DNA of 47,784 nucleotides from Bacillota bacterium (GTDB lineage Bacteria; Bacillota; Limnochordia; JAAZLZ01), in contig JAAYLV010000072.1 in assembly GCA_012521755.1 (NCBI GenBank), forward strand, positions 1-47,784. The letters are read 5' to 3'. How positions within the stretch are numbered: the first letter of the stretch is position 1; every line of letters starts with the position of its first letter. The position numbers and the translations under genes are program-made. Shown piece after piece: positions 1 through 47,784 of this stretch. The notes under the pieces are model-generated. The model worked only from the letters and a program-made list of their open reading frames with translations. It was not told the DNA's origin and ran no database searches.

Positions 1-186
1 CGAACTCGGTCGGGAGGCATGTCACATTTTCTACATCGTTTGAGTCACGATTGCAACATTTGATAATCATCTTTGACAGCCATTCGGGGATCGGGAGACT
101 TACCCACAAACTCTTGACACAGTCTCTTGACAGTTAGGGGTTGCGCTGCGGCCTCGTCTATGCTACAATATCAGCGTGTTGGCGGT

Positions 187-263
187 GCCCCCATCGTCTA
201 GTGGCCTAGGATACCGCCCTTTCACGGCGAAGGCAGGGGTTCGAATCCCCTTGGGGGTACCAA
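187..263 (+). tRNA. tRNA-Glu (anticodon TTC), CCA encoded
   Basis: GCCCCCA...CTTTCAC anticodon loop...GGTTCGAATCC T-arm...TGGGGGT A CCA; cloverleaf can be drawn by eye. Confidence 0.95.
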
Positions 264-272
264 ACTACAATC

Positions 273-305
273 CTTTCCTGGTGGAAAGGGTTTTCTTTTT
301 TTGGG
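273..305 (+). terminator. Rho-independent terminator after tRNA-Glu
   Basis: CCTTTCC-tggt-GGAAAGG followed by gttttcttttttt. Confidence 0.85.
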
Positions 306-487
306 CGCCGTGAGCAGGAGGCCCTTGGCCGTCAGCAAAGAAGTAAGGCTGATGGGAGGTGCGCTTCATGAATGGGCGAAGGTCCGGGACGAGAACCTCC
401 TCCTTCGGGGTTGGGAGGCGGGAGAACCATGATTCTCAGGAATTCTATAGGAGTCGGCTCTATCAAGGGATAAAGGATGAGAGGAAG

Positions 488-1285
488 ATGTCCGGCGAGG
501 AACAGCCTGTTCCGGCGGCAGTCCTGGATACGATTATCTGCCAGGATAGTCGGCGCATGGAGCAGCTCCCGGACAACTGTATCCACTTGGTGGTGACCTC
601 CCCGCCATACAACGTCGGCAAGGATTATGATGAGGATTTATCCTTGCTGGAATACCGGGAGTTGTTGCGAGAAGTCTTCGCGGAGACCTACCGGGTGCTG
701 GTGCCCGGGGGACGTGTCTGCATTAATGTTGCCAACGTCGGTCGAAGACCGTACATACCCCTCCACAGCTACATCATCCAGGATATGCTGGACTTAGGCT
801 ATCTGATGCGGGGCGAGATCCTGTGGAACAAAGGGGCGTCCGCGGGGGTGTCAACGGCCTGGGGCAGCTGGATGTCAGCCTCTAATCCAACCCTCAGGGA
901 TGTCCATGAGTACATCCTGGTCTTTTGCAAGGAGGCTTTCGGCCGCAAGCAAGAGTCCCGGGATAGCACCATCACCCGCGATGAGTTCCTGGAGTTTACC
1001 AAGAGTATTTGGACTTTTCCCACCGAGTCGGCCCGGCGGGTCGACCATCCCTCGCCTTTTCCCGTTGAACTGCCTTACCGCTGCATTCAGTTATTCACTT
1101 TCGCCGGCGATGTAGTGCTCGATCCTTTCTGTGGCAGTGGGACGACCTGCATTGCGGCCTTGCAGACCCGCCGTCATTATGTGGCCTATGACATAAAACA
1201 GGAGTATGTGGATACTGCCCGCAGGAGAGTGGCGGAATGGTGGCTCAATAAGGAAAAGACGGAAAACAGCGGCAACACTAAATGA
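488..1285 (+). CDS. Site-specific DNA methyltransferase (N4-cytosine/N6-adenine, TSPPYN type)
   Basis: Motif IV TSPPYNVGKDYD near the N-terminus and DPFCGSGTT near the C-terminus; likely start ATG 488 after gaggaag; upstream part of the 359 ORF looks non-coding. Confidence 0.85.
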   Translation: MSGEEQPVPAAVLDTIICQDSRRMEQLPDNCIHLVVTSPPYNVGKDYDEDLSLLEYRELLREVFAETYRVLVPGGRVCINVANVGRRPYIPLHSYIIQDMLDLGYLMRGEILWNKGASAGVSTAWGSWMSASNPTLRDVHEYILVFCKEAFGRKQESRDSTITRDEFLEFTKSIWTFPTESARRVDHPSPFPVELPYRCIQLFTFAGDVVLDPFCGSGTTCIAALQTRRHYVAYDIKQEYVDTARRRVAEWWLNKEKTENSGNTK

Positions 1286-1382
1286 CAGTGACCTTTCAGA
1301 AAGAAATACTTGGGGGAAGGAACTATGCCCCCAATTGCCGAAGACCCATACAAATAACATAGGGGGCGAAAGAGGCAGGTTG

Positions 1383-2111
1383 ATGAAATCATCACGGCTT
1401 GGTGCCATATTGGACCTTGTTCCGGAAGACTGTGGAGTGGTTGATGTCGGCACCGACCATGCCCTCCTGCCCATAGCCTTGGCACGGCGGGGCCAACAGG
1501 GCGTGATCATCGGATCTGATTGCCGTTCTGGCCCCTTGGAGGCAGCTCGCTCCAGGCTGCTTCAGTTAGGATGCATCGATCGTGTGGAGCTGCACTTGGG
1601 TTTCGGTCTTGAGGTGATTGAGGGCCGCTCCGATGTGGAAGCGGCGGTGGTCGCTGGCATGGGGGGCAAGAATATCGTGGAGATCCTGGAGAAGGGTCTC
1701 CACCAGGCGAGAAGTCTACGGTCCCTCATCCTGCAGCCCATGAGGGACGGACATTACCTGCGGCATTGGCTGGCTGAACAGGGATTTCGCCTGATAGATG
1801 AACAGTTGGTGGAAGAAGACGGACGTATCTATGAGTTGGTTGTGGTGGGGCAGGGAGGCAGCAATTGGCAAGTCGATGACTTGGCGGCACAGATAGATGT
1901 GCCTGCGAGCTTGCTGCTGGGGCTTGGACCATGCTTGCTCAGGGAAAGACACCCCCTCTTGCTTCCCCTCCTGGAGGGTCGGAAGAAGGAAATGCTGGAT
2001 GTCATGGAGGATCTACAGGCGGGGGATAGTGAACGGAGCAGAAGACGCCGGCAAGAGTTGTCCATCCAGGTAGACCGGTTGAAGAAGGTGATGGAATGGC
2101 TGTCAAGGTGA
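1383..2111 (+). CDS. trmK: tRNA (adenine(22)-N1)-methyltransferase, TrmK family
   Basis: MKSSRLGAILDLVPEDCGVVDVGTDHALLPIALARRG; neighbour of Nif3-family gene as in other Firmicutes. Confidence 0.85.
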   Translation: MKSSRLGAILDLVPEDCGVVDVGTDHALLPIALARRGQQGVIIGSDCRSGPLEAARSRLLQLGCIDRVELHLGFGLEVIEGRSDVEAAVVAGMGGKNIVEILEKGLHQARSLRSLILQPMRDGHYLRHWLAEQGFRLIDEQLVEEDGRIYELVVVGQGGSNWQVDDLAAQIDVPASLLLGLGPCLLRERHPLLLPLLEGRKKEMLDVMEDLQAGDSERSRRRRQELSIQVDRLKKVMEWLSR

Positions 2112-3211
2112 GGGATGTCATCCGTTGGCTAGAGGAGCTTGCTCCTTTACACCTCGCGGAAGAATGGGACAATCCTGGGCTGCAGCTTGGCGATCCAGGC
2201 GATCTGGTGAAGGGGATCACGGTTTCCCTAGACTTCACTGCCGAAGTCCTGTCCGAGGGTTTGGAGGAGGGCGTCAACCTTTTCGTGACTCACCACCCAC
2301 TGTTCTTCCGTCCGTTGACTAAGCTCAGCTGGGATGCGCCCCAAGGTCGCCTAATCAAGGAGGCGGCGGCCGCGGGTGTGAGCGTCTATGCACTTCATAC
2401 CAACCTCGATAATGCCCGGGGCGGACTGAACTGCTGGCTCGCCGAAGAGTTGGGGCTGCAGCAAGTACGACCCTTTGGCAAGACGGACCCTCTGGAAAAG
2501 CTGGTTGTCTTTGTGCCCCAAGACCACGCGGGGGAGGTAATGAACGCCCTGGCCGAGGCGGGCGCAGGACATATCGGCCAATATAGCCACTGCACTTTCC
2601 AGGCCCTCGGCAAAGGAACGTTCAAACCTTTGACGGGGGCTAAACCATATATAGGGAAAGTTGATGAGATCGAAGAGGTGGACGAGGTCCGCCTTGAGAC
2701 GATCATCCCCCGGTCGCTGCGGGCGAAGGTGGTCAAGGCGATGTTGGCCGCCCATCCTTATGAAGAGGTGGCCTACGATCTTTATCCCTTATCCAATCCG
2801 GGGGTCAGGGGAGGACCGGGTCGGCTAGGCTCCCTGCCTGAACCGATCCCTCTGGAAGAGCTGGCCGCAAAGGTCAAAGGGCGCTTGGGAGGGCGCAGCG
2901 TTAGGGTGAGCGGGGAGCTTGCCCAGAAGGTTGGCAAGGTTGCCCTATGTGGAGGAAGCGGCGGAGGCCTAGTTTCCCTCGCGGCGGACCTTGGTGCCCA
3001 AGTCTATATTTGCGGCGATTTGAAATATCATGATTTCCTCCTGGGGCAGTCCTTGGGGCTGGCCCTCATCGATGCTGGTCACTACTGGACAGAGCTGGTT
3101 GCTGTTGCGGGCGTGGCAAGATTCCTTGAAGAAAAACTGGCTGAGGCAGGAGTTGCCTTGCCGGTCCTTCGCACCAAGGTTCAAAGGGCGCCCTTCATAG
3201 AGTTGGACTAG
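2096..3211 (+). CDS. Nif3-like dinuclear metal center protein (YqfO type)
   Basis: HHPLFFRP...LHTNLDNARGGLN and C-terminal ICGDLKYHD...DAGHYWTE motifs. Confidence 0.9.
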   Translation: MAVKVRDVIRWLEELAPLHLAEEWDNPGLQLGDPGDLVKGITVSLDFTAEVLSEGLEEGVNLFVTHHPLFFRPLTKLSWDAPQGRLIKEAAAAGVSVYALHTNLDNARGGLNCWLAEELGLQQVRPFGKTDPLEKLVVFVPQDHAGEVMNALAEAGAGHIGQYSHCTFQALGKGTFKPLTGAKPYIGKVDEIEEVDEVRLETIIPRSLRAKVVKAMLAAHPYEEVAYDLYPLSNPGVRGGPGRLGSLPEPIPLEELAAKVKGRLGGRSVRVSGELAQKVGKVALCGGSGGGLVSLAADLGAQVYICGDLKYHDFLLGQSLGLALIDAGHYWTELVAVAGVARFLEEKLAEAGVALPVLRTKVQRAPFIELD

Positions 3212-3246
3212 CTGCAGGTTGTGTTTCCGAGAGGGAGGAACTAGGC

Positions 3247-3429
3247 ATGGAGCGCAAGTGTGAGTTTTGTGGTGAGCAGATACCCCAAGAAAGACTAGAG
3301 GCACTTCCAAACACACGGCGATGTGTTAAGTGCGCTCAGAAAAATGGCAGCGATATCCGTGTCAAACAAGTGGGCACCGGCATGGATATCGATACCTACA
3401 AAGATCTGTTGGGGGCTATCCGCAGCTGA
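3247..3429 (+). CDS. Small C4 zinc-finger protein, TraR/DksA-like
   Basis: CEFCGEQIPQERLEALPNTRRCVKCAQ; SD gggaggaa upstream. Confidence 0.75.
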   Translation: MERKCEFCGEQIPQERLEALPNTRRCVKCAQKNGSDIRVKQVGTGMDIDTYKDLLGAIRS

Positions 3430-3446
3430 AGGGTGGAAAGCATTAG

Positions 3447-4163
3447 ATGGATGCGCAAATGAAGGCGCTTCTCGAGGTTCAACAATTAGACATGGACATG
3501 GCCAAGATTGATGAGATGATGCGAGACTTGCCGGTTAGGCGGCTGATCCTGGCCCTTAGAATGCGGGAAAAGGAGATTCAGGGACTCTTGGCCAAGAACG
3601 AGGAGCGCTTGCGCAACAGCGAGCAGCGCTCCCGGCGGTTGCATTTGGACCTAGATGAGAGCAGGAGCCAAATGGAGCTAATGAAGAAAAAGCTCTACAG
3701 CGGCGAGATCAAGAGCCCCAAAGAGCTGGCCCAGGTAGAAAGCAGGTGTGAGAGCCTAAGGCAGCGGGCCAATGATCTGGAAGAGGAAATCCTCAACTTG
3801 ATGCTGCAGGCCGAAGAGTTGGCCGCTGAAACGAAAGAGCAGCGGGGCCAGCTAGAGGAAGTCCAGGGTGAACTAGAAGGGCACCTGCTGGAATACGAAC
3901 GGACGGTCAAGCGCTGGCGGCGGGAAATGCGGGAGTTGCAAAAGCTCCGGGAAGAAGCGCAGGCTTCCGTTTCCCCATCGCTACTTGCCACCTACGAGCG
4001 GATGCGGACCAGGTGCCAGGGCAGGGTGGTCGTTGAGGTCCGCAACGGAATCTGCGGGGGTTGCCGCGTAGGCCTGTCGCCCAGCCATCTGGGGAAGCTG
4101 CGCAAGGGAGAGGGAGAGGTGTTTTGTGAACACTGCGGACGTCTTTTGTGTCTCGCCGACTGA
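3447..4163 (+). CDS. Coiled-coil protein with C-terminal C4 zinc ribbon (DUF164/CT398-like)
   Basis: Long helical N-terminal region; CGGCRVGLSP...VFCEHCGRLL at the C-terminus. Confidence 0.8.
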   Translation: MDAQMKALLEVQQLDMDMAKIDEMMRDLPVRRLILALRMREKEIQGLLAKNEERLRNSEQRSRRLHLDLDESRSQMELMKKKLYSGEIKSPKELAQVESRCESLRQRANDLEEEILNLMLQAEELAAETKEQRGQLEEVQGELEGHLLEYERTVKRWRREMRELQKLREEAQASVSPSLLATYERMRTRCQGRVVVEVRNGICGGCRVGLSPSHLGKLRKGEGEVFCEHCGRLLCLAD

Positions 4164-4179
4164 TCGGCATAATTTGCCT

Positions 4180-4241
4180 TTGACGCAAGGGGCCGGCCGT
4201 GCTAAGATCAAATTCCCTGCGGGGACTAATAATGATACAAT
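4180..4241 (+). promoter_or_regulatory. Candidate rnpB promoter region
   Basis: TTGACG(4180-4185)-N17-TAAGAT(4203-4208), plus extended -10 TGaTACAAT (4233-4241) placed just before the rnpB 5' end. Confidence 0.5.
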
Positions 4242-4247
4242 AAGATT

Positions 4248-4588
<341 letters not shown>

Positions 4589-4597
4589 TAGGCTCTT

Positions 4598-4636
4598 AGA
4601 GGGACTGCTTCAGGCAAGGTCTGAAACAGTCCCTCT
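4598..4636. terminator. Hairpin terminator between rnpB and convergent gltP-like gene
   Basis: AGAGGGACTG ... CAGTCCCTCT inverted repeat; short T tract only. Confidence 0.6.
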
Positions 4637-4641
4637 TGCTG

Positions 4642-5847
4642 TTATCCGGGCAAAGACGGGGACTCGGTCAAACGCTGGGCTTCCGACTCGGCGATGATGA
4701 CCGCACCGACCAAGTCACCGGTGATGTTGGTGGTGGTACGAATCATGTCGAGGATTCGATCGATGCCGGCAATTAGCGCAATGCCCTCCAAAGGCAGGCC
4801 AACGCTGGTGAGCACCATGGACAGCATGATGAGGCCTGCGCCGGGCACTCCAGCAGTGCCGATGGAAGCCAAAGTGGCAGTGAGGACGATCATTAGCTGC
4901 TGACCAAAGCCAAGGCCGATTCCGTAGACTTGCGCGATGAATAAGGCGCATACCCCTTGATACAAGGCGGTACCGTCCATGTTAACGGTAGCGCCCAAAG
5001 GCAGGACGAAACTGCTGATTTGGTTGGGGACCCCTAGTTTGCGGGCGGATTCCATTGAGATGGGGAGGGTCCCTGAGCTGCTGCAGGTGCTGAAGGCGTA
5101 GATCATGGCCGGTGAAACGTCCCGGAAGAATTGCCAGGGACTCATCTTGCCCAATCCTCTCACCAGGGGGCTATAGACGATGAGCCAATGGAGGATGCAG
5201 CCAAGATACACCGCGAGGATGACCTTGAATAACGGAAGCACCACTCCTAGTCCGTAGGATGCAACTACCGGCGCGATGAGAGCGAAGACTCCGTAGGGAG
5301 CAAGCTCCATGATTACGCCGGTCAGCTTGTACATGACTTCGGCGAAGGCATTGAAAAAGTCGAAAACAAGTTGAGCTTGCTTGCCGACCATGGTGATGCC
5401 AAGCCCTAAGAACAGGGCAACGACGATGATTTGGAGCATGTTTCCTTCGATCATTGCTTGAAATGGATTGGTGGGAACAAGACCTAAGATGACGCTCGCC
5501 GCGGAAGGAGGCTCCGCAGCCGTCACTTGGGCTGCCCCAACGTCGATCGAGAGCCCCTGTCCTGGACTGATGAAGTGCGCGAGGAGGAGTCCGATGATGA
5601 CGGCAAAGGCTGTTGTTGCCAGGTAGAACATCAGAGTCTTGCCGCCGATGCGTCCCAGGGATCGGATGTCGCCGATGTTGGCTGCTCCCACTACTAATGA
5701 AGAGAAAACCAAGGGGATAATAATCATTCGGATCAGGTTCAGGAACAAGGTGCCAATAGGGGCGATGCTCTTGGTCAGGGGTCCTAAGATCGCACCAGCC
5801 ACGATGCCGCCTGCAAGGCCGATAAAGATCTTGGTATGAAGCTTCAC
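4642..5847 (-). CDS. Dicarboxylate/amino acid:cation symporter (DAACS, GltP/DctA-like)
   Basis: STCSSSGTLPISMESARKLGV...LPLGATVNMDGTALYQGV and GTAGVPGAG motifs. Confidence 0.95.
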   Translation of the reverse strand: MKLHTKIFIGLAGGIVAGAILGPLTKSIAPIGTLFLNLIRMIIIPLVFSSLVVGAANIGDIRSLGRIGGKTLMFYLATTAFAVIIGLLLAHFISPGQGLSIDVGAAQVTAAEPPSAASVILGLVPTNPFQAMIEGNMLQIIVVALFLGLGITMVGKQAQLVFDFFNAFAEVMYKLTGVIMELAPYGVFALIAPVVASYGLGVVLPLFKVILAVYLGCILHWLIVYSPLVRGLGKMSPWQFFRDVSPAMIYAFSTCSSSGTLPISMESARKLGVPNQISSFVLPLGATVNMDGTALYQGVCALFIAQVYGIGLGFGQQLMIVLTATLASIGTAGVPGAGLIMLSMVLTSVGLPLEGIALIAGIDRILDMIRTTTNITGDLVGAVIIAESEAQRLTESPSLPG

Positions 5848-5974
5848 CTGTTTTCACTCCCTTCCTTTTGTCTGCGCGTGTGCCTCCCTATTTTCCCGAC
5901 CCTAAGAAAACGCCTCCTTTCTTGAGCATGTTCACCTTATTCCACATTTTCGGAACAAATCCTTTTTTGTTGCT

Positions 5975-6418
5975 TCAACCCCACAAGACTCCCATTGGCA
6001 ATGGCACGGAAAGGCCGTACTTAAAAGCGAAGAAAAACAGCAGGGTAAGCCCAATCCCTGCACTGCAGGAGCGAAGGAAGTGCTTTTCCGCATGAGCACG
6101 CCGGTCAAGGAGCCAACAGGTCAAGGCGAACAACAAGATGCTCGCCACGAGAAAGCCGAGGTAAGGGATCAAGGCCACATAGAACGTCATGAGCAAGGCT
6201 ACCAAGAGCACTAGACGGTAGTCCCCCGTCCCTTTGACAAGAACCATTTCTGGGAGCCATAGACCCTTCAGGAGCAGGATGAACCCGAGCAAAGCCAAGA
6301 TTCCGATCACGAACCGAACGAATACTCCGCCCATCGGGCTGAAATGCATGGCCCGGGCCCAGGTGAGGGTGCATATGCCGAGGAGAAGGGACGCGGCAGT
6401 GAGATCAGAGTTGAACAT
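5975..6418 (-). CDS. Tripartite tricarboxylate transporter TctB family protein
   Basis: Small 4-TM protein directly downstream of TctA; start placed at MFNSDLTAAS. Confidence 0.8.
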   Translation of the reverse strand: MFNSDLTAASLLLGICTLTWARAMHFSPMGGVFVRFVIGILALLGFILLLKGLWLPEMVLVKGTGDYRLVLLVALLMTFYVALIPYLGFLVASILLFALTCWLLDRRAHAEKHFLRSCSAGIGLTLLFFFAFKYGLSVPLPMGVLWG

Positions 6419-6423
6419 GAAGT

Positions 6424-7929
6424 CTACCCCCTTTTCATTTGGCGGCGGTACGACTTGGCCAGGAAGGGCCAAAGGGCCGATATGAACGACAGCAGAATGA
6501 AGACCGCCGACAGCGGACGACAGAAGAAGTATTGGATGATGGAGCCGGAGGCCCGGCCGATGATCATCCCCTGAACTAGCCCCTGCTCCGCCATGGGGCC
6601 AAGGATCAATCCCAACACGATGGGGCCGGGGTGAAAGCCGAGCTTGCGGCTTACATAGCCCAGAAAACCAAAACCGAGCATGGCGACTACATCAAGGTAG
6701 TTGTTGCGGATCGCGTAGGAGCCGATGACGCTCAAGAAGGTAACCATGGGTGCGAGAAAGCTTATGGGAAAATTGATCATCCGGGCGAACCATTGGGAGC
6801 CACAGACTCCCATGACGAACATCACTACTGAGCTTACCGCCAGGGAGAAGATCAGGGCATAGGTTATTTCACCAAACTCGGTGAAGAGCTCGGGACCGGG
6901 CCGGAGACCATGGAGGAGCAGGGTGCCCAAGAAGACCGCCGCTGCCGGCGAACCAGGGATGCCCAAGGTCAACAGGGGCGTCAAGGCGCCGGGTACAACG
7001 GCGTTGTTGGCCGCCTCCGCCGCGGCGACCCCGTCGATGGTTCCTTGGCCGAACTCTTCGGGGCGGCTAGACCAGCGGACTGCTTCATTGTAGGAGAGGA
7101 GACTGGCAATATTGCCCCCGGCACCCGGGATGATGCCAACGATGGTGCCTACCAGGCTAGATCGGAGAAGGAGCCCCGGTTTTCGCGTCAGCTCCTTTAC
7201 TACCTCCAGAGTGATCCCTGGCTTGGGGGAAAAGGCGCCGATATGCTTGTTCACGTGGTATTCTTCAACCATCTCCAAGACTTGAGGCAAGGAGAAGAAG
7301 CCGATCAAAGCAACGATCAAGTCGATGCCTCCCTGCAGGGAAGGAATGCCGAAGGTAAACCGCACATCACCGGCGATGGGTGAAATCCCCACCGTACTCA
7401 GCAGCAATCCCAATGCTCCTCCGATCAGCCCCTTCAAGATCGATTCCGTCGATAGGGTAGCGATAATGGTCAGTCCAAAGACGGCCATCCAAAAGTATTC
7501 GGCGGGGCCAAACTGAAGGGCCATCCTGGCTAGGGGCGGTGACAGAAAAAGGAGAAGCACAGTGCCGAACAGCCCGCCGATCATGGAGCTGTAGGCGGCG
7601 GCCACTAGGGAATGCTGAGCCATGCCCTTCTTGGCCAAGGGGAACCCGTCGAAGGTAGTGGCAATAGCTGACGGTGTGCCAGGAGTATTGATCAAAGTGG
7701 CGGAGATGGCTCCTCCATACATGGCGCCGATGTAAAGGCCGCCTAACATGATCAATCCCTGCATCGCTGGCATGGTGAAGGTGAAGGGGACCAATAGGGC
7801 CAGGGCCATTGTGGCCGTCAGACCAGGTAGGCAGCCCACCACGATACCCACAAGAGTACCTAAAGTCAGAAAACCAAAGTTTGGCCAGGCAAAAATATTA
7901 CCGAGAGCTATCGCTGCTTGTGTTAGCAT
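6424..7929 (-). CDS. Tripartite tricarboxylate transporter permease, TctA family
   Basis: GCLPGLTATMALALLVPFTF...GAISATLINTPGTPSAIATTFDGFPLAKKG. Confidence 0.95.
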   Translation of the reverse strand: MLTQAAIALGNIFAWPNFGFLTLGTLVGIVVGCLPGLTATMALALLVPFTFTMPAMQGLIMLGGLYIGAMYGGAISATLINTPGTPSAIATTFDGFPLAKKGMAQHSLVAAAYSSMIGGLFGTVLLLFLSPPLARMALQFGPAEYFWMAVFGLTIIATLSTESILKGLIGGALGLLLSTVGISPIAGDVRFTFGIPSLQGGIDLIVALIGFFSLPQVLEMVEEYHVNKHIGAFSPKPGITLEVVKELTRKPGLLLRSSLVGTIVGIIPGAGGNIASLLSYNEAVRWSSRPEEFGQGTIDGVAAAEAANNAVVPGALTPLLTLGIPGSPAAAVFLGTLLLHGLRPGPELFTEFGEITYALIFSLAVSSVVMFVMGVCGSQWFARMINFPISFLAPMVTFLSVIGSYAIRNNYLDVVAMLGFGFLGYVSRKLGFHPGPIVLGLILGPMAEQGLVQGMIIGRASGSIIQYFFCRPLSAVFILLSFISALWPFLAKSYRRQMKRG

Positions 7930-7954
7930 GTTCCCGCCTCCTGGGAACAGGGGC

Positions 7955-8912
7955 TCACTGAGCCCCCGTAATATTCAGTTCTTGTAAGATCGCCCCATAT
8001 TCCACAGTCATTTGTTGAATGTAATCCTCGCACTCCTCCCGGGACATCCTTAAGGGGACAAAACCTTGACTGATCATGGCCTCCTGGATTTCTGGCCGTT
8101 CCATGATGGCCAAGAAGGCCCGTTCCAAGATGGCGACCTGTTCCGGAGGAGTGCCCTTGGGTACGCCGACGCCCCGGTCAATGCTGGGGATCATGTCAAG
8201 ACCCAACTCTAAGAAGGTGGGTGCATCTGGCAGCAAAGAGAATCTTTCCCGTGCGCCAAAGGCCAAGACCCGCAGCTTATCTCGATGAAGCACCAAGTCA
8301 TTGGAGTTGGCCAGCATGGCGGCGATGTGTCCCCCCAAGAAGGCCGCAACCTGGGGTGCAGCGCCGGTGAAAGGAACGTAGCTAAGCTGGGTGTTCGTCA
8401 GCTTTTCCAACTGCAGATGGGCCAAGTGGTGACCAGAGTAGGTGCCCGACCCGCCTACAGTGATTGCCCCTGGATTGGCCTTGGCATACGCGATGAAATC
8501 ATCGAGGGTCTGCCAGGGACTATCTTTGGGGACGGCAAGGCCAATGGGCGTGGCCTGGAAAAGGGCCACCGGGATGATGGAGTCAGTGGAGTACCCCGCA
8601 TCCCCCCTGAGGAGGGGCTGGAGGATGATGTGGGGGATGTTGATCCCCGCTATGGTGTGGCCATCGGGGGGACTACTGGCCAGTTCAGCCCAGCCCAATG
8701 AACCGCCGCCCCCGACCTTGTACTGGACGATCACCGGTGTTCCGAGAAGCTCCTCGAGCAGGGGCTGCTGGCGCCTCGCCTCGAGATCCGACTGTCCTCC
8801 GGGGTCAAAGCAAATAATATAGGTGATAGGTTTAGCCGGGAATGGGGCAGCCGAGACCGACAAACTGACGGCAGCTAGGAAAATCAACAGGGCCCAGACT
8901 AGTCGACTCATA
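7955..8912 (-). CDS. Tripartite tricarboxylate transporter substrate-binding protein, TctC/Bug family
   Basis: Signal peptide then FPAKPITYIICFDPGGQSD...GGGGSLGWAELASSPPDGHT; start placed at MSRLVWALL after gaggagg. Confidence 0.9.
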
Positions 8913-8953
8913 TCGATGCCTCCTCTTTCTTCCTGGTTAGATAGAACCATACC

Positions 8954-8983
8954 AGTATATTTAGGAAGGGCGACAGTTGTCAC
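8954..8983 (-). promoter_or_regulatory. Candidate promoter of the tctC operon with overlapping palindrome
   Basis: Minus strand GTGACA-N18-TATACT; GACAGTTGTC palindrome (8972-8981) overlaps the -35. Confidence 0.5.
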
Positions 8984-9013
8984 ATGAACGCTGAGGATAA
9001 AGGAGGGTGCGCG

Positions 9014-9181
9014 ATGCCGAGCGAGGAACAGATGCGAGCGGTGGGTGAGACTTGTACCGAGTACTGGCCAGTAGATGAGGGCCCCGCAAGCTGCAGCAAC
9101 TGCAGCCACTGGAAGGGCGATGAACTGAAGTGTGAACTGGATATCTTCGAGCTGCAGCTGACCAATCTGGATCAAACTTAG
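9014..9181 (+). CDS. Small cysteine-rich hypothetical protein (55 aa)
   Basis: SD aaaggaggg before ATG 9014; CTEYW...CSNCSHWKGDELKCEL; own terminator downstream. Confidence 0.65.
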   Translation: MPSEEQMRAVGETCTEYWPVDEGPASCSNCSHWKGDELKCELDIFELQLTNLDQT

Positions 9182-9205
9182 GCGGACATGGTTCCGCCTT
9201 TTTTT
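9180..9205 (+). terminator. Rho-independent terminator overlapping the stop codon of the small Cys-rich gene
   Basis: AGGCGGA-catggt-TCCGCCT followed by TTTTTT. Confidence 0.9.
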
Positions 9206-9266
9206 GTCAGAAATAATTTGTGGCTAAGGAGGAATCAGGGGGGAGACCACGAACACATTAACTACT

Positions 9267-9296
9267 AAGTGGGGGAAAGTGGCGCGAAGTGGTGGA
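9267..9296 (+). promoter_or_regulatory. MraZ-box-like operator
   Basis: Three AAGTGG repeats at 9267, 9277 and 9287 with an exact 10-bp period, just upstream of mraZ. Confidence 0.75.
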
Positions 9297-9317
9297 CACT
9301 GTGGTGCGGGGGAGTCT

Positions 9318-9755
9318 ATGCCCATGTTCATGGGGGAGTATCAGCATACCCTGGACAATAAAGGACGGCTAATCATCCCGGCCAAATTCCGAGCCGGACT
9401 AGGTGAGCGATTCATCGTCACGCGGGGTTTGGATGGGTGTTTGTTTGCCTACCCCCTCAAGGAATGGGAAATCCTGGAGAGCAAACTCAAGGAGCTCCCC
9501 TTAACCAAGAGCGATGCCCGCTCTTTTGTCCGCTTCTTCTTTTCGGGAGCGAGCGAATGTGAGCTGGACAAACAGGGGCGGATCATGCTCCCGGCAAATC
9601 TTCGCGAATATGCCCAGATGACCAAAGATGTGGTGGTCATCGGCGTTGCCAATCGAGTAGAGCTGTGGAGCAAGGAACTGTGGGATGAGTACATGGACAA
9701 GGCTACCGCCTCCTATGAAGAAATCGCGGAGAAAATCGTCGAGCTGGGCATTTAA
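9318..9755 (+). CDS. mraZ: Transcriptional regulator MraZ
   Basis: [23 protein letters not shown] and second DxxGR repeat ([18 protein letters not shown]). Confidence 0.95.
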
Positions 9756-9776
9756 GGCCCAATTGGAGGATGCGGT

Positions 9777-10721
9777 TTGAGTTACCACCATGTTCCAGTG
9801 ATGCCCAAAGAAGTCGTGGAGGTCCTAGCGTGCCGGCCGGGGGGGACTTATGTGGACTGCACGGTGGGCGGCGGCGGCCATGCCCGCCTTATCCTGCAGC
9901 AAATCGGACCCCAAGGACGGTTGATCGGCATCGATAGGGATCCCGCGGCTATCGCCGCTTCCCAGGAAAGCCTCCAGGAGTTCGCCGACCAGGTCACCCT
10001 GGTTAAGGCCAACTTTTTCGGCCTGGGGGGAGTCCTGTCGGACCTAGGTGTGCAGGAAGTGGACGGCTTCCTCTTTGATCTGGGCATCTCGTCCCATCAA
10101 GTAGATGTACCCCAAAGGGGCTTTAGCTACATGCATAATGCTCCTTTAGATATGCGGATGGATCCGTCTGTACCCCGCACCGCCGCTGAACTCTTGAACA
10201 CGGCTTCGGAGGTGGAACTCAGGGACATCATCAGCCGGTATGGGGAAGAGCGGTGGGCAGACCGGATTGCCGCGGCGATTGTGGCCGCCCGCCAGAAAGA
10301 GCCTTTCGTCACCACTTTTCAACTAGTCGATGTCGTCAAGGATGCTATCCCAGCCGCCGCCCGTCGACGGGGGCCTCATCCTGCCAAGAGAACCTTTCAA
10401 GCCCTGCGCATCGCGGTCAACGATGAACTAGGGGGAATTGCCAAAGCCCTCCGGCAAGCAGTGGATTTTCTCAAGCCCGGTGGACGCATCGCGGTTATTT
10501 CCTTCCATTCGCTGGAGGATCGGATTGTCAAGAAGACCTTTAGGGAACTGGCCCGGTCTTGTGTGTGCCCTCCAGAAGCCCCCGTCTGCATCTGCAGCCA
10601 AGAGGCCAAAGTACGAGTCATCACCCCCCGGCCTTTGGTTCCTAGGCAGGAAGAGATAGAGGTGAATCCTCGGGCGCGCAGTGCCAAGCTGAGGGGCGCT
10701 GAGAAGTTGGGAAGGAAGTGA
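9777..10721 (+). CDS. rsmH: 16S rRNA (cytosine(1402)-N4)-methyltransferase RsmH
   Basis: YVDCTVGGGGHARLIL...DLGISSHQVD...ALRIAVNDEL...ISFHSLEDRIVK; TTG start. Confidence 0.95.
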   Translation: MSYHHVPVMPKEVVEVLACRPGGTYVDCTVGGGGHARLILQQIGPQGRLIGIDRDPAAIAASQESLQEFADQVTLVKANFFGLGGVLSDLGVQEVDGFLFDLGISSHQVDVPQRGFSYMHNAPLDMRMDPSVPRTAAELLNTASEVELRDIISRYGEERWADRIAAAIVAARQKEPFVTTFQLVDVVKDAIPAAARRRGPHPAKRTFQALRIAVNDELGGIAKALRQAVDFLKPGGRIAVISFHSLEDRIVKKTFRELARSCVCPPEAPVCICSQEAKVRVITPRPLVPRQEEIEVNPRARSAKLRGAEKLGRK

Positions 10722-10727
10722 GCGGAG

Positions 10728-11213
10728 ATGACGGCGACTGTCCGTAAACTAGAAGTCTATCAGGAGCCCCGTCCATCGCAACAGCCCAAGAAGGGGAAAT
10801 ATGTGGTCAATCCTGTGCTCTTGGCGAGCTTCTTCGTGGTATTGACGGTAGCCATTGCCTTGGGTCAGGTCGCCTTACACCTGACCATCGTCCAATTGGG
10901 CTACCAGGTGGAAGAGGCCAAAGGGCTGCTGGCCCAGGCCGAATCTCAGAATCAGCATCTGCAGGTGGAGCTCCTCAAGGTTGGCTCGCTAGAGTACGTG
11001 GAAAGGGTGGCGCGGACTGAGCTGGGCATGATTAAACCGGACTCATACGAGTATATCGTCCTTAATACCGGAAGAAAGCAAGGGGATGTCCCGCCTCAAC
11101 ATGAGCAGCCGCCAACTCCGACCGAGTCTGTACTGGCGAGTGTTTCCTCTTGGCTGGCCGGATGGTTCCTGCCTGGCGGTCAGGTAGAAGCAGGACGAAT
11201 GGGCAGGTTCTAG
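10728..11213 (+). CDS. ftsL: FtsL-like septum formation protein
   Basis: Single TM plus coiled coil between rsmH and PBP gene (position and architecture). Confidence 0.7.
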   Translation: MTATVRKLEVYQEPRPSQQPKKGKYVVNPVLLASFFVVLTVAIALGQVALHLTIVQLGYQVEEAKGLLAQAESQNQHLQVELLKVGSLEYVERVARTELGMIKPDSYEYIVLNTGRKQGDVPPQHEQPPTPTESVLASVSSWLAGWFLPGGQVEAGRMGRF

Positions 11214-11222
11214 GGGGTTGCC

Positions 11223-13187
11223 GTGGTGAAACCAATAACTTCCGCGGTCGTTCGCCGCAGGATCGCTTGCCTTGGCGTCCTCCTGTGCCTGGCGGTCGTC
11301 CTCGTTATTGCTCGTTTGTTTTATCTTCAGATTTACCAGACCGATGCCTTTCACGACAAAGCTCTGGGTCAGCGGCTGCGGAGCGTGCCCGTCGATGCCC
11401 ATCGGGGGACTATCTACGATCGGAACATGAATAAATTGGCGGTCACCGTTTCGTCGACGGCCATCGAAGCCCAGTTAATGGAAATAAAGGATCCGGAGGA
11501 GACGGCCGCAAAGCTCGCACAGGTACTGGGGCGGGATAAAGCGGAACTCAAACGGCTCCTCACCCGTCCGGGGGTTAGGACCTGGGTAGCCCGGGGATTG
11601 GATGCAAAAACGGCCCGCTTAATTGAAGAAATGGACCTGGATGGCATCTGCTTGGTGCAAAGGCCCCATCGGGTTTATCCCAACGGCAAGCTAGCCGCCC
11701 ATCTACTTGGCATCGTCGGTGTGGATAATCAGGGGCTGGAGGGGCTGGAATATGCGTTAGATCCCCTTTTGGCCGGTGTTGCCGGCAGGGCCCTGGTGGA
11801 AACCGATGCCGTCGGCCGTTATATACCGGGCGGTCTGCAGCGAAACGTCTCTCCCCAAGATGGGGAGAGCGTTGTTTTGACCATCGATCAAGTGATCCAG
11901 TATATCGCCGAGCGGGAACTAGCGCGCGCCGTCGAAGAGACCCGGTCGCGGCGAGGGGCCCTCCTGGTGATGGACCCGCGGACAGGGGAGGTCCTCGCCT
12001 TGGCTGTGTACCCCGCCTTCGATCCTAATCACTACTGGGATTATGGCAGGGACGTGCGGCGCTGCGTCGCCTGTGTTGATCAATATGAGCCTGGCTCCAC
12101 CATGAAGATCTTCACCACCGCGGCCGCCTTGGAAGAAGGCTTGATCAGCGCGGACACCCTCGTTGAAGACCCGGGTCAAGTCCGCATGGGAGGCATCACC
12201 ATCCGCTGCTGGCGACCTGGCGGCCACGGTAAGCAGACCTTCCAACAAGCTTTGGGGAACTCCTGCAACCCCGTCTTTGCCCAGATCGCCGTCGAGAGAC
12301 TAGGCCCGCAAAGGATGTATAGCTACTTGAGCGCCTTCGGCTTCGGGAGCCGGTTGGGAGTTGATTTCCCTGGGGAGGCGAGCGGGTTGTTGCCTGCTCC
12401 CAATCCCTCCGGCTGGGGGGAGACGGCCCGGTGGGCCACCATCGGTTTCGGCCAGGGGATTGCCGTCACTCCCCTGCAGCTCTTGACTGCAACGGCGGCC
12501 ATCGCCAATGGGGGCTTGCTCATGCGGCCCCACTTGGTTCGCCACGTCCTAAACAGTCAGGGCGATGTAGTGGAAGAAAGGAAGCCGGAGCCTATTCGCC
12601 AGGTCATCTCCCCAGAGACAGCCGCCGAAGTCAATCGGCTGCTGCGGAGCGTCGTCGTCGATGGTTCGGGGAGAATGGCGGACATCCCCGGCTACCCCGT
12701 CGCCGGCAAGACGGGGACGGCGGAGGTTCCTTCACCCCGGGGAGGATACGGTTCGGAAAGAATCGCATCCTTTGTGGGGTACGCGCCCTATGATGAGCCC
12801 CGGCTGGCGGCCCTCGTGGTCCTTTATGAGGCGCAAAGCGAAATCCGCTATGGGAGCACCCTGGCCGCCCCGGTCTTTGCCCGGGCCGTTGGGGACATGC
12901 TCAAGTATCTAGGCGCCTCGCCCCGGGGGAATGCTGGGCGGGAGGCTGTAAAAGGTGCTCCATCGGCCAAACCGCGGCAGGAAGTGGCCATCATGGCGGG
13001 CGAATACAATGGTGAGGAAGTAGTTGTGCCTTCCCTGAAGGGGTTGACCTTGCGGGATGCCGTTGGGGTTCTAGGCAGTCTTGGCCTTGCCATAGATATT
13101 AAGGGAAGCGGGTTTGTGGTCAAACAAGAGCCAGCTCCAGGAACCGTTCTCTCCGGCAAGGGCGCGGTGACTGTTTGGTTGGAATAG
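11223..13187 (+). CDS. spoVD: Class B penicillin-binding protein with C-terminal PASTA domain (SpoVD/PBP2-like)
   Basis: YEPGSTMKIFTTAAALEE (SxxK), SCN, KTGTAEV motifs; C-terminal VPSLKGLTLRDAVGVLGSLGL PASTA. Confidence 0.9.
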   Translation: MVKPITSAVVRRRIACLGVLLCLAVVLVIARLFYLQIYQTDAFHDKALGQRLRSVPVDAHRGTIYDRNMNKLAVTVSSTAIEAQLMEIKDPEETAAKLAQVLGRDKAELKRLLTRPGVRTWVARGLDAKTARLIEEMDLDGICLVQRPHRVYPNGKLAAHLLGIVGVDNQGLEGLEYALDPLLAGVAGRALVETDAVGRYIPGGLQRNVSPQDGESVVLTIDQVIQYIAERELARAVEETRSRRGALLVMDPRTGEVLALAVYPAFDPNHYWDYGRDVRRCVACVDQYEPGSTMKIFTTAAALEEGLISADTLVEDPGQVRMGGITIRCWRPGGHGKQTFQQALGNSCNPVFAQIAVERLGPQRMYSYLSAFGFGSRLGVDFPGEASGLLPAPNPSGWGETARWATIGFGQGIAVTPLQLLTATAAIANGGLLMRPHLVRHVLNSQGDVVEERKPEPIRQVISPETAAEVNRLLRSVVVDGSGRMADIPGYPVAGKTGTAEVPSPRGGYGSERIASFVGYAPYDEPRLAALVVLYEAQSEIRYGSTLAAPVFARAVGDMLKYLGASPRGNAGREAVKGAPSAKPRQEVAIMAGEYNGEEVVVPSLKGLTLRDAVGVLGSLGLAIDIKGSGFVVKQEPAPGTVLSGKGAVTVWLE

Positions 13188-13192
13188 GTTAG

Positions 13193-13217
13193 CCTGGTTT
13201 TTTTGCCAGGAACCAGG
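13193..13217 (+). promoter_or_regulatory. Overlapping alternative hairpins in the murE leader
   Basis: CCTGG(TTTTTTTG)CCAGG versus CCTGGTT...AACCAGG share the left arm. Confidence 0.35.
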
Positions 13218-13242
13218 TAATGCTATATGTGGGTGATGATGT

Positions 13243-14736
13243 ATGGCGATTTCTTTTCGAGAACTCCTCCGGGAGGTTCCTGGAGCCCGCCTCTTCGGCC
13301 CTGACGCCTTGGTTTCGGGGATAACTTACGATTCGCGCCAGGTTCAGGCGGGGGATGTGTTCGTCTGCATTAAAGGTGAACGTTTCGACGGCCACGACTT
13401 CATCCAGGATGCCCTGGATAGGGGCGCGGTTGGGATTGTTGGTCAGCGAAGCCTTCCCCCGGCTGTGCCGGGGGCTCTAGTTGAGGATAGTCGCCGGGCT
13501 CTAGGCCTGATCGCTGCCCGCTTTTTCGACTATCCCGGCGCCAAAATGGGGCTGATCGGCATCACCGGGACCAATGGCAAAACCACTACTAGCTATCTGC
13601 TGAAAAGCATCCTCGAAGAGGCAGGGTACAAGGTCGGTTTAGTCGGGACGATCCAGAACATGATCGGCAGGGACGTCCTCCCTGCAACGCGAACGACGCC
13701 AGAATCCCTGGACCTGCAACGGCTTTTGGCCAGGATGTATGACGATGGGGTCGAATGGGTGGTCATGGAAGTCTCCTCCCATGGAATTGAGCTCGGGCGC
13801 ATCATTGGCTGCCCCTTTGACCTGGGGGTGCTAACCAACATCACCCAGGACCATTTGGATTTTCACGGCACTTTTGCCCAGTACTTGGCGACCAAGACTA
13901 GATTCTTCGCCCAGCTGGGGCGGGGGGTTGGGCCTGAGAAAAAGAGGTCTCCCGCCGCCATCATCAACGGCGATGATGAGCATGGACGACACATCGGCGA
14001 GATTCTCTCCGTCGATGTGGTCTCCTACGGGATCAATCTGCCGGCGATCCTCAGGGCTGAGGAGGTTAAAATCGATTCCCAGGGGCTATCCTTCGATTTG
14101 CGCTATCCTGGAGGGAAGATAGCCATCTCGTCTAGGTTGACGGGCCTCTTCAACGTTTACAACTCCCTTGCGGCCCTGGCCTGTGGCTGGCGGCTGGGCA
14201 TCGAGCCCGAGGTGCTCAAGGCGGGTCTTGAGGGAGTACGGGGGGTGCCCGGTCGTTTTGAGACCGTCGACTTGGGGCAGGATTTTTCCGTCATCATCGA
14301 CTACGCCCACACCCCCGACGGCTTGGAGAATGTGCTGCAAGCCGCCCGGGCCTTGACCCATGGTCGGATCATCCTCGTTTTTGGCTGCGGGGGCGATCGG
14401 GACAGAAGCAAGAGGCCCATCATGGGCGAGATAGCCGCCCGTTACGGGGATTTTGTCATCATTACTTCCGACAATCCCCGGGGGGAGGACCCAATGGCGA
14501 TTTGTCGCCAGGTGGAGGAGGGGGTTCGCCGCGGCGGGGGCGAGTACCTCCTCGAGGTGGACCGCAGACTCGCCATCAAGCGGGGGATCGATCTGGCCCT
14601 GCCCGGCGATGTCGTGCTGATCGCCGGCAAAGGCCATGAGAATTATCAGATCTTTAAGGACCGGACCATCCACTTTGACGACCGGGAGGAAGCGGTTCGG
14701 GCATTGAGAGGAAGGAAGCGCGTTGGCAAGGCTTAG
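13243..14736 (+). CDS. murE: UDP-MurNAc-tripeptide synthetase MurE
   Basis: GITGTNGKTTTSYLLKSI...TRTTPESLDLQRLL...EVSSHGIELGR...DNPRGEDP. Confidence 0.95.
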   Translation: MAISFRELLREVPGARLFGPDALVSGITYDSRQVQAGDVFVCIKGERFDGHDFIQDALDRGAVGIVGQRSLPPAVPGALVEDSRRALGLIAARFFDYPGAKMGLIGITGTNGKTTTSYLLKSILEEAGYKVGLVGTIQNMIGRDVLPATRTTPESLDLQRLLARMYDDGVEWVVMEVSSHGIELGRIIGCPFDLGVLTNITQDHLDFHGTFAQYLATKTRFFAQLGRGVGPEKKRSPAAIINGDDEHGRHIGEILSVDVVSYGINLPAILRAEEVKIDSQGLSFDLRYPGGKIAISSRLTGLFNVYNSLAALACGWRLGIEPEVLKAGLEGVRGVPGRFETVDLGQDFSVIIDYAHTPDGLENVLQAARALTHGRIILVFGCGGDRDRSKRPIMGEIAARYGDFVIITSDNPRGEDPMAICRQVEEGVRRGGGEYLLEVDRRLAIKRGIDLALPGDVVLIAGKGHENYQIFKDRTIHFDDREEAVRALRGRKRVGKA

Positions 14737-16111
14737 TATCGAAGATGTCCTTAAGGCCACGGGCGGGGAGCTCATCGGCGATCCCCCCTCCTCCTTGACG
14801 GGGGTGTCGATTGATTCCCGAAAGATAAAGCCAGGGGAGCTGTTCATCCCCCTCCGAGGTGAGCGAACCGATGGCCATGAATTCATCCCCCATGCTATGG
14901 AAAGGGGCGCCGGCGCCTCCCTGGTGGAGGAGGACCAGCTGGAGCGTTGGCAAGGGCTGGGCGGACCTTTAGTTGTGGTCAAGGATGCACTGATCGCCCT
15001 GCAGGAGCTGGCTGCCTATCGGCGGGAGAGCCTGCGGGCCCGGGTCATTGGCATCACGGGAAGCAATGGCAAGACGACAACGAAAGATATGTTGGCGGCC
15101 ATTCTCAGCCGCATGGGGCCGACCCTCAAATCTCCCGGCAACTTCAACAACCAGATTGGCCTCCCCTTGACGCTGCTCGGGGCCGATGACCGGCACGATT
15201 ATGTGGTGTTGGAGATGGGCATGCGGGGCTTGGGGGAGATCCGGGAGCTGACGAGCATTGCCCGCCCCTGTGCCGGCATTGTCACCAATGTGGGTCAGGT
15301 CCATCTTGAATTGTTGGGTTCCCTGGACAATGTTGCCCGGGCCAAGGGAGAGCTGATCGAGGCATTAGGGCCCGAGGGAATTGCTGTGCTGAATGCCGAC
15401 GATGAGCGGGTTGCCGCCATGGGGGCAACTCATCGGGGGCGGACTGTTTTCTATGGCCTTGCTGGAGGAGACCTGCGGGCGAAGGAGATTAACGAAGGCC
15501 CCCGAACCCTCAGGTTTACACTGTATGGCCCTCTTCTTTCCCACGACGTGGAAGCTGCGATCCCCATGCCGGGGCGGCACAACGTCTACAACGCCTTGGC
15601 CGCCGCGGCCTGCGCCGCAGCTTTAGGAGCCGACTCGGCGGCCATCGCCGAAGGTCTAGGGGGCTTTGAGCCGACGGCGATGCGCTTGCAAATAGAGGAG
15701 CTTTCCTGCGGGGCAACTGTGCTCAATGATGCCTACAACGCAAGCCCGGCATCGATGCGGGCCGCCTTGGCAACGCTAGAGAACCTCGCCGAAGGTTTCA
15801 AGATCGCCGTCTTGGGGGATATGCTGGAGCTGGGTCCCGAGGCCGTCCAGCTCCATCGGGATGTGGGGCGGCTGGCCGCGGGCATTGTCGACTACCTGGT
15901 GGTAGTGGGCCCCTTGGGGGCCGAAATCGCCCAGGGAGCACGGATGGCCGGCCTCCCCGATGACCAGATCGCCGTTTGCCAGGATAACGGGGCCGCCTTG
16001 GCGGAGCTGACGGGTATTCTGAGGCCCGGAGCGACGGTCCTGGTCAAAGGCTCACGGGGGATGCGCCTTGAGGAGGTCGTGGCGGGACTACGGAAGGGGT
16101 TGGTCCCATGA
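14723..16111 (+). CDS. murF: UDP-MurNAc-tripeptide-D-alanyl-D-alanine ligase MurF
   Basis: GITGSNGKTTTKDML...SPGNFNNQIGLPLTLL...EMGMRGLGEI; TTG start. Confidence 0.95.
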   Translation: MARLSIEDVLKATGGELIGDPPSSLTGVSIDSRKIKPGELFIPLRGERTDGHEFIPHAMERGAGASLVEEDQLERWQGLGGPLVVVKDALIALQELAAYRRESLRARVIGITGSNGKTTTKDMLAAILSRMGPTLKSPGNFNNQIGLPLTLLGADDRHDYVVLEMGMRGLGEIRELTSIARPCAGIVTNVGQVHLELLGSLDNVARAKGELIEALGPEGIAVLNADDERVAAMGATHRGRTVFYGLAGGDLRAKEINEGPRTLRFTLYGPLLSHDVEAAIPMPGRHNVYNALAAAACAAALGADSAAIAEGLGGFEPTAMRLQIEELSCGATVLNDAYNASPASMRAALATLENLAEGFKIAVLGDMLELGPEAVQLHRDVGRLAAGIVDYLVVVGPLGAEIAQGARMAGLPDDQIAVCQDNGAALAELTGILRPGATVLVKGSRGMRLEEVVAGLRKGLVP

Positions 16112-17097
16112 TGCGGGTGGCCTATGCAGCCGTAGCGGCCTTCGTGATTGCGTTGCTTTTAGGACCGGCCACCATTGGGTATCTGCGCCGGCTGAAGTTC
16201 GGCCAGACTGTAAGAAATGATGGGCCCCAGACCCACCTGAAAAAAAGCGGCGTGCCGACCATGGGCGGGGTGCTCATTATTTTCGCCTACTTCATCTCTA
16301 CTTGGCTTTTTGCCCTGCCCGACCGGCGGGTTTCATACGCATTGTTAGTGGGCATCGCCTACGGGATTATCGGACTCTTAGATGATTTCATCATCGTTGT
16401 CGCCAAAAGGCCCTTGGGCCTTCGGGCCCGCTACAAGGCCGGCGCCCAGGTAATCATTGCCCTGCTCTTGGCCTTGTACGCGTTGACGGAGCCGGATCTA
16501 GGGCCGCAGTTGCTGGTGCCCTTTACCGGACAGTTCATTCAGCTGCCCCCGGGACTCTTCATCCCGCTGGTAGTGTGTGTGTTATTGGGGGCGGCCAACG
16601 GAGTCAACCTCACCGATGGCTTAGACGGGTTGGCCGCGGGATCGATGGTGGCCGCCGCGGCGGCTTACGGAGTGATCGCGGCTTCCTTAGGACAAACGGA
16701 ACTGGCTGTCCTCGCCGGTGCGGTGACGGGCGCTTGCCTTGGTTTTTCCTGGTTCAACACCCATCCGGCCCAGGTGTTTATGGGGGATACCGGTTCGTTG
16801 AGTCTAGGCGGGGTGTTGGGGTCGTTGGCGGTCCTCACCCAGACAGAGCTCTTCTTGCCCCTAGTAGGGGGGATCTTCGTCATTGAGACCTTGTCGGTGA
16901 TCATCCAAGTAGCCTATTTTCGTTTGACCAAAGGAAGGCGCATTTTCCGCATGAGCCCTTTGCATCACCACTTTGAACTCAAGGGTTGGGCTGAACCGAA
17001 GGTGGTGACCCGCTTTTGGATTTTGGCCCTGATGTTTGCCCTCCTGGGTTTGTTTGCTCTACCGGGGGCGAAAGTATTGGTTTTCCTACCAAGCTGA
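16108..17097 (+). CDS. mraY: Phospho-N-acetylmuramoyl-pentapeptide transferase MraY
   Basis: KKSGVPTMGGVLI...GLLDDF...NLTDGLDGLA...MGDTGSL...SPLHHHFEL. Confidence 0.97.
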   Translation: MMRVAYAAVAAFVIALLLGPATIGYLRRLKFGQTVRNDGPQTHLKKSGVPTMGGVLIIFAYFISTWLFALPDRRVSYALLVGIAYGIIGLLDDFIIVVAKRPLGLRARYKAGAQVIIALLLALYALTEPDLGPQLLVPFTGQFIQLPPGLFIPLVVCVLLGAANGVNLTDGLDGLAAGSMVAAAAAYGVIAASLGQTELAVLAGAVTGACLGFSWFNTHPAQVFMGDTGSLSLGGVLGSLAVLTQTELFLPLVGGIFVIETLSVIIQVAYFRLTKGRRIFRMSPLHHHFELKGWAEPKVVTRFWILALMFALLGLFALPGAKVLVFLPS

Positions 17098-17112
17098 GGG
17101 AGGGAGCAGCCC

Positions 17113-18204
17113 GTGGCAGGGAAGAGGGGTACGCCCGACCTGGTCATTGTTCTGATAACTATTGTTCTCCTCGGCGTTGGCGTTGTGATGGTCTTCAGCG
17201 CCAGTTCGGTGGCCAGTCTGATGGAGCATAAGGACCCCTACTACTACCTGAAGCGCCAGCTCCTCTGGGCAGCTTTAGGTCTACTGGGCATGGGGATTCT
17301 GTCCCACTTGGACTATCGGCTCTATCGCCGCCTGGCTTTCCCGGGGATTGTCATCAGCTTGATCCTGCTGGGACTGGTGCTGGTGGTCGGACCGATCATC
17401 GGCGGCTCCCGGCGCTGGCTCCCCCTGGGGATTACCGGCTTTCAGCCATCGGAACTGGCCAAGCTTTGCCTCGTCATCTTCATCGCCGCCTATTGCGACC
17501 GGTGGCGGGGGAATCTGCGCCACTTTCTCACCGGCTTTTTGCCGCCGCTTTTGGTTGTCGGCCTCGTTGTGGGATTGATCATGCTCGAGCCGGACTTCGG
17601 CACCGGGGCCGTCGTCTTCATGAATGCGATGATCATGCTCTTTGGCGCCGGGGCTTCCCTCTGGCACATGCTGCTGGTGGCCCTGGGGGCCCTGCCTTGT
17701 TTGCTAGTCCTGATCATCAAGGCTCCTTACCGGTTGCGCCGTCTGCTGGCCTTCATCGATCCTTGGGCCGATCCGCTGGATTCTGGCTGGAATATCATCC
17801 AGTCGCTGCTGGCCATCGGTTCGGGGGGACTTTTTGGCCTCGGGCTTGGGCAGGGCCGGGAGAAATACTTGTACCTGCCTGAGGCCCACACCGACTTCAT
17901 TTTCGCCATCCTCGGCGAGGAGCTGGGCTTTCTCGGGGCGGCAACGGTAGTGTTGCTCTTTTTCTTGTTTGCTTGGCGAGGCTTGAAGATAGCCTTGTCT
18001 TCGCCGGACTTTTTTGGCTGCATGCTGGCCCTGGGCATCACCAGCATGGTGGCCTTCCAGGCTTTGCTGAACATTGGGGTGGTTACGGGCTCCCTGCCCA
18101 TCACGGGGATTACCCTGCCCTTCATTAGTTTCGGCGGATCATCCTTGACTATCACTTTGGCCGGGGTGGGGATTCTCCTCAACATTTCCCGGTGGAGGGC
18201 TTGA
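17113..18204 (+). CDS. ftsW: FtsW/SpoVE-type SEDS glycosyltransferase
   Basis: GSRRWLPLGITGFQPSELAKL...AHTDFIFAILGEELGFLG...LPFISFGGSSL. Confidence 0.95.
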   Translation: MAGKRGTPDLVIVLITIVLLGVGVVMVFSASSVASLMEHKDPYYYLKRQLLWAALGLLGMGILSHLDYRLYRRLAFPGIVISLILLGLVLVVGPIIGGSRRWLPLGITGFQPSELAKLCLVIFIAAYCDRWRGNLRHFLTGFLPPLLVVGLVVGLIMLEPDFGTGAVVFMNAMIMLFGAGASLWHMLLVALGALPCLLVLIIKAPYRLRRLLAFIDPWADPLDSGWNIIQSLLAIGSGGLFGLGLGQGREKYLYLPEAHTDFIFAILGEELGFLGAATVVLLFFLFAWRGLKIALSSPDFFGCMLALGITSMVAFQALLNIGVVTGSLPITGITLPFISFGGSSLTITLAGVGILLNISRWRA

Positions 18205-18205
18205 T

Positions 18206-19327
18206 GTGCGACTACTCATCGCAGCCGGCGGCACCGGCGGACATATTTATCCCGGAATGACTATCGCCCAGGTCTGGCAAGCTCGCCATCCCGACGGCGA
18301 GGTTCTCTTTGTGGGAACGGCTAGGGGCTTGGAGAAGGACATCATCCCGCGGAGCGGCTGGCCGTTGAGGCTCATCCGGTCGGCCCCTTTGAGCAGAAGA
18401 CCTTCCTGGAAGACCCTCAGGAGTCTGGGCTTGGCCGCGTTGGGCCTTGGCGACTCGATCAGGGTGCTGAGGGACTTTCGCCCCGACCTAGTCGTCGGCA
18501 CCGGCGGATATGCGGCGGGGCCTGTCCTGGCGGCAGCCATCCTGCAAGGGCTGCCGACCCTCATCCAAGAACAAAACGCCTTCCCCGGTCTTACCAATCG
18601 GCTGCTGTCTCGCTTCGCCGGGGCGGTGGCCCTCGGCTACGCGGAAGCTGCCAAGCACCTTTCCCCTAGGGCCCGCATCTTTGTGACGGGCAACCCCGTA
18701 AGGCCGGAAATCGTGGCTAGGGAAAGGGATGAGGCCCTCCACCACCTGGGTCTGCAGGGCGACAAGACAGTTCTGTTAGTATTGGGGGCTAGCCAAGGGG
18801 CCCGGACCATCAACAACGCGATGATCCAGGTATTTTCTGCTTTCTTGCCCCGACGGGACTTATTAGTGATTCATCAAACGGGGAAAGACGACTACGAGCG
18901 GGTAAGGGGGGAGCTGGAGAAGCTCACGGCCGGGGGGCCCAAGGGTGACGGGACAGTCTATGGCAATATCTGGGTCCTTCCCTACATCCACGACATGCCG
19001 GAAGTCCTTGCCTGTACCGATCTGGTGGTTGCGCGGGCAGGAGCCATTTCCATTGCAGAGCTCACCGCGCGGGGACTACCGTGCATTCTCGTTCCCTTCC
19101 CCTTCGCCGCCGAGAATCACCAGGAGAAAAACGCCCGTGTACTGGAGCGGGAGGGGGCAGGGGTGGTCATCTTGGACCAAGAACTGACGGGTCCATCCCT
19201 CCTTGTGACTGTCGAGGAGCTGTTGGCGGACAAGGCCCGGCTCCAAAGGATGGCGGCCAACAGCCGCCGGCTAGGTCGGCCCAGGGCTGCCTGGGACATC
19301 GTTGACTTGTTGGATTCCCTGCTTTAG
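18206..19327 (+). CDS. murG: UDP-GlcNAc-undecaprenyl-PP-MurNAc-pentapeptide GlcNAc transferase MurG
   Basis: LIAAGGTGGHIYPG...GTGGYAAGPVLAAA...ILVPFPFAAENHQEKNA; GTG start. Confidence 0.97.
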   Translation: MRLLIAAGGTGGHIYPGMTIAQVWQARHPDGEVLFVGTARGLEKDIIPRSGWPLRLIRSAPLSRRPSWKTLRSLGLAALGLGDSIRVLRDFRPDLVVGTGGYAAGPVLAAAILQGLPTLIQEQNAFPGLTNRLLSRFAGAVALGYAEAAKHLSPRARIFVTGNPVRPEIVARERDEALHHLGLQGDKTVLLVLGASQGARTINNAMIQVFSAFLPRRDLLVIHQTGKDDYERVRGELEKLTAGGPKGDGTVYGNIWVLPYIHDMPEVLACTDLVVARAGAISIAELTARGLPCILVPFPFAAENHQEKNARVLEREGAGVVILDQELTGPSLLVTVEELLADKARLQRMAANSRRLGRPRAAWDIVDLLDSLL

Positions 19328-19427
19328 TAGCCTTGGTGGACAAGCAGGGGTGTAACCGACCTAGCCTAGGTGGCATAGGATAAGGTGTAGCTGCCCGAAA
19401 CCCCGCAGGAAGAAAGGAAGTGAGACT

Positions 19428-20861
19428 TTGAAGCCCTATTCCAGCTTGCATTTCATCGGCATCGGCGGGGCGGGGATGAGCGGTCTTGCCCGTCTTTTTT
19501 TGAGCAGGGGCGCTTGTGTAACTGGATCCGATGTGGTGGAATCGGACCGCATTGTCGACTTGAGGCGACGGGGAGCGGCCATCAATATCGGCCATTCACC
19601 GGAAAACGTCGGGTCCCCCGATGTGGTGGTAGTCTCCTCAGCCATTGCCCAGGGGAATCCAGAGTTGCAGGCGGCCCACCACCGCTCGATACCAGTCCTT
19701 ACCCGGGCGGAATTGCTGGGCCAATTGATGTCCGATTACTATGGCATTGCCGTCGCCGGCACCCATGGCAAGACGACGACCACCTCCATGGTGGGATTGA
19801 TGCTCGCCGACTGCGGGGCCGATCCAACGGTGATCATTGGCGGCGAAGTCTTGGACATCGGCTCCAATGTGCGTCTGGGGGAGGGCAGATACTTCGTTGC
19901 CGAGGCCGATGAAAGTGATGGCTCCTTCCTCAAGCTAAAGCCCCAAATGGGTGTCATTACCAATATCGAGGCGGATCATCTGGAAAACTACGGGTCCCTC
20001 GAGGCCATCGTTGACGCTTTCGATCGCTTTCTCCAAGGACTCTCTTTCGCCGTCTTGGGGATCGATGACCCGCGGGTAGCGAGCCTGGCAACCAGGGCTA
20101 AACCGCCTGTTATGACCTATGGTCTGGGGGCGGGGGATATTCGGGCAACTGACGTCGATCTTCGCCCCCAAGGGGCGGCCTGCACCGTCCACTGCCGGGA
20201 TGATCTCCTTGGGCGGCTCGAGCTGAAGATTCCCGGCCTACATAACATCAAGAATGCTTTGGCTGCGGTAGCGGTGGGCATTTCCCTGGGCTACCCTTTT
20301 GCCGCCATCAAGGATTCCCTCGCTAGGTTTTCGGGGGCTTGTCGCCGGTTTGAAGTTCTCGGGGATGTGGGCGGCATCCTGGTTGTGGATGATTATGCCC
20401 ACCATCCAACGGAGATTAAGGCCGCCTTGGCGGCGGCGCAGACTTTAGGGAGGCGGGTTGTGGCCGTCTTCCAGCCCCATCGCTACACCCGCACCTACTA
20501 TCTCGAGGAGGCATTGGCGCGGTCCTTCGACGATGCGGATGAGGTGATACTTACTGAGATCTATCCCGCCGGGGAGCAGGCTATCCCGGGGGTGTCGGGG
20601 GAGAGGCTGGCCCGCTTGGTTGAAAGGCGCCTTGGCCGGAGAGTACATTTTGTTCCCAAGCTGAGTGAAGTCCCGCCTCTCCTGGAAAAGCTCTGCGGGT
20701 CTGGGGACTTGGTCTTGACTATGGGAGCGGGGGATGTTCACCGGGTTGCCCGTGCCTATTTGGAAGGATTGCGGGCTACTGTAGTATCCATCGGAGGTGT
20801 GTGCCTTGGAAAGACTGGTCATCCGGGGAGGCGTTCCCCTCAAGGGCAGAATCCACGTTAG
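19428..20861 (+). CDS. murC: UDP-N-acetylmuramate-L-alanine ligase MurC (copy 1, dcw cluster)
   Basis: HFIGIGGAGMSGLARL...GTHGKTTTTSM...EADESDGSF...DDYAHHPTEIKA. Confidence 0.95.
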   Translation: MKPYSSLHFIGIGGAGMSGLARLFLSRGACVTGSDVVESDRIVDLRRRGAAINIGHSPENVGSPDVVVVSSAIAQGNPELQAAHHRSIPVLTRAELLGQLMSDYYGIAVAGTHGKTTTTSMVGLMLADCGADPTVIIGGEVLDIGSNVRLGEGRYFVAEADESDGSFLKLKPQMGVITNIEADHLENYGSLEAIVDAFDRFLQGLSFAVLGIDDPRVASLATRAKPPVMTYGLGAGDIRATDVDLRPQGAACTVHCRDDLLGRLELKIPGLHNIKNALAAVAVGISLGYPFAAIKDSLARFSGACRRFEVLGDVGGILVVDDYAHHPTEIKAALAAAQTLGRRVVAVFQPHRYTRTYYLEEALARSFDDADEVILTEIYPAGEQAIPGVSGERLARLVERRLGRRVHFVPKLSEVPPLLEKLCGSGDLVLTMGAGDVHRVARAYLEGLRATVVSIGGVCLGKTGHPGRRSPQGQNPR

Positions 20862-22077
20862 CGGCGCGAAGAATGCCGTCCTTAAGCTGATGTGTGCCTC
20901 CCTGCTCAGCCATGAGCCGTGCTGTATCCGCAATGTGCCCCGGATTAAGGATGTGGCGACCATGTGTGATGTGCTTCGCAGCCTTGGGGCCCGGGTCGAT
21001 TGGCGGGGCAGCAGCCTGTGGATCGAAGTCCCTGATAAGTTGGATTATACCGCGCCCCATGAATTGATCAAAAGCATGCGGGCGTCAATCCAGGTAATGG
21101 GGCCCTTGTTGGTGAGGCTGGGCAAGGTGCGGGTGTCCCTGCCTGGAGGCTGTGCTATTGGCGATCGGCCCATCGACATGCACTTACGGGGGCTGCGGGC
21201 CCTGGGCGCCCGGGTGTGGGAGGATCAAGGATACATCTACGCCCAAGGGGAGCGTCTGCGGGGAGCGGAGATCCACCTTGACTATCCAAGTGTGGGAGCG
21301 ACGGAGAACTTGATGATGGCCGCCGCTCTCGCCAAGGGCAAGACGACTATCCAGAATGCGGCCATGGAACCGGAAATCATCGAATCCCAGGAGTTCCTCA
21401 ACAAGATGGGAGCCCGGATCCGGGGCGCGGGCACCAACAAGATTGAAATCGAGGGTGTGGAAGAGCTGGGGGGAGCCGATTACCAGGTCATCCCCGATCG
21501 GGTGGAAGCTGGCAGCTACATGCTAGCGGCGGCTATGACGGGAGGCGACTTGACCATTGAAGGCGCTGTGGCGGACCACTTGGGTGCGGTGATCCATAAG
21601 CTCCTGGAGGCGGGGGTGGAGCTAGAGTGCCTCGACCGGGAGACCATCCGGGTGCGGGGAACCGGCCTCATTCGCCCTTTCCATTTGCGCACGAGACCTT
21701 ATCCCGGCTTCCCTACCGATCTGCAGCCCCAGTTTGTCGCCTTAGCCACCATCGCCCGGGGGATAAGCATCATCACCGAGGAGATTTACAATAATCGACT
21801 CAAGCATGTGGCCGAACTGCGCCGCATGGGAGCGGACATTGTCGTCGAGGGTCAAACGGCCATCATCCGGGGTGTGGGCCGCCTCTCCGGGGCGGTGGTG
21901 TCGGTGCCGGATCTGCGGGCGGGGGCGGCATTGGTCCTGGCGGGACTGGCAGCCGATGGGGAGACGGTGGTGGAGGATGTGGGCCATATTGACCGGGGTT
22001 ACGAGGGGATCGAAGGGAAACTGGCGGCGGTGGGCGCTCAAATCCGTCGGGAAGGGATCGAGGAAAGGGCTTGTTAA
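20806..22077 (+). CDS. murA: UDP-N-acetylglucosamine 1-carboxyvinyltransferase MurA
   Basis: [26 protein letters not shown]...[21 protein letters not shown] 7 nt before TTG 20806 (GTG 20797 also possible). Confidence 0.93.
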
Positions 22078-22154
22078 TTCTTTCATGAGGTGCCTGGTTA
22101 TGATATAATCAGCGTAAGCATGGGTATCCCGCCCGTTGACTAGGGGTTGAAGCT

Positions 22155-22862
22155 ATGCGCAGCGAAAACGACGATTCGCGAGGGTTTGCCCTGTCGGTAA
22201 TAGGATTCTTGTTCGTAGTCGCGTTCGTTGCCTTCTTGTATTCGCCCTATTTCAACATCACCCAAGTCGAGATCCTTGGGGCCGAGGCGGTCGCGGAAGA
22301 AGAGGTTTTGTTGGCCATGGGCCTTGTGGGGCCGAAGAACATCTTTCGCTTCGATGCGGCCCGGGCCCAAGCGAGGTTGGAGGAAATACCGCGGGTGCGG
22401 TCCGTGGAAATTGCCCGCCGCCTCCCCGGCTCGGTTATCGTTGCCCTCGAAGAGCGGGAGCCAGTTGCGATCATCCCCTATACAGAAGCTTTTTACGTTA
22501 TTGACGGCTCAGGCGTCGTATTGGGTCCAGCAGAATTGTTGGACTTGCCTGTGTTAAACGGTCAGATCCCCGTGGGACTCGTTCTGGGCGAGGTCGTCGC
22601 CTCTCGCTCTTTGCAGACGGGGGCCCGGGTGGCCGCCCTTTGTACTCCCGCCCTGCGGGATGAGATTTCGGAGATCAACGTCTTAGACTTGGAGGATATC
22701 CAGCTGGTTACTCGACGTGGAGTGCGAGTTCGTCTTGGACCAGGGGTGGACTTGCCCTTGAAGATTGAAGTCCTCGAATCCTTGTTCCACCGCTTGCCGT
22801 CGGGCCCGGCCTCCCTTGATCTAAGACTCCCCCATACGCCTGTACTGGAGAAAAGGCCGTAG
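22155..22862 (+). CDS. ftsQ: Cell division protein FtsQ/DivIB (POTRA domain)
   Basis: N-terminal TM, FNITQVEILGAEAVAEEEVLLAMGL POTRA-like, position before ftsZ. Confidence 0.85.
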   Translation: MRSENDDSRGFALSVIGFLFVVAFVAFLYSPYFNITQVEILGAEAVAEEEVLLAMGLVGPKNIFRFDAARAQARLEEIPRVRSVEIARRLPGSVIVALEEREPVAIIPYTEAFYVIDGSGVVLGPAELLDLPVLNGQIPVGLVLGEVVASRSLQTGARVAALCTPALRDEISEINVLDLEDIQLVTRRGVRVRLGPGVDLPLKIEVLESLFHRLPSGPASLDLRLPHTPVLEKRP

Positions 22863-23021
22863 AGGGCGCCTTGGCGCTCGGTGATGCCTTGCGGAGGAGG
22901 TGGCAAGGGTTCTGGCATGGGCCAGGGGATGGGCCTTTTCGCAAGTGGGTAGTTGTATCCAAGCCGCGAGTTTGTCGAGGGCAAGCAGCAAAGAGTGTCC
23001 TGAAGAAGGAGGACGTTTCCT

Positions 23022-24062
23022 ATGTTTGAGTTCGACTCGGAAAACGGGCATTTTGCGAACATCAAAGTGGTTGGCGTAGGGGGTGGAGGCAGCAACGCGG
23101 TGAACAGGATGATCGATGCTCAACTGCGGGGCGTTGAGTTCATCGCCATGAACACCGATGCTCAAGCTTTGCTGCTGTCCAATGCCTCGCGCCGCATCCG
23201 GCTGGGCGAGAAGCTGACTAAAGGCCTCGGGGCAGGATCTAACCCCGAAATTGGTATGAAGGCGGCCGAAGAGAGCAAGGAAGATATCAGGGAGGCCCTC
23301 GAGGGGGCAGACATGGTTTTCATCACCGCCGGCATGGGAGGCGGTACGGGGACTGGGGGCACGCCTGTTGTGGCCCAAGTCGCCAAGGAACTGTCCTGCC
23401 TCACGGTAGGGGTGGTCACCAAGCCCTTCAGCTTTGAAGGCCGACGGCGACAGCAGCAGGCTGAACAAGGGATCGAGAACCTACGGGATAAGGTGGATAC
23501 CCTCATCATCATCCCCAACGATCGCCTCCTGCAGGTGGTGGACAAGCGCACCTCCATCCTGGAGGCTTTTGCCATCGCCGACGATGTACTGCGGCAGGGC
23601 GTACAAGGCATCTCCGATTTGATCACCGTTCCTGGACTGATTAATCTTGATTTTGCCGATGTACGGACCATCATGACCGATGCCGGTTCAGCGTTGATGG
23701 GAATTGGACGGGCCTCCGGGGAAGAACGGGCCGTCAAAGCTGCCCGGGCTGCGATCTCCAGCCCCTTGCTGGAGGCGAGCATCGAAGGGGCCAAGGGCAT
23801 TCTCCTGAACATTACGGGAAGCTCCTCGCTGGGGCTCTATGAGGTAAATGAAGCGGCCGAGATCATCGGTGAAGCCGCCGATTCGGAGGCTAACATCATC
23901 TTCGGTGCGATCATCGATGAAACACTGGGTGATGAGGTGCGGGTCACGGTCATTGCCACCGGCTTCGACTCTCCCAAAAAGGGTCTCGGACTTGAATCCC
24001 TGGAGATCAAGCCCTTTGTCAGTGATGAGCTAGATATACCGGCCTTTCTGCGCCGGCGCTGA
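23022..24062 (+). CDS. ftsZ: Cell division protein FtsZ
   Basis: [16 protein letters not shown]...[17 protein letters not shown]-terminal tail DIPAFLRR. Confidence 0.98.
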
Positions 24063-24800
24063 TCATTCCAGCTGCTTAATCTCCTTGCGGAGCTTCTTCA
24101 GGATTTTCTTCTCCAGGCGGGAGATGTATGACTGCGATATTCCCAGAAGGTCGGCTACCTCCTTCTGGGTTTTTTCTTTGACAAACCGCTCCTGAATGAT
24201 CTTCTTCTCCCTGTCGGTCAACCGCTCGATGGCCCGCTCGAGGATGGCCCGGTCCGTTTGCTCCTCGATGTATTTGAGCACATCGCTTTCGGTCCCCAAT
24301 ACATCGGACAAGAGAAGTTCGTTGCCGTCCCAATCGGTATTCAACGGTTCATCGAAAGATATCTCCGCCCTCGTCTTGCTGCTTCGCCGCAGATACATGA
24401 GGATTTCATTTTCAATGCAGCGGGAGGCGTAGGTGGCCAGTTTGATCTTCTTGCCCGGATCGAAGGTGTTGACCGCTTTGATGAGGCCGATAGTCCCGAT
24501 GGAGACTAAGTCCTCGATGGAAACCCCTGTGTTATCGAACTTGCGGGCGATGTAGACTACCAAGCGCAGATTCCTCTCGATCAGGGTCCCCTTGACGCTC
24601 CGATCTCCCGCCTCAAGGCGGCCAATCAAGGCGGCTTCCTCTTCCGGGGACAGCGGGGGAGGAAGTACTTCGCTGGAACCTACGTAGTAGATCCCCCGGG
24701 ACATAATGCCGATGCGTTGGAGCAGGCGAATTACAAAAAGCTGGACCGATAGTCCAAGTCGTGCTTTGAAGGGTATCATCCACCGTCCTCCTCCTGTCAT
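24063..24800 (-). CDS. sigE: Sporulation sigma factor SigE (pro-form)
   Basis: N-terminal pro-region then [82 protein letters not shown]. Confidence 0.95.
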
Positions 24801-25768
24801 ATTTGCGGGCTATGACACTTGGCCGATCCCCAGCTGGCCCCTTGTTTGAGGAGGGCCCTGTGGATCACTTCCGGGTGAATCAATGCCCGGTAGGAGCCTT
24901 CCGGACATAGTCGGTTGTGGTAAAGACCGATGATTACCCCTTGGCCTAAAGGGATGCAGCTTTGGCCTACCATCACCCCCGCCTCATCGCAGCGAAGTCC
25001 GATCAACATCCCCTCCCTTTTCCCGATGGACGCGTAGGGGATGACCCGCAGGCGCGTCGACCAGGGGTGGGGGATCTGATCGATGCTGTCCAACTCTCCC
25101 CCCTCGAGGCGTCTTGCCGCTTCAAACACTGCCTGGGGGAGGAAAGAGGTCAAAGCCGACTCCTCAACGATAATCACGGGGGCCCGGGAGATGGGATCCC
25201 GCAAGTGATTGCCTGAATCCACCAGGGCAGTAATGGATAGTTCCGTGTCATTGAAGCGAATGGACAGGGGAATCTGGTAAAAATGATACCAGATTTGTTT
25301 TTGGATGAGACCCCAGCCGAGTTCGGCGATGATGAGGAGGACTCCCACGGACGTGATCGCGCCAAGGAAAACGTTAGGCTTGTGGGGCGAGCCGAACAGG
25401 TTGGCAATCAAGGTGCCTGCCCCCCCAGCGGTGCAAAAAATGAAATAGAAGTAGGCGGCGACGGTCAAAAGGCGCGTTGGTGGCAGGGGATAGAAGGCTG
25501 CGCCGAGCATCAACAAAGAGGCCAGGAACATGGTCAGTGGAGAACGCCAAAGGCCGTATAGGGGCAAGATGCGATAAAAGGCCAGCCGCTCCACGAGGAA
25601 GTACAAGGCGCCGATGCCGGCACCCCAAAAAAGCCGCTTGCGGTGGACGGGTATTTTCATCACTTCCCTGGTAGCCCAGAGAAGGAGCAGATCAAAGAAC
25701 CAATTGGCCATCGCCATGGCGAGCAATTGGTCAAGGTAGATTATGTAGGCCATGCGCATCCCCCCCAA
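24797..25768 (-). CDS. spoIIGA: Sigma-E processing aspartic peptidase SpoIIGA
   Basis: Polytopic N-terminus, [21 protein letters not shown] catalytic region, adjacent to sigE with ATGA overlap (start may be MAYIIYLDQ at 25753). Confidence 0.92.
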
Positions 25769-25828
25769 CTACCCTTCGAACTATTAATTAAGAAAGCTCT
25801 AGTCAATTTCCTCCTATGATTGGGAGCA

Positions 25829-25858
25829 GTATAACCTATCAATTTCGGGGCAATAATG
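25829..25858 (+). promoter_or_regulatory. Candidate forespore sigma (SigF/SigG-type) promoter for sigG-spoIIR
   Basis: GTATA-N15-GGCAATAATG, 36 bp upstream of the sigG start codon. Confidence 0.5.
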
Positions 25859-25894
25859 AGAACGTAAACGACGGGTATTGGGGGGAGCGAGGGT

Positions 25895-26668
25895 ATGAAC
25901 AAGGTAGAAATTTGCGGGGTAAACACCTCCAAACTTCCTGTCCTGGGCAACGCTAAGATGCAGGAACTGCTGGCGAAGGTGCGGGAGGGGGACCTTAAGG
26001 CCCGCGAGGAGTTGGTCCAGGGCAATCTGCGCCTTGTTCTCAGTGTGATTCAGCGCTTCAACAATCGCGGCGAGTGTGTTGACGACCTGTTCCAGGTCGG
26101 CTGTATCGGCCTGATGAAAGCCATCGACAACTTTGACCTCAGTCAAAACGTGAAGTTCTCGACCTACGCGGTACCAATGATAATTGGGGAGATCCGCCGC
26201 TACTTGCGGGACAACAACCCCATCAGGGTGAGTCGCTCCTTGCGGGATATCGCCTACAAAGCCCTTCAGGTGCGGGACAGCCTCGTCAACAAGTATGCCA
26301 AAGAGCCCACCATCAGCGAGATTGCCGCCGAGCTGAAGCTGCCCCGGGAAGAAGTAGTCTTCGCCCTCGATGCCATTCAGGACCCGGTCTCCTTGTTCGA
26401 ACCAATTTATCACGATGGGGGCGATCCCATCTTCGTGATGGATCAGATTAGCGACGATAAGAATCAAGATGGCAGCTGGATCGAAGGGATTTCCATCAAG
26501 GAGGGCTTGGGGCGTCTTAACGAGCGGGAGAAGATGATTTTGACGAAACGGTTCTTCGAGGGTCGCACCCAAATGGAGGTGGCCGAGGAGATCGGCATCT
26601 CCCAGGCCCAGGTCTCGCGCCTGGAAAAAGCGGCTCTCAGGCACCTGCGCAAACAGATGAGCGGCTAG
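25895..26668 (+). CDS. sigG: Forespore sigma factor SigG
   Basis: NKVEICGVNTSKLPVL...GCIGLMKAIDNFDLSQNVKFSTYAVPMIIGEIRRYLRDNNPIRVSRS. Confidence 0.97.
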   Translation: MNKVEICGVNTSKLPVLGNAKMQELLAKVREGDLKAREELVQGNLRLVLSVIQRFNNRGECVDDLFQVGCIGLMKAIDNFDLSQNVKFSTYAVPMIIGEIRRYLRDNNPIRVSRSLRDIAYKALQVRDSLVNKYAKEPTISEIAAELKLPREEVVFALDAIQDPVSLFEPIYHDGGDPIFVMDQISDDKNQDGSWIEGISIKEGLGRLNEREKMILTKRFFEGRTQMEVAEEIGISQAQVSRLEKAALRHLRKQMSG

Positions 26669-26680
26669 GAGGGAATAGAT

Positions 26681-27364
26681 GTGGGACGAGATGCTTTTCG
26701 CACGCGTCTTCTAGTCAGTGCAGCTATCATCGGGATGATGTTTACTGGATTTGCGGGCCTATGGGGCTATCTTTACTTCGGCGGTGCATCTCCCCGGGCC
26801 TATTCACCAGAGAATCTACTCCGCCTGCATGTCCTCGCGAATAGCAACTCCCCCGAAGACCAGCGGGTTAAACTTGAGGTGCGGGATGCTGTCCTGAGGG
26901 AAACAGGGCGGTTGTTCAATGGTGTTGCCACCGTCGAGGAAGCCAAGGCTATCTTGGAAGAAAACCTCGACCATCTAGAAAAGACCGCGCGTTTGACTTT
27001 GGCCAAAGCAGGCCACGGCCATCAGACGGTGACTGCCGAGCTTGGGACCTTCACCTTTCCACCCCGCAGATATGGTCGACTGTCTTTGGCGGCCGGCGAG
27101 TACCAGTCCTTGCAGGTGATTATTGGCCAGGGACAGGGCCAGAATTGGTGGTGCGTTCTCTTTCCTCCCCTCTGCTTGTTGGACGAAGGGGTAGAGGTCG
27201 AGCTGCAGCCCCAAGGCGAACAAGTCACCCACGAGTGGCGTTGGAAAACCTGGGAGCAAGTAGGCCCCATCTTAGCTCCTTGGGGGCAAAAGCTCCTTGC
27301 GGTCAGCCGCCAAGGTCTGTCAAGCCTGCTCCTCGGAATCTCCCCCCGGTTCAGCCGGCGCTAG
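26681..27364 (+). CDS. spoIIR: Stage II sporulation protein R (SpoIIR)
   Basis: LLRLHVLANSNSPEDQRVKLEVRDAVL...WWCVLFPPLCLL. Confidence 0.93.
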   Translation: MGRDAFRTRLLVSAAIIGMMFTGFAGLWGYLYFGGASPRAYSPENLLRLHVLANSNSPEDQRVKLEVRDAVLRETGRLFNGVATVEEAKAILEENLDHLEKTARLTLAKAGHGHQTVTAELGTFTFPPRRYGRLSLAAGEYQSLQVIIGQGQGQNWWCVLFPPLCLLDEGVEVELQPQGEQVTHEWRWKTWEQVGPILAPWGQKLLAVSRQGLSSLLLGISPRFSRR

Positions 27365-27390
27365 GCCTTCCTCGTTAGGTGACGGAACGT

Positions 27391-27440
27391 ACCAGCACCC
27401 TCCCACATAAATATGAATGAGGGGGTGGGGGGATGCTGGT
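27391..27440 (+). promoter_or_regulatory. Hairpin sequestering SD and start codon of ylmC
   Basis: ACCAGCACCCTCCCAC (27391-27406) pairs with GTGGGGGGATGCTGGT (27425-27440): 14 Watson-Crick pairs, 1 G-U, 1 mismatch, 18-nt loop. Confidence 0.7.
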
Positions 27441-27681
27441 TAAGGCTTCTGAGTTGCGCCTCCTGGATGTGATCAATATCAGCGATGGCAGACGCCTAGG
27501 AAATGTCATCGACATGGAGATCGACCTGGACACAGGAGAAATCAGAGCCATCATTCTCCCTGGCCCGGGACGGTTCCTCTGGTTCTTCAATCGGGGAAGC
27601 GATCTGGCCATTCCCTGGTCGGCCATCGTGAAGATCGGTGTTGACGTGATATTGGTGAATACGAAAGATAATCTCGGATAG
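27433..27681 (+). CDS. ylmC: YlmC/YmxH family PRC-barrel sporulation protein
   Basis: KASELRLLDVINISDGRRLGNVIDMEIDLDTGEIRAIILPGP. Confidence 0.85.
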   Translation: MLVKASELRLLDVINISDGRRLGNVIDMEIDLDTGEIRAIILPGPGRFLWFFNRGSDLAIPWSAIVKIGVDVILVNTKDNLG

Positions 27682-27753
27682 GCCCCTCTGGGTGGACGAT
27701 CCCTGGCTTTTTCTATATAATTAAGGTAAAACATTCCCGCGAAGGAGCAACAA

Positions 27754-28212
27754 ATGCGCTGTCCATTTTGCCAGGCCTTAGGCAGCAGGGTAATCGATTC
27801 CCGTTCAACGGAGGACGCCAAGTGCATCCGCCGGCGCCGGGAGTGCAGTGCCTGCGGTGCCCGCTTCACCACCTATGAACGCTGGGAAGAGACGCCCTTG
27901 ATGGTCGTCAAGCGGGATGGCCGCCGGGAGAGTTTTTCCCGTTCCAAGATTCTAGCTGGAGTCTTGAAGGCCCTGGAGAAGCGGCCGGTGCCCTTGGAAG
28001 AGGTAGAGAAGATGGTCGATGAAGTGGAACGGGAGCTGCGCAGTAGGCCGGAGCGGGAGGTCACTAGCGTCGCTATCGGCGAGATGGTGATGGAGCGGCT
28101 CCGGGAGATGGATGAGGTGGCTTACGTGCGCTTTGCCTCCGTCTATCGGCAGTTCAAAGACATCAACCGCTTCATCGAGGAACTCGAGAAACTCCTTCCC
28201 CCGAGGGGATAG
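27754..28212 (+). CDS. nrdR: Transcriptional repressor NrdR
   Basis: MRCPFC...SRVIDSR...[19 protein letters not shown] and ATP-cone. Confidence 0.97.
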
Positions 28213-28216
28213 GTTA

Positions 28217-28984
28217 ATGTATAAAGTGAAGCAGATAAAGGGTTTGACCTATCTTGCTCCCCCCGGCTGGCGGGGAGTCCTTTGTGCCTTTACCACCCGG
28301 CTAGGGGGTGTGAGCCAAGGCCCCTTCGCGACCCTTAATCTGGGCCGAAGCTGCGGGGATGACGGGGCAGCAGTAGACGAAAACTGGCGGCTGGTCCTGG
28401 GGGGTCTAGGATTAGAAGGGCTGCCCCGGGCTGCGGCCTGGCAAGTTCATGGGACAAAAGTGGCGAGGATCGAGGACATACCAGGGGATTACCATCTTTA
28501 TCGGGATACAGACGCCCTGATCACCGACAGAAGGGGAATAGTCCTTAGCACCCTGTATGCCGATTGTGTGCCCCTGGTTTTTTATGATCCCCGGAATAAA
28601 GCTATCGGCATGGCCCATGCCGGTTGGCGGGGAACCAGGGCCCATATCGGTCCGGTCACCCTGGCGGCGATGGAGCAGGCATTTGGCACAAGGCCTGAGG
28701 ATTGTCTGGTGGGCATTGGCCCTTCCATCGGTCCTTGCTGCTATTCCGTTGGGCCCGAGGTCGGGGATGAGTTTGCGCCATTGGGCGCAGTTCAGTCCCG
28801 GGAGGGGAAGCTCTTCGTGGACTTGCCCCGGGCCAATCAACTCCTTCTGCTCCAGGAAGGGGTTCGTCCCGAGAACATCCAACTGGCCGGAATATGCACC
28901 TCTTGCCGCCAAGATCTATTCTTCTCCCACCGGGGATCTGGCGGGATCACCGGCCGGATGGCTTCGATTATGGTCCTCCTTTGA
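28217..28984 (+). CDS. Multicopper-like purine nucleoside phosphorylase family (YlmD/PgeF, DUF152)
   Basis: FTTRLGGVSQGPFATLNLG...WQVHGTKV...ADCVPLVFYDP...AHAGWRGT...CCYSVGPEV. Confidence 0.9.
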   Translation: MYKVKQIKGLTYLAPPGWRGVLCAFTTRLGGVSQGPFATLNLGRSCGDDGAAVDENWRLVLGGLGLEGLPRAAAWQVHGTKVARIEDIPGDYHLYRDTDALITDRRGIVLSTLYADCVPLVFYDPRNKAIGMAHAGWRGTRAHIGPVTLAAMEQAFGTRPEDCLVGIGPSIGPCCYSVGPEVGDEFAPLGAVQSREGKLFVDLPRANQLLLLQEGVRPENIQLAGICTSCRQDLFFSHRGSGGITGRMASIMVLL

Positions 28985-29037
28985 GCAAAGGTTTTTGCCA
29001 TTGTGAAGGCGAATACCCTTGAGAGGAAGGTGATGGC

Positions 29038-31182
29038 ATGTCTGAACCGCGAGGTCTTTTCAAGAGATTGGCGCCCTCGCGCCGGCTGCGGGAAATCGGG
29101 GGCGTATTAGTGATCGCCGGCGCCGTCTTTGGGTGGCTCAGCATCCGTTCCGACGCCACCGGCCAGGCGGGCCGCTACCTCGGCAGTTTTTTGCGCCACA
29201 CCTTCGGACAAGGGGCAGACGTCCCCCTCCTCGTTCTTTTCTGGTGGGGCTGGCAGCAGCTGCTGCCCAAGGACAAGGCTAAACGCATGTGGACTAGGGT
29301 GCTAGGGATGATTTCCCTCACCTGGGTTTTTCTGACAGTGCTGCACTTGCGTCTGGAGTCAATCGCTCTGCTCGAATCCCTCTCCCCCCAAGAGCTTTTC
29401 TGGATGGGTCGCCAAGGGATGGGCGGCGGTTTGCTGGGGGCTTTGGGGTGTGTGCTGCTGTTTCATTTTTTCGGTCGCCAGGGAGCCAGGGTCTTTCTCG
29501 CCCTCGCAGCTTTTTTAGGTCTTGTGTTGGTCACCGATACATCGCCAAGTCAGCTAATCTTGAAGCTTGCGTCCGGATTGCGCAAGATAGGCGGATGGGC
29601 CCTTCGGATCCTAAAAAGGCCGCGGCGGAAACAGCAAAGCGCGCCGGCGCCCCGGCCTAAGCCGGCTCCGGCGGAGATTGAGCATGCAGAGGATGAAAAA
29701 CCCGATCCGCCCCAACCAGCTCCGCGCAAGGGGGAATCTAAGCCTCCCGTGCGGACGGAAGGCCCCGTGCCGCCCCTTGAACTCTTGGATGATTATGGGG
29801 GATCGCGCAAAGCCCGGCGGGGACAGAAAAACGCGGAGCAGAGCGATCTGTTGGAGAGGACCCTCGAGAGCTTCGGCGTGTCCGCGAAAGTGGTCCAGGT
29901 TTGCCAAGGTCCGGTGATCACCCGTTATGAAGTTGAGCCGCCGCCAGGGATCAAAGTTAGCCGCATCGTCAGCCTCGCCGATGATATTGCCCTGTCCCTG
30001 GCGGCCGTTGGGGTCCGGATTGAAGCCCCCGTCCCCGGGAAGTCCGTAGTGGGCATCGAGGTGCCCAACAAAGAGCGAAGCACCGTCTATCTGAAAGAGG
30101 TCTTGCAATCACCGGCTTTTCTCGATAGCCCATCGAAGGTGACTATCGCCCTGGGCAAGGACATCGCCGGCAACCCGGTGGTAACCAGTATGGAGAAGCT
30201 CCCCCACCTCTTGATCGCCGGGGCGACGGGGTCAGGCAAGAGCGTATGTCTCAACAGCATCATCGCCAGCCTACTCTTCAAGGCGGGCCCCGATGAAGTC
30301 AAGCTCCTCATGATTGACCCCAAGCGAGTCGAGCTGGCCGTCTACGAGGGCATCCCCCATCTTTTCTGTCCCGTGGTGACATCGCCCAAGAAGGCGGCCA
30401 CGGCCCTGCGATGGATGGTGGGCGAAATGGAGAACCGCTACAAGCTCTTTGCTGCCGCGGGGGTGCGCAACATCGAGACCTACAACCAGCTGACCGACGA
30501 AGAGCCCCTGCCCTTGATGGTGGTCATCATCGATGAGCTGGCGGACTTGATGCTCGTGGCTGCGGGGGAAGTGGAGGAGGCAGTCTGCCGCTTGGCCCAA
30601 ATGGCTAGGGCGGCGGGGATTTACCTGATCATCGCCACCCAGCGCCCTTCGGTGGATGTAATCACCGGACTCATCAAGGCTAATATTCCATCACGGATTG
30701 CCTTCGCTGTCTCGTCCCAGGTGGACTCCCGCACCATCCTCGATATGGTGGGGGCGGAACGTCTCCTCGGCAAAGGGGACATGCTCTTTTATCCGGTGGG
30801 CATGAGCAAGCCGCTGCGGGTGCAAGGCGCTTTTATCTCCGATAAGGATGTGGAGAAACTGATCGCGTGGTGGAAGGGACGGGCCGAGCCGGAGTACATT
30901 CCCGATGTCCTGGAAGAGGACGAGGCAGCCCGCAGCCAAGCGGCCATGGACGATGAGCTGTTCCCCGATGCGGTGCGTTTAGTGGTTGAGATCGGGCAGG
31001 CTTCGGTGTCGATGCTCCAGCGTCGTTTCCGGATCGGCTATACGAGGGCGGCGCGGCTGGTGGACATGATGGAGCTGCGGGGAGTGGTTGGTGGTTACCA
31101 AGGCAGCAAACCTAGGGAAGTCCTGATCAGTCAGGAGGAAGCAGAAGAACTGCTGGCAGAAGAAGAGGAGACTGTGGGTTAG
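29038..31182 (+). CDS. ftsK: DNA translocase FtsK/SpoIIIE
   Basis: [18 protein letters not shown]...IIDELADLM...[25 protein letters not shown]-terminal gamma domain. Confidence 0.96.
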
Positions 31183-31200
31183 GCCAAAGGGGGGAGTCTT

Positions 31201-32088
31201 GTGCGGGAGTTGGGGGAGTATCTACGGAATGAGCGGATAAGGAGAGGCTACTCCCTAAAGGATATCCAGGAACAGACCAAGATCCGCATGCGTTATCTTG
31301 AAGCTATCGAGAACGGTGAATTCCAGCATATTGCCGCCGAAGTGTATGTCAAGGGTTTTCTGCGCAGTTACGCCGAGGCCATTGGCCTTAACGGCTGGGA
31401 TGTGGTTGCCCGTTACCAAGGGTTGAAGGCCGAGCAGGAGGCTGAAATCGAGGAAGAAAAGCCCCGACGCGCCCCCCGTCGTCGGACTCGTCGTCGATCC
31501 CTGCGGCCAGCTTTCTTCTTGCTGCTTCTAGTCGGCGGGCTGATCTATCTTTTTGGCTTCCGGTCCGAACCGGGCGTCCAGGAGGTCCTCCCGGAAGAGC
31601 CGGTTCCTCCGGCCGAAGAGATCGTTGTCGATGAACCAATCCCCGAGGCGGTGACCGTCGATGAGCCGGAGCCAGTGATGGAAATGGAGCTGCCGTCTTT
31701 GCCGGAGGTGACGGTGGAGGAGTCCTTTTCCTTCAGTCCGGTGGAGATTCCCGCGGAAGACCCGCTAATCGAAGCTGTTTTGCCGGAGGAGCCTGAACTG
31801 CCGGACGAACCCCCCGTGGAGGAGCCGCCCCGTGCCTCTTTTGTGCTGGAGGTAGTCGTCGAGGAGACATGCTGGTTTGAGGTGCACGCCGATGGAGAGC
31901 GCATCGTTTACCGCAACTTAGAAGCAGGCGAGGAGGCCCGGTGGGAGGCAGAGCATGGTCTTTGGGTGCGAATAGGCAATCCAGTCGGTGTTAAGGCCTT
32001 CTTCAACGGCGAACCGGTGAGTCTTCCTACCAGGACCGTGGCTACCCTCCAGTACGGTGAGGGCGGCCGGAAGGAAGCTGCGGAATGA
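31201..32088 (+). CDS. RodZ-like HTH/TM protein with DUF4115-like C-terminus
   Basis: N-terminal LGEYLRNERIRRGYSLKDIQEQTKIRMRYLEAIE, single TM, E/P/V-rich linker, CWFEVHADGERIVYRNLEAGEEARWEA. Confidence 0.85.
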   Translation: MRELGEYLRNERIRRGYSLKDIQEQTKIRMRYLEAIENGEFQHIAAEVYVKGFLRSYAEAIGLNGWDVVARYQGLKAEQEAEIEEEKPRRAPRRRTRRRSLRPAFFLLLLVGGLIYLFGFRSEPGVQEVLPEEPVPPAEEIVVDEPIPEAVTVDEPEPVMEMELPSLPEVTVEESFSFSPVEIPAEDPLIEAVLPEEPELPDEPPVEEPPRASFVLEVVVEETCWFEVHADGERIVYRNLEAGEEARWEAEHGLWVRIGNPVGVKAFFNGEPVSLPTRTVATLQYGEGGRKEAAE

Positions 32089-34751
32089 CGAAAAGAGCGA
32101 GGATGCTGATTTTAGTCCTGATCGGTGGGGCAGCCATGCTGCTTGTGGCGGGCAGCGGCTGGTACACCGATCTTCTCTGGTTTCATGCCCTAGGCTATGG
32201 AGGGGTGTTTTGGCGAAGCATCCTGTACCAGGCGGGAGTGCGCCTGGCCGTAGGCTTAGCCTTCGCCTTATTCATGTTTGCCAACTTATCCTTCGCCCGC
32301 GGAGAAATGGAGCAGGCCCTTGGCCGCCTGGGAGAGCGGGTGCCCCCCTTTGTCACCTCCCGTTCCATCACTAGTCTGTTCGTGTTGATAAGCGTGATCT
32401 TGGGCTTTTTGTATTCTACGGCCCTGGGACAGAATTGGGAGGCGGTGATGGGCTTTCTCAATGCCCAGGCCTTTAATCGGACCGACCCCCTTTATGGCCG
32501 GGATATCGGTTACTTTGTTTTCAAGCTGCCTTTTTATCGCTTACTGAACGGGGCTGCGATGGGGATCGTGGCGGAAACGCTCCTGGTCGTCTTGGTGATC
32601 TATGTGCTGTCCCGCTCCATCAGCTTTGCCGGCAGGCGTTTTCAGGCTGCAGGGGGCGCTAAGTATCACCTCACAGCTTTGGCCGTTGGCATCCTCCTCC
32701 TTAAGGCCTGGGACTATCGGCTCCAGCTCGATGAGCTCGTCTATTCCCCGCGGGGAGGGTTCTTCGGGGCCGGCTACGCGGATGTACATGCTCTGGGGCC
32801 GGGCCTTAAGATCCTGCTCATCCTTTCTCTTCTGGCTGCGGCCTTGTTGGTCGTAAACCTTTTTCGCCCTGGGATGCGGGGGTTTGTCATCACCCTGGTC
32901 GGTTTGGCCGCAGCTTCCCTGATCCTGGGCGACATTTATCCGGGAATGGTTCAGCGTTACGTAGTCGAGCCTAACGAACTGGAGCGGGAGCGCCCGTTTA
33001 TCGAGCACCACATCCAGGCGACTTTGGCCGCCTACGGTCTAGCTGATGTGGACGAGAGGGAGTACCCGGGGGATGCAGACCTTGATTGGGGGCTTTTGCA
33101 AGGGTCGAGAGCGACGTTAGATAGCATCCGGCTGTGGGATTGGCGGGCTTTGGCCCAAACCTACAGCCAACTCCAGGAGATGCGCTTGTACTACAAGTTT
33201 CCCGATGTAGATGTGGATCGCTACATGGTGGACGGCAAGTACCGCCAAGTAATGTTGGCCGCACGGGAGATCGAGATTGAAAGGCAGCCTGTCAAGACCT
33301 GGGTCAACACCCATCTGCAGTACACCCACGGCTATGGCGTCGTCATGTCCCCTGTCAATGAGGCGACGGACGAGGGGCTTCCCAACTTCTTCATCAGCGA
33401 TATCCCCCCAAGAACGCGGCATCAGGAGCTCACCATCACTCGCCCGGAGATCTACTACGGGGAGCGGACAGATCAGTACGTCATCGTCAACACTAGACTC
33501 CCCGAGTTTGACTATCCCTTAGGTGAGGAAAATGCCCTCACCCGCTACGAGGGCAGGGGAGGAATACAGCTCACCAGTTTCCTCCGCCGGGCGGCCTTTG
33601 CTTTGCGTTTTGGCACGGCTAAGATTCTCCTTTCCCGGGATATCACCAGGGACAGCCGCCTCATGTTTCGTCGCACCGTCAACGAGCGCGTCCGGGCAAT
33701 TGCCCCCTTCCTGCGCTACGATCCGGATCCTTATATTGTCCTCGACGAAGGCCGGCTCTTTTGGGTGATGGATGCCTATACCGTTACGGACCGCTATCCC
33801 TATTCCCAGCCCTATCGGGGATGGGGCAACTACGTTCGCGGTTCGGTCAAGGTCATCGTTGATGCTTATCATGGGACCGTGGATTTTTACATCATCGACG
33901 ATGAGGATCCCCTAATTAGAATGTACAGCCAGGTATATCCCGGGCTGTTCAAACCTATCGAGGCGATGCCCAAGGGGCTGCGCGAGCACCTGCGCTACCC
34001 AGAGGAGCTTTTCCGACTGCAGACGAGGGTCTATGCCCTCTATCACATGCGCAGCCCGACCGTCTTCTACAACCGGGAGGACTTGTGGGAGCCGGCCCGG
34101 GAAGTGGCTTGGGGCCGGGAGCAGGAGATGAGTCCCTATTACGTCATCATGGGGCTGGAAGGGGACGCGGAGGAGTTCGTCCTGATGCTGCCCTTCACCC
34201 CGGCCCGGCGAAACAACATGGTGGCCTGGATGGCCGCCCGCTGCGACGGGGAAAAGTATGGCCAAATCCTGGTGTACCGCTTCCCCAAACAGGCTCTGAC
34301 TTATGGCCCGGCCCAGATCGAGGCCCGCATCGACCAGGATACCTTCATTTCCCAGCAGCTCACCTTGTGGAGCCAGACGGGCTCCCAAGCAGTCAGGGGG
34401 AATCTCCTGGTCATCCCCATTAGAGGATCCTTGCTGTATGTAGAACCGTTATACTTACAGGCGGAGCAAAGTCAACTGCCTGAGCTGAAGATGGTTATCG
34501 TCGCCTACAAGAACCGCATTACCATGCAGCCTACCTTCCAAGCCGCCTTGGAGGAGATATTCGGCAGACCCCGGGAGGCAGTTCCCCAAGAGCCGCGGGA
34601 GCTGCCAAGCCAGGATGGGCTAATCCGTCAAGCGGTGGAGTACTATAAGGAGGCGCGGCGGCAGCTCGAGGAGGGCGATTGGGTGGCCTATGGGGAGTAC
34701 ATGGCTAGACTACAGGCGGTGATGGAGCAGCTAGAGGGTCTGATCGAGTAA
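32085..34751 (+). CDS. UPF0182 family membrane protein
   Basis: Multi-TM N-terminus (WYTDLLWFHALGYGGVFW) and long soluble domain (ERERPFIEHHIQATLAAYGL, MSPVNEATDEGLPNFFISDIPP). Confidence 0.93.
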   Translation: MTKRARMLILVLIGGAAMLLVAGSGWYTDLLWFHALGYGGVFWRSILYQAGVRLAVGLAFALFMFANLSFARGEMEQALGRLGERVPPFVTSRSITSLFVLISVILGFLYSTALGQNWEAVMGFLNAQAFNRTDPLYGRDIGYFVFKLPFYRLLNGAAMGIVAETLLVVLVIYVLSRSISFAGRRFQAAGGAKYHLTALAVGILLLKAWDYRLQLDELVYSPRGGFFGAGYADVHALGPGLKILLILSLLAAALLVVNLFRPGMRGFVITLVGLAAASLILGDIYPGMVQRYVVEPNELERERPFIEHHIQATLAAYGLADVDEREYPGDADLDWGLLQGSRATLDSIRLWDWRALAQTYSQLQEMRLYYKFPDVDVDRYMVDGKYRQVMLAAREIEIERQPVKTWVNTHLQYTHGYGVVMSPVNEATDEGLPNFFISDIPPRTRHQELTITRPEIYYGERTDQYVIVNTRLPEFDYPLGEENALTRYEGRGGIQLTSFLRRAAFALRFGTAKILLSRDITRDSRLMFRRTVNERVRAIAPFLRYDPDPYIVLDEGRLFWVMDAYTVTDRYPYSQPYRGWGNYVRGSVKVIVDAYHGTVDFYIIDDEDPLIRMYSQVYPGLFKPIEAMPKGLREHLRYPEELFRLQTRVYALYHMRSPTVFYNREDLWEPAREVAWGREQEMSPYYVIMGLEGDAEEFVLMLPFTPARRNNMVAWMAARCDGEKYGQILVYRFPKQALTYGPAQIEARIDQDTFISQQLTLWSQTGSQAVRGNLLVIPIRGSLLYVEPLYLQAEQSQLPELKMVIVAYKNRITMQPTFQAALEEIFGRPREAVPQEPRELPSQDGLIRQAVEYYKEARRQLEEGDWVAYGEYMARLQAVMEQLEGLIE

Positions 34752-34786
34752 AGACAACTTTTCCCCATTCTTCCCTCGCTTGGGTT

Positions 34787-34813
34787 ATATAGCCCCTCCT
34801 TCCCTCATATATT
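34787..34813 (+). promoter_or_regulatory. Candidate mother-cell (SigE-type) promoter of spoIIP
   Basis: ATA(34787-34789)-N16-CATATATT(34806-34813); compare SigE consensus ATA-N16-CATACAnT. Confidence 0.4.
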
Positions 34814-34827
34814 TTCGAGGAAGGAGG
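34795..34827 (+). promoter_or_regulatory. Hairpin sequestering the spoIIP Shine-Dalgarno
   Basis: CCTCCTTCC(c)TC paired with GAGGAAGGAGG; the right arm contains the SD AAGGAGG; no T tract follows. Confidence 0.7.
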
Positions 34828-34830
34828 TCG

Positions 34831-35628
34831 ATGGAAGTGGCAAGGTTTAGAGGCGGCGAGAAAAATGGTCCTGGTCTGCTTTTCATTCTGGTTGTGCTGG
34901 TCGTAGTGGCAGTATTGGGGGCCAAGTACTTCGGGTTTGCGCCGGGAGGCAGACAGGTCCGACCCGTCCCTCCGCAGGATGCCGGGGAGAAGGCGGCCCC
35001 CGAACCTGCTCTTCCGGTAGTCGTCATCTATCACTCCCACACCACCGAGAACTACTCTCCGGGGGACTCCCACACCAGGGGTGAACCAGGGCAAATCGTG
35101 GAGGTGGGCGCGGAACTAGGCCGAGCTTTGGAGGCTAAGGGCATCAAGGCCATTCACATCACGGAAATCCACGATTACCCCAAGTACAGCGAATCATATA
35201 CCAATTCTCTGAAGAGCTTGCGCCAGGTCTTGGACACAGGGGTTGTGGTTGGAGCAGTCCTGGATATTCACCGCGATGGTCTTCCCCCTCGGCCCCCGGG
35301 TTACACGACGGTAAAGGTCAACGATGCGGAAGCAGCTACCATCCTCTTTGTCGTGGGGGATGAGGATAATCCCTACATGGAGCAGAATCTGGCCTTTGCT
35401 GAAGCGCTGCGGGATTTGATGGAGGATATGTACCCGGGGCTGTCAAGGGGAATCAAGGTTCAGCACGCAATGCTCAACGGCTCAGCCCATCCCCAGTCCG
35501 CGACGGTCTTTATTGGCGACTACCGCGGCAATACCATCGCCGAGGCCAAGTATGCGGCGGCCCTGCTAGCCGATATCGTAGCTGCCTACATCAGGGGAAT
35601 TGCCGGGGTGCCCGCGAACGGAATGTAG
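34831..35628 (+). CDS. spoIIP: Stage II sporulation protein P (SpoIIP)
   Basis: N-terminal TM; VVIYHSHTTENYSPG; VLDIHRDG; NPYMEQNLAFAEAL...HPQSATVFIGD. Confidence 0.9.
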   Translation: MEVARFRGGEKNGPGLLFILVVLVVVAVLGAKYFGFAPGGRQVRPVPPQDAGEKAAPEPALPVVVIYHSHTTENYSPGDSHTRGEPGQIVEVGAELGRALEAKGIKAIHITEIHDYPKYSESYTNSLKSLRQVLDTGVVVGAVLDIHRDGLPPRPPGYTTVKVNDAEAATILFVVGDEDNPYMEQNLAFAEALRDLMEDMYPGLSRGIKVQHAMLNGSAHPQSATVFIGDYRGNTIAEAKYAAALLADIVAAYIRGIAGVPANGM

Positions 35629-35692
35629 TTATGAAAACTGCCCGCCCCGGCCATATTATTAAGGGAGATTATGCCTGCGGGATCGAGGAAGG

Positions 35693-37096
35693 ATGACTTT
35701 GGGGATACTAAGGAGCAGCCGGCAGATCCATCTTATGGGGATTGGGGGGTCAGGGATGAGCTCTCTGGCCCAAGTGCTTTTGCAAATGGGGAAAAGGGTG
35801 ACTGGCTGCGATCTGCGTCTCAGCGAAGCCGCCCGGCAGTTGATGGGATTGGGGGCCCTAGTTGAGCTCGGCCATAGTCCGGAGCACTTAGAGGGGGTCG
35901 ATTTGGTCATTTATTCCACCGCCGTCGACCCCCGAAGCGAAGAGCTGGAAAGGGCTAGAGCCGCGGGCATTCCCGTCCTGCACCGCTCCCAAGCCTTAGC
36001 TGAGCTCATGAACGAAAGGACAGGCATCGCAGTGGCCGGAGCCCATGGCAAGACCACCGTCACGGCCATGTTGGCCTTAGTCTTGGAGTGGTCCGGCCTC
36101 GATCCGACGATCTTAGTCGGAGGCGAACTTCCGGAGCTGCGGGGGGGAGCCAAGTACGGGCAGGGCCGCTTCTTAGTTGCCGAGGCCGATGAGAGCGACG
36201 GCTCTTTACTCCGCTACCGGCCCCACATCGCCTTGATCACCAGCGTCGAGCCCGATCACCTGGAGTTTTATGGCGGCTCTTGGGACCGGCTCAAAGAGAC
36301 CTATGCCCGGTTTGTGGACAACATCCATCCGGACGGCGTCTTAGTCTTGCGGGTGGATGAGGAAGGAACCCGGGAGCTCCTACAGAGGGCGGGAAGGAGA
36401 AAGGTCATCACCTATGGACTAGACCCCTCCGCCCAGTACACATGCCGGGACGTGAAGCTTCGCCCCGGGGAGGCATCATGCCTTGTCCTGAAGGAAAAGG
36501 AGCCCCTAGGGACTTTGCAGCTCCGAGTGCCCGGCAGGCATAATCTTATCAATGCCTTGGGGGTCCTTGGCGCTGCCGCCGAGTGCGGCGTTAGCTTTGC
36601 TGAGGCCGCTCGGCACCTTGCCAACTTCCGGGGCGTGGGCCGGCGGTTCGAGCCCATCGCCCAAGTGGGGGATATCCTGGTCTTTGACGACTATGCCCAT
36701 CACCCCACAGAAATCGCAGCCACCTTGCAGGCCGCCCGGGAAGGCTGGGGGCGACGGATCGTGGCTGTCTTTCAGCCCCATCGCTACAGCCGGGCCCGTT
36801 TTTTTTGGGATGAGTTTGGACCTGCCCTCAAAGAAGCCGATGTAATCGTCCTTGTGCCCATCTATTCGCCCCTTTCGGAAAAACCATGCCCGCAGGTGAC
36901 TGCCGAGGAATTAGCCCGCCACATTCAAGGCCAGACGGGCAAAGAAGTCCTTTATTTCCACCTTGAGGAGGCGGCGACCGGACTTGTCCCCCATCTGCGG
37001 CCTGGGGACCTGGTCATCACTCTGGGGGCGGGGGATGTCAGGCGGGCGGGGGTGGAACTGGCCGCGCTGCTCAGGGAGGGAAGCGATGCAAGTTGA
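35693..37096 (+). CDS. Second MurC-type UDP-N-acetylmuramate-L-alanine ligase
   Basis: HLMGIGGSGMSSLAQVL...GAHGKTTVTAM...AEADESDGSLL...DDYAHHPTEIAATL. Confidence 0.9.
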   Translation: MTLGILRSSRQIHLMGIGGSGMSSLAQVLLQMGKRVTGCDLRLSEAARQLMGLGALVELGHSPEHLEGVDLVIYSTAVDPRSEELERARAAGIPVLHRSQALAELMNERTGIAVAGAHGKTTVTAMLALVLEWSGLDPTILVGGELPELRGGAKYGQGRFLVAEADESDGSLLRYRPHIALITSVEPDHLEFYGGSWDRLKETYARFVDNIHPDGVLVLRVDEEGTRELLQRAGRRKVITYGLDPSAQYTCRDVKLRPGEASCLVLKEKEPLGTLQLRVPGRHNLINALGVLGAAAECGVSFAEAARHLANFRGVGRRFEPIAQVGDILVFDDYAHHPTEIAATLQAAREGWGRRIVAVFQPHRYSRARFFWDEFGPALKEADVIVLVPIYSPLSEKPCPQVTAEELARHIQGQTGKEVLYFHLEEAATGLVPHLRPGDLVITLGAGDVRRAGVELAALLREGSDAS

Positions 37097-38795
37097 GTCC
37101 ACCCTCGGGCCCGACGAACTTGCCGTCTTGCGGGACTTGTGCCAAGGCACTTACGATGCCCCCGCCTGGTTTCAACTCCGGCAGCGAGCTGAACTGTTGG
37201 CCTTGCGCAAAGGCTTCGAATCCCTTTGGTGCTTAGAGCACCTGCCTGATCTGCGCTTGTATCCCCACCAGGAAAAGGCCGTCTTTGCCGTCTTGCGGGA
37301 CATGCGGGGGAGGGCCATCCTGGCCGATGAAGTAGGCCTGGGGAAGACCATCGAAGCTTTGGCAATCCTGATGGAGTATTGGCTGCGGGGCCTTGTCCGC
37401 CGGGCCCTTATCCTGACGCCGGCTTCCCTCGTCAGCCAATGGCGGGGAGAAATAACGAGCAAGTTTAAGCTGCCGGTCGTTGAGGCCAGGAGCACCCAGC
37501 ACTGGCACCAAGGTCCCCTGGTCTTAGCCTCCCTCGACACGGCCAAGAGGCCCCAGCACGCCGAAGTAATCGGACAGGTCCTCTGGGATCTGGTAATTGT
37601 GGATGAGGCCCATCATCTGAAGAATAAGGCGACAATCAATTACCGCTTCGTCGACGGGCTCAAGAAAAAGTACCTGCTCCTCCTGACGGCAACTCCCCTG
37701 CAAAATGATCTCGGCGAACTTCATAATCTAGTGACTTTGCTGCGGCCAGGGCAGCTGGCCACCTACAGCGAGTTTCGGCGCACCTTCACCTTCGATCGCC
37801 GCTCCCCCCGGAACTTGCCGGAGCTTCGCCGCCTATTGAGGGAGGTGATGGTGCGCACCAGCCGGAAGGCCGCGATGCTCCCCCTCACTAATCGGCGGAT
37901 AATGACCAAGATGGTCCCCTTGACCCCGGAGGAGCGGGAATTTTACGAGAAGGCCCTACGCGAGCTTCGCCGGCTTTATCGGGAAAACCCTGACCGCCCC
38001 CAGAATCTATTATTCCTCGTCCTCATCCTCCGGGAGATATGCAGCAGCCCTTGGGCTGCGGGACGGACCTTGCAGCTCATGGCCAGTCGCGGCAAGGTAT
38101 CCGAGGACATGGGGCGGGCTTTTCGGGATCTGGCAAGTCTAGCGGCCGGGGTAAGCCGCTATGGGAAGATCGAAGCTTTGTTGGACTTTCTAACCGAGCA
38201 CGGGGATGAGAAGGTCTTGATCTTTACTTCCTTCCGGCAGACCCAGGCCTTGATCGCGGCGGCCTTAAAGGAACAGGACATAGCCCACTGTCTCTTCCAT
38301 GGAACCATGGATCAGACCGAAAAGGATGAGGCGGTATTTGCTTTTGCGGAAGGCTGCCGGGTCATGGTCAGCACGGAAGCGGGCGGTGAAGGTCGGAACC
38401 TGCAGTTTTGCCGTCTCCTCGTCAACTTCGATCTGCCATGGAACCCGATGCGCCTTGCCCAGCGCCTTGGCCGGATCGATCGGTTGGGACAGACCCGGCC
38501 GATAGTCGGCCTAAACCTAGTTGCCCAAGAAAGCATCGAGGAACACGTCCTATTTCTCCTCGACAAGAAACTGCAAATGTTCACCAAGGTGATGGGGGAA
38601 ATTGACCCGTTGCTTGGGGAGTGGAGCGGTGAGAGCATGGAGTACCGGTTGGGGAGGCTCTTTTTGTCCTTGGAAGGAGAGGCCCTGGATGGAGAAGTCG
38701 CCCGCATGGGCGATGAGCTGGTCCGTTCATGCTTTGATGCAGGGCAAGTGGCGAGCCTGAACCGGCTGCTCCTCGATGAGGAGGAGGAAGGATGA
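37086..38795 (+). CDS. SNF2/RapA-like helicase (cassette 1)
   Basis: LYPHQEKAV...ILADEVGLGKTIEA...VIVDEAHHLKN...LLTATPLQND...VSTEAGGEGRNLQFC...DLPWNPMRLAQRLGRIDRLGQ; ATG 37086 inside the end of murC-2. Confidence 0.93.
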   Translation: MQVESTLGPDELAVLRDLCQGTYDAPAWFQLRQRAELLALRKGFESLWCLEHLPDLRLYPHQEKAVFAVLRDMRGRAILADEVGLGKTIEALAILMEYWLRGLVRRALILTPASLVSQWRGEITSKFKLPVVEARSTQHWHQGPLVLASLDTAKRPQHAEVIGQVLWDLVIVDEAHHLKNKATINYRFVDGLKKKYLLLLTATPLQNDLGELHNLVTLLRPGQLATYSEFRRTFTFDRRSPRNLPELRRLLREVMVRTSRKAAMLPLTNRRIMTKMVPLTPEEREFYEKALRELRRLYRENPDRPQNLLFLVLILREICSSPWAAGRTLQLMASRGKVSEDMGRAFRDLASLAAGVSRYGKIEALLDFLTEHGDEKVLIFTSFRQTQALIAAALKEQDIAHCLFHGTMDQTEKDEAVFAFAEGCRVMVSTEAGGEGRNLQFCRLLVNFDLPWNPMRLAQRLGRIDRLGQTRPIVGLNLVAQESIEEHVLFLLDKKLQMFTKVMGEIDPLLGEWSGESMEYRLGRLFLSLEGEALDGEVARMGDELVRSCFDAGQVASLNRLLLDEEEEG

Positions 38796-39925
38796 GGTTA
38801 GATGAAGAGGAGCTTTGCGCCTTTGTACGGGATTTTCTTGCCCTCAGCGGCACTCCCTGCCGCAAGGAGGACGGAGTCTATTCCATCCAAGGGGATTATC
38901 CCCTGCTCGATGGAGCGGGGCAGCTGTCATTCACCTTCTCCCGGGAGAAGTCAGCGCCCGACTTGGACCATCTGACTTATGGCCATCCTTTGGTTGACCG
39001 GATGCTCGCCTTGGCGTCTAGGCGGGGTCGAACAACCAGCCTGATCTTTCCCGTGAAGGAGCAGTTCCCCCCATTCCAAGGCCCCTGGCGGCCCGTTCCG
39101 AGGGCCTTGATCTACCAGAGCGAGTTCCTCTTCAACTTTCGCATCGTTTACCTGGGACATGAACGGGTTGAAGAGGTTGTGACCATCTGGCTCGACTCTT
39201 ACACCGAACAGAGGCTGCCCCCTTTGGATCTCAGCTTGGGGGCAGGCTTCCGCCCCCCGCGAACCTGTCGGGTCCGCTCCAAGGCGGACAGTCTCTCTGA
39301 ACTGGAAAACCTGGCCTACCAGCCCGTGCGTCTGTTCCGCCGGGCTTTAGTCTATCTACAGGAGGAGATCGATTCTAGGCGGGCGGAGCTGGAAAGCCTA
39401 GCTCGCTCCAAGCTCGCCCGGGATGTGGAGCGATTGACTGGTTACTACGAATCCCTGGCTCAGGAAGAATTCCAATCTCTGCGGAGCCTCTTTCGCAAGT
39501 TGGCCGTCGCCAATGTGCGCTGCGACCTGGCCCGCACCGATGACACCCGGAGGCTATATGGGCGCAGGGCTTTGGCCCTCAGGGCGCAGATCCGATCGGC
39601 TCAGGAAGAATATGAGGAAAGGTTAGCTCTGCTGCGGGAGGAACACGGACGGCGGCTCCAAGAGCTTTGGGGGCAGACGGCCGTCGATGTAGAGGTTTCC
39701 TTGGTCAGCGGGGCCCACCTGTGGGTGCCTCGCTGGGAGGTTGAGCTGTGGCGGGGAGGGGAGTGCATCCCAGGCCACTACGACCCGTTGCGAAACAAAT
39801 GGCTTGAGCCCCTTTGCACCCGGTGTGAAGGGGAAATCACCGCCATTGACCGGGAGGCCATCCTATGTGAGGGGTGTGCCGGGGAAGGGGTTGCCCCCAC
39901 CAATGACGAACTTCTTCCCGGATAA
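38792..39925 (+). CDS. SNF2-partner protein, distant YqhG-like with coiled coil and C-terminal C4 zinc ribbon
   Basis: ATGA overlap with SNF2 gene; TYGHPLVDRMLALASRRG, long coiled coil, CTRCEGEITAIDREAILCEGC. Confidence 0.7.
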   Translation: MRLDEEELCAFVRDFLALSGTPCRKEDGVYSIQGDYPLLDGAGQLSFTFSREKSAPDLDHLTYGHPLVDRMLALASRRGRTTSLIFPVKEQFPPFQGPWRPVPRALIYQSEFLFNFRIVYLGHERVEEVVTIWLDSYTEQRLPPLDLSLGAGFRPPRTCRVRSKADSLSELENLAYQPVRLFRRALVYLQEEIDSRRAELESLARSKLARDVERLTGYYESLAQEEFQSLRSLFRKLAVANVRCDLARTDDTRRLYGRRALALRAQIRSAQEEYEERLALLREEHGRRLQELWGQTAVDVEVSLVSGAHLWVPRWEVELWRGGECIPGHYDPLRNKWLEPLCTRCEGEITAIDREAILCEGCAGEGVAPTNDELLPG

Positions 39926-39947
39926 CCTGGTTGGGGAGAGGTGCGTT

Positions 39948-42371
39948 ATGAACGTGGAGGGCTTTCTCCAAGAGATTACTTCCCGGCGGGACTACCGGGG
40001 GCAGGTGAGACATGTGCATTATCTCCCCCCGAGCCCTCCTCGGTACGGCTCCTTGGAGCGGCCCCTGCCGGACCCGCTCGCAAGAGCCCTCGAACGCTTC
40101 GGCATCGAAGGCCTTTACAGCCATCAAGTCCAGGCCATCAACTTGGCCCGGCGGGATCGCCATGTGGTGGTGGCTACCGGGACCGCCTCGGGCAAGACCC
40201 TGTGCTACAATCTGCCGGTAATGGAGTCTTTGCTGGAGGAAGGGGCCACCGCGCTTTATCTGTTCCCCACCAAGGCTCTAGCCCAGGACCAGCTGCAGGG
40301 CCTCTTGCGCTGGCAAGGGAAGGGCCTGCCCGTGAACTGCGGCACGTACGACGGGGATACGCCCCGAAACAGTCGCAGCCGCCTGCGGGAGGAGGGCAAT
40401 TTGATCCTGACCAACCCCGACATGCTCCACGGGGGGATCATGCCCCACCATCCCACCTGGACCCGTTTTTTTAGCGGTTTACGATATGTAGTGATCGATG
40501 AAATCCACGTTTACCGGGGCATTTTCGGCTCTCACATGGCAAATGTGCTCCGCCGCCTCGATAGGATCCTGGCTTACTACGGCGCCTCACCGGTTTATAT
40601 CTGCTGTTCGGCGACCATCGCCAATCCCCTGGAGCTGGCCGAAGAGCTGACGGGGAAGGAGATGGCCCTAGTCGACGATGACGGCTCCGCTAGGGGAGGC
40701 AAGTGGTTTGTCTTGTGGAACCCGCCCCGGATTGAGGAGACAGGCCTGCGACGGAGCAGCAATTTCGAAGCGAAAAACCTCATGGTGCAGCTGATTAAAG
40801 AACGGCACCAGGTGATTGGCTTTACCCGGACCCGGGTGCAGGCGGAGCTTTTGTATCGTTACGTTCGGGAGGAGCTGACGAAGGAGAGTCCTTCCTTGGC
40901 CAAGATGGTCCGCGCCTATCGCGGGGGCTATTTGCCCAGCGAACGGAGGAGTATTGAAGAACTCCTCTTTAAGGGTGAGCTGTTGGGTGTAGCCAGCACC
41001 AACGCGTTGGAGCTGGGGATCGACATCGGCAGCCTCGATGCCGCCCTGCTCGTTGGCTTTCCGGGCAGCATCGCCAGCGTCTGGCAGCAGGCGGGCCGAG
41101 CCGGACGGGGCACGGAGGATTCCCTGGCCGTCTTGATCGCCAACGACCTGCCCATCGATCAATTCCTGATAGAAAACCCCTCTTACTTTTTCGGCCGGTC
41201 GCCGGAAAACGCGGTCATCGACAAGAACAATCCCTACATCGTCCTGGGCCATCTGCGGGCGGCAGCCTATGAATTGCCCATCAAGATCGATGAGGAGCTG
41301 CAGTTTGGCCCCTCGGCCCCTGCTCTTTTGGACATCCTCGCGGAAGATCGACAGCTGCTCTTGTCGGGTGAAAAATGGTATTGGCGAGGCAGGACCTATC
41401 CGGCCGATGACTTTAGTCTACGCAATATCTCCGATGCGACTTACACCATCATCCAGGTGAAGGATGAAGGTCCCGAGGTCATCGGCAGCATGGATGAGCT
41501 CAGCGCCTTTACCCAGCTCCATGAGGAGGCAGTCTACATCCACGACGGGGAAGTCTACGTGGTGGAAAAACTTGACGTCGACCAGCGGGTCGCTTATGTT
41601 CGCATGGCGGCGGTCGACTACTACACTCAGGCAGTGACGGAGCGGAAGGTGCAAGTCCTCCATCTTGACCAACAGCGGACGTGGGAACAGAGCACCCTTT
41701 GCTACGGTGAGGTGGGGGTTAGCTTTCTCACGTACATGTTTAAGAAGATCAAGTTCAACAGCCGGGAAAACATCGGCTATGGCAAGGTCCACTTGCCCCT
41801 GGTCACCCTCGAGACTACGGGCTGCTGGTTGATTCCGCCCCAGGAGGTCCTTAGGAAGGTCCAGGAGTACGGCCGCAGTCCCATGGAGGGCCTCTTGGGA
41901 GTGGCCAATGTGATGGGGGAGGTGGCAACCCTTCTGCTGATGTGCGACGGGTCGGACATTTCCACCATCGTTGATGCTACGAACACCGGCCTGCCCAGCA
42001 TCTTCCTCGTCGATCGCTATCCTGGGGGGATTGGACTTGCCCAGAAGGCTTATCAACTCATGGAGGACCTGCTCAAAGCCTCCCTCGACATCATCAAAGG
42101 CTGTCCCTGTGAGGATGGCTGTCCTTCGTGCGTTGGGGCTCCCCTGCCGCCGGCCCAGCTGGATACCGACAGCAGGGGGCGGATACCTGATAAGGAGGCG
42201 GCACTAGTCATCCTCCACCGCCTGCTGGGCATGGAAGACTATGTGCCTAAGGCTCCCGCCCCTCGGGGGGAAACGGTCCGGGAGCGTCCGCCGGCGCCTC
42301 CCCTGTCGGCGATGGTTGAGCGGGGAATTCGCAAACAGCTAAAGCGCTGGGAGGACGCTTCCAATAGATGA
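39948..42371 (+). CDS. DEAD/DEAH helicase with C-terminal DUF1998 Cys cluster (MrfA/YprA-like)
   Basis: GTASGKTLCYNLPV...FPTKALAQDQL...VIDEIHVYRGIFGSH...CCSATIANP...QQAGRAGRG...GCPCEDGCPSCVG. Confidence 0.92.
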   Translation: MNVEGFLQEITSRRDYRGQVRHVHYLPPSPPRYGSLERPLPDPLARALERFGIEGLYSHQVQAINLARRDRHVVVATGTASGKTLCYNLPVMESLLEEGATALYLFPTKALAQDQLQGLLRWQGKGLPVNCGTYDGDTPRNSRSRLREEGNLILTNPDMLHGGIMPHHPTWTRFFSGLRYVVIDEIHVYRGIFGSHMANVLRRLDRILAYYGASPVYICCSATIANPLELAEELTGKEMALVDDDGSARGGKWFVLWNPPRIEETGLRRSSNFEAKNLMVQLIKERHQVIGFTRTRVQAELLYRYVREELTKESPSLAKMVRAYRGGYLPSERRSIEELLFKGELLGVASTNALELGIDIGSLDAALLVGFPGSIASVWQQAGRAGRGTEDSLAVLIANDLPIDQFLIENPSYFFGRSPENAVIDKNNPYIVLGHLRAAAYELPIKIDEELQFGPSAPALLDILAEDRQLLLSGEKWYWRGRTYPADDFSLRNISDATYTIIQVKDEGPEVIGSMDELSAFTQLHEEAVYIHDGEVYVVEKLDVDQRVAYVRMAAVDYYTQAVTERKVQVLHLDQQRTWEQSTLCYGEVGVSFLTYMFKKIKFNSRENIGYGKVHLPLVTLETTGCWLIPPQEVLRKVQEYGRSPMEGLLGVANVMGEVATLLLMCDGSDISTIVDATNTGLPSIFLVDRYPGGIGLAQKAYQLMEDLLKASLDIIKGCPCEDGCPSCVGAPLPPAQLDTDSRGRIPDKEAALVILHRLLGMEDYVPKAPAPRGETVRERPPAPPLSAMVERGIRKQLKRWEDASNR

Positions 42372-43059
42372 GGGCTCCCCCGCGCAGGCTGACTAGGACT
42401 TTGGGGCTGAAGCGCAGGCTCTCTTCCTCAAGTCGGATCGGTCTATCCCCGTCCTCGCCCAGGTCGCCAAAGTGTCTCTCAAGGTCCCTGAGCCGCCTCT
42501 CCAGATCCGACCTGGCCCTTTGGGCCCAGGTTTTGGCCTCTTCCCTCAGGTATTGCTTCACGAACTCACAGCCGTGCCAATAGGCCCGGCGGAAGGAGAG
42601 CCGCCTTTTTTCCCTGGGCTCCGGCACTCCGGGATGGCAATCAAGGTCCTCCCCGAGCATCCCCACTGCGCGTCCATCGACCATGTCGACGACCACCGGG
42701 AGAATCTCTTCCCGGGACTCCCGCGCCTGATAGGACAAGTGAAAAAGCCATAGGAAATGGGGCCGGAAGGGTCCTTCGGCTGAGCTGGGGATGTGGCAGC
42801 AAGTGATGAATCCGTTGATCGTACTGAGGAGCCGCTCGAGGCTTTGGCTCTTAGGGGCAAGCAGCAAGGCCTCAGGGCTGGCCAGGGCGGTATCAAGGTC
42901 CCAGGTCAGAAGGACCCGGGGCGACTCTCTCCAGGCCAAGGCCTCAGCCAGCTCCGCCGATAGCTCAACTTCCAGGGCTTTTTCTCTCCCTTGCCAGCCA
43001 AGGCCCCGGCTAGCCAAGTACTGTTGCAGAAAGTATTCGATGTTTGCATCCATCGTCAT
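42247..43059 (-). CDS. YqhG-like SNF2-partner protein (cassette 2)
   Basis: Directly downstream of minus-strand SNF2 gene as yqhH-yqhG in Bacillus; FHLSYQARESREEILPVVVDMVDGR; coiled coil. Confidence 0.7.
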   Translation of the reverse strand: MTMDANIEYFLQQYLASRGLGWQGREKALEVELSAELAEALAWRESPRVLLTWDLDTALASPEALLLAPKSQSLERLLSTINGFITCCHIPSSAEGPFRPHFLWLFHLSYQARESREEILPVVVDMVDGRAVGMLGEDLDCHPGVPEPREKRRLSFRRAYWHGCEFVKQYLREEAKTWAQRARSDLERRLRDLERHFGDLGEDGDRPIRLEEESLRFSPKVLVSLRGGALIYWKRPPSALAVCEFPAQPSPTGEAPADAPGPFPPEGREP

Positions 43060-43065
43060 CGTCCT

Positions 43066-44853
43066 TTAAATGAGAGAGATCAGTGGGTCCTGCCGCTTCT
43101 TTGACATTAGCTCCCCGGCTAAGTTGTCGAGTCTTGTCCGCAGCTCTGCACCATCGCGCGCGGTTAGGAAAATCTGGGCCAGGCTGGTCTCGAAGGTGCT
43201 GTCGGCTGCCCCCAAGATAGCATCGAGCTCACCCACCACCATTTCAAACATGCCGATCTTTTCGTGGAGCAGGTATAAGATATGTTCCTCGATGGTATTG
43301 AGGGTGACTAGGTTAAAGATGTTTACATTTCTTCTTTGACCAAGCCGATGAACCCGGCCGATCCGTTGTTCAAGGCGCATCGGATTCCACGGGAGGTCAA
43401 AGTTGACCACATTGCGGCAGAACTGGAAATTGAGCCCTTCTCCGCCACATTCGGTGCTGACCAGGACGTCCGCCTGCTCTTGGAATTGCCGCCTGATCCA
43501 TTCCTTTTTGCCGGGGGAAAGGCTGCCGTCGAACCCGACGGTGAGGAACCCGGCCCTCTCCAGGTGGTAGCGGAGGTATTCCTGGGTGGCCCGGTATTCG
43601 GTGAAGATGATGACTTTTTCCCCGAGATTCTTGACTAATTCCTCTAAAACGAGGAGCTTGGCTCCCTTGTCGATGGTTGCCGCCAGCTCCAGCAAAGGCC
43701 GGACATGGGAGCCTCGAGACTCGTGCATCTTCGCCAGAGTATAATAAGCTGCATGGGCGCTCGAGCACACTTCTCGCTGCAAGGTGATGAGGGGCAGGGG
43801 GTTGCCGCCGCTAGCCAGACAGCGATGGTATTCCCTTTGAACGAATTCCTGCACCCCATCGTAGAGGAGCTTTTCCTCCGGCAGCAGCTCGATAATCTGG
43901 TTGTTCACCACCCGTTTCGGCAGATGAATCCCTTGAGCTCCCCGGCGGTTCCGGATCATGGTTTGCTGCAGGAGGCCATGGAGGTCCTCCACGTTCTTTG
44001 GCGTGCGACGATCTTCCATGAACAGCTCCCGAAAGGCTCGGTAAGTTCCCAGTAGCCCCGGCTCTAACAAGTTGATCAGATTGTAGAGCTCCTTCAAATC
44101 GTTTTGAACAGGTGTTGCCGTCAGCAGCAGGCAAAACTTCTTCTTGATGCTATTGACCAAGTGCCAGTTCTGGGTGCGGTCATTTTTCAGCTTATGGGCC
44201 TCATCGACGATCACCATGTCGTACTCTTGACTGAGTATTATCTCCCGGTGGGGAGAGCGTTTGGCCGTGTCCAATGAGGCGATGAGGATCGGCGCCCGCT
44301 CCCAGTCCTTGTCGCTCCTTTGCAGCCAGGGTGTGATCAAGAACTTCTCTCGCAGTTCGCTGTACCACTGATAGCAAAGGGAGCTAGGGGTCAGGATCAG
44401 GGCTTTGCGGACCATGCCGCGGAGGAGGTATTCTTTGAGGATCATCCCCGCCTCAATGGTCTTCCCGAGTCCCACTTCATCGGCCAAGATGGCCCGCCCG
44501 TGCATCTTGTGTACCACGGTTTTCAGGGTATTTAGCTGATGGGGGTAGGGGATCACCCCGACTTTCCGCCAGTGTTCGCCCAAGTTGCGGGGACAATGGA
44601 GGTCCTGCCCTCCCTGGGCATTGATTACATGGCCCAGCCAGGCCAGTTTGAAGTCGGTCCAGCTTCCCCATCTGCCTTGGCGAATGGCGGTGATGACGTC
44701 CCTGATGGCATCTCGCGAGAACTTGACCGCAAGCATGTCATCGATCACTTCTTCTTCGGTGAAGTCCTCCTGGGGAGGGCCTGCGGGAGGTGCATCCCAG
44801 TTGAAAGTCATGATGGGCACTGTGATCGGAAAAGTCTTGAGGGGTATATCCAT
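43066..44853 (-). CDS. SNF2 helicase, YqhH-like (cassette 2)
   Basis: PYPHQLNTL...ILADEVGLGKTIEAG...VIVDEAHKLKN...LLTATPVQND...LEQRIGRVHRLGQ; start MDIPLK after AAAGGAG. Confidence 0.93.
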   Translation of the reverse strand: MDIPLKTFPITVPIMTFNWDAPPAGPPQEDFTEEEVIDDMLAVKFSRDAIRDVITAIRQGRWGSWTDFKLAWLGHVINAQGGQDLHCPRNLGEHWRKVGVIPYPHQLNTLKTVVHKMHGRAILADEVGLGKTIEAGMILKEYLLRGMVRKALILTPSSLCYQWYSELREKFLITPWLQRSDKDWERAPILIASLDTAKRSPHREIILSQEYDMVIVDEAHKLKNDRTQNWHLVNSIKKKFCLLLTATPVQNDLKELYNLINLLEPGLLGTYRAFRELFMEDRRTPKNVEDLHGLLQQTMIRNRRGAQGIHLPKRVVNNQIIELLPEEKLLYDGVQEFVQREYHRCLASGGNPLPLITLQREVCSSAHAAYYTLAKMHESRGSHVRPLLELAATIDKGAKLLVLEELVKNLGEKVIIFTEYRATQEYLRYHLERAGFLTVGFDGSLSPGKKEWIRRQFQEQADVLVSTECGGEGLNFQFCRNVVNFDLPWNPMRLEQRIGRVHRLGQRRNVNIFNLVTLNTIEEHILYLLHEKIGMFEMVVGELDAILGAADSTFETSLAQIFLTARDGAELRTRLDNLAGELMSKKRQDPLISLI

Positions 44854-44950
44854 AGAGGTCTCCTTTAGCAAAGGTTAAACCTACTTCAGTTTCCCCCGGC
44901 TAGGTGTAGTTATTGCTGGAGGTTCTTGGGGAGGGCTTCCGGAAGAGGTA

Positions 44951-44979
44951 TTGACATAGATTTCCCAGGGGTGTATGAT
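44951..44979 (+). promoter_or_regulatory. SigA-type promoter of the metal ATPase gene
   Basis: TTGACA-N17-TATGAT. Confidence 0.85.
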
Positions 44980-44990
44980 GCAGGTGACAC

Positions 44991-45006
44991 TTAAACAATT
45001 GTTGAA
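44991..45006 (+). promoter_or_regulatory. Palindromic operator candidate (ArsR/SmtB-like)
   Basis: TTaAACAATTGTTgAA, centred just downstream of the predicted transcription start. Confidence 0.55.
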
Positions 45007-45047
45007 TTATTTATTAGTTACTAGCTCGGCGTAGAGGGGGCGAAGCT

Positions 45048-46979
45048 ATGGAGACTTGTGTTGCTGGGCCAAGCTGCGGATGCAGCCATGGATGCGGCCA
45101 CGAGCACGGAACAAATCGCGGCAAAGAGACTCTGGGGGCACTCATTCTTTTTGCCATTGGGATGGTAAGCCGCGGTACGGGGCATGGACCGTGGATGGTC
45201 TTGCTGCTAGCTGCTTATCTAGCTGCAGGCTGGAGGGTCCTTCTTAGCGCAGGCCACAACATCTTGGACGGTCGACTCTTTGATGAAAACTTTCTGATGA
45301 GCATCGCCTCCCTTGGAGCAATTGCCATCGGTGAGATACCGGAAGCGGTGGGTGTAATGGTGTTGTTTTCCCTCGGGGAACTGCTCCAGGACAAGGCTGT
45401 AGAGCGGTCCCGGGGGGCCATCCAAGCCCTCCTCGCAATTCGTCCTGACTATGCTAGGGTCGATCGGGGGGGAGACTGGCGGGAAGTGAGTCCCGAGGAG
45501 GTTGTTCCCGGAGAGAGGATACTGGTCCGTCCGGGAGAGCGGGTGCCTTTGGACGGCCGCGTGATCGAAGGAGAGACCCTCATGGATACATCGGCCCTGA
45601 CCGGTGAATCCATGCCTCGGTCCCTAGGCGTGGGTGAGAAAGCCTTGGCCGGGATGGTGAACACCAGGGGAGTGGTCGTCATCGAAGTTGAACACCCCTA
45701 CAGTGAATCGTCGGTTGCCCGGATTTTGAGGCTGGTGGAAGAGGCTGGGGAGCGGAAAGCCCATACGGAACGATTTATAACCACCTTTAGTCGCTACTAC
45801 ACCCCGGCGGTAGTAGCCTTGGCGGCCGCTTTAGCTATCCTGCCGCCCCTACTTGTTCCCGGGCAAGTCTTTTCCGACTGGGTCCATCGCGCCTTGGTTC
45901 TGCTAGTCATCTCCTGTCCTTGCGCCCTGGTTATCTCCATCCCCTTAGGTTACTTTGCCGGGATTGGCGGCGCCTCCCGACGGGGGATACTAGTCAAGGG
46001 TGCCAACTACCTGGAAGCACTGGCTAAGGTCGATACGGTGGTCTTTGACAAGACGGGGACCCTCACCCATGGTGCCTTCCGTGTGGTCGAGATCGAGCCG
46101 GAAGAAGACTTCTCCGAAGATGAGGTCTTGCGTCTGGCCGTTCACGCCGGAGCCTACTCCGACCACCCGGTATCCCTTTCCATCCGGGAAGCCTATCAAG
46201 GCGGCCCGATTGACCATGATGCCATCACTGAAAGCGAGGAGCTGCGGGGAATGGGGATGCGGGCTCTGGTCAGAGGTGAAAGGGTGCTCGCCGGCAACGA
46301 TCGTCTCCTCCATCATGAGAATATCGAGCATGACGTTTGTGCAACTGATGGAACGGTGGTCAATGTGGCCAAGGGAGGAGTCCTTACCGGTCGCATTCGC
46401 CTAGCTGACCAAGTCAAAGAGGAGGCTTCCGTCGCCATCAAAAGGCTCCAGCGGGTCGGCGTCAAGAAGACGGTAATGCTGACGGGGGACGTGGACCATG
46501 TTGCAAGCCAGGTTGCCGATGAAGTTGGCATCGATGAGTTTCAGGCCAATCTCCTGCCGGAGGAGAAAGTCCGCGCCCTGGAGATGGTCATGGAGCGGAG
46601 CGGCAAGGTTGCCTTCGCGGGGGATGGGATCAACGATGCACCGGCCTTAATCAGGGCCGATGTGGGCATCGCCATGGGCGGGCTTGGATCTGATGCAGCC
46701 ATTGAAGCGGCCGACGTTGTCATCATGGATGACAATCCAGCCCGGATAGCCGATGCTATCGAAATCGCCAAGAGAACCCGGCGAATTGTCCTGCAAAACA
46801 TCATTTTTGCCTTAGGGGTGAAGGCCCTAGTCTTGATGCTCGGTTCCATAGGCGCGGCGACGATGTGGAGTGCAGTCTTCGCCGACGTAGGTGTAGCCCT
46901 CATTGCTGTTCTCAACTCAACTAGAGCTTATGGTCGCTGGGGCTCCCTGAAAGCCAAGTCACGAGCACTCCCTGCATAA
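45048..46979 (+). CDS. Heavy-metal (Zn/Cd/Pb-type) P1B ATPase
   Basis: CPCAL, DKTGTLT, GDGINDAP; N-terminal CVAGPSCGCSHGCGHEHG. Confidence 0.93.
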   Translation: METCVAGPSCGCSHGCGHEHGTNRGKETLGALILFAIGMVSRGTGHGPWMVLLLAAYLAAGWRVLLSAGHNILDGRLFDENFLMSIASLGAIAIGEIPEAVGVMVLFSLGELLQDKAVERSRGAIQALLAIRPDYARVDRGGDWREVSPEEVVPGERILVRPGERVPLDGRVIEGETLMDTSALTGESMPRSLGVGEKALAGMVNTRGVVVIEVEHPYSESSVARILRLVEEAGERKAHTERFITTFSRYYTPAVVALAAALAILPPLLVPGQVFSDWVHRALVLLVISCPCALVISIPLGYFAGIGGASRRGILVKGANYLEALAKVDTVVFDKTGTLTHGAFRVVEIEPEEDFSEDEVLRLAVHAGAYSDHPVSLSIREAYQGGPIDHDAITESEELRGMGMRALVRGERVLAGNDRLLHHENIEHDVCATDGTVVNVAKGGVLTGRIRLADQVKEEASVAIKRLQRVGVKKTVMLTGDVDHVASQVADEVGIDEFQANLLPEEKVRALEMVMERSGKVAFAGDGINDAPALIRADVGIAMGGLGSDAAIEAADVVIMDDNPARIADAIEIAKRTRRIVLQNIIFALGVKALVLMLGSIGAATMWSAVFADVGVALIAVLNSTRAYGRWGSLKAKSRALPA

Positions 46980-47051
46980 TAGCGAGATTCTCATCCAGGA
47001 GTCTGATAGCAGCAGGTCCCTTGTGGACGTTTATGTAGGCTTGTCAAAAAA

Positions 47052-47108
47052 GACCCGGCACAAAGCTGCAACGGCGAAGAAAAAGGGCGCGTTGCTCGGT
47101 GCCGGGTC
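47052..47108 (-). terminator. Long inverted repeat; reads as a terminator-like hairpin on the minus strand
   Basis: GACCCGGCAC ... GTGCCGGGTC perfect 10-bp arms with inner GCAACG/CGTTGC; minus strand right arm is followed by TTTTTT. Confidence 0.6.
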
Positions 47109-47153
47109 AAGCCCTAAATGTGGTGATCCTTTGAGTTTTGAGTTCAAGGTGCA

Positions 47154-47771
47154 GTGCTTGCCTGGTCCAACGGAGCGGGGAAAACAACCGTGTTGCGGGT
47201 AATCTCAGGCATCGTGCCCGTCACCGAAGGTGCCATCTGGTGGTTTGCAGAGAACATCACAACGGCGCCTGCCTTCCACCGGGCCGAAATGGGCATCGCT
47301 CATATCATGCAAGATCGGGGAATTCTGGCCACCTTGTCGGTGGAAGAGAATCTGATCCTTGGTGCCTATACTAAACGTACTAAGGACAAACGGGAGGAGC
47401 TGATGGCGAAGGTCTATGAGATCTTCCCCATTCTCAAGGAACGGGCCAAGCTACCGGCGGGAACCCTCAGCGGCGGTCAACAACAGATGCTAGCTATTGG
47501 CCGGGCTTTGATGATGGAGCCTCAACTATTAATTCTCGATGAGCCTTCCTTAGGTCTGGCTCCCATCATTGTCGATGAGATCTTCCGTATCCTAGCTGCT
47601 TTGAAAGAACAGGGCGCTTCGATGCTAATTATCGAACAGAATCTAGTCAAGGCCCTCCAAGTTGCTGATCGGGGCTACGTGCTGGAAACAGGGAGAATTG
47701 TTCTCCAGGGGTCCAGTCACGATATCTTAGTGGATCCCGAGGTAAAAAGGGCTTACCTTGGCATTGCCTGA
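47154..47771 (+). pseudogene. 5'-truncated LivF-like branched-chain amino acid ABC ATPase
   Basis: Begins within Walker A (GAVLAWSNGAGKTTVLRVISG) without the N-terminal ~30 residues; LSGGQQQMLAIGRALMMEPQLLILDEPSLGLAP intact. Confidence 0.7.
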
Positions 47772-47784
47772 GCCTATGGTGGCC

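Follow-up and report, generated by a model that had tools for sequence, protein, structure and literature searches.

Transposase genes of the IS10/IS50 type are shielded from outside transcription because read-through mRNA folds over the ribosome-binding site (RBS), whereas mRNA begun at the element's own promoter stays open. In phage T4, the Shine-Dalgarno (SD) sequences of gene e (lysozyme) and I-TevI are hidden in long early transcripts, whereas transcripts from late promoters, which lie within the DNA of the 5' arm, lack that arm and are translated; lysozyme synthesis was measured to be ~100-fold lower from the structured transcripts (PMC3014915). In Bacillus subtilis, sigG is located 3' of spoIIGA-sigE, and a large hairpin has been proposed to block translation of the read-through mRNA (PMC5942855).

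We analysed a 47,784-nt stretch of Bacillota DNA (hereafter the window) in which a comparable element precedes spoIIP. We consider it likely that this element is a read-through guard, with no RNA or protein data at hand; what was computed in its favour comprises the hairpin, its compensatory conservation, its position inside a promoter, a co-directional neighbour, and a shorter RNA that is predicted to lose the structure. The likeness to T4 lysozyme drawn in the first-pass annotation of the window is apt (PMC3014915), and B. subtilis sigG offers a closer precedent (PMC5942855). Like gene e, spoIIP encodes a cell-wall enzyme whose SD is predicted to be hidden in a long RNA, with an inferred short RNA lacking the arm, but the T4 cases are phage genes under a phage late sigma factor with measured repression, whereas the effect at spoIIP is inferred. 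In B. subtilis sigG, mRNA begun at that gene's sporulation promoter is unable to fold the hairpin (PMC5942855), and the same is predicted for spoIIP. The sigG case differs in that it concerns one gene with a SigF/SigG promoter and read-through from another sporulation operon, whereas at spoIIP the promoter is SigE-like, the read-through would come from a vegetative gene, the product is a cell-wall enzyme, and the arrangement recurs across a class. IS10/IS50 elements share the same RBS-hiding logic, but are mobile elements unrelated to sporulation. In the window, the genes that we take from translations read by eye to be sigE/spoIIGA (24063-25768, minus strand) and sigG (25895-26668, plus strand) were divergent, and therefore sigG read-through of the B. 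subtilis type cannot arise there.

The window spoIIP gene (34837-35628, plus strand) encoded a short form of the protein that cleared the curated cut-offs of both PF07454 (E=1.8e-51; 175.7 bits vs 24.4) and TIGR02867 (140.4 vs 123.15). Judged from the sequence, GTG at 34837 is more likely to be the start codon than ATG at 34831, because it is situated 9 nt after the SD (vs 3 nt for the ATG) and yields an M-A-R N-terminus that is conserved in relatives. The gene order was ftsK, rodZ-like, UPF0182, spoIIP and a Mur ligase gene, with the UPF0182 membrane protein gene (32085-34751, plus strand; PF03699 E=2.4e-286) as the putative source of read-through transcripts; its stop codon was 43 nt ahead of the left arm of the hairpin and 68 nt ahead of the SD. 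At nearly all spoIIP loci, the nearest upstream gene was co-directional and its end was 30-140 nt away from the SD; from sequences read by eye these neighbours are presumably UPF0182, RodZ-like or Hsp33-like. The few loci with another context involved either a second paralogue or GC-rich DNA with a long minus-strand ORF.

RNAfold of 34795-34836 placed the SD AAGGAGG (34821-34827, plus strand) wholly inside an 11-bp stem with one bulge (34795-34827; -16.1 kcal/mol), reproducing the burial described in the first-pass annotation, so that the SD is predicted to be fully paired in read-through RNA. The left, anti-SD arm (CCTCCTTCC-C-TC; 34795-34806, plus strand), which was conserved and covarying in orthologues, lay in the promoter spacer and extended into the -10 element. 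Positions 34795-34803 and 34805-34806 paired with the right arm (GAGGAAGGAGG; 34817-34827, plus strand), leaving 34804 as a one-base bulge, in the structure (((((((((.((..........))))))))))). No T tract followed the window stem, again as previously noted, and this feature of an intrinsic terminator was thus absent. The predicted cost of opening the spoIIP SD was 10.7 kcal/mol, joint top among 31 window genes with strong SDs (mean 5.1). The other gene with a cost of 10.7 kcal/mol, at 38791, has its SD within the preceding ORF, which is probably ordinary translational coupling. No Rfam family exceeded its gathering score in 34500-35100, where the only match was to mir-1181 at chance level.

The left arm is embedded in a SigE-like promoter composed of a -35 element GTTATATA (34784-34791, plus strand) and a -10 element CTCATATATT (34804-34813, plus strand) that lies mostly in the hairpin loop and occurs at the same place in most orthologues as CATATATT or CATATAGT. 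This bore out the element reported in the first-pass annotation (ATA at 34787-34789, N16, CATATATT at 34806-34813), and ATA at similar spacing recurred upstream of spoIIP orthologues. The base preceding the -35 ATA in the window is T, and the SigE consensus has A or C immediately before it. With its ATA core, CATA-type -10 and GTTATATA-N12-CTCATATATT arrangement, the window element met the 8-mer, 12 +/- 1, 10-mer format of B. subtilis SigE promoters, and spoIIP, spoIID and cwlD are SigE genes in B. subtilis (PMC517825). Within the class, apparently Limnochordia, spoIIIAA and spoIVA carried GCATATAT / MATATAG elements. That SigE uses the window promoter in the mother cell is inferred by analogy only.

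The 5' end is likewise inferred: from the promoter position, transcription would start ~6-8 nt past the -10, at 34819-34821 (plus strand). In most of the 63 loci with a recognisable -10, this element ended 6-8 nt before the SD, and therefore promoter-started RNA would drop the left arm, although no 5' end has been mapped. Both the start beyond the left arm and the open sporulation mRNA that had been proposed earlier agree with these predictions: the window SD cost fell from 10.7 to ~1.6 kcal/mol (1.5-1.7 for RNA starting at 34818-34820). Across 67 spoIIP loci, the predicted SD cost was 10.9 kcal/mol in read-through RNA vs 1.6 when the RNA was begun 2 nt ahead of the SD, and SD pairing probability dropped from 0.81 in read-through to 0.24 at the predicted start, with a reduction in 62/63 loci.

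We propose that read-through mRNA from the vegetative UPF0182 operon, carrying both arms, would form the hairpin and thereby bury the SD of spoIIP, such that little SpoIIP would be made during growth; this translational silence and its size are both inferred. In the mother cell, SigE polymerase would initiate ~6-8 nt beyond the -10, at the SD itself, and because the left arm is promoter spacer DNA, the resulting mRNA would lack it and leave the SD open to ribosomes. As the hairpin would form only in transcription from the housekeeping neighbour, production of SpoIIP should require initiation at the gene's sporulation promoter.

Of 73 genomes of the class (apparently Limnochordia), 68 contained a spoIIP orthologue, which gave 67 upstream regions from 14 families, one mis-located row having been omitted. 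An SD-complementary arm, covarying with G-U wobbles, preceded spoIIP in most of the 67 loci and most families. The first-pass annotation had named absence of the left arm from close relatives as a refutation; this was not seen, as both congeners keep the arm, and the covariation that the annotation suggested looking for was present as compensatory arm changes in most other families. On 32 aligned loci, a 12-bp stem was 91.1% paired, compared with 52-61% when the register was slid, and it contained 10 double-change cells as well as 12 further pair types; of 500 shuffles, none matched the stem in four of five measures, and 18 did so in the fifth. When a covariance model was trained without the window's genus, the window hairpin was the best match in its genome (E 0.004), as was the hairpin in both congeners. 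Matches of model R1 at L276, L277, L279, L280 and L282 were rejected, their layout not being the same. The left arm was situated just 5' of the -10 in families f1, f5, f13, f9, f10, f11 and f14 and in one f4 genome, while f2 and f8 had longer hairpin loops. In family f6 it lay upstream of the -35, placing the entire promoter in a ~50-nt loop, with SD pairing retained at an opening cost of 11.2 kcal/mol (85-nt window). The arm of family f3 differed and was weaker, arms were poor in two f4 genomes and in parts of f7, and the anti-SD arm was absent from the spoIIP upstream region of f12. Members of f12 (L133, L156; G017, G040) carried a GC-rich palindrome of ~16 bp around the -35. In genomes G054, G060, G061 and G062 (f15, f16), neither spoIVA nor, at 1e-45, a spoIIP orthologue was found, and these families have probably lost sporulation.

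Purine-rich SDs readily find a pyrimidine partner upstream, and the window hairpin by itself proves little, since the stem alone was only mildly unusual against shuffles (z -2.21; 4/200) and the wider fold of 34780-34850 proposed as a check in the first-pass annotation gave a z of only -0.95 (32/200 shuffles); the case beyond chance therefore rests on comparative evidence. SDs also paired often in shuffled sequences (mean ~0.6 vs 0.81), which left the pairing-probability shuffle test with low power, and opening cost was adopted in its place. By this measure the 67 spoIIP loci had a mean z of 2.64, with 69% ranking in the top 2 of 31, whereas control sets put through the same procedure remained at background level: spoIVA averaged 4.1 kcal/mol (n=25), spoIIIAA 6.3 (n=13) and a canonical SpoIIP paralogue 5.6 (n=16), compared with 4.6 for 267 genes of the relative G065. 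This background sample was 400 kb of one relative, not the window's own genome, and the terminator-like spoIIIAA 'SDs' of G013 and G028 were excluded from the later control set. Together with the covariation, these values make chance or base composition, already disfavoured, an extremely improbable explanation. Grouping all sets by context gave a mean cost of 10.5 kcal/mol for co-directional genes without a terminator, 6.3 with a terminator and 6.2 for divergent genes; as this comparison is confounded by gene identity, we do not take it as proof.

The hairpin could instead act chiefly on the upstream operon, terminating its transcripts or marking them for processing. The strength of the spoIIP stem would suffice for RNase III or pausing, and a T tract directly followed the SD stem at 19/24 spoIID loci, so the stem there could also terminate transcription (stems ending at the start codon as possible intrinsic terminators: L384-L412; G000:C54 (L444)); with a T tract at just 2/67 spoIIP loci and none in the window, this is an unlikely main function at spoIIP. 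An inverted repeat overlapping promoter DNA might also be an operator, with a dimeric repressor or activator binding the palindrome, and SpoIIID and GerR do repress many B. subtilis SigE promoters, including repression of spoIIP by GerR (PMC517825). The arms nevertheless tolerated G-U wobbles far above C-A mismatches (68 to 22), an excess that favours RNA over a DNA operator, albeit somewhat biased because arm position was picked by a score rewarding G-U. Arm sequence also varied by gene and family while complementarity to the SD stayed, and in f6 the arm is displaced from the promoter yet still paired with the SD, indicating that the arm follows the SD and not the promoter; we regard an operator as quite unlikely. 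Translational coupling, in which ribosomes completing the upstream ORF unfold the hairpin and make spoIIP dependent on upstream translation, not silenced, would suit f13 and f5, where the upstream stop is only ~30 nt from the SD, near the left arm. It is very unlikely as a general account, because the stop precedes the left arm by 43 nt in the window and, in f2, f6 and others, is separated from the SD by 57-125 nt, and because coupling gives no reason for a promoter to initiate immediately beyond the left arm.

A read-through guard may not be confined to spoIIP, a recurrence that the first-pass annotation did not mention. When the 400 kb of G065 were scanned for buried SDs, the top ranks were a ClpP/TepA-like gene, a CwlD-like amidase, an IS30 transposase and SpoIID, followed by YunB, DpaA, SpoIVB, SpoIIP and SpoIIID interspersed with non-sporulation genes. 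Seven of the top 20 (SpoIID, YunB, DpaA, SpoIVB, SpoIIP, SpoIIID and DpaB) exceeded NCBIfam sporulation cut-offs vs 0/20 random others (Fisher p 0.008, or 0.003 counting CwlD, a further sporulation gene in the top 20 that scored below its cut-off). Hairpins were confirmed in orthologue sets of spoIID (mean SD cost 13.7 kcal/mol, n=24), vanW-like (12.2, n=29) and cwlD-like genes (11.2, n=18), and the dpaA (dipicolinate synthase A) set averaged 11.0 kcal/mol (n=26) with a SigK-like CATATAGTA between the arms of the SD hairpin (L414-L443; G000:C43 (L452)). In the window's own genome, costs were high for spoIID (25.4), cwlD (11.2) and dpaA (10.6), and lower for vanW (5.5). Some cwlD loci retained the hairpin despite a terminator-like sequence upstream.

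Individual loci showed further detail. Immediately 5' of the match, VanW/YoaR-like loci (L354-L383) carried GAATAAACT/GAATAGACT/CATATATT in the loop between strongly covarying arms, and the genes that were checked lay 3' of a YvcK-like gene. Hairpins that bury the SD, again with covarying arms, preceded CwlD-like amidase genes (L295:10813-11538, G065 C1:430813; 30 loci, L324-L353), upstream of which was also a conserved CTTGCYTAAAGG block of unknown role. The ClpP/TepA-like gene (L294 ~5230-5302; G065 C1:405300) had an 18-bp SD hairpin with CATACTA, which resembles a SigG -10, inside it, and its SD cost of 19.4 was the highest of the 267 G065 genes. The IS30-family transposase gene (L300 ~9740-9813) had a strong SD hairpin, as expected for shielding from outside transcription.

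Outside the class, spoIIP of Bacillus pinisoli had an SD cost of 14.3 kcal/mol with a CATA element between the hairpin arms, and CATA was likewise enclosed in five more genomes of the phylum, at costs of 8.7-14.3 kcal/mol. The Bacillus-type loci with this layout are L086:1930-2003, L455, L456, L457, L458 and L459. The Bacillus-type spoIIP of L086 sits right after a gpr-like gene. Five other genomes of the phylum (L460-L464), probably Paenibacillus-like, showed little sequestration, with spoIIP SD costs of just 1-5 kcal/mol. We lean towards the view that the class, and in part Bacillus relatives, use promoter-embedded read-through guards throughout sporulation, so that mRNA would be translatable only if the stage-specific sigma factor had initiated it. 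This reading takes in spoIIP, spoIID, cwlD-like and vanW-like genes with SigE-like elements, dpaA with a SigK-like element and possibly the ClpP/TepA-like gene with a SigG-like one. Sporulation-wide use is not yet proved, because the only unselected scan covered 400 kb of one genome, and the other gene sets were chosen as follow-ups of the G065 scan or of the first model.

The type of mechanism is already known from T4 gene e and B. subtilis sigG, and the novel part would be this use across sporulation. The breadth of the layout was not described in the papers that could be searched, which did not include those that first described B. subtilis spoIIP and sigG read-through. In compact genomes sporulation genes adjoin vegetative genes, and early expression of the SpoIIP and SpoIID hydrolases could harm growing cells. 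If the proposal is true, the guard would act as a second lock on stage-specific expression, with translation depending on the sigma factor that started the mRNA, and the sequence from -35 to -10 would be under selection at the RNA level. The layout would also offer a new route to sporulation promoters from sequence alone.
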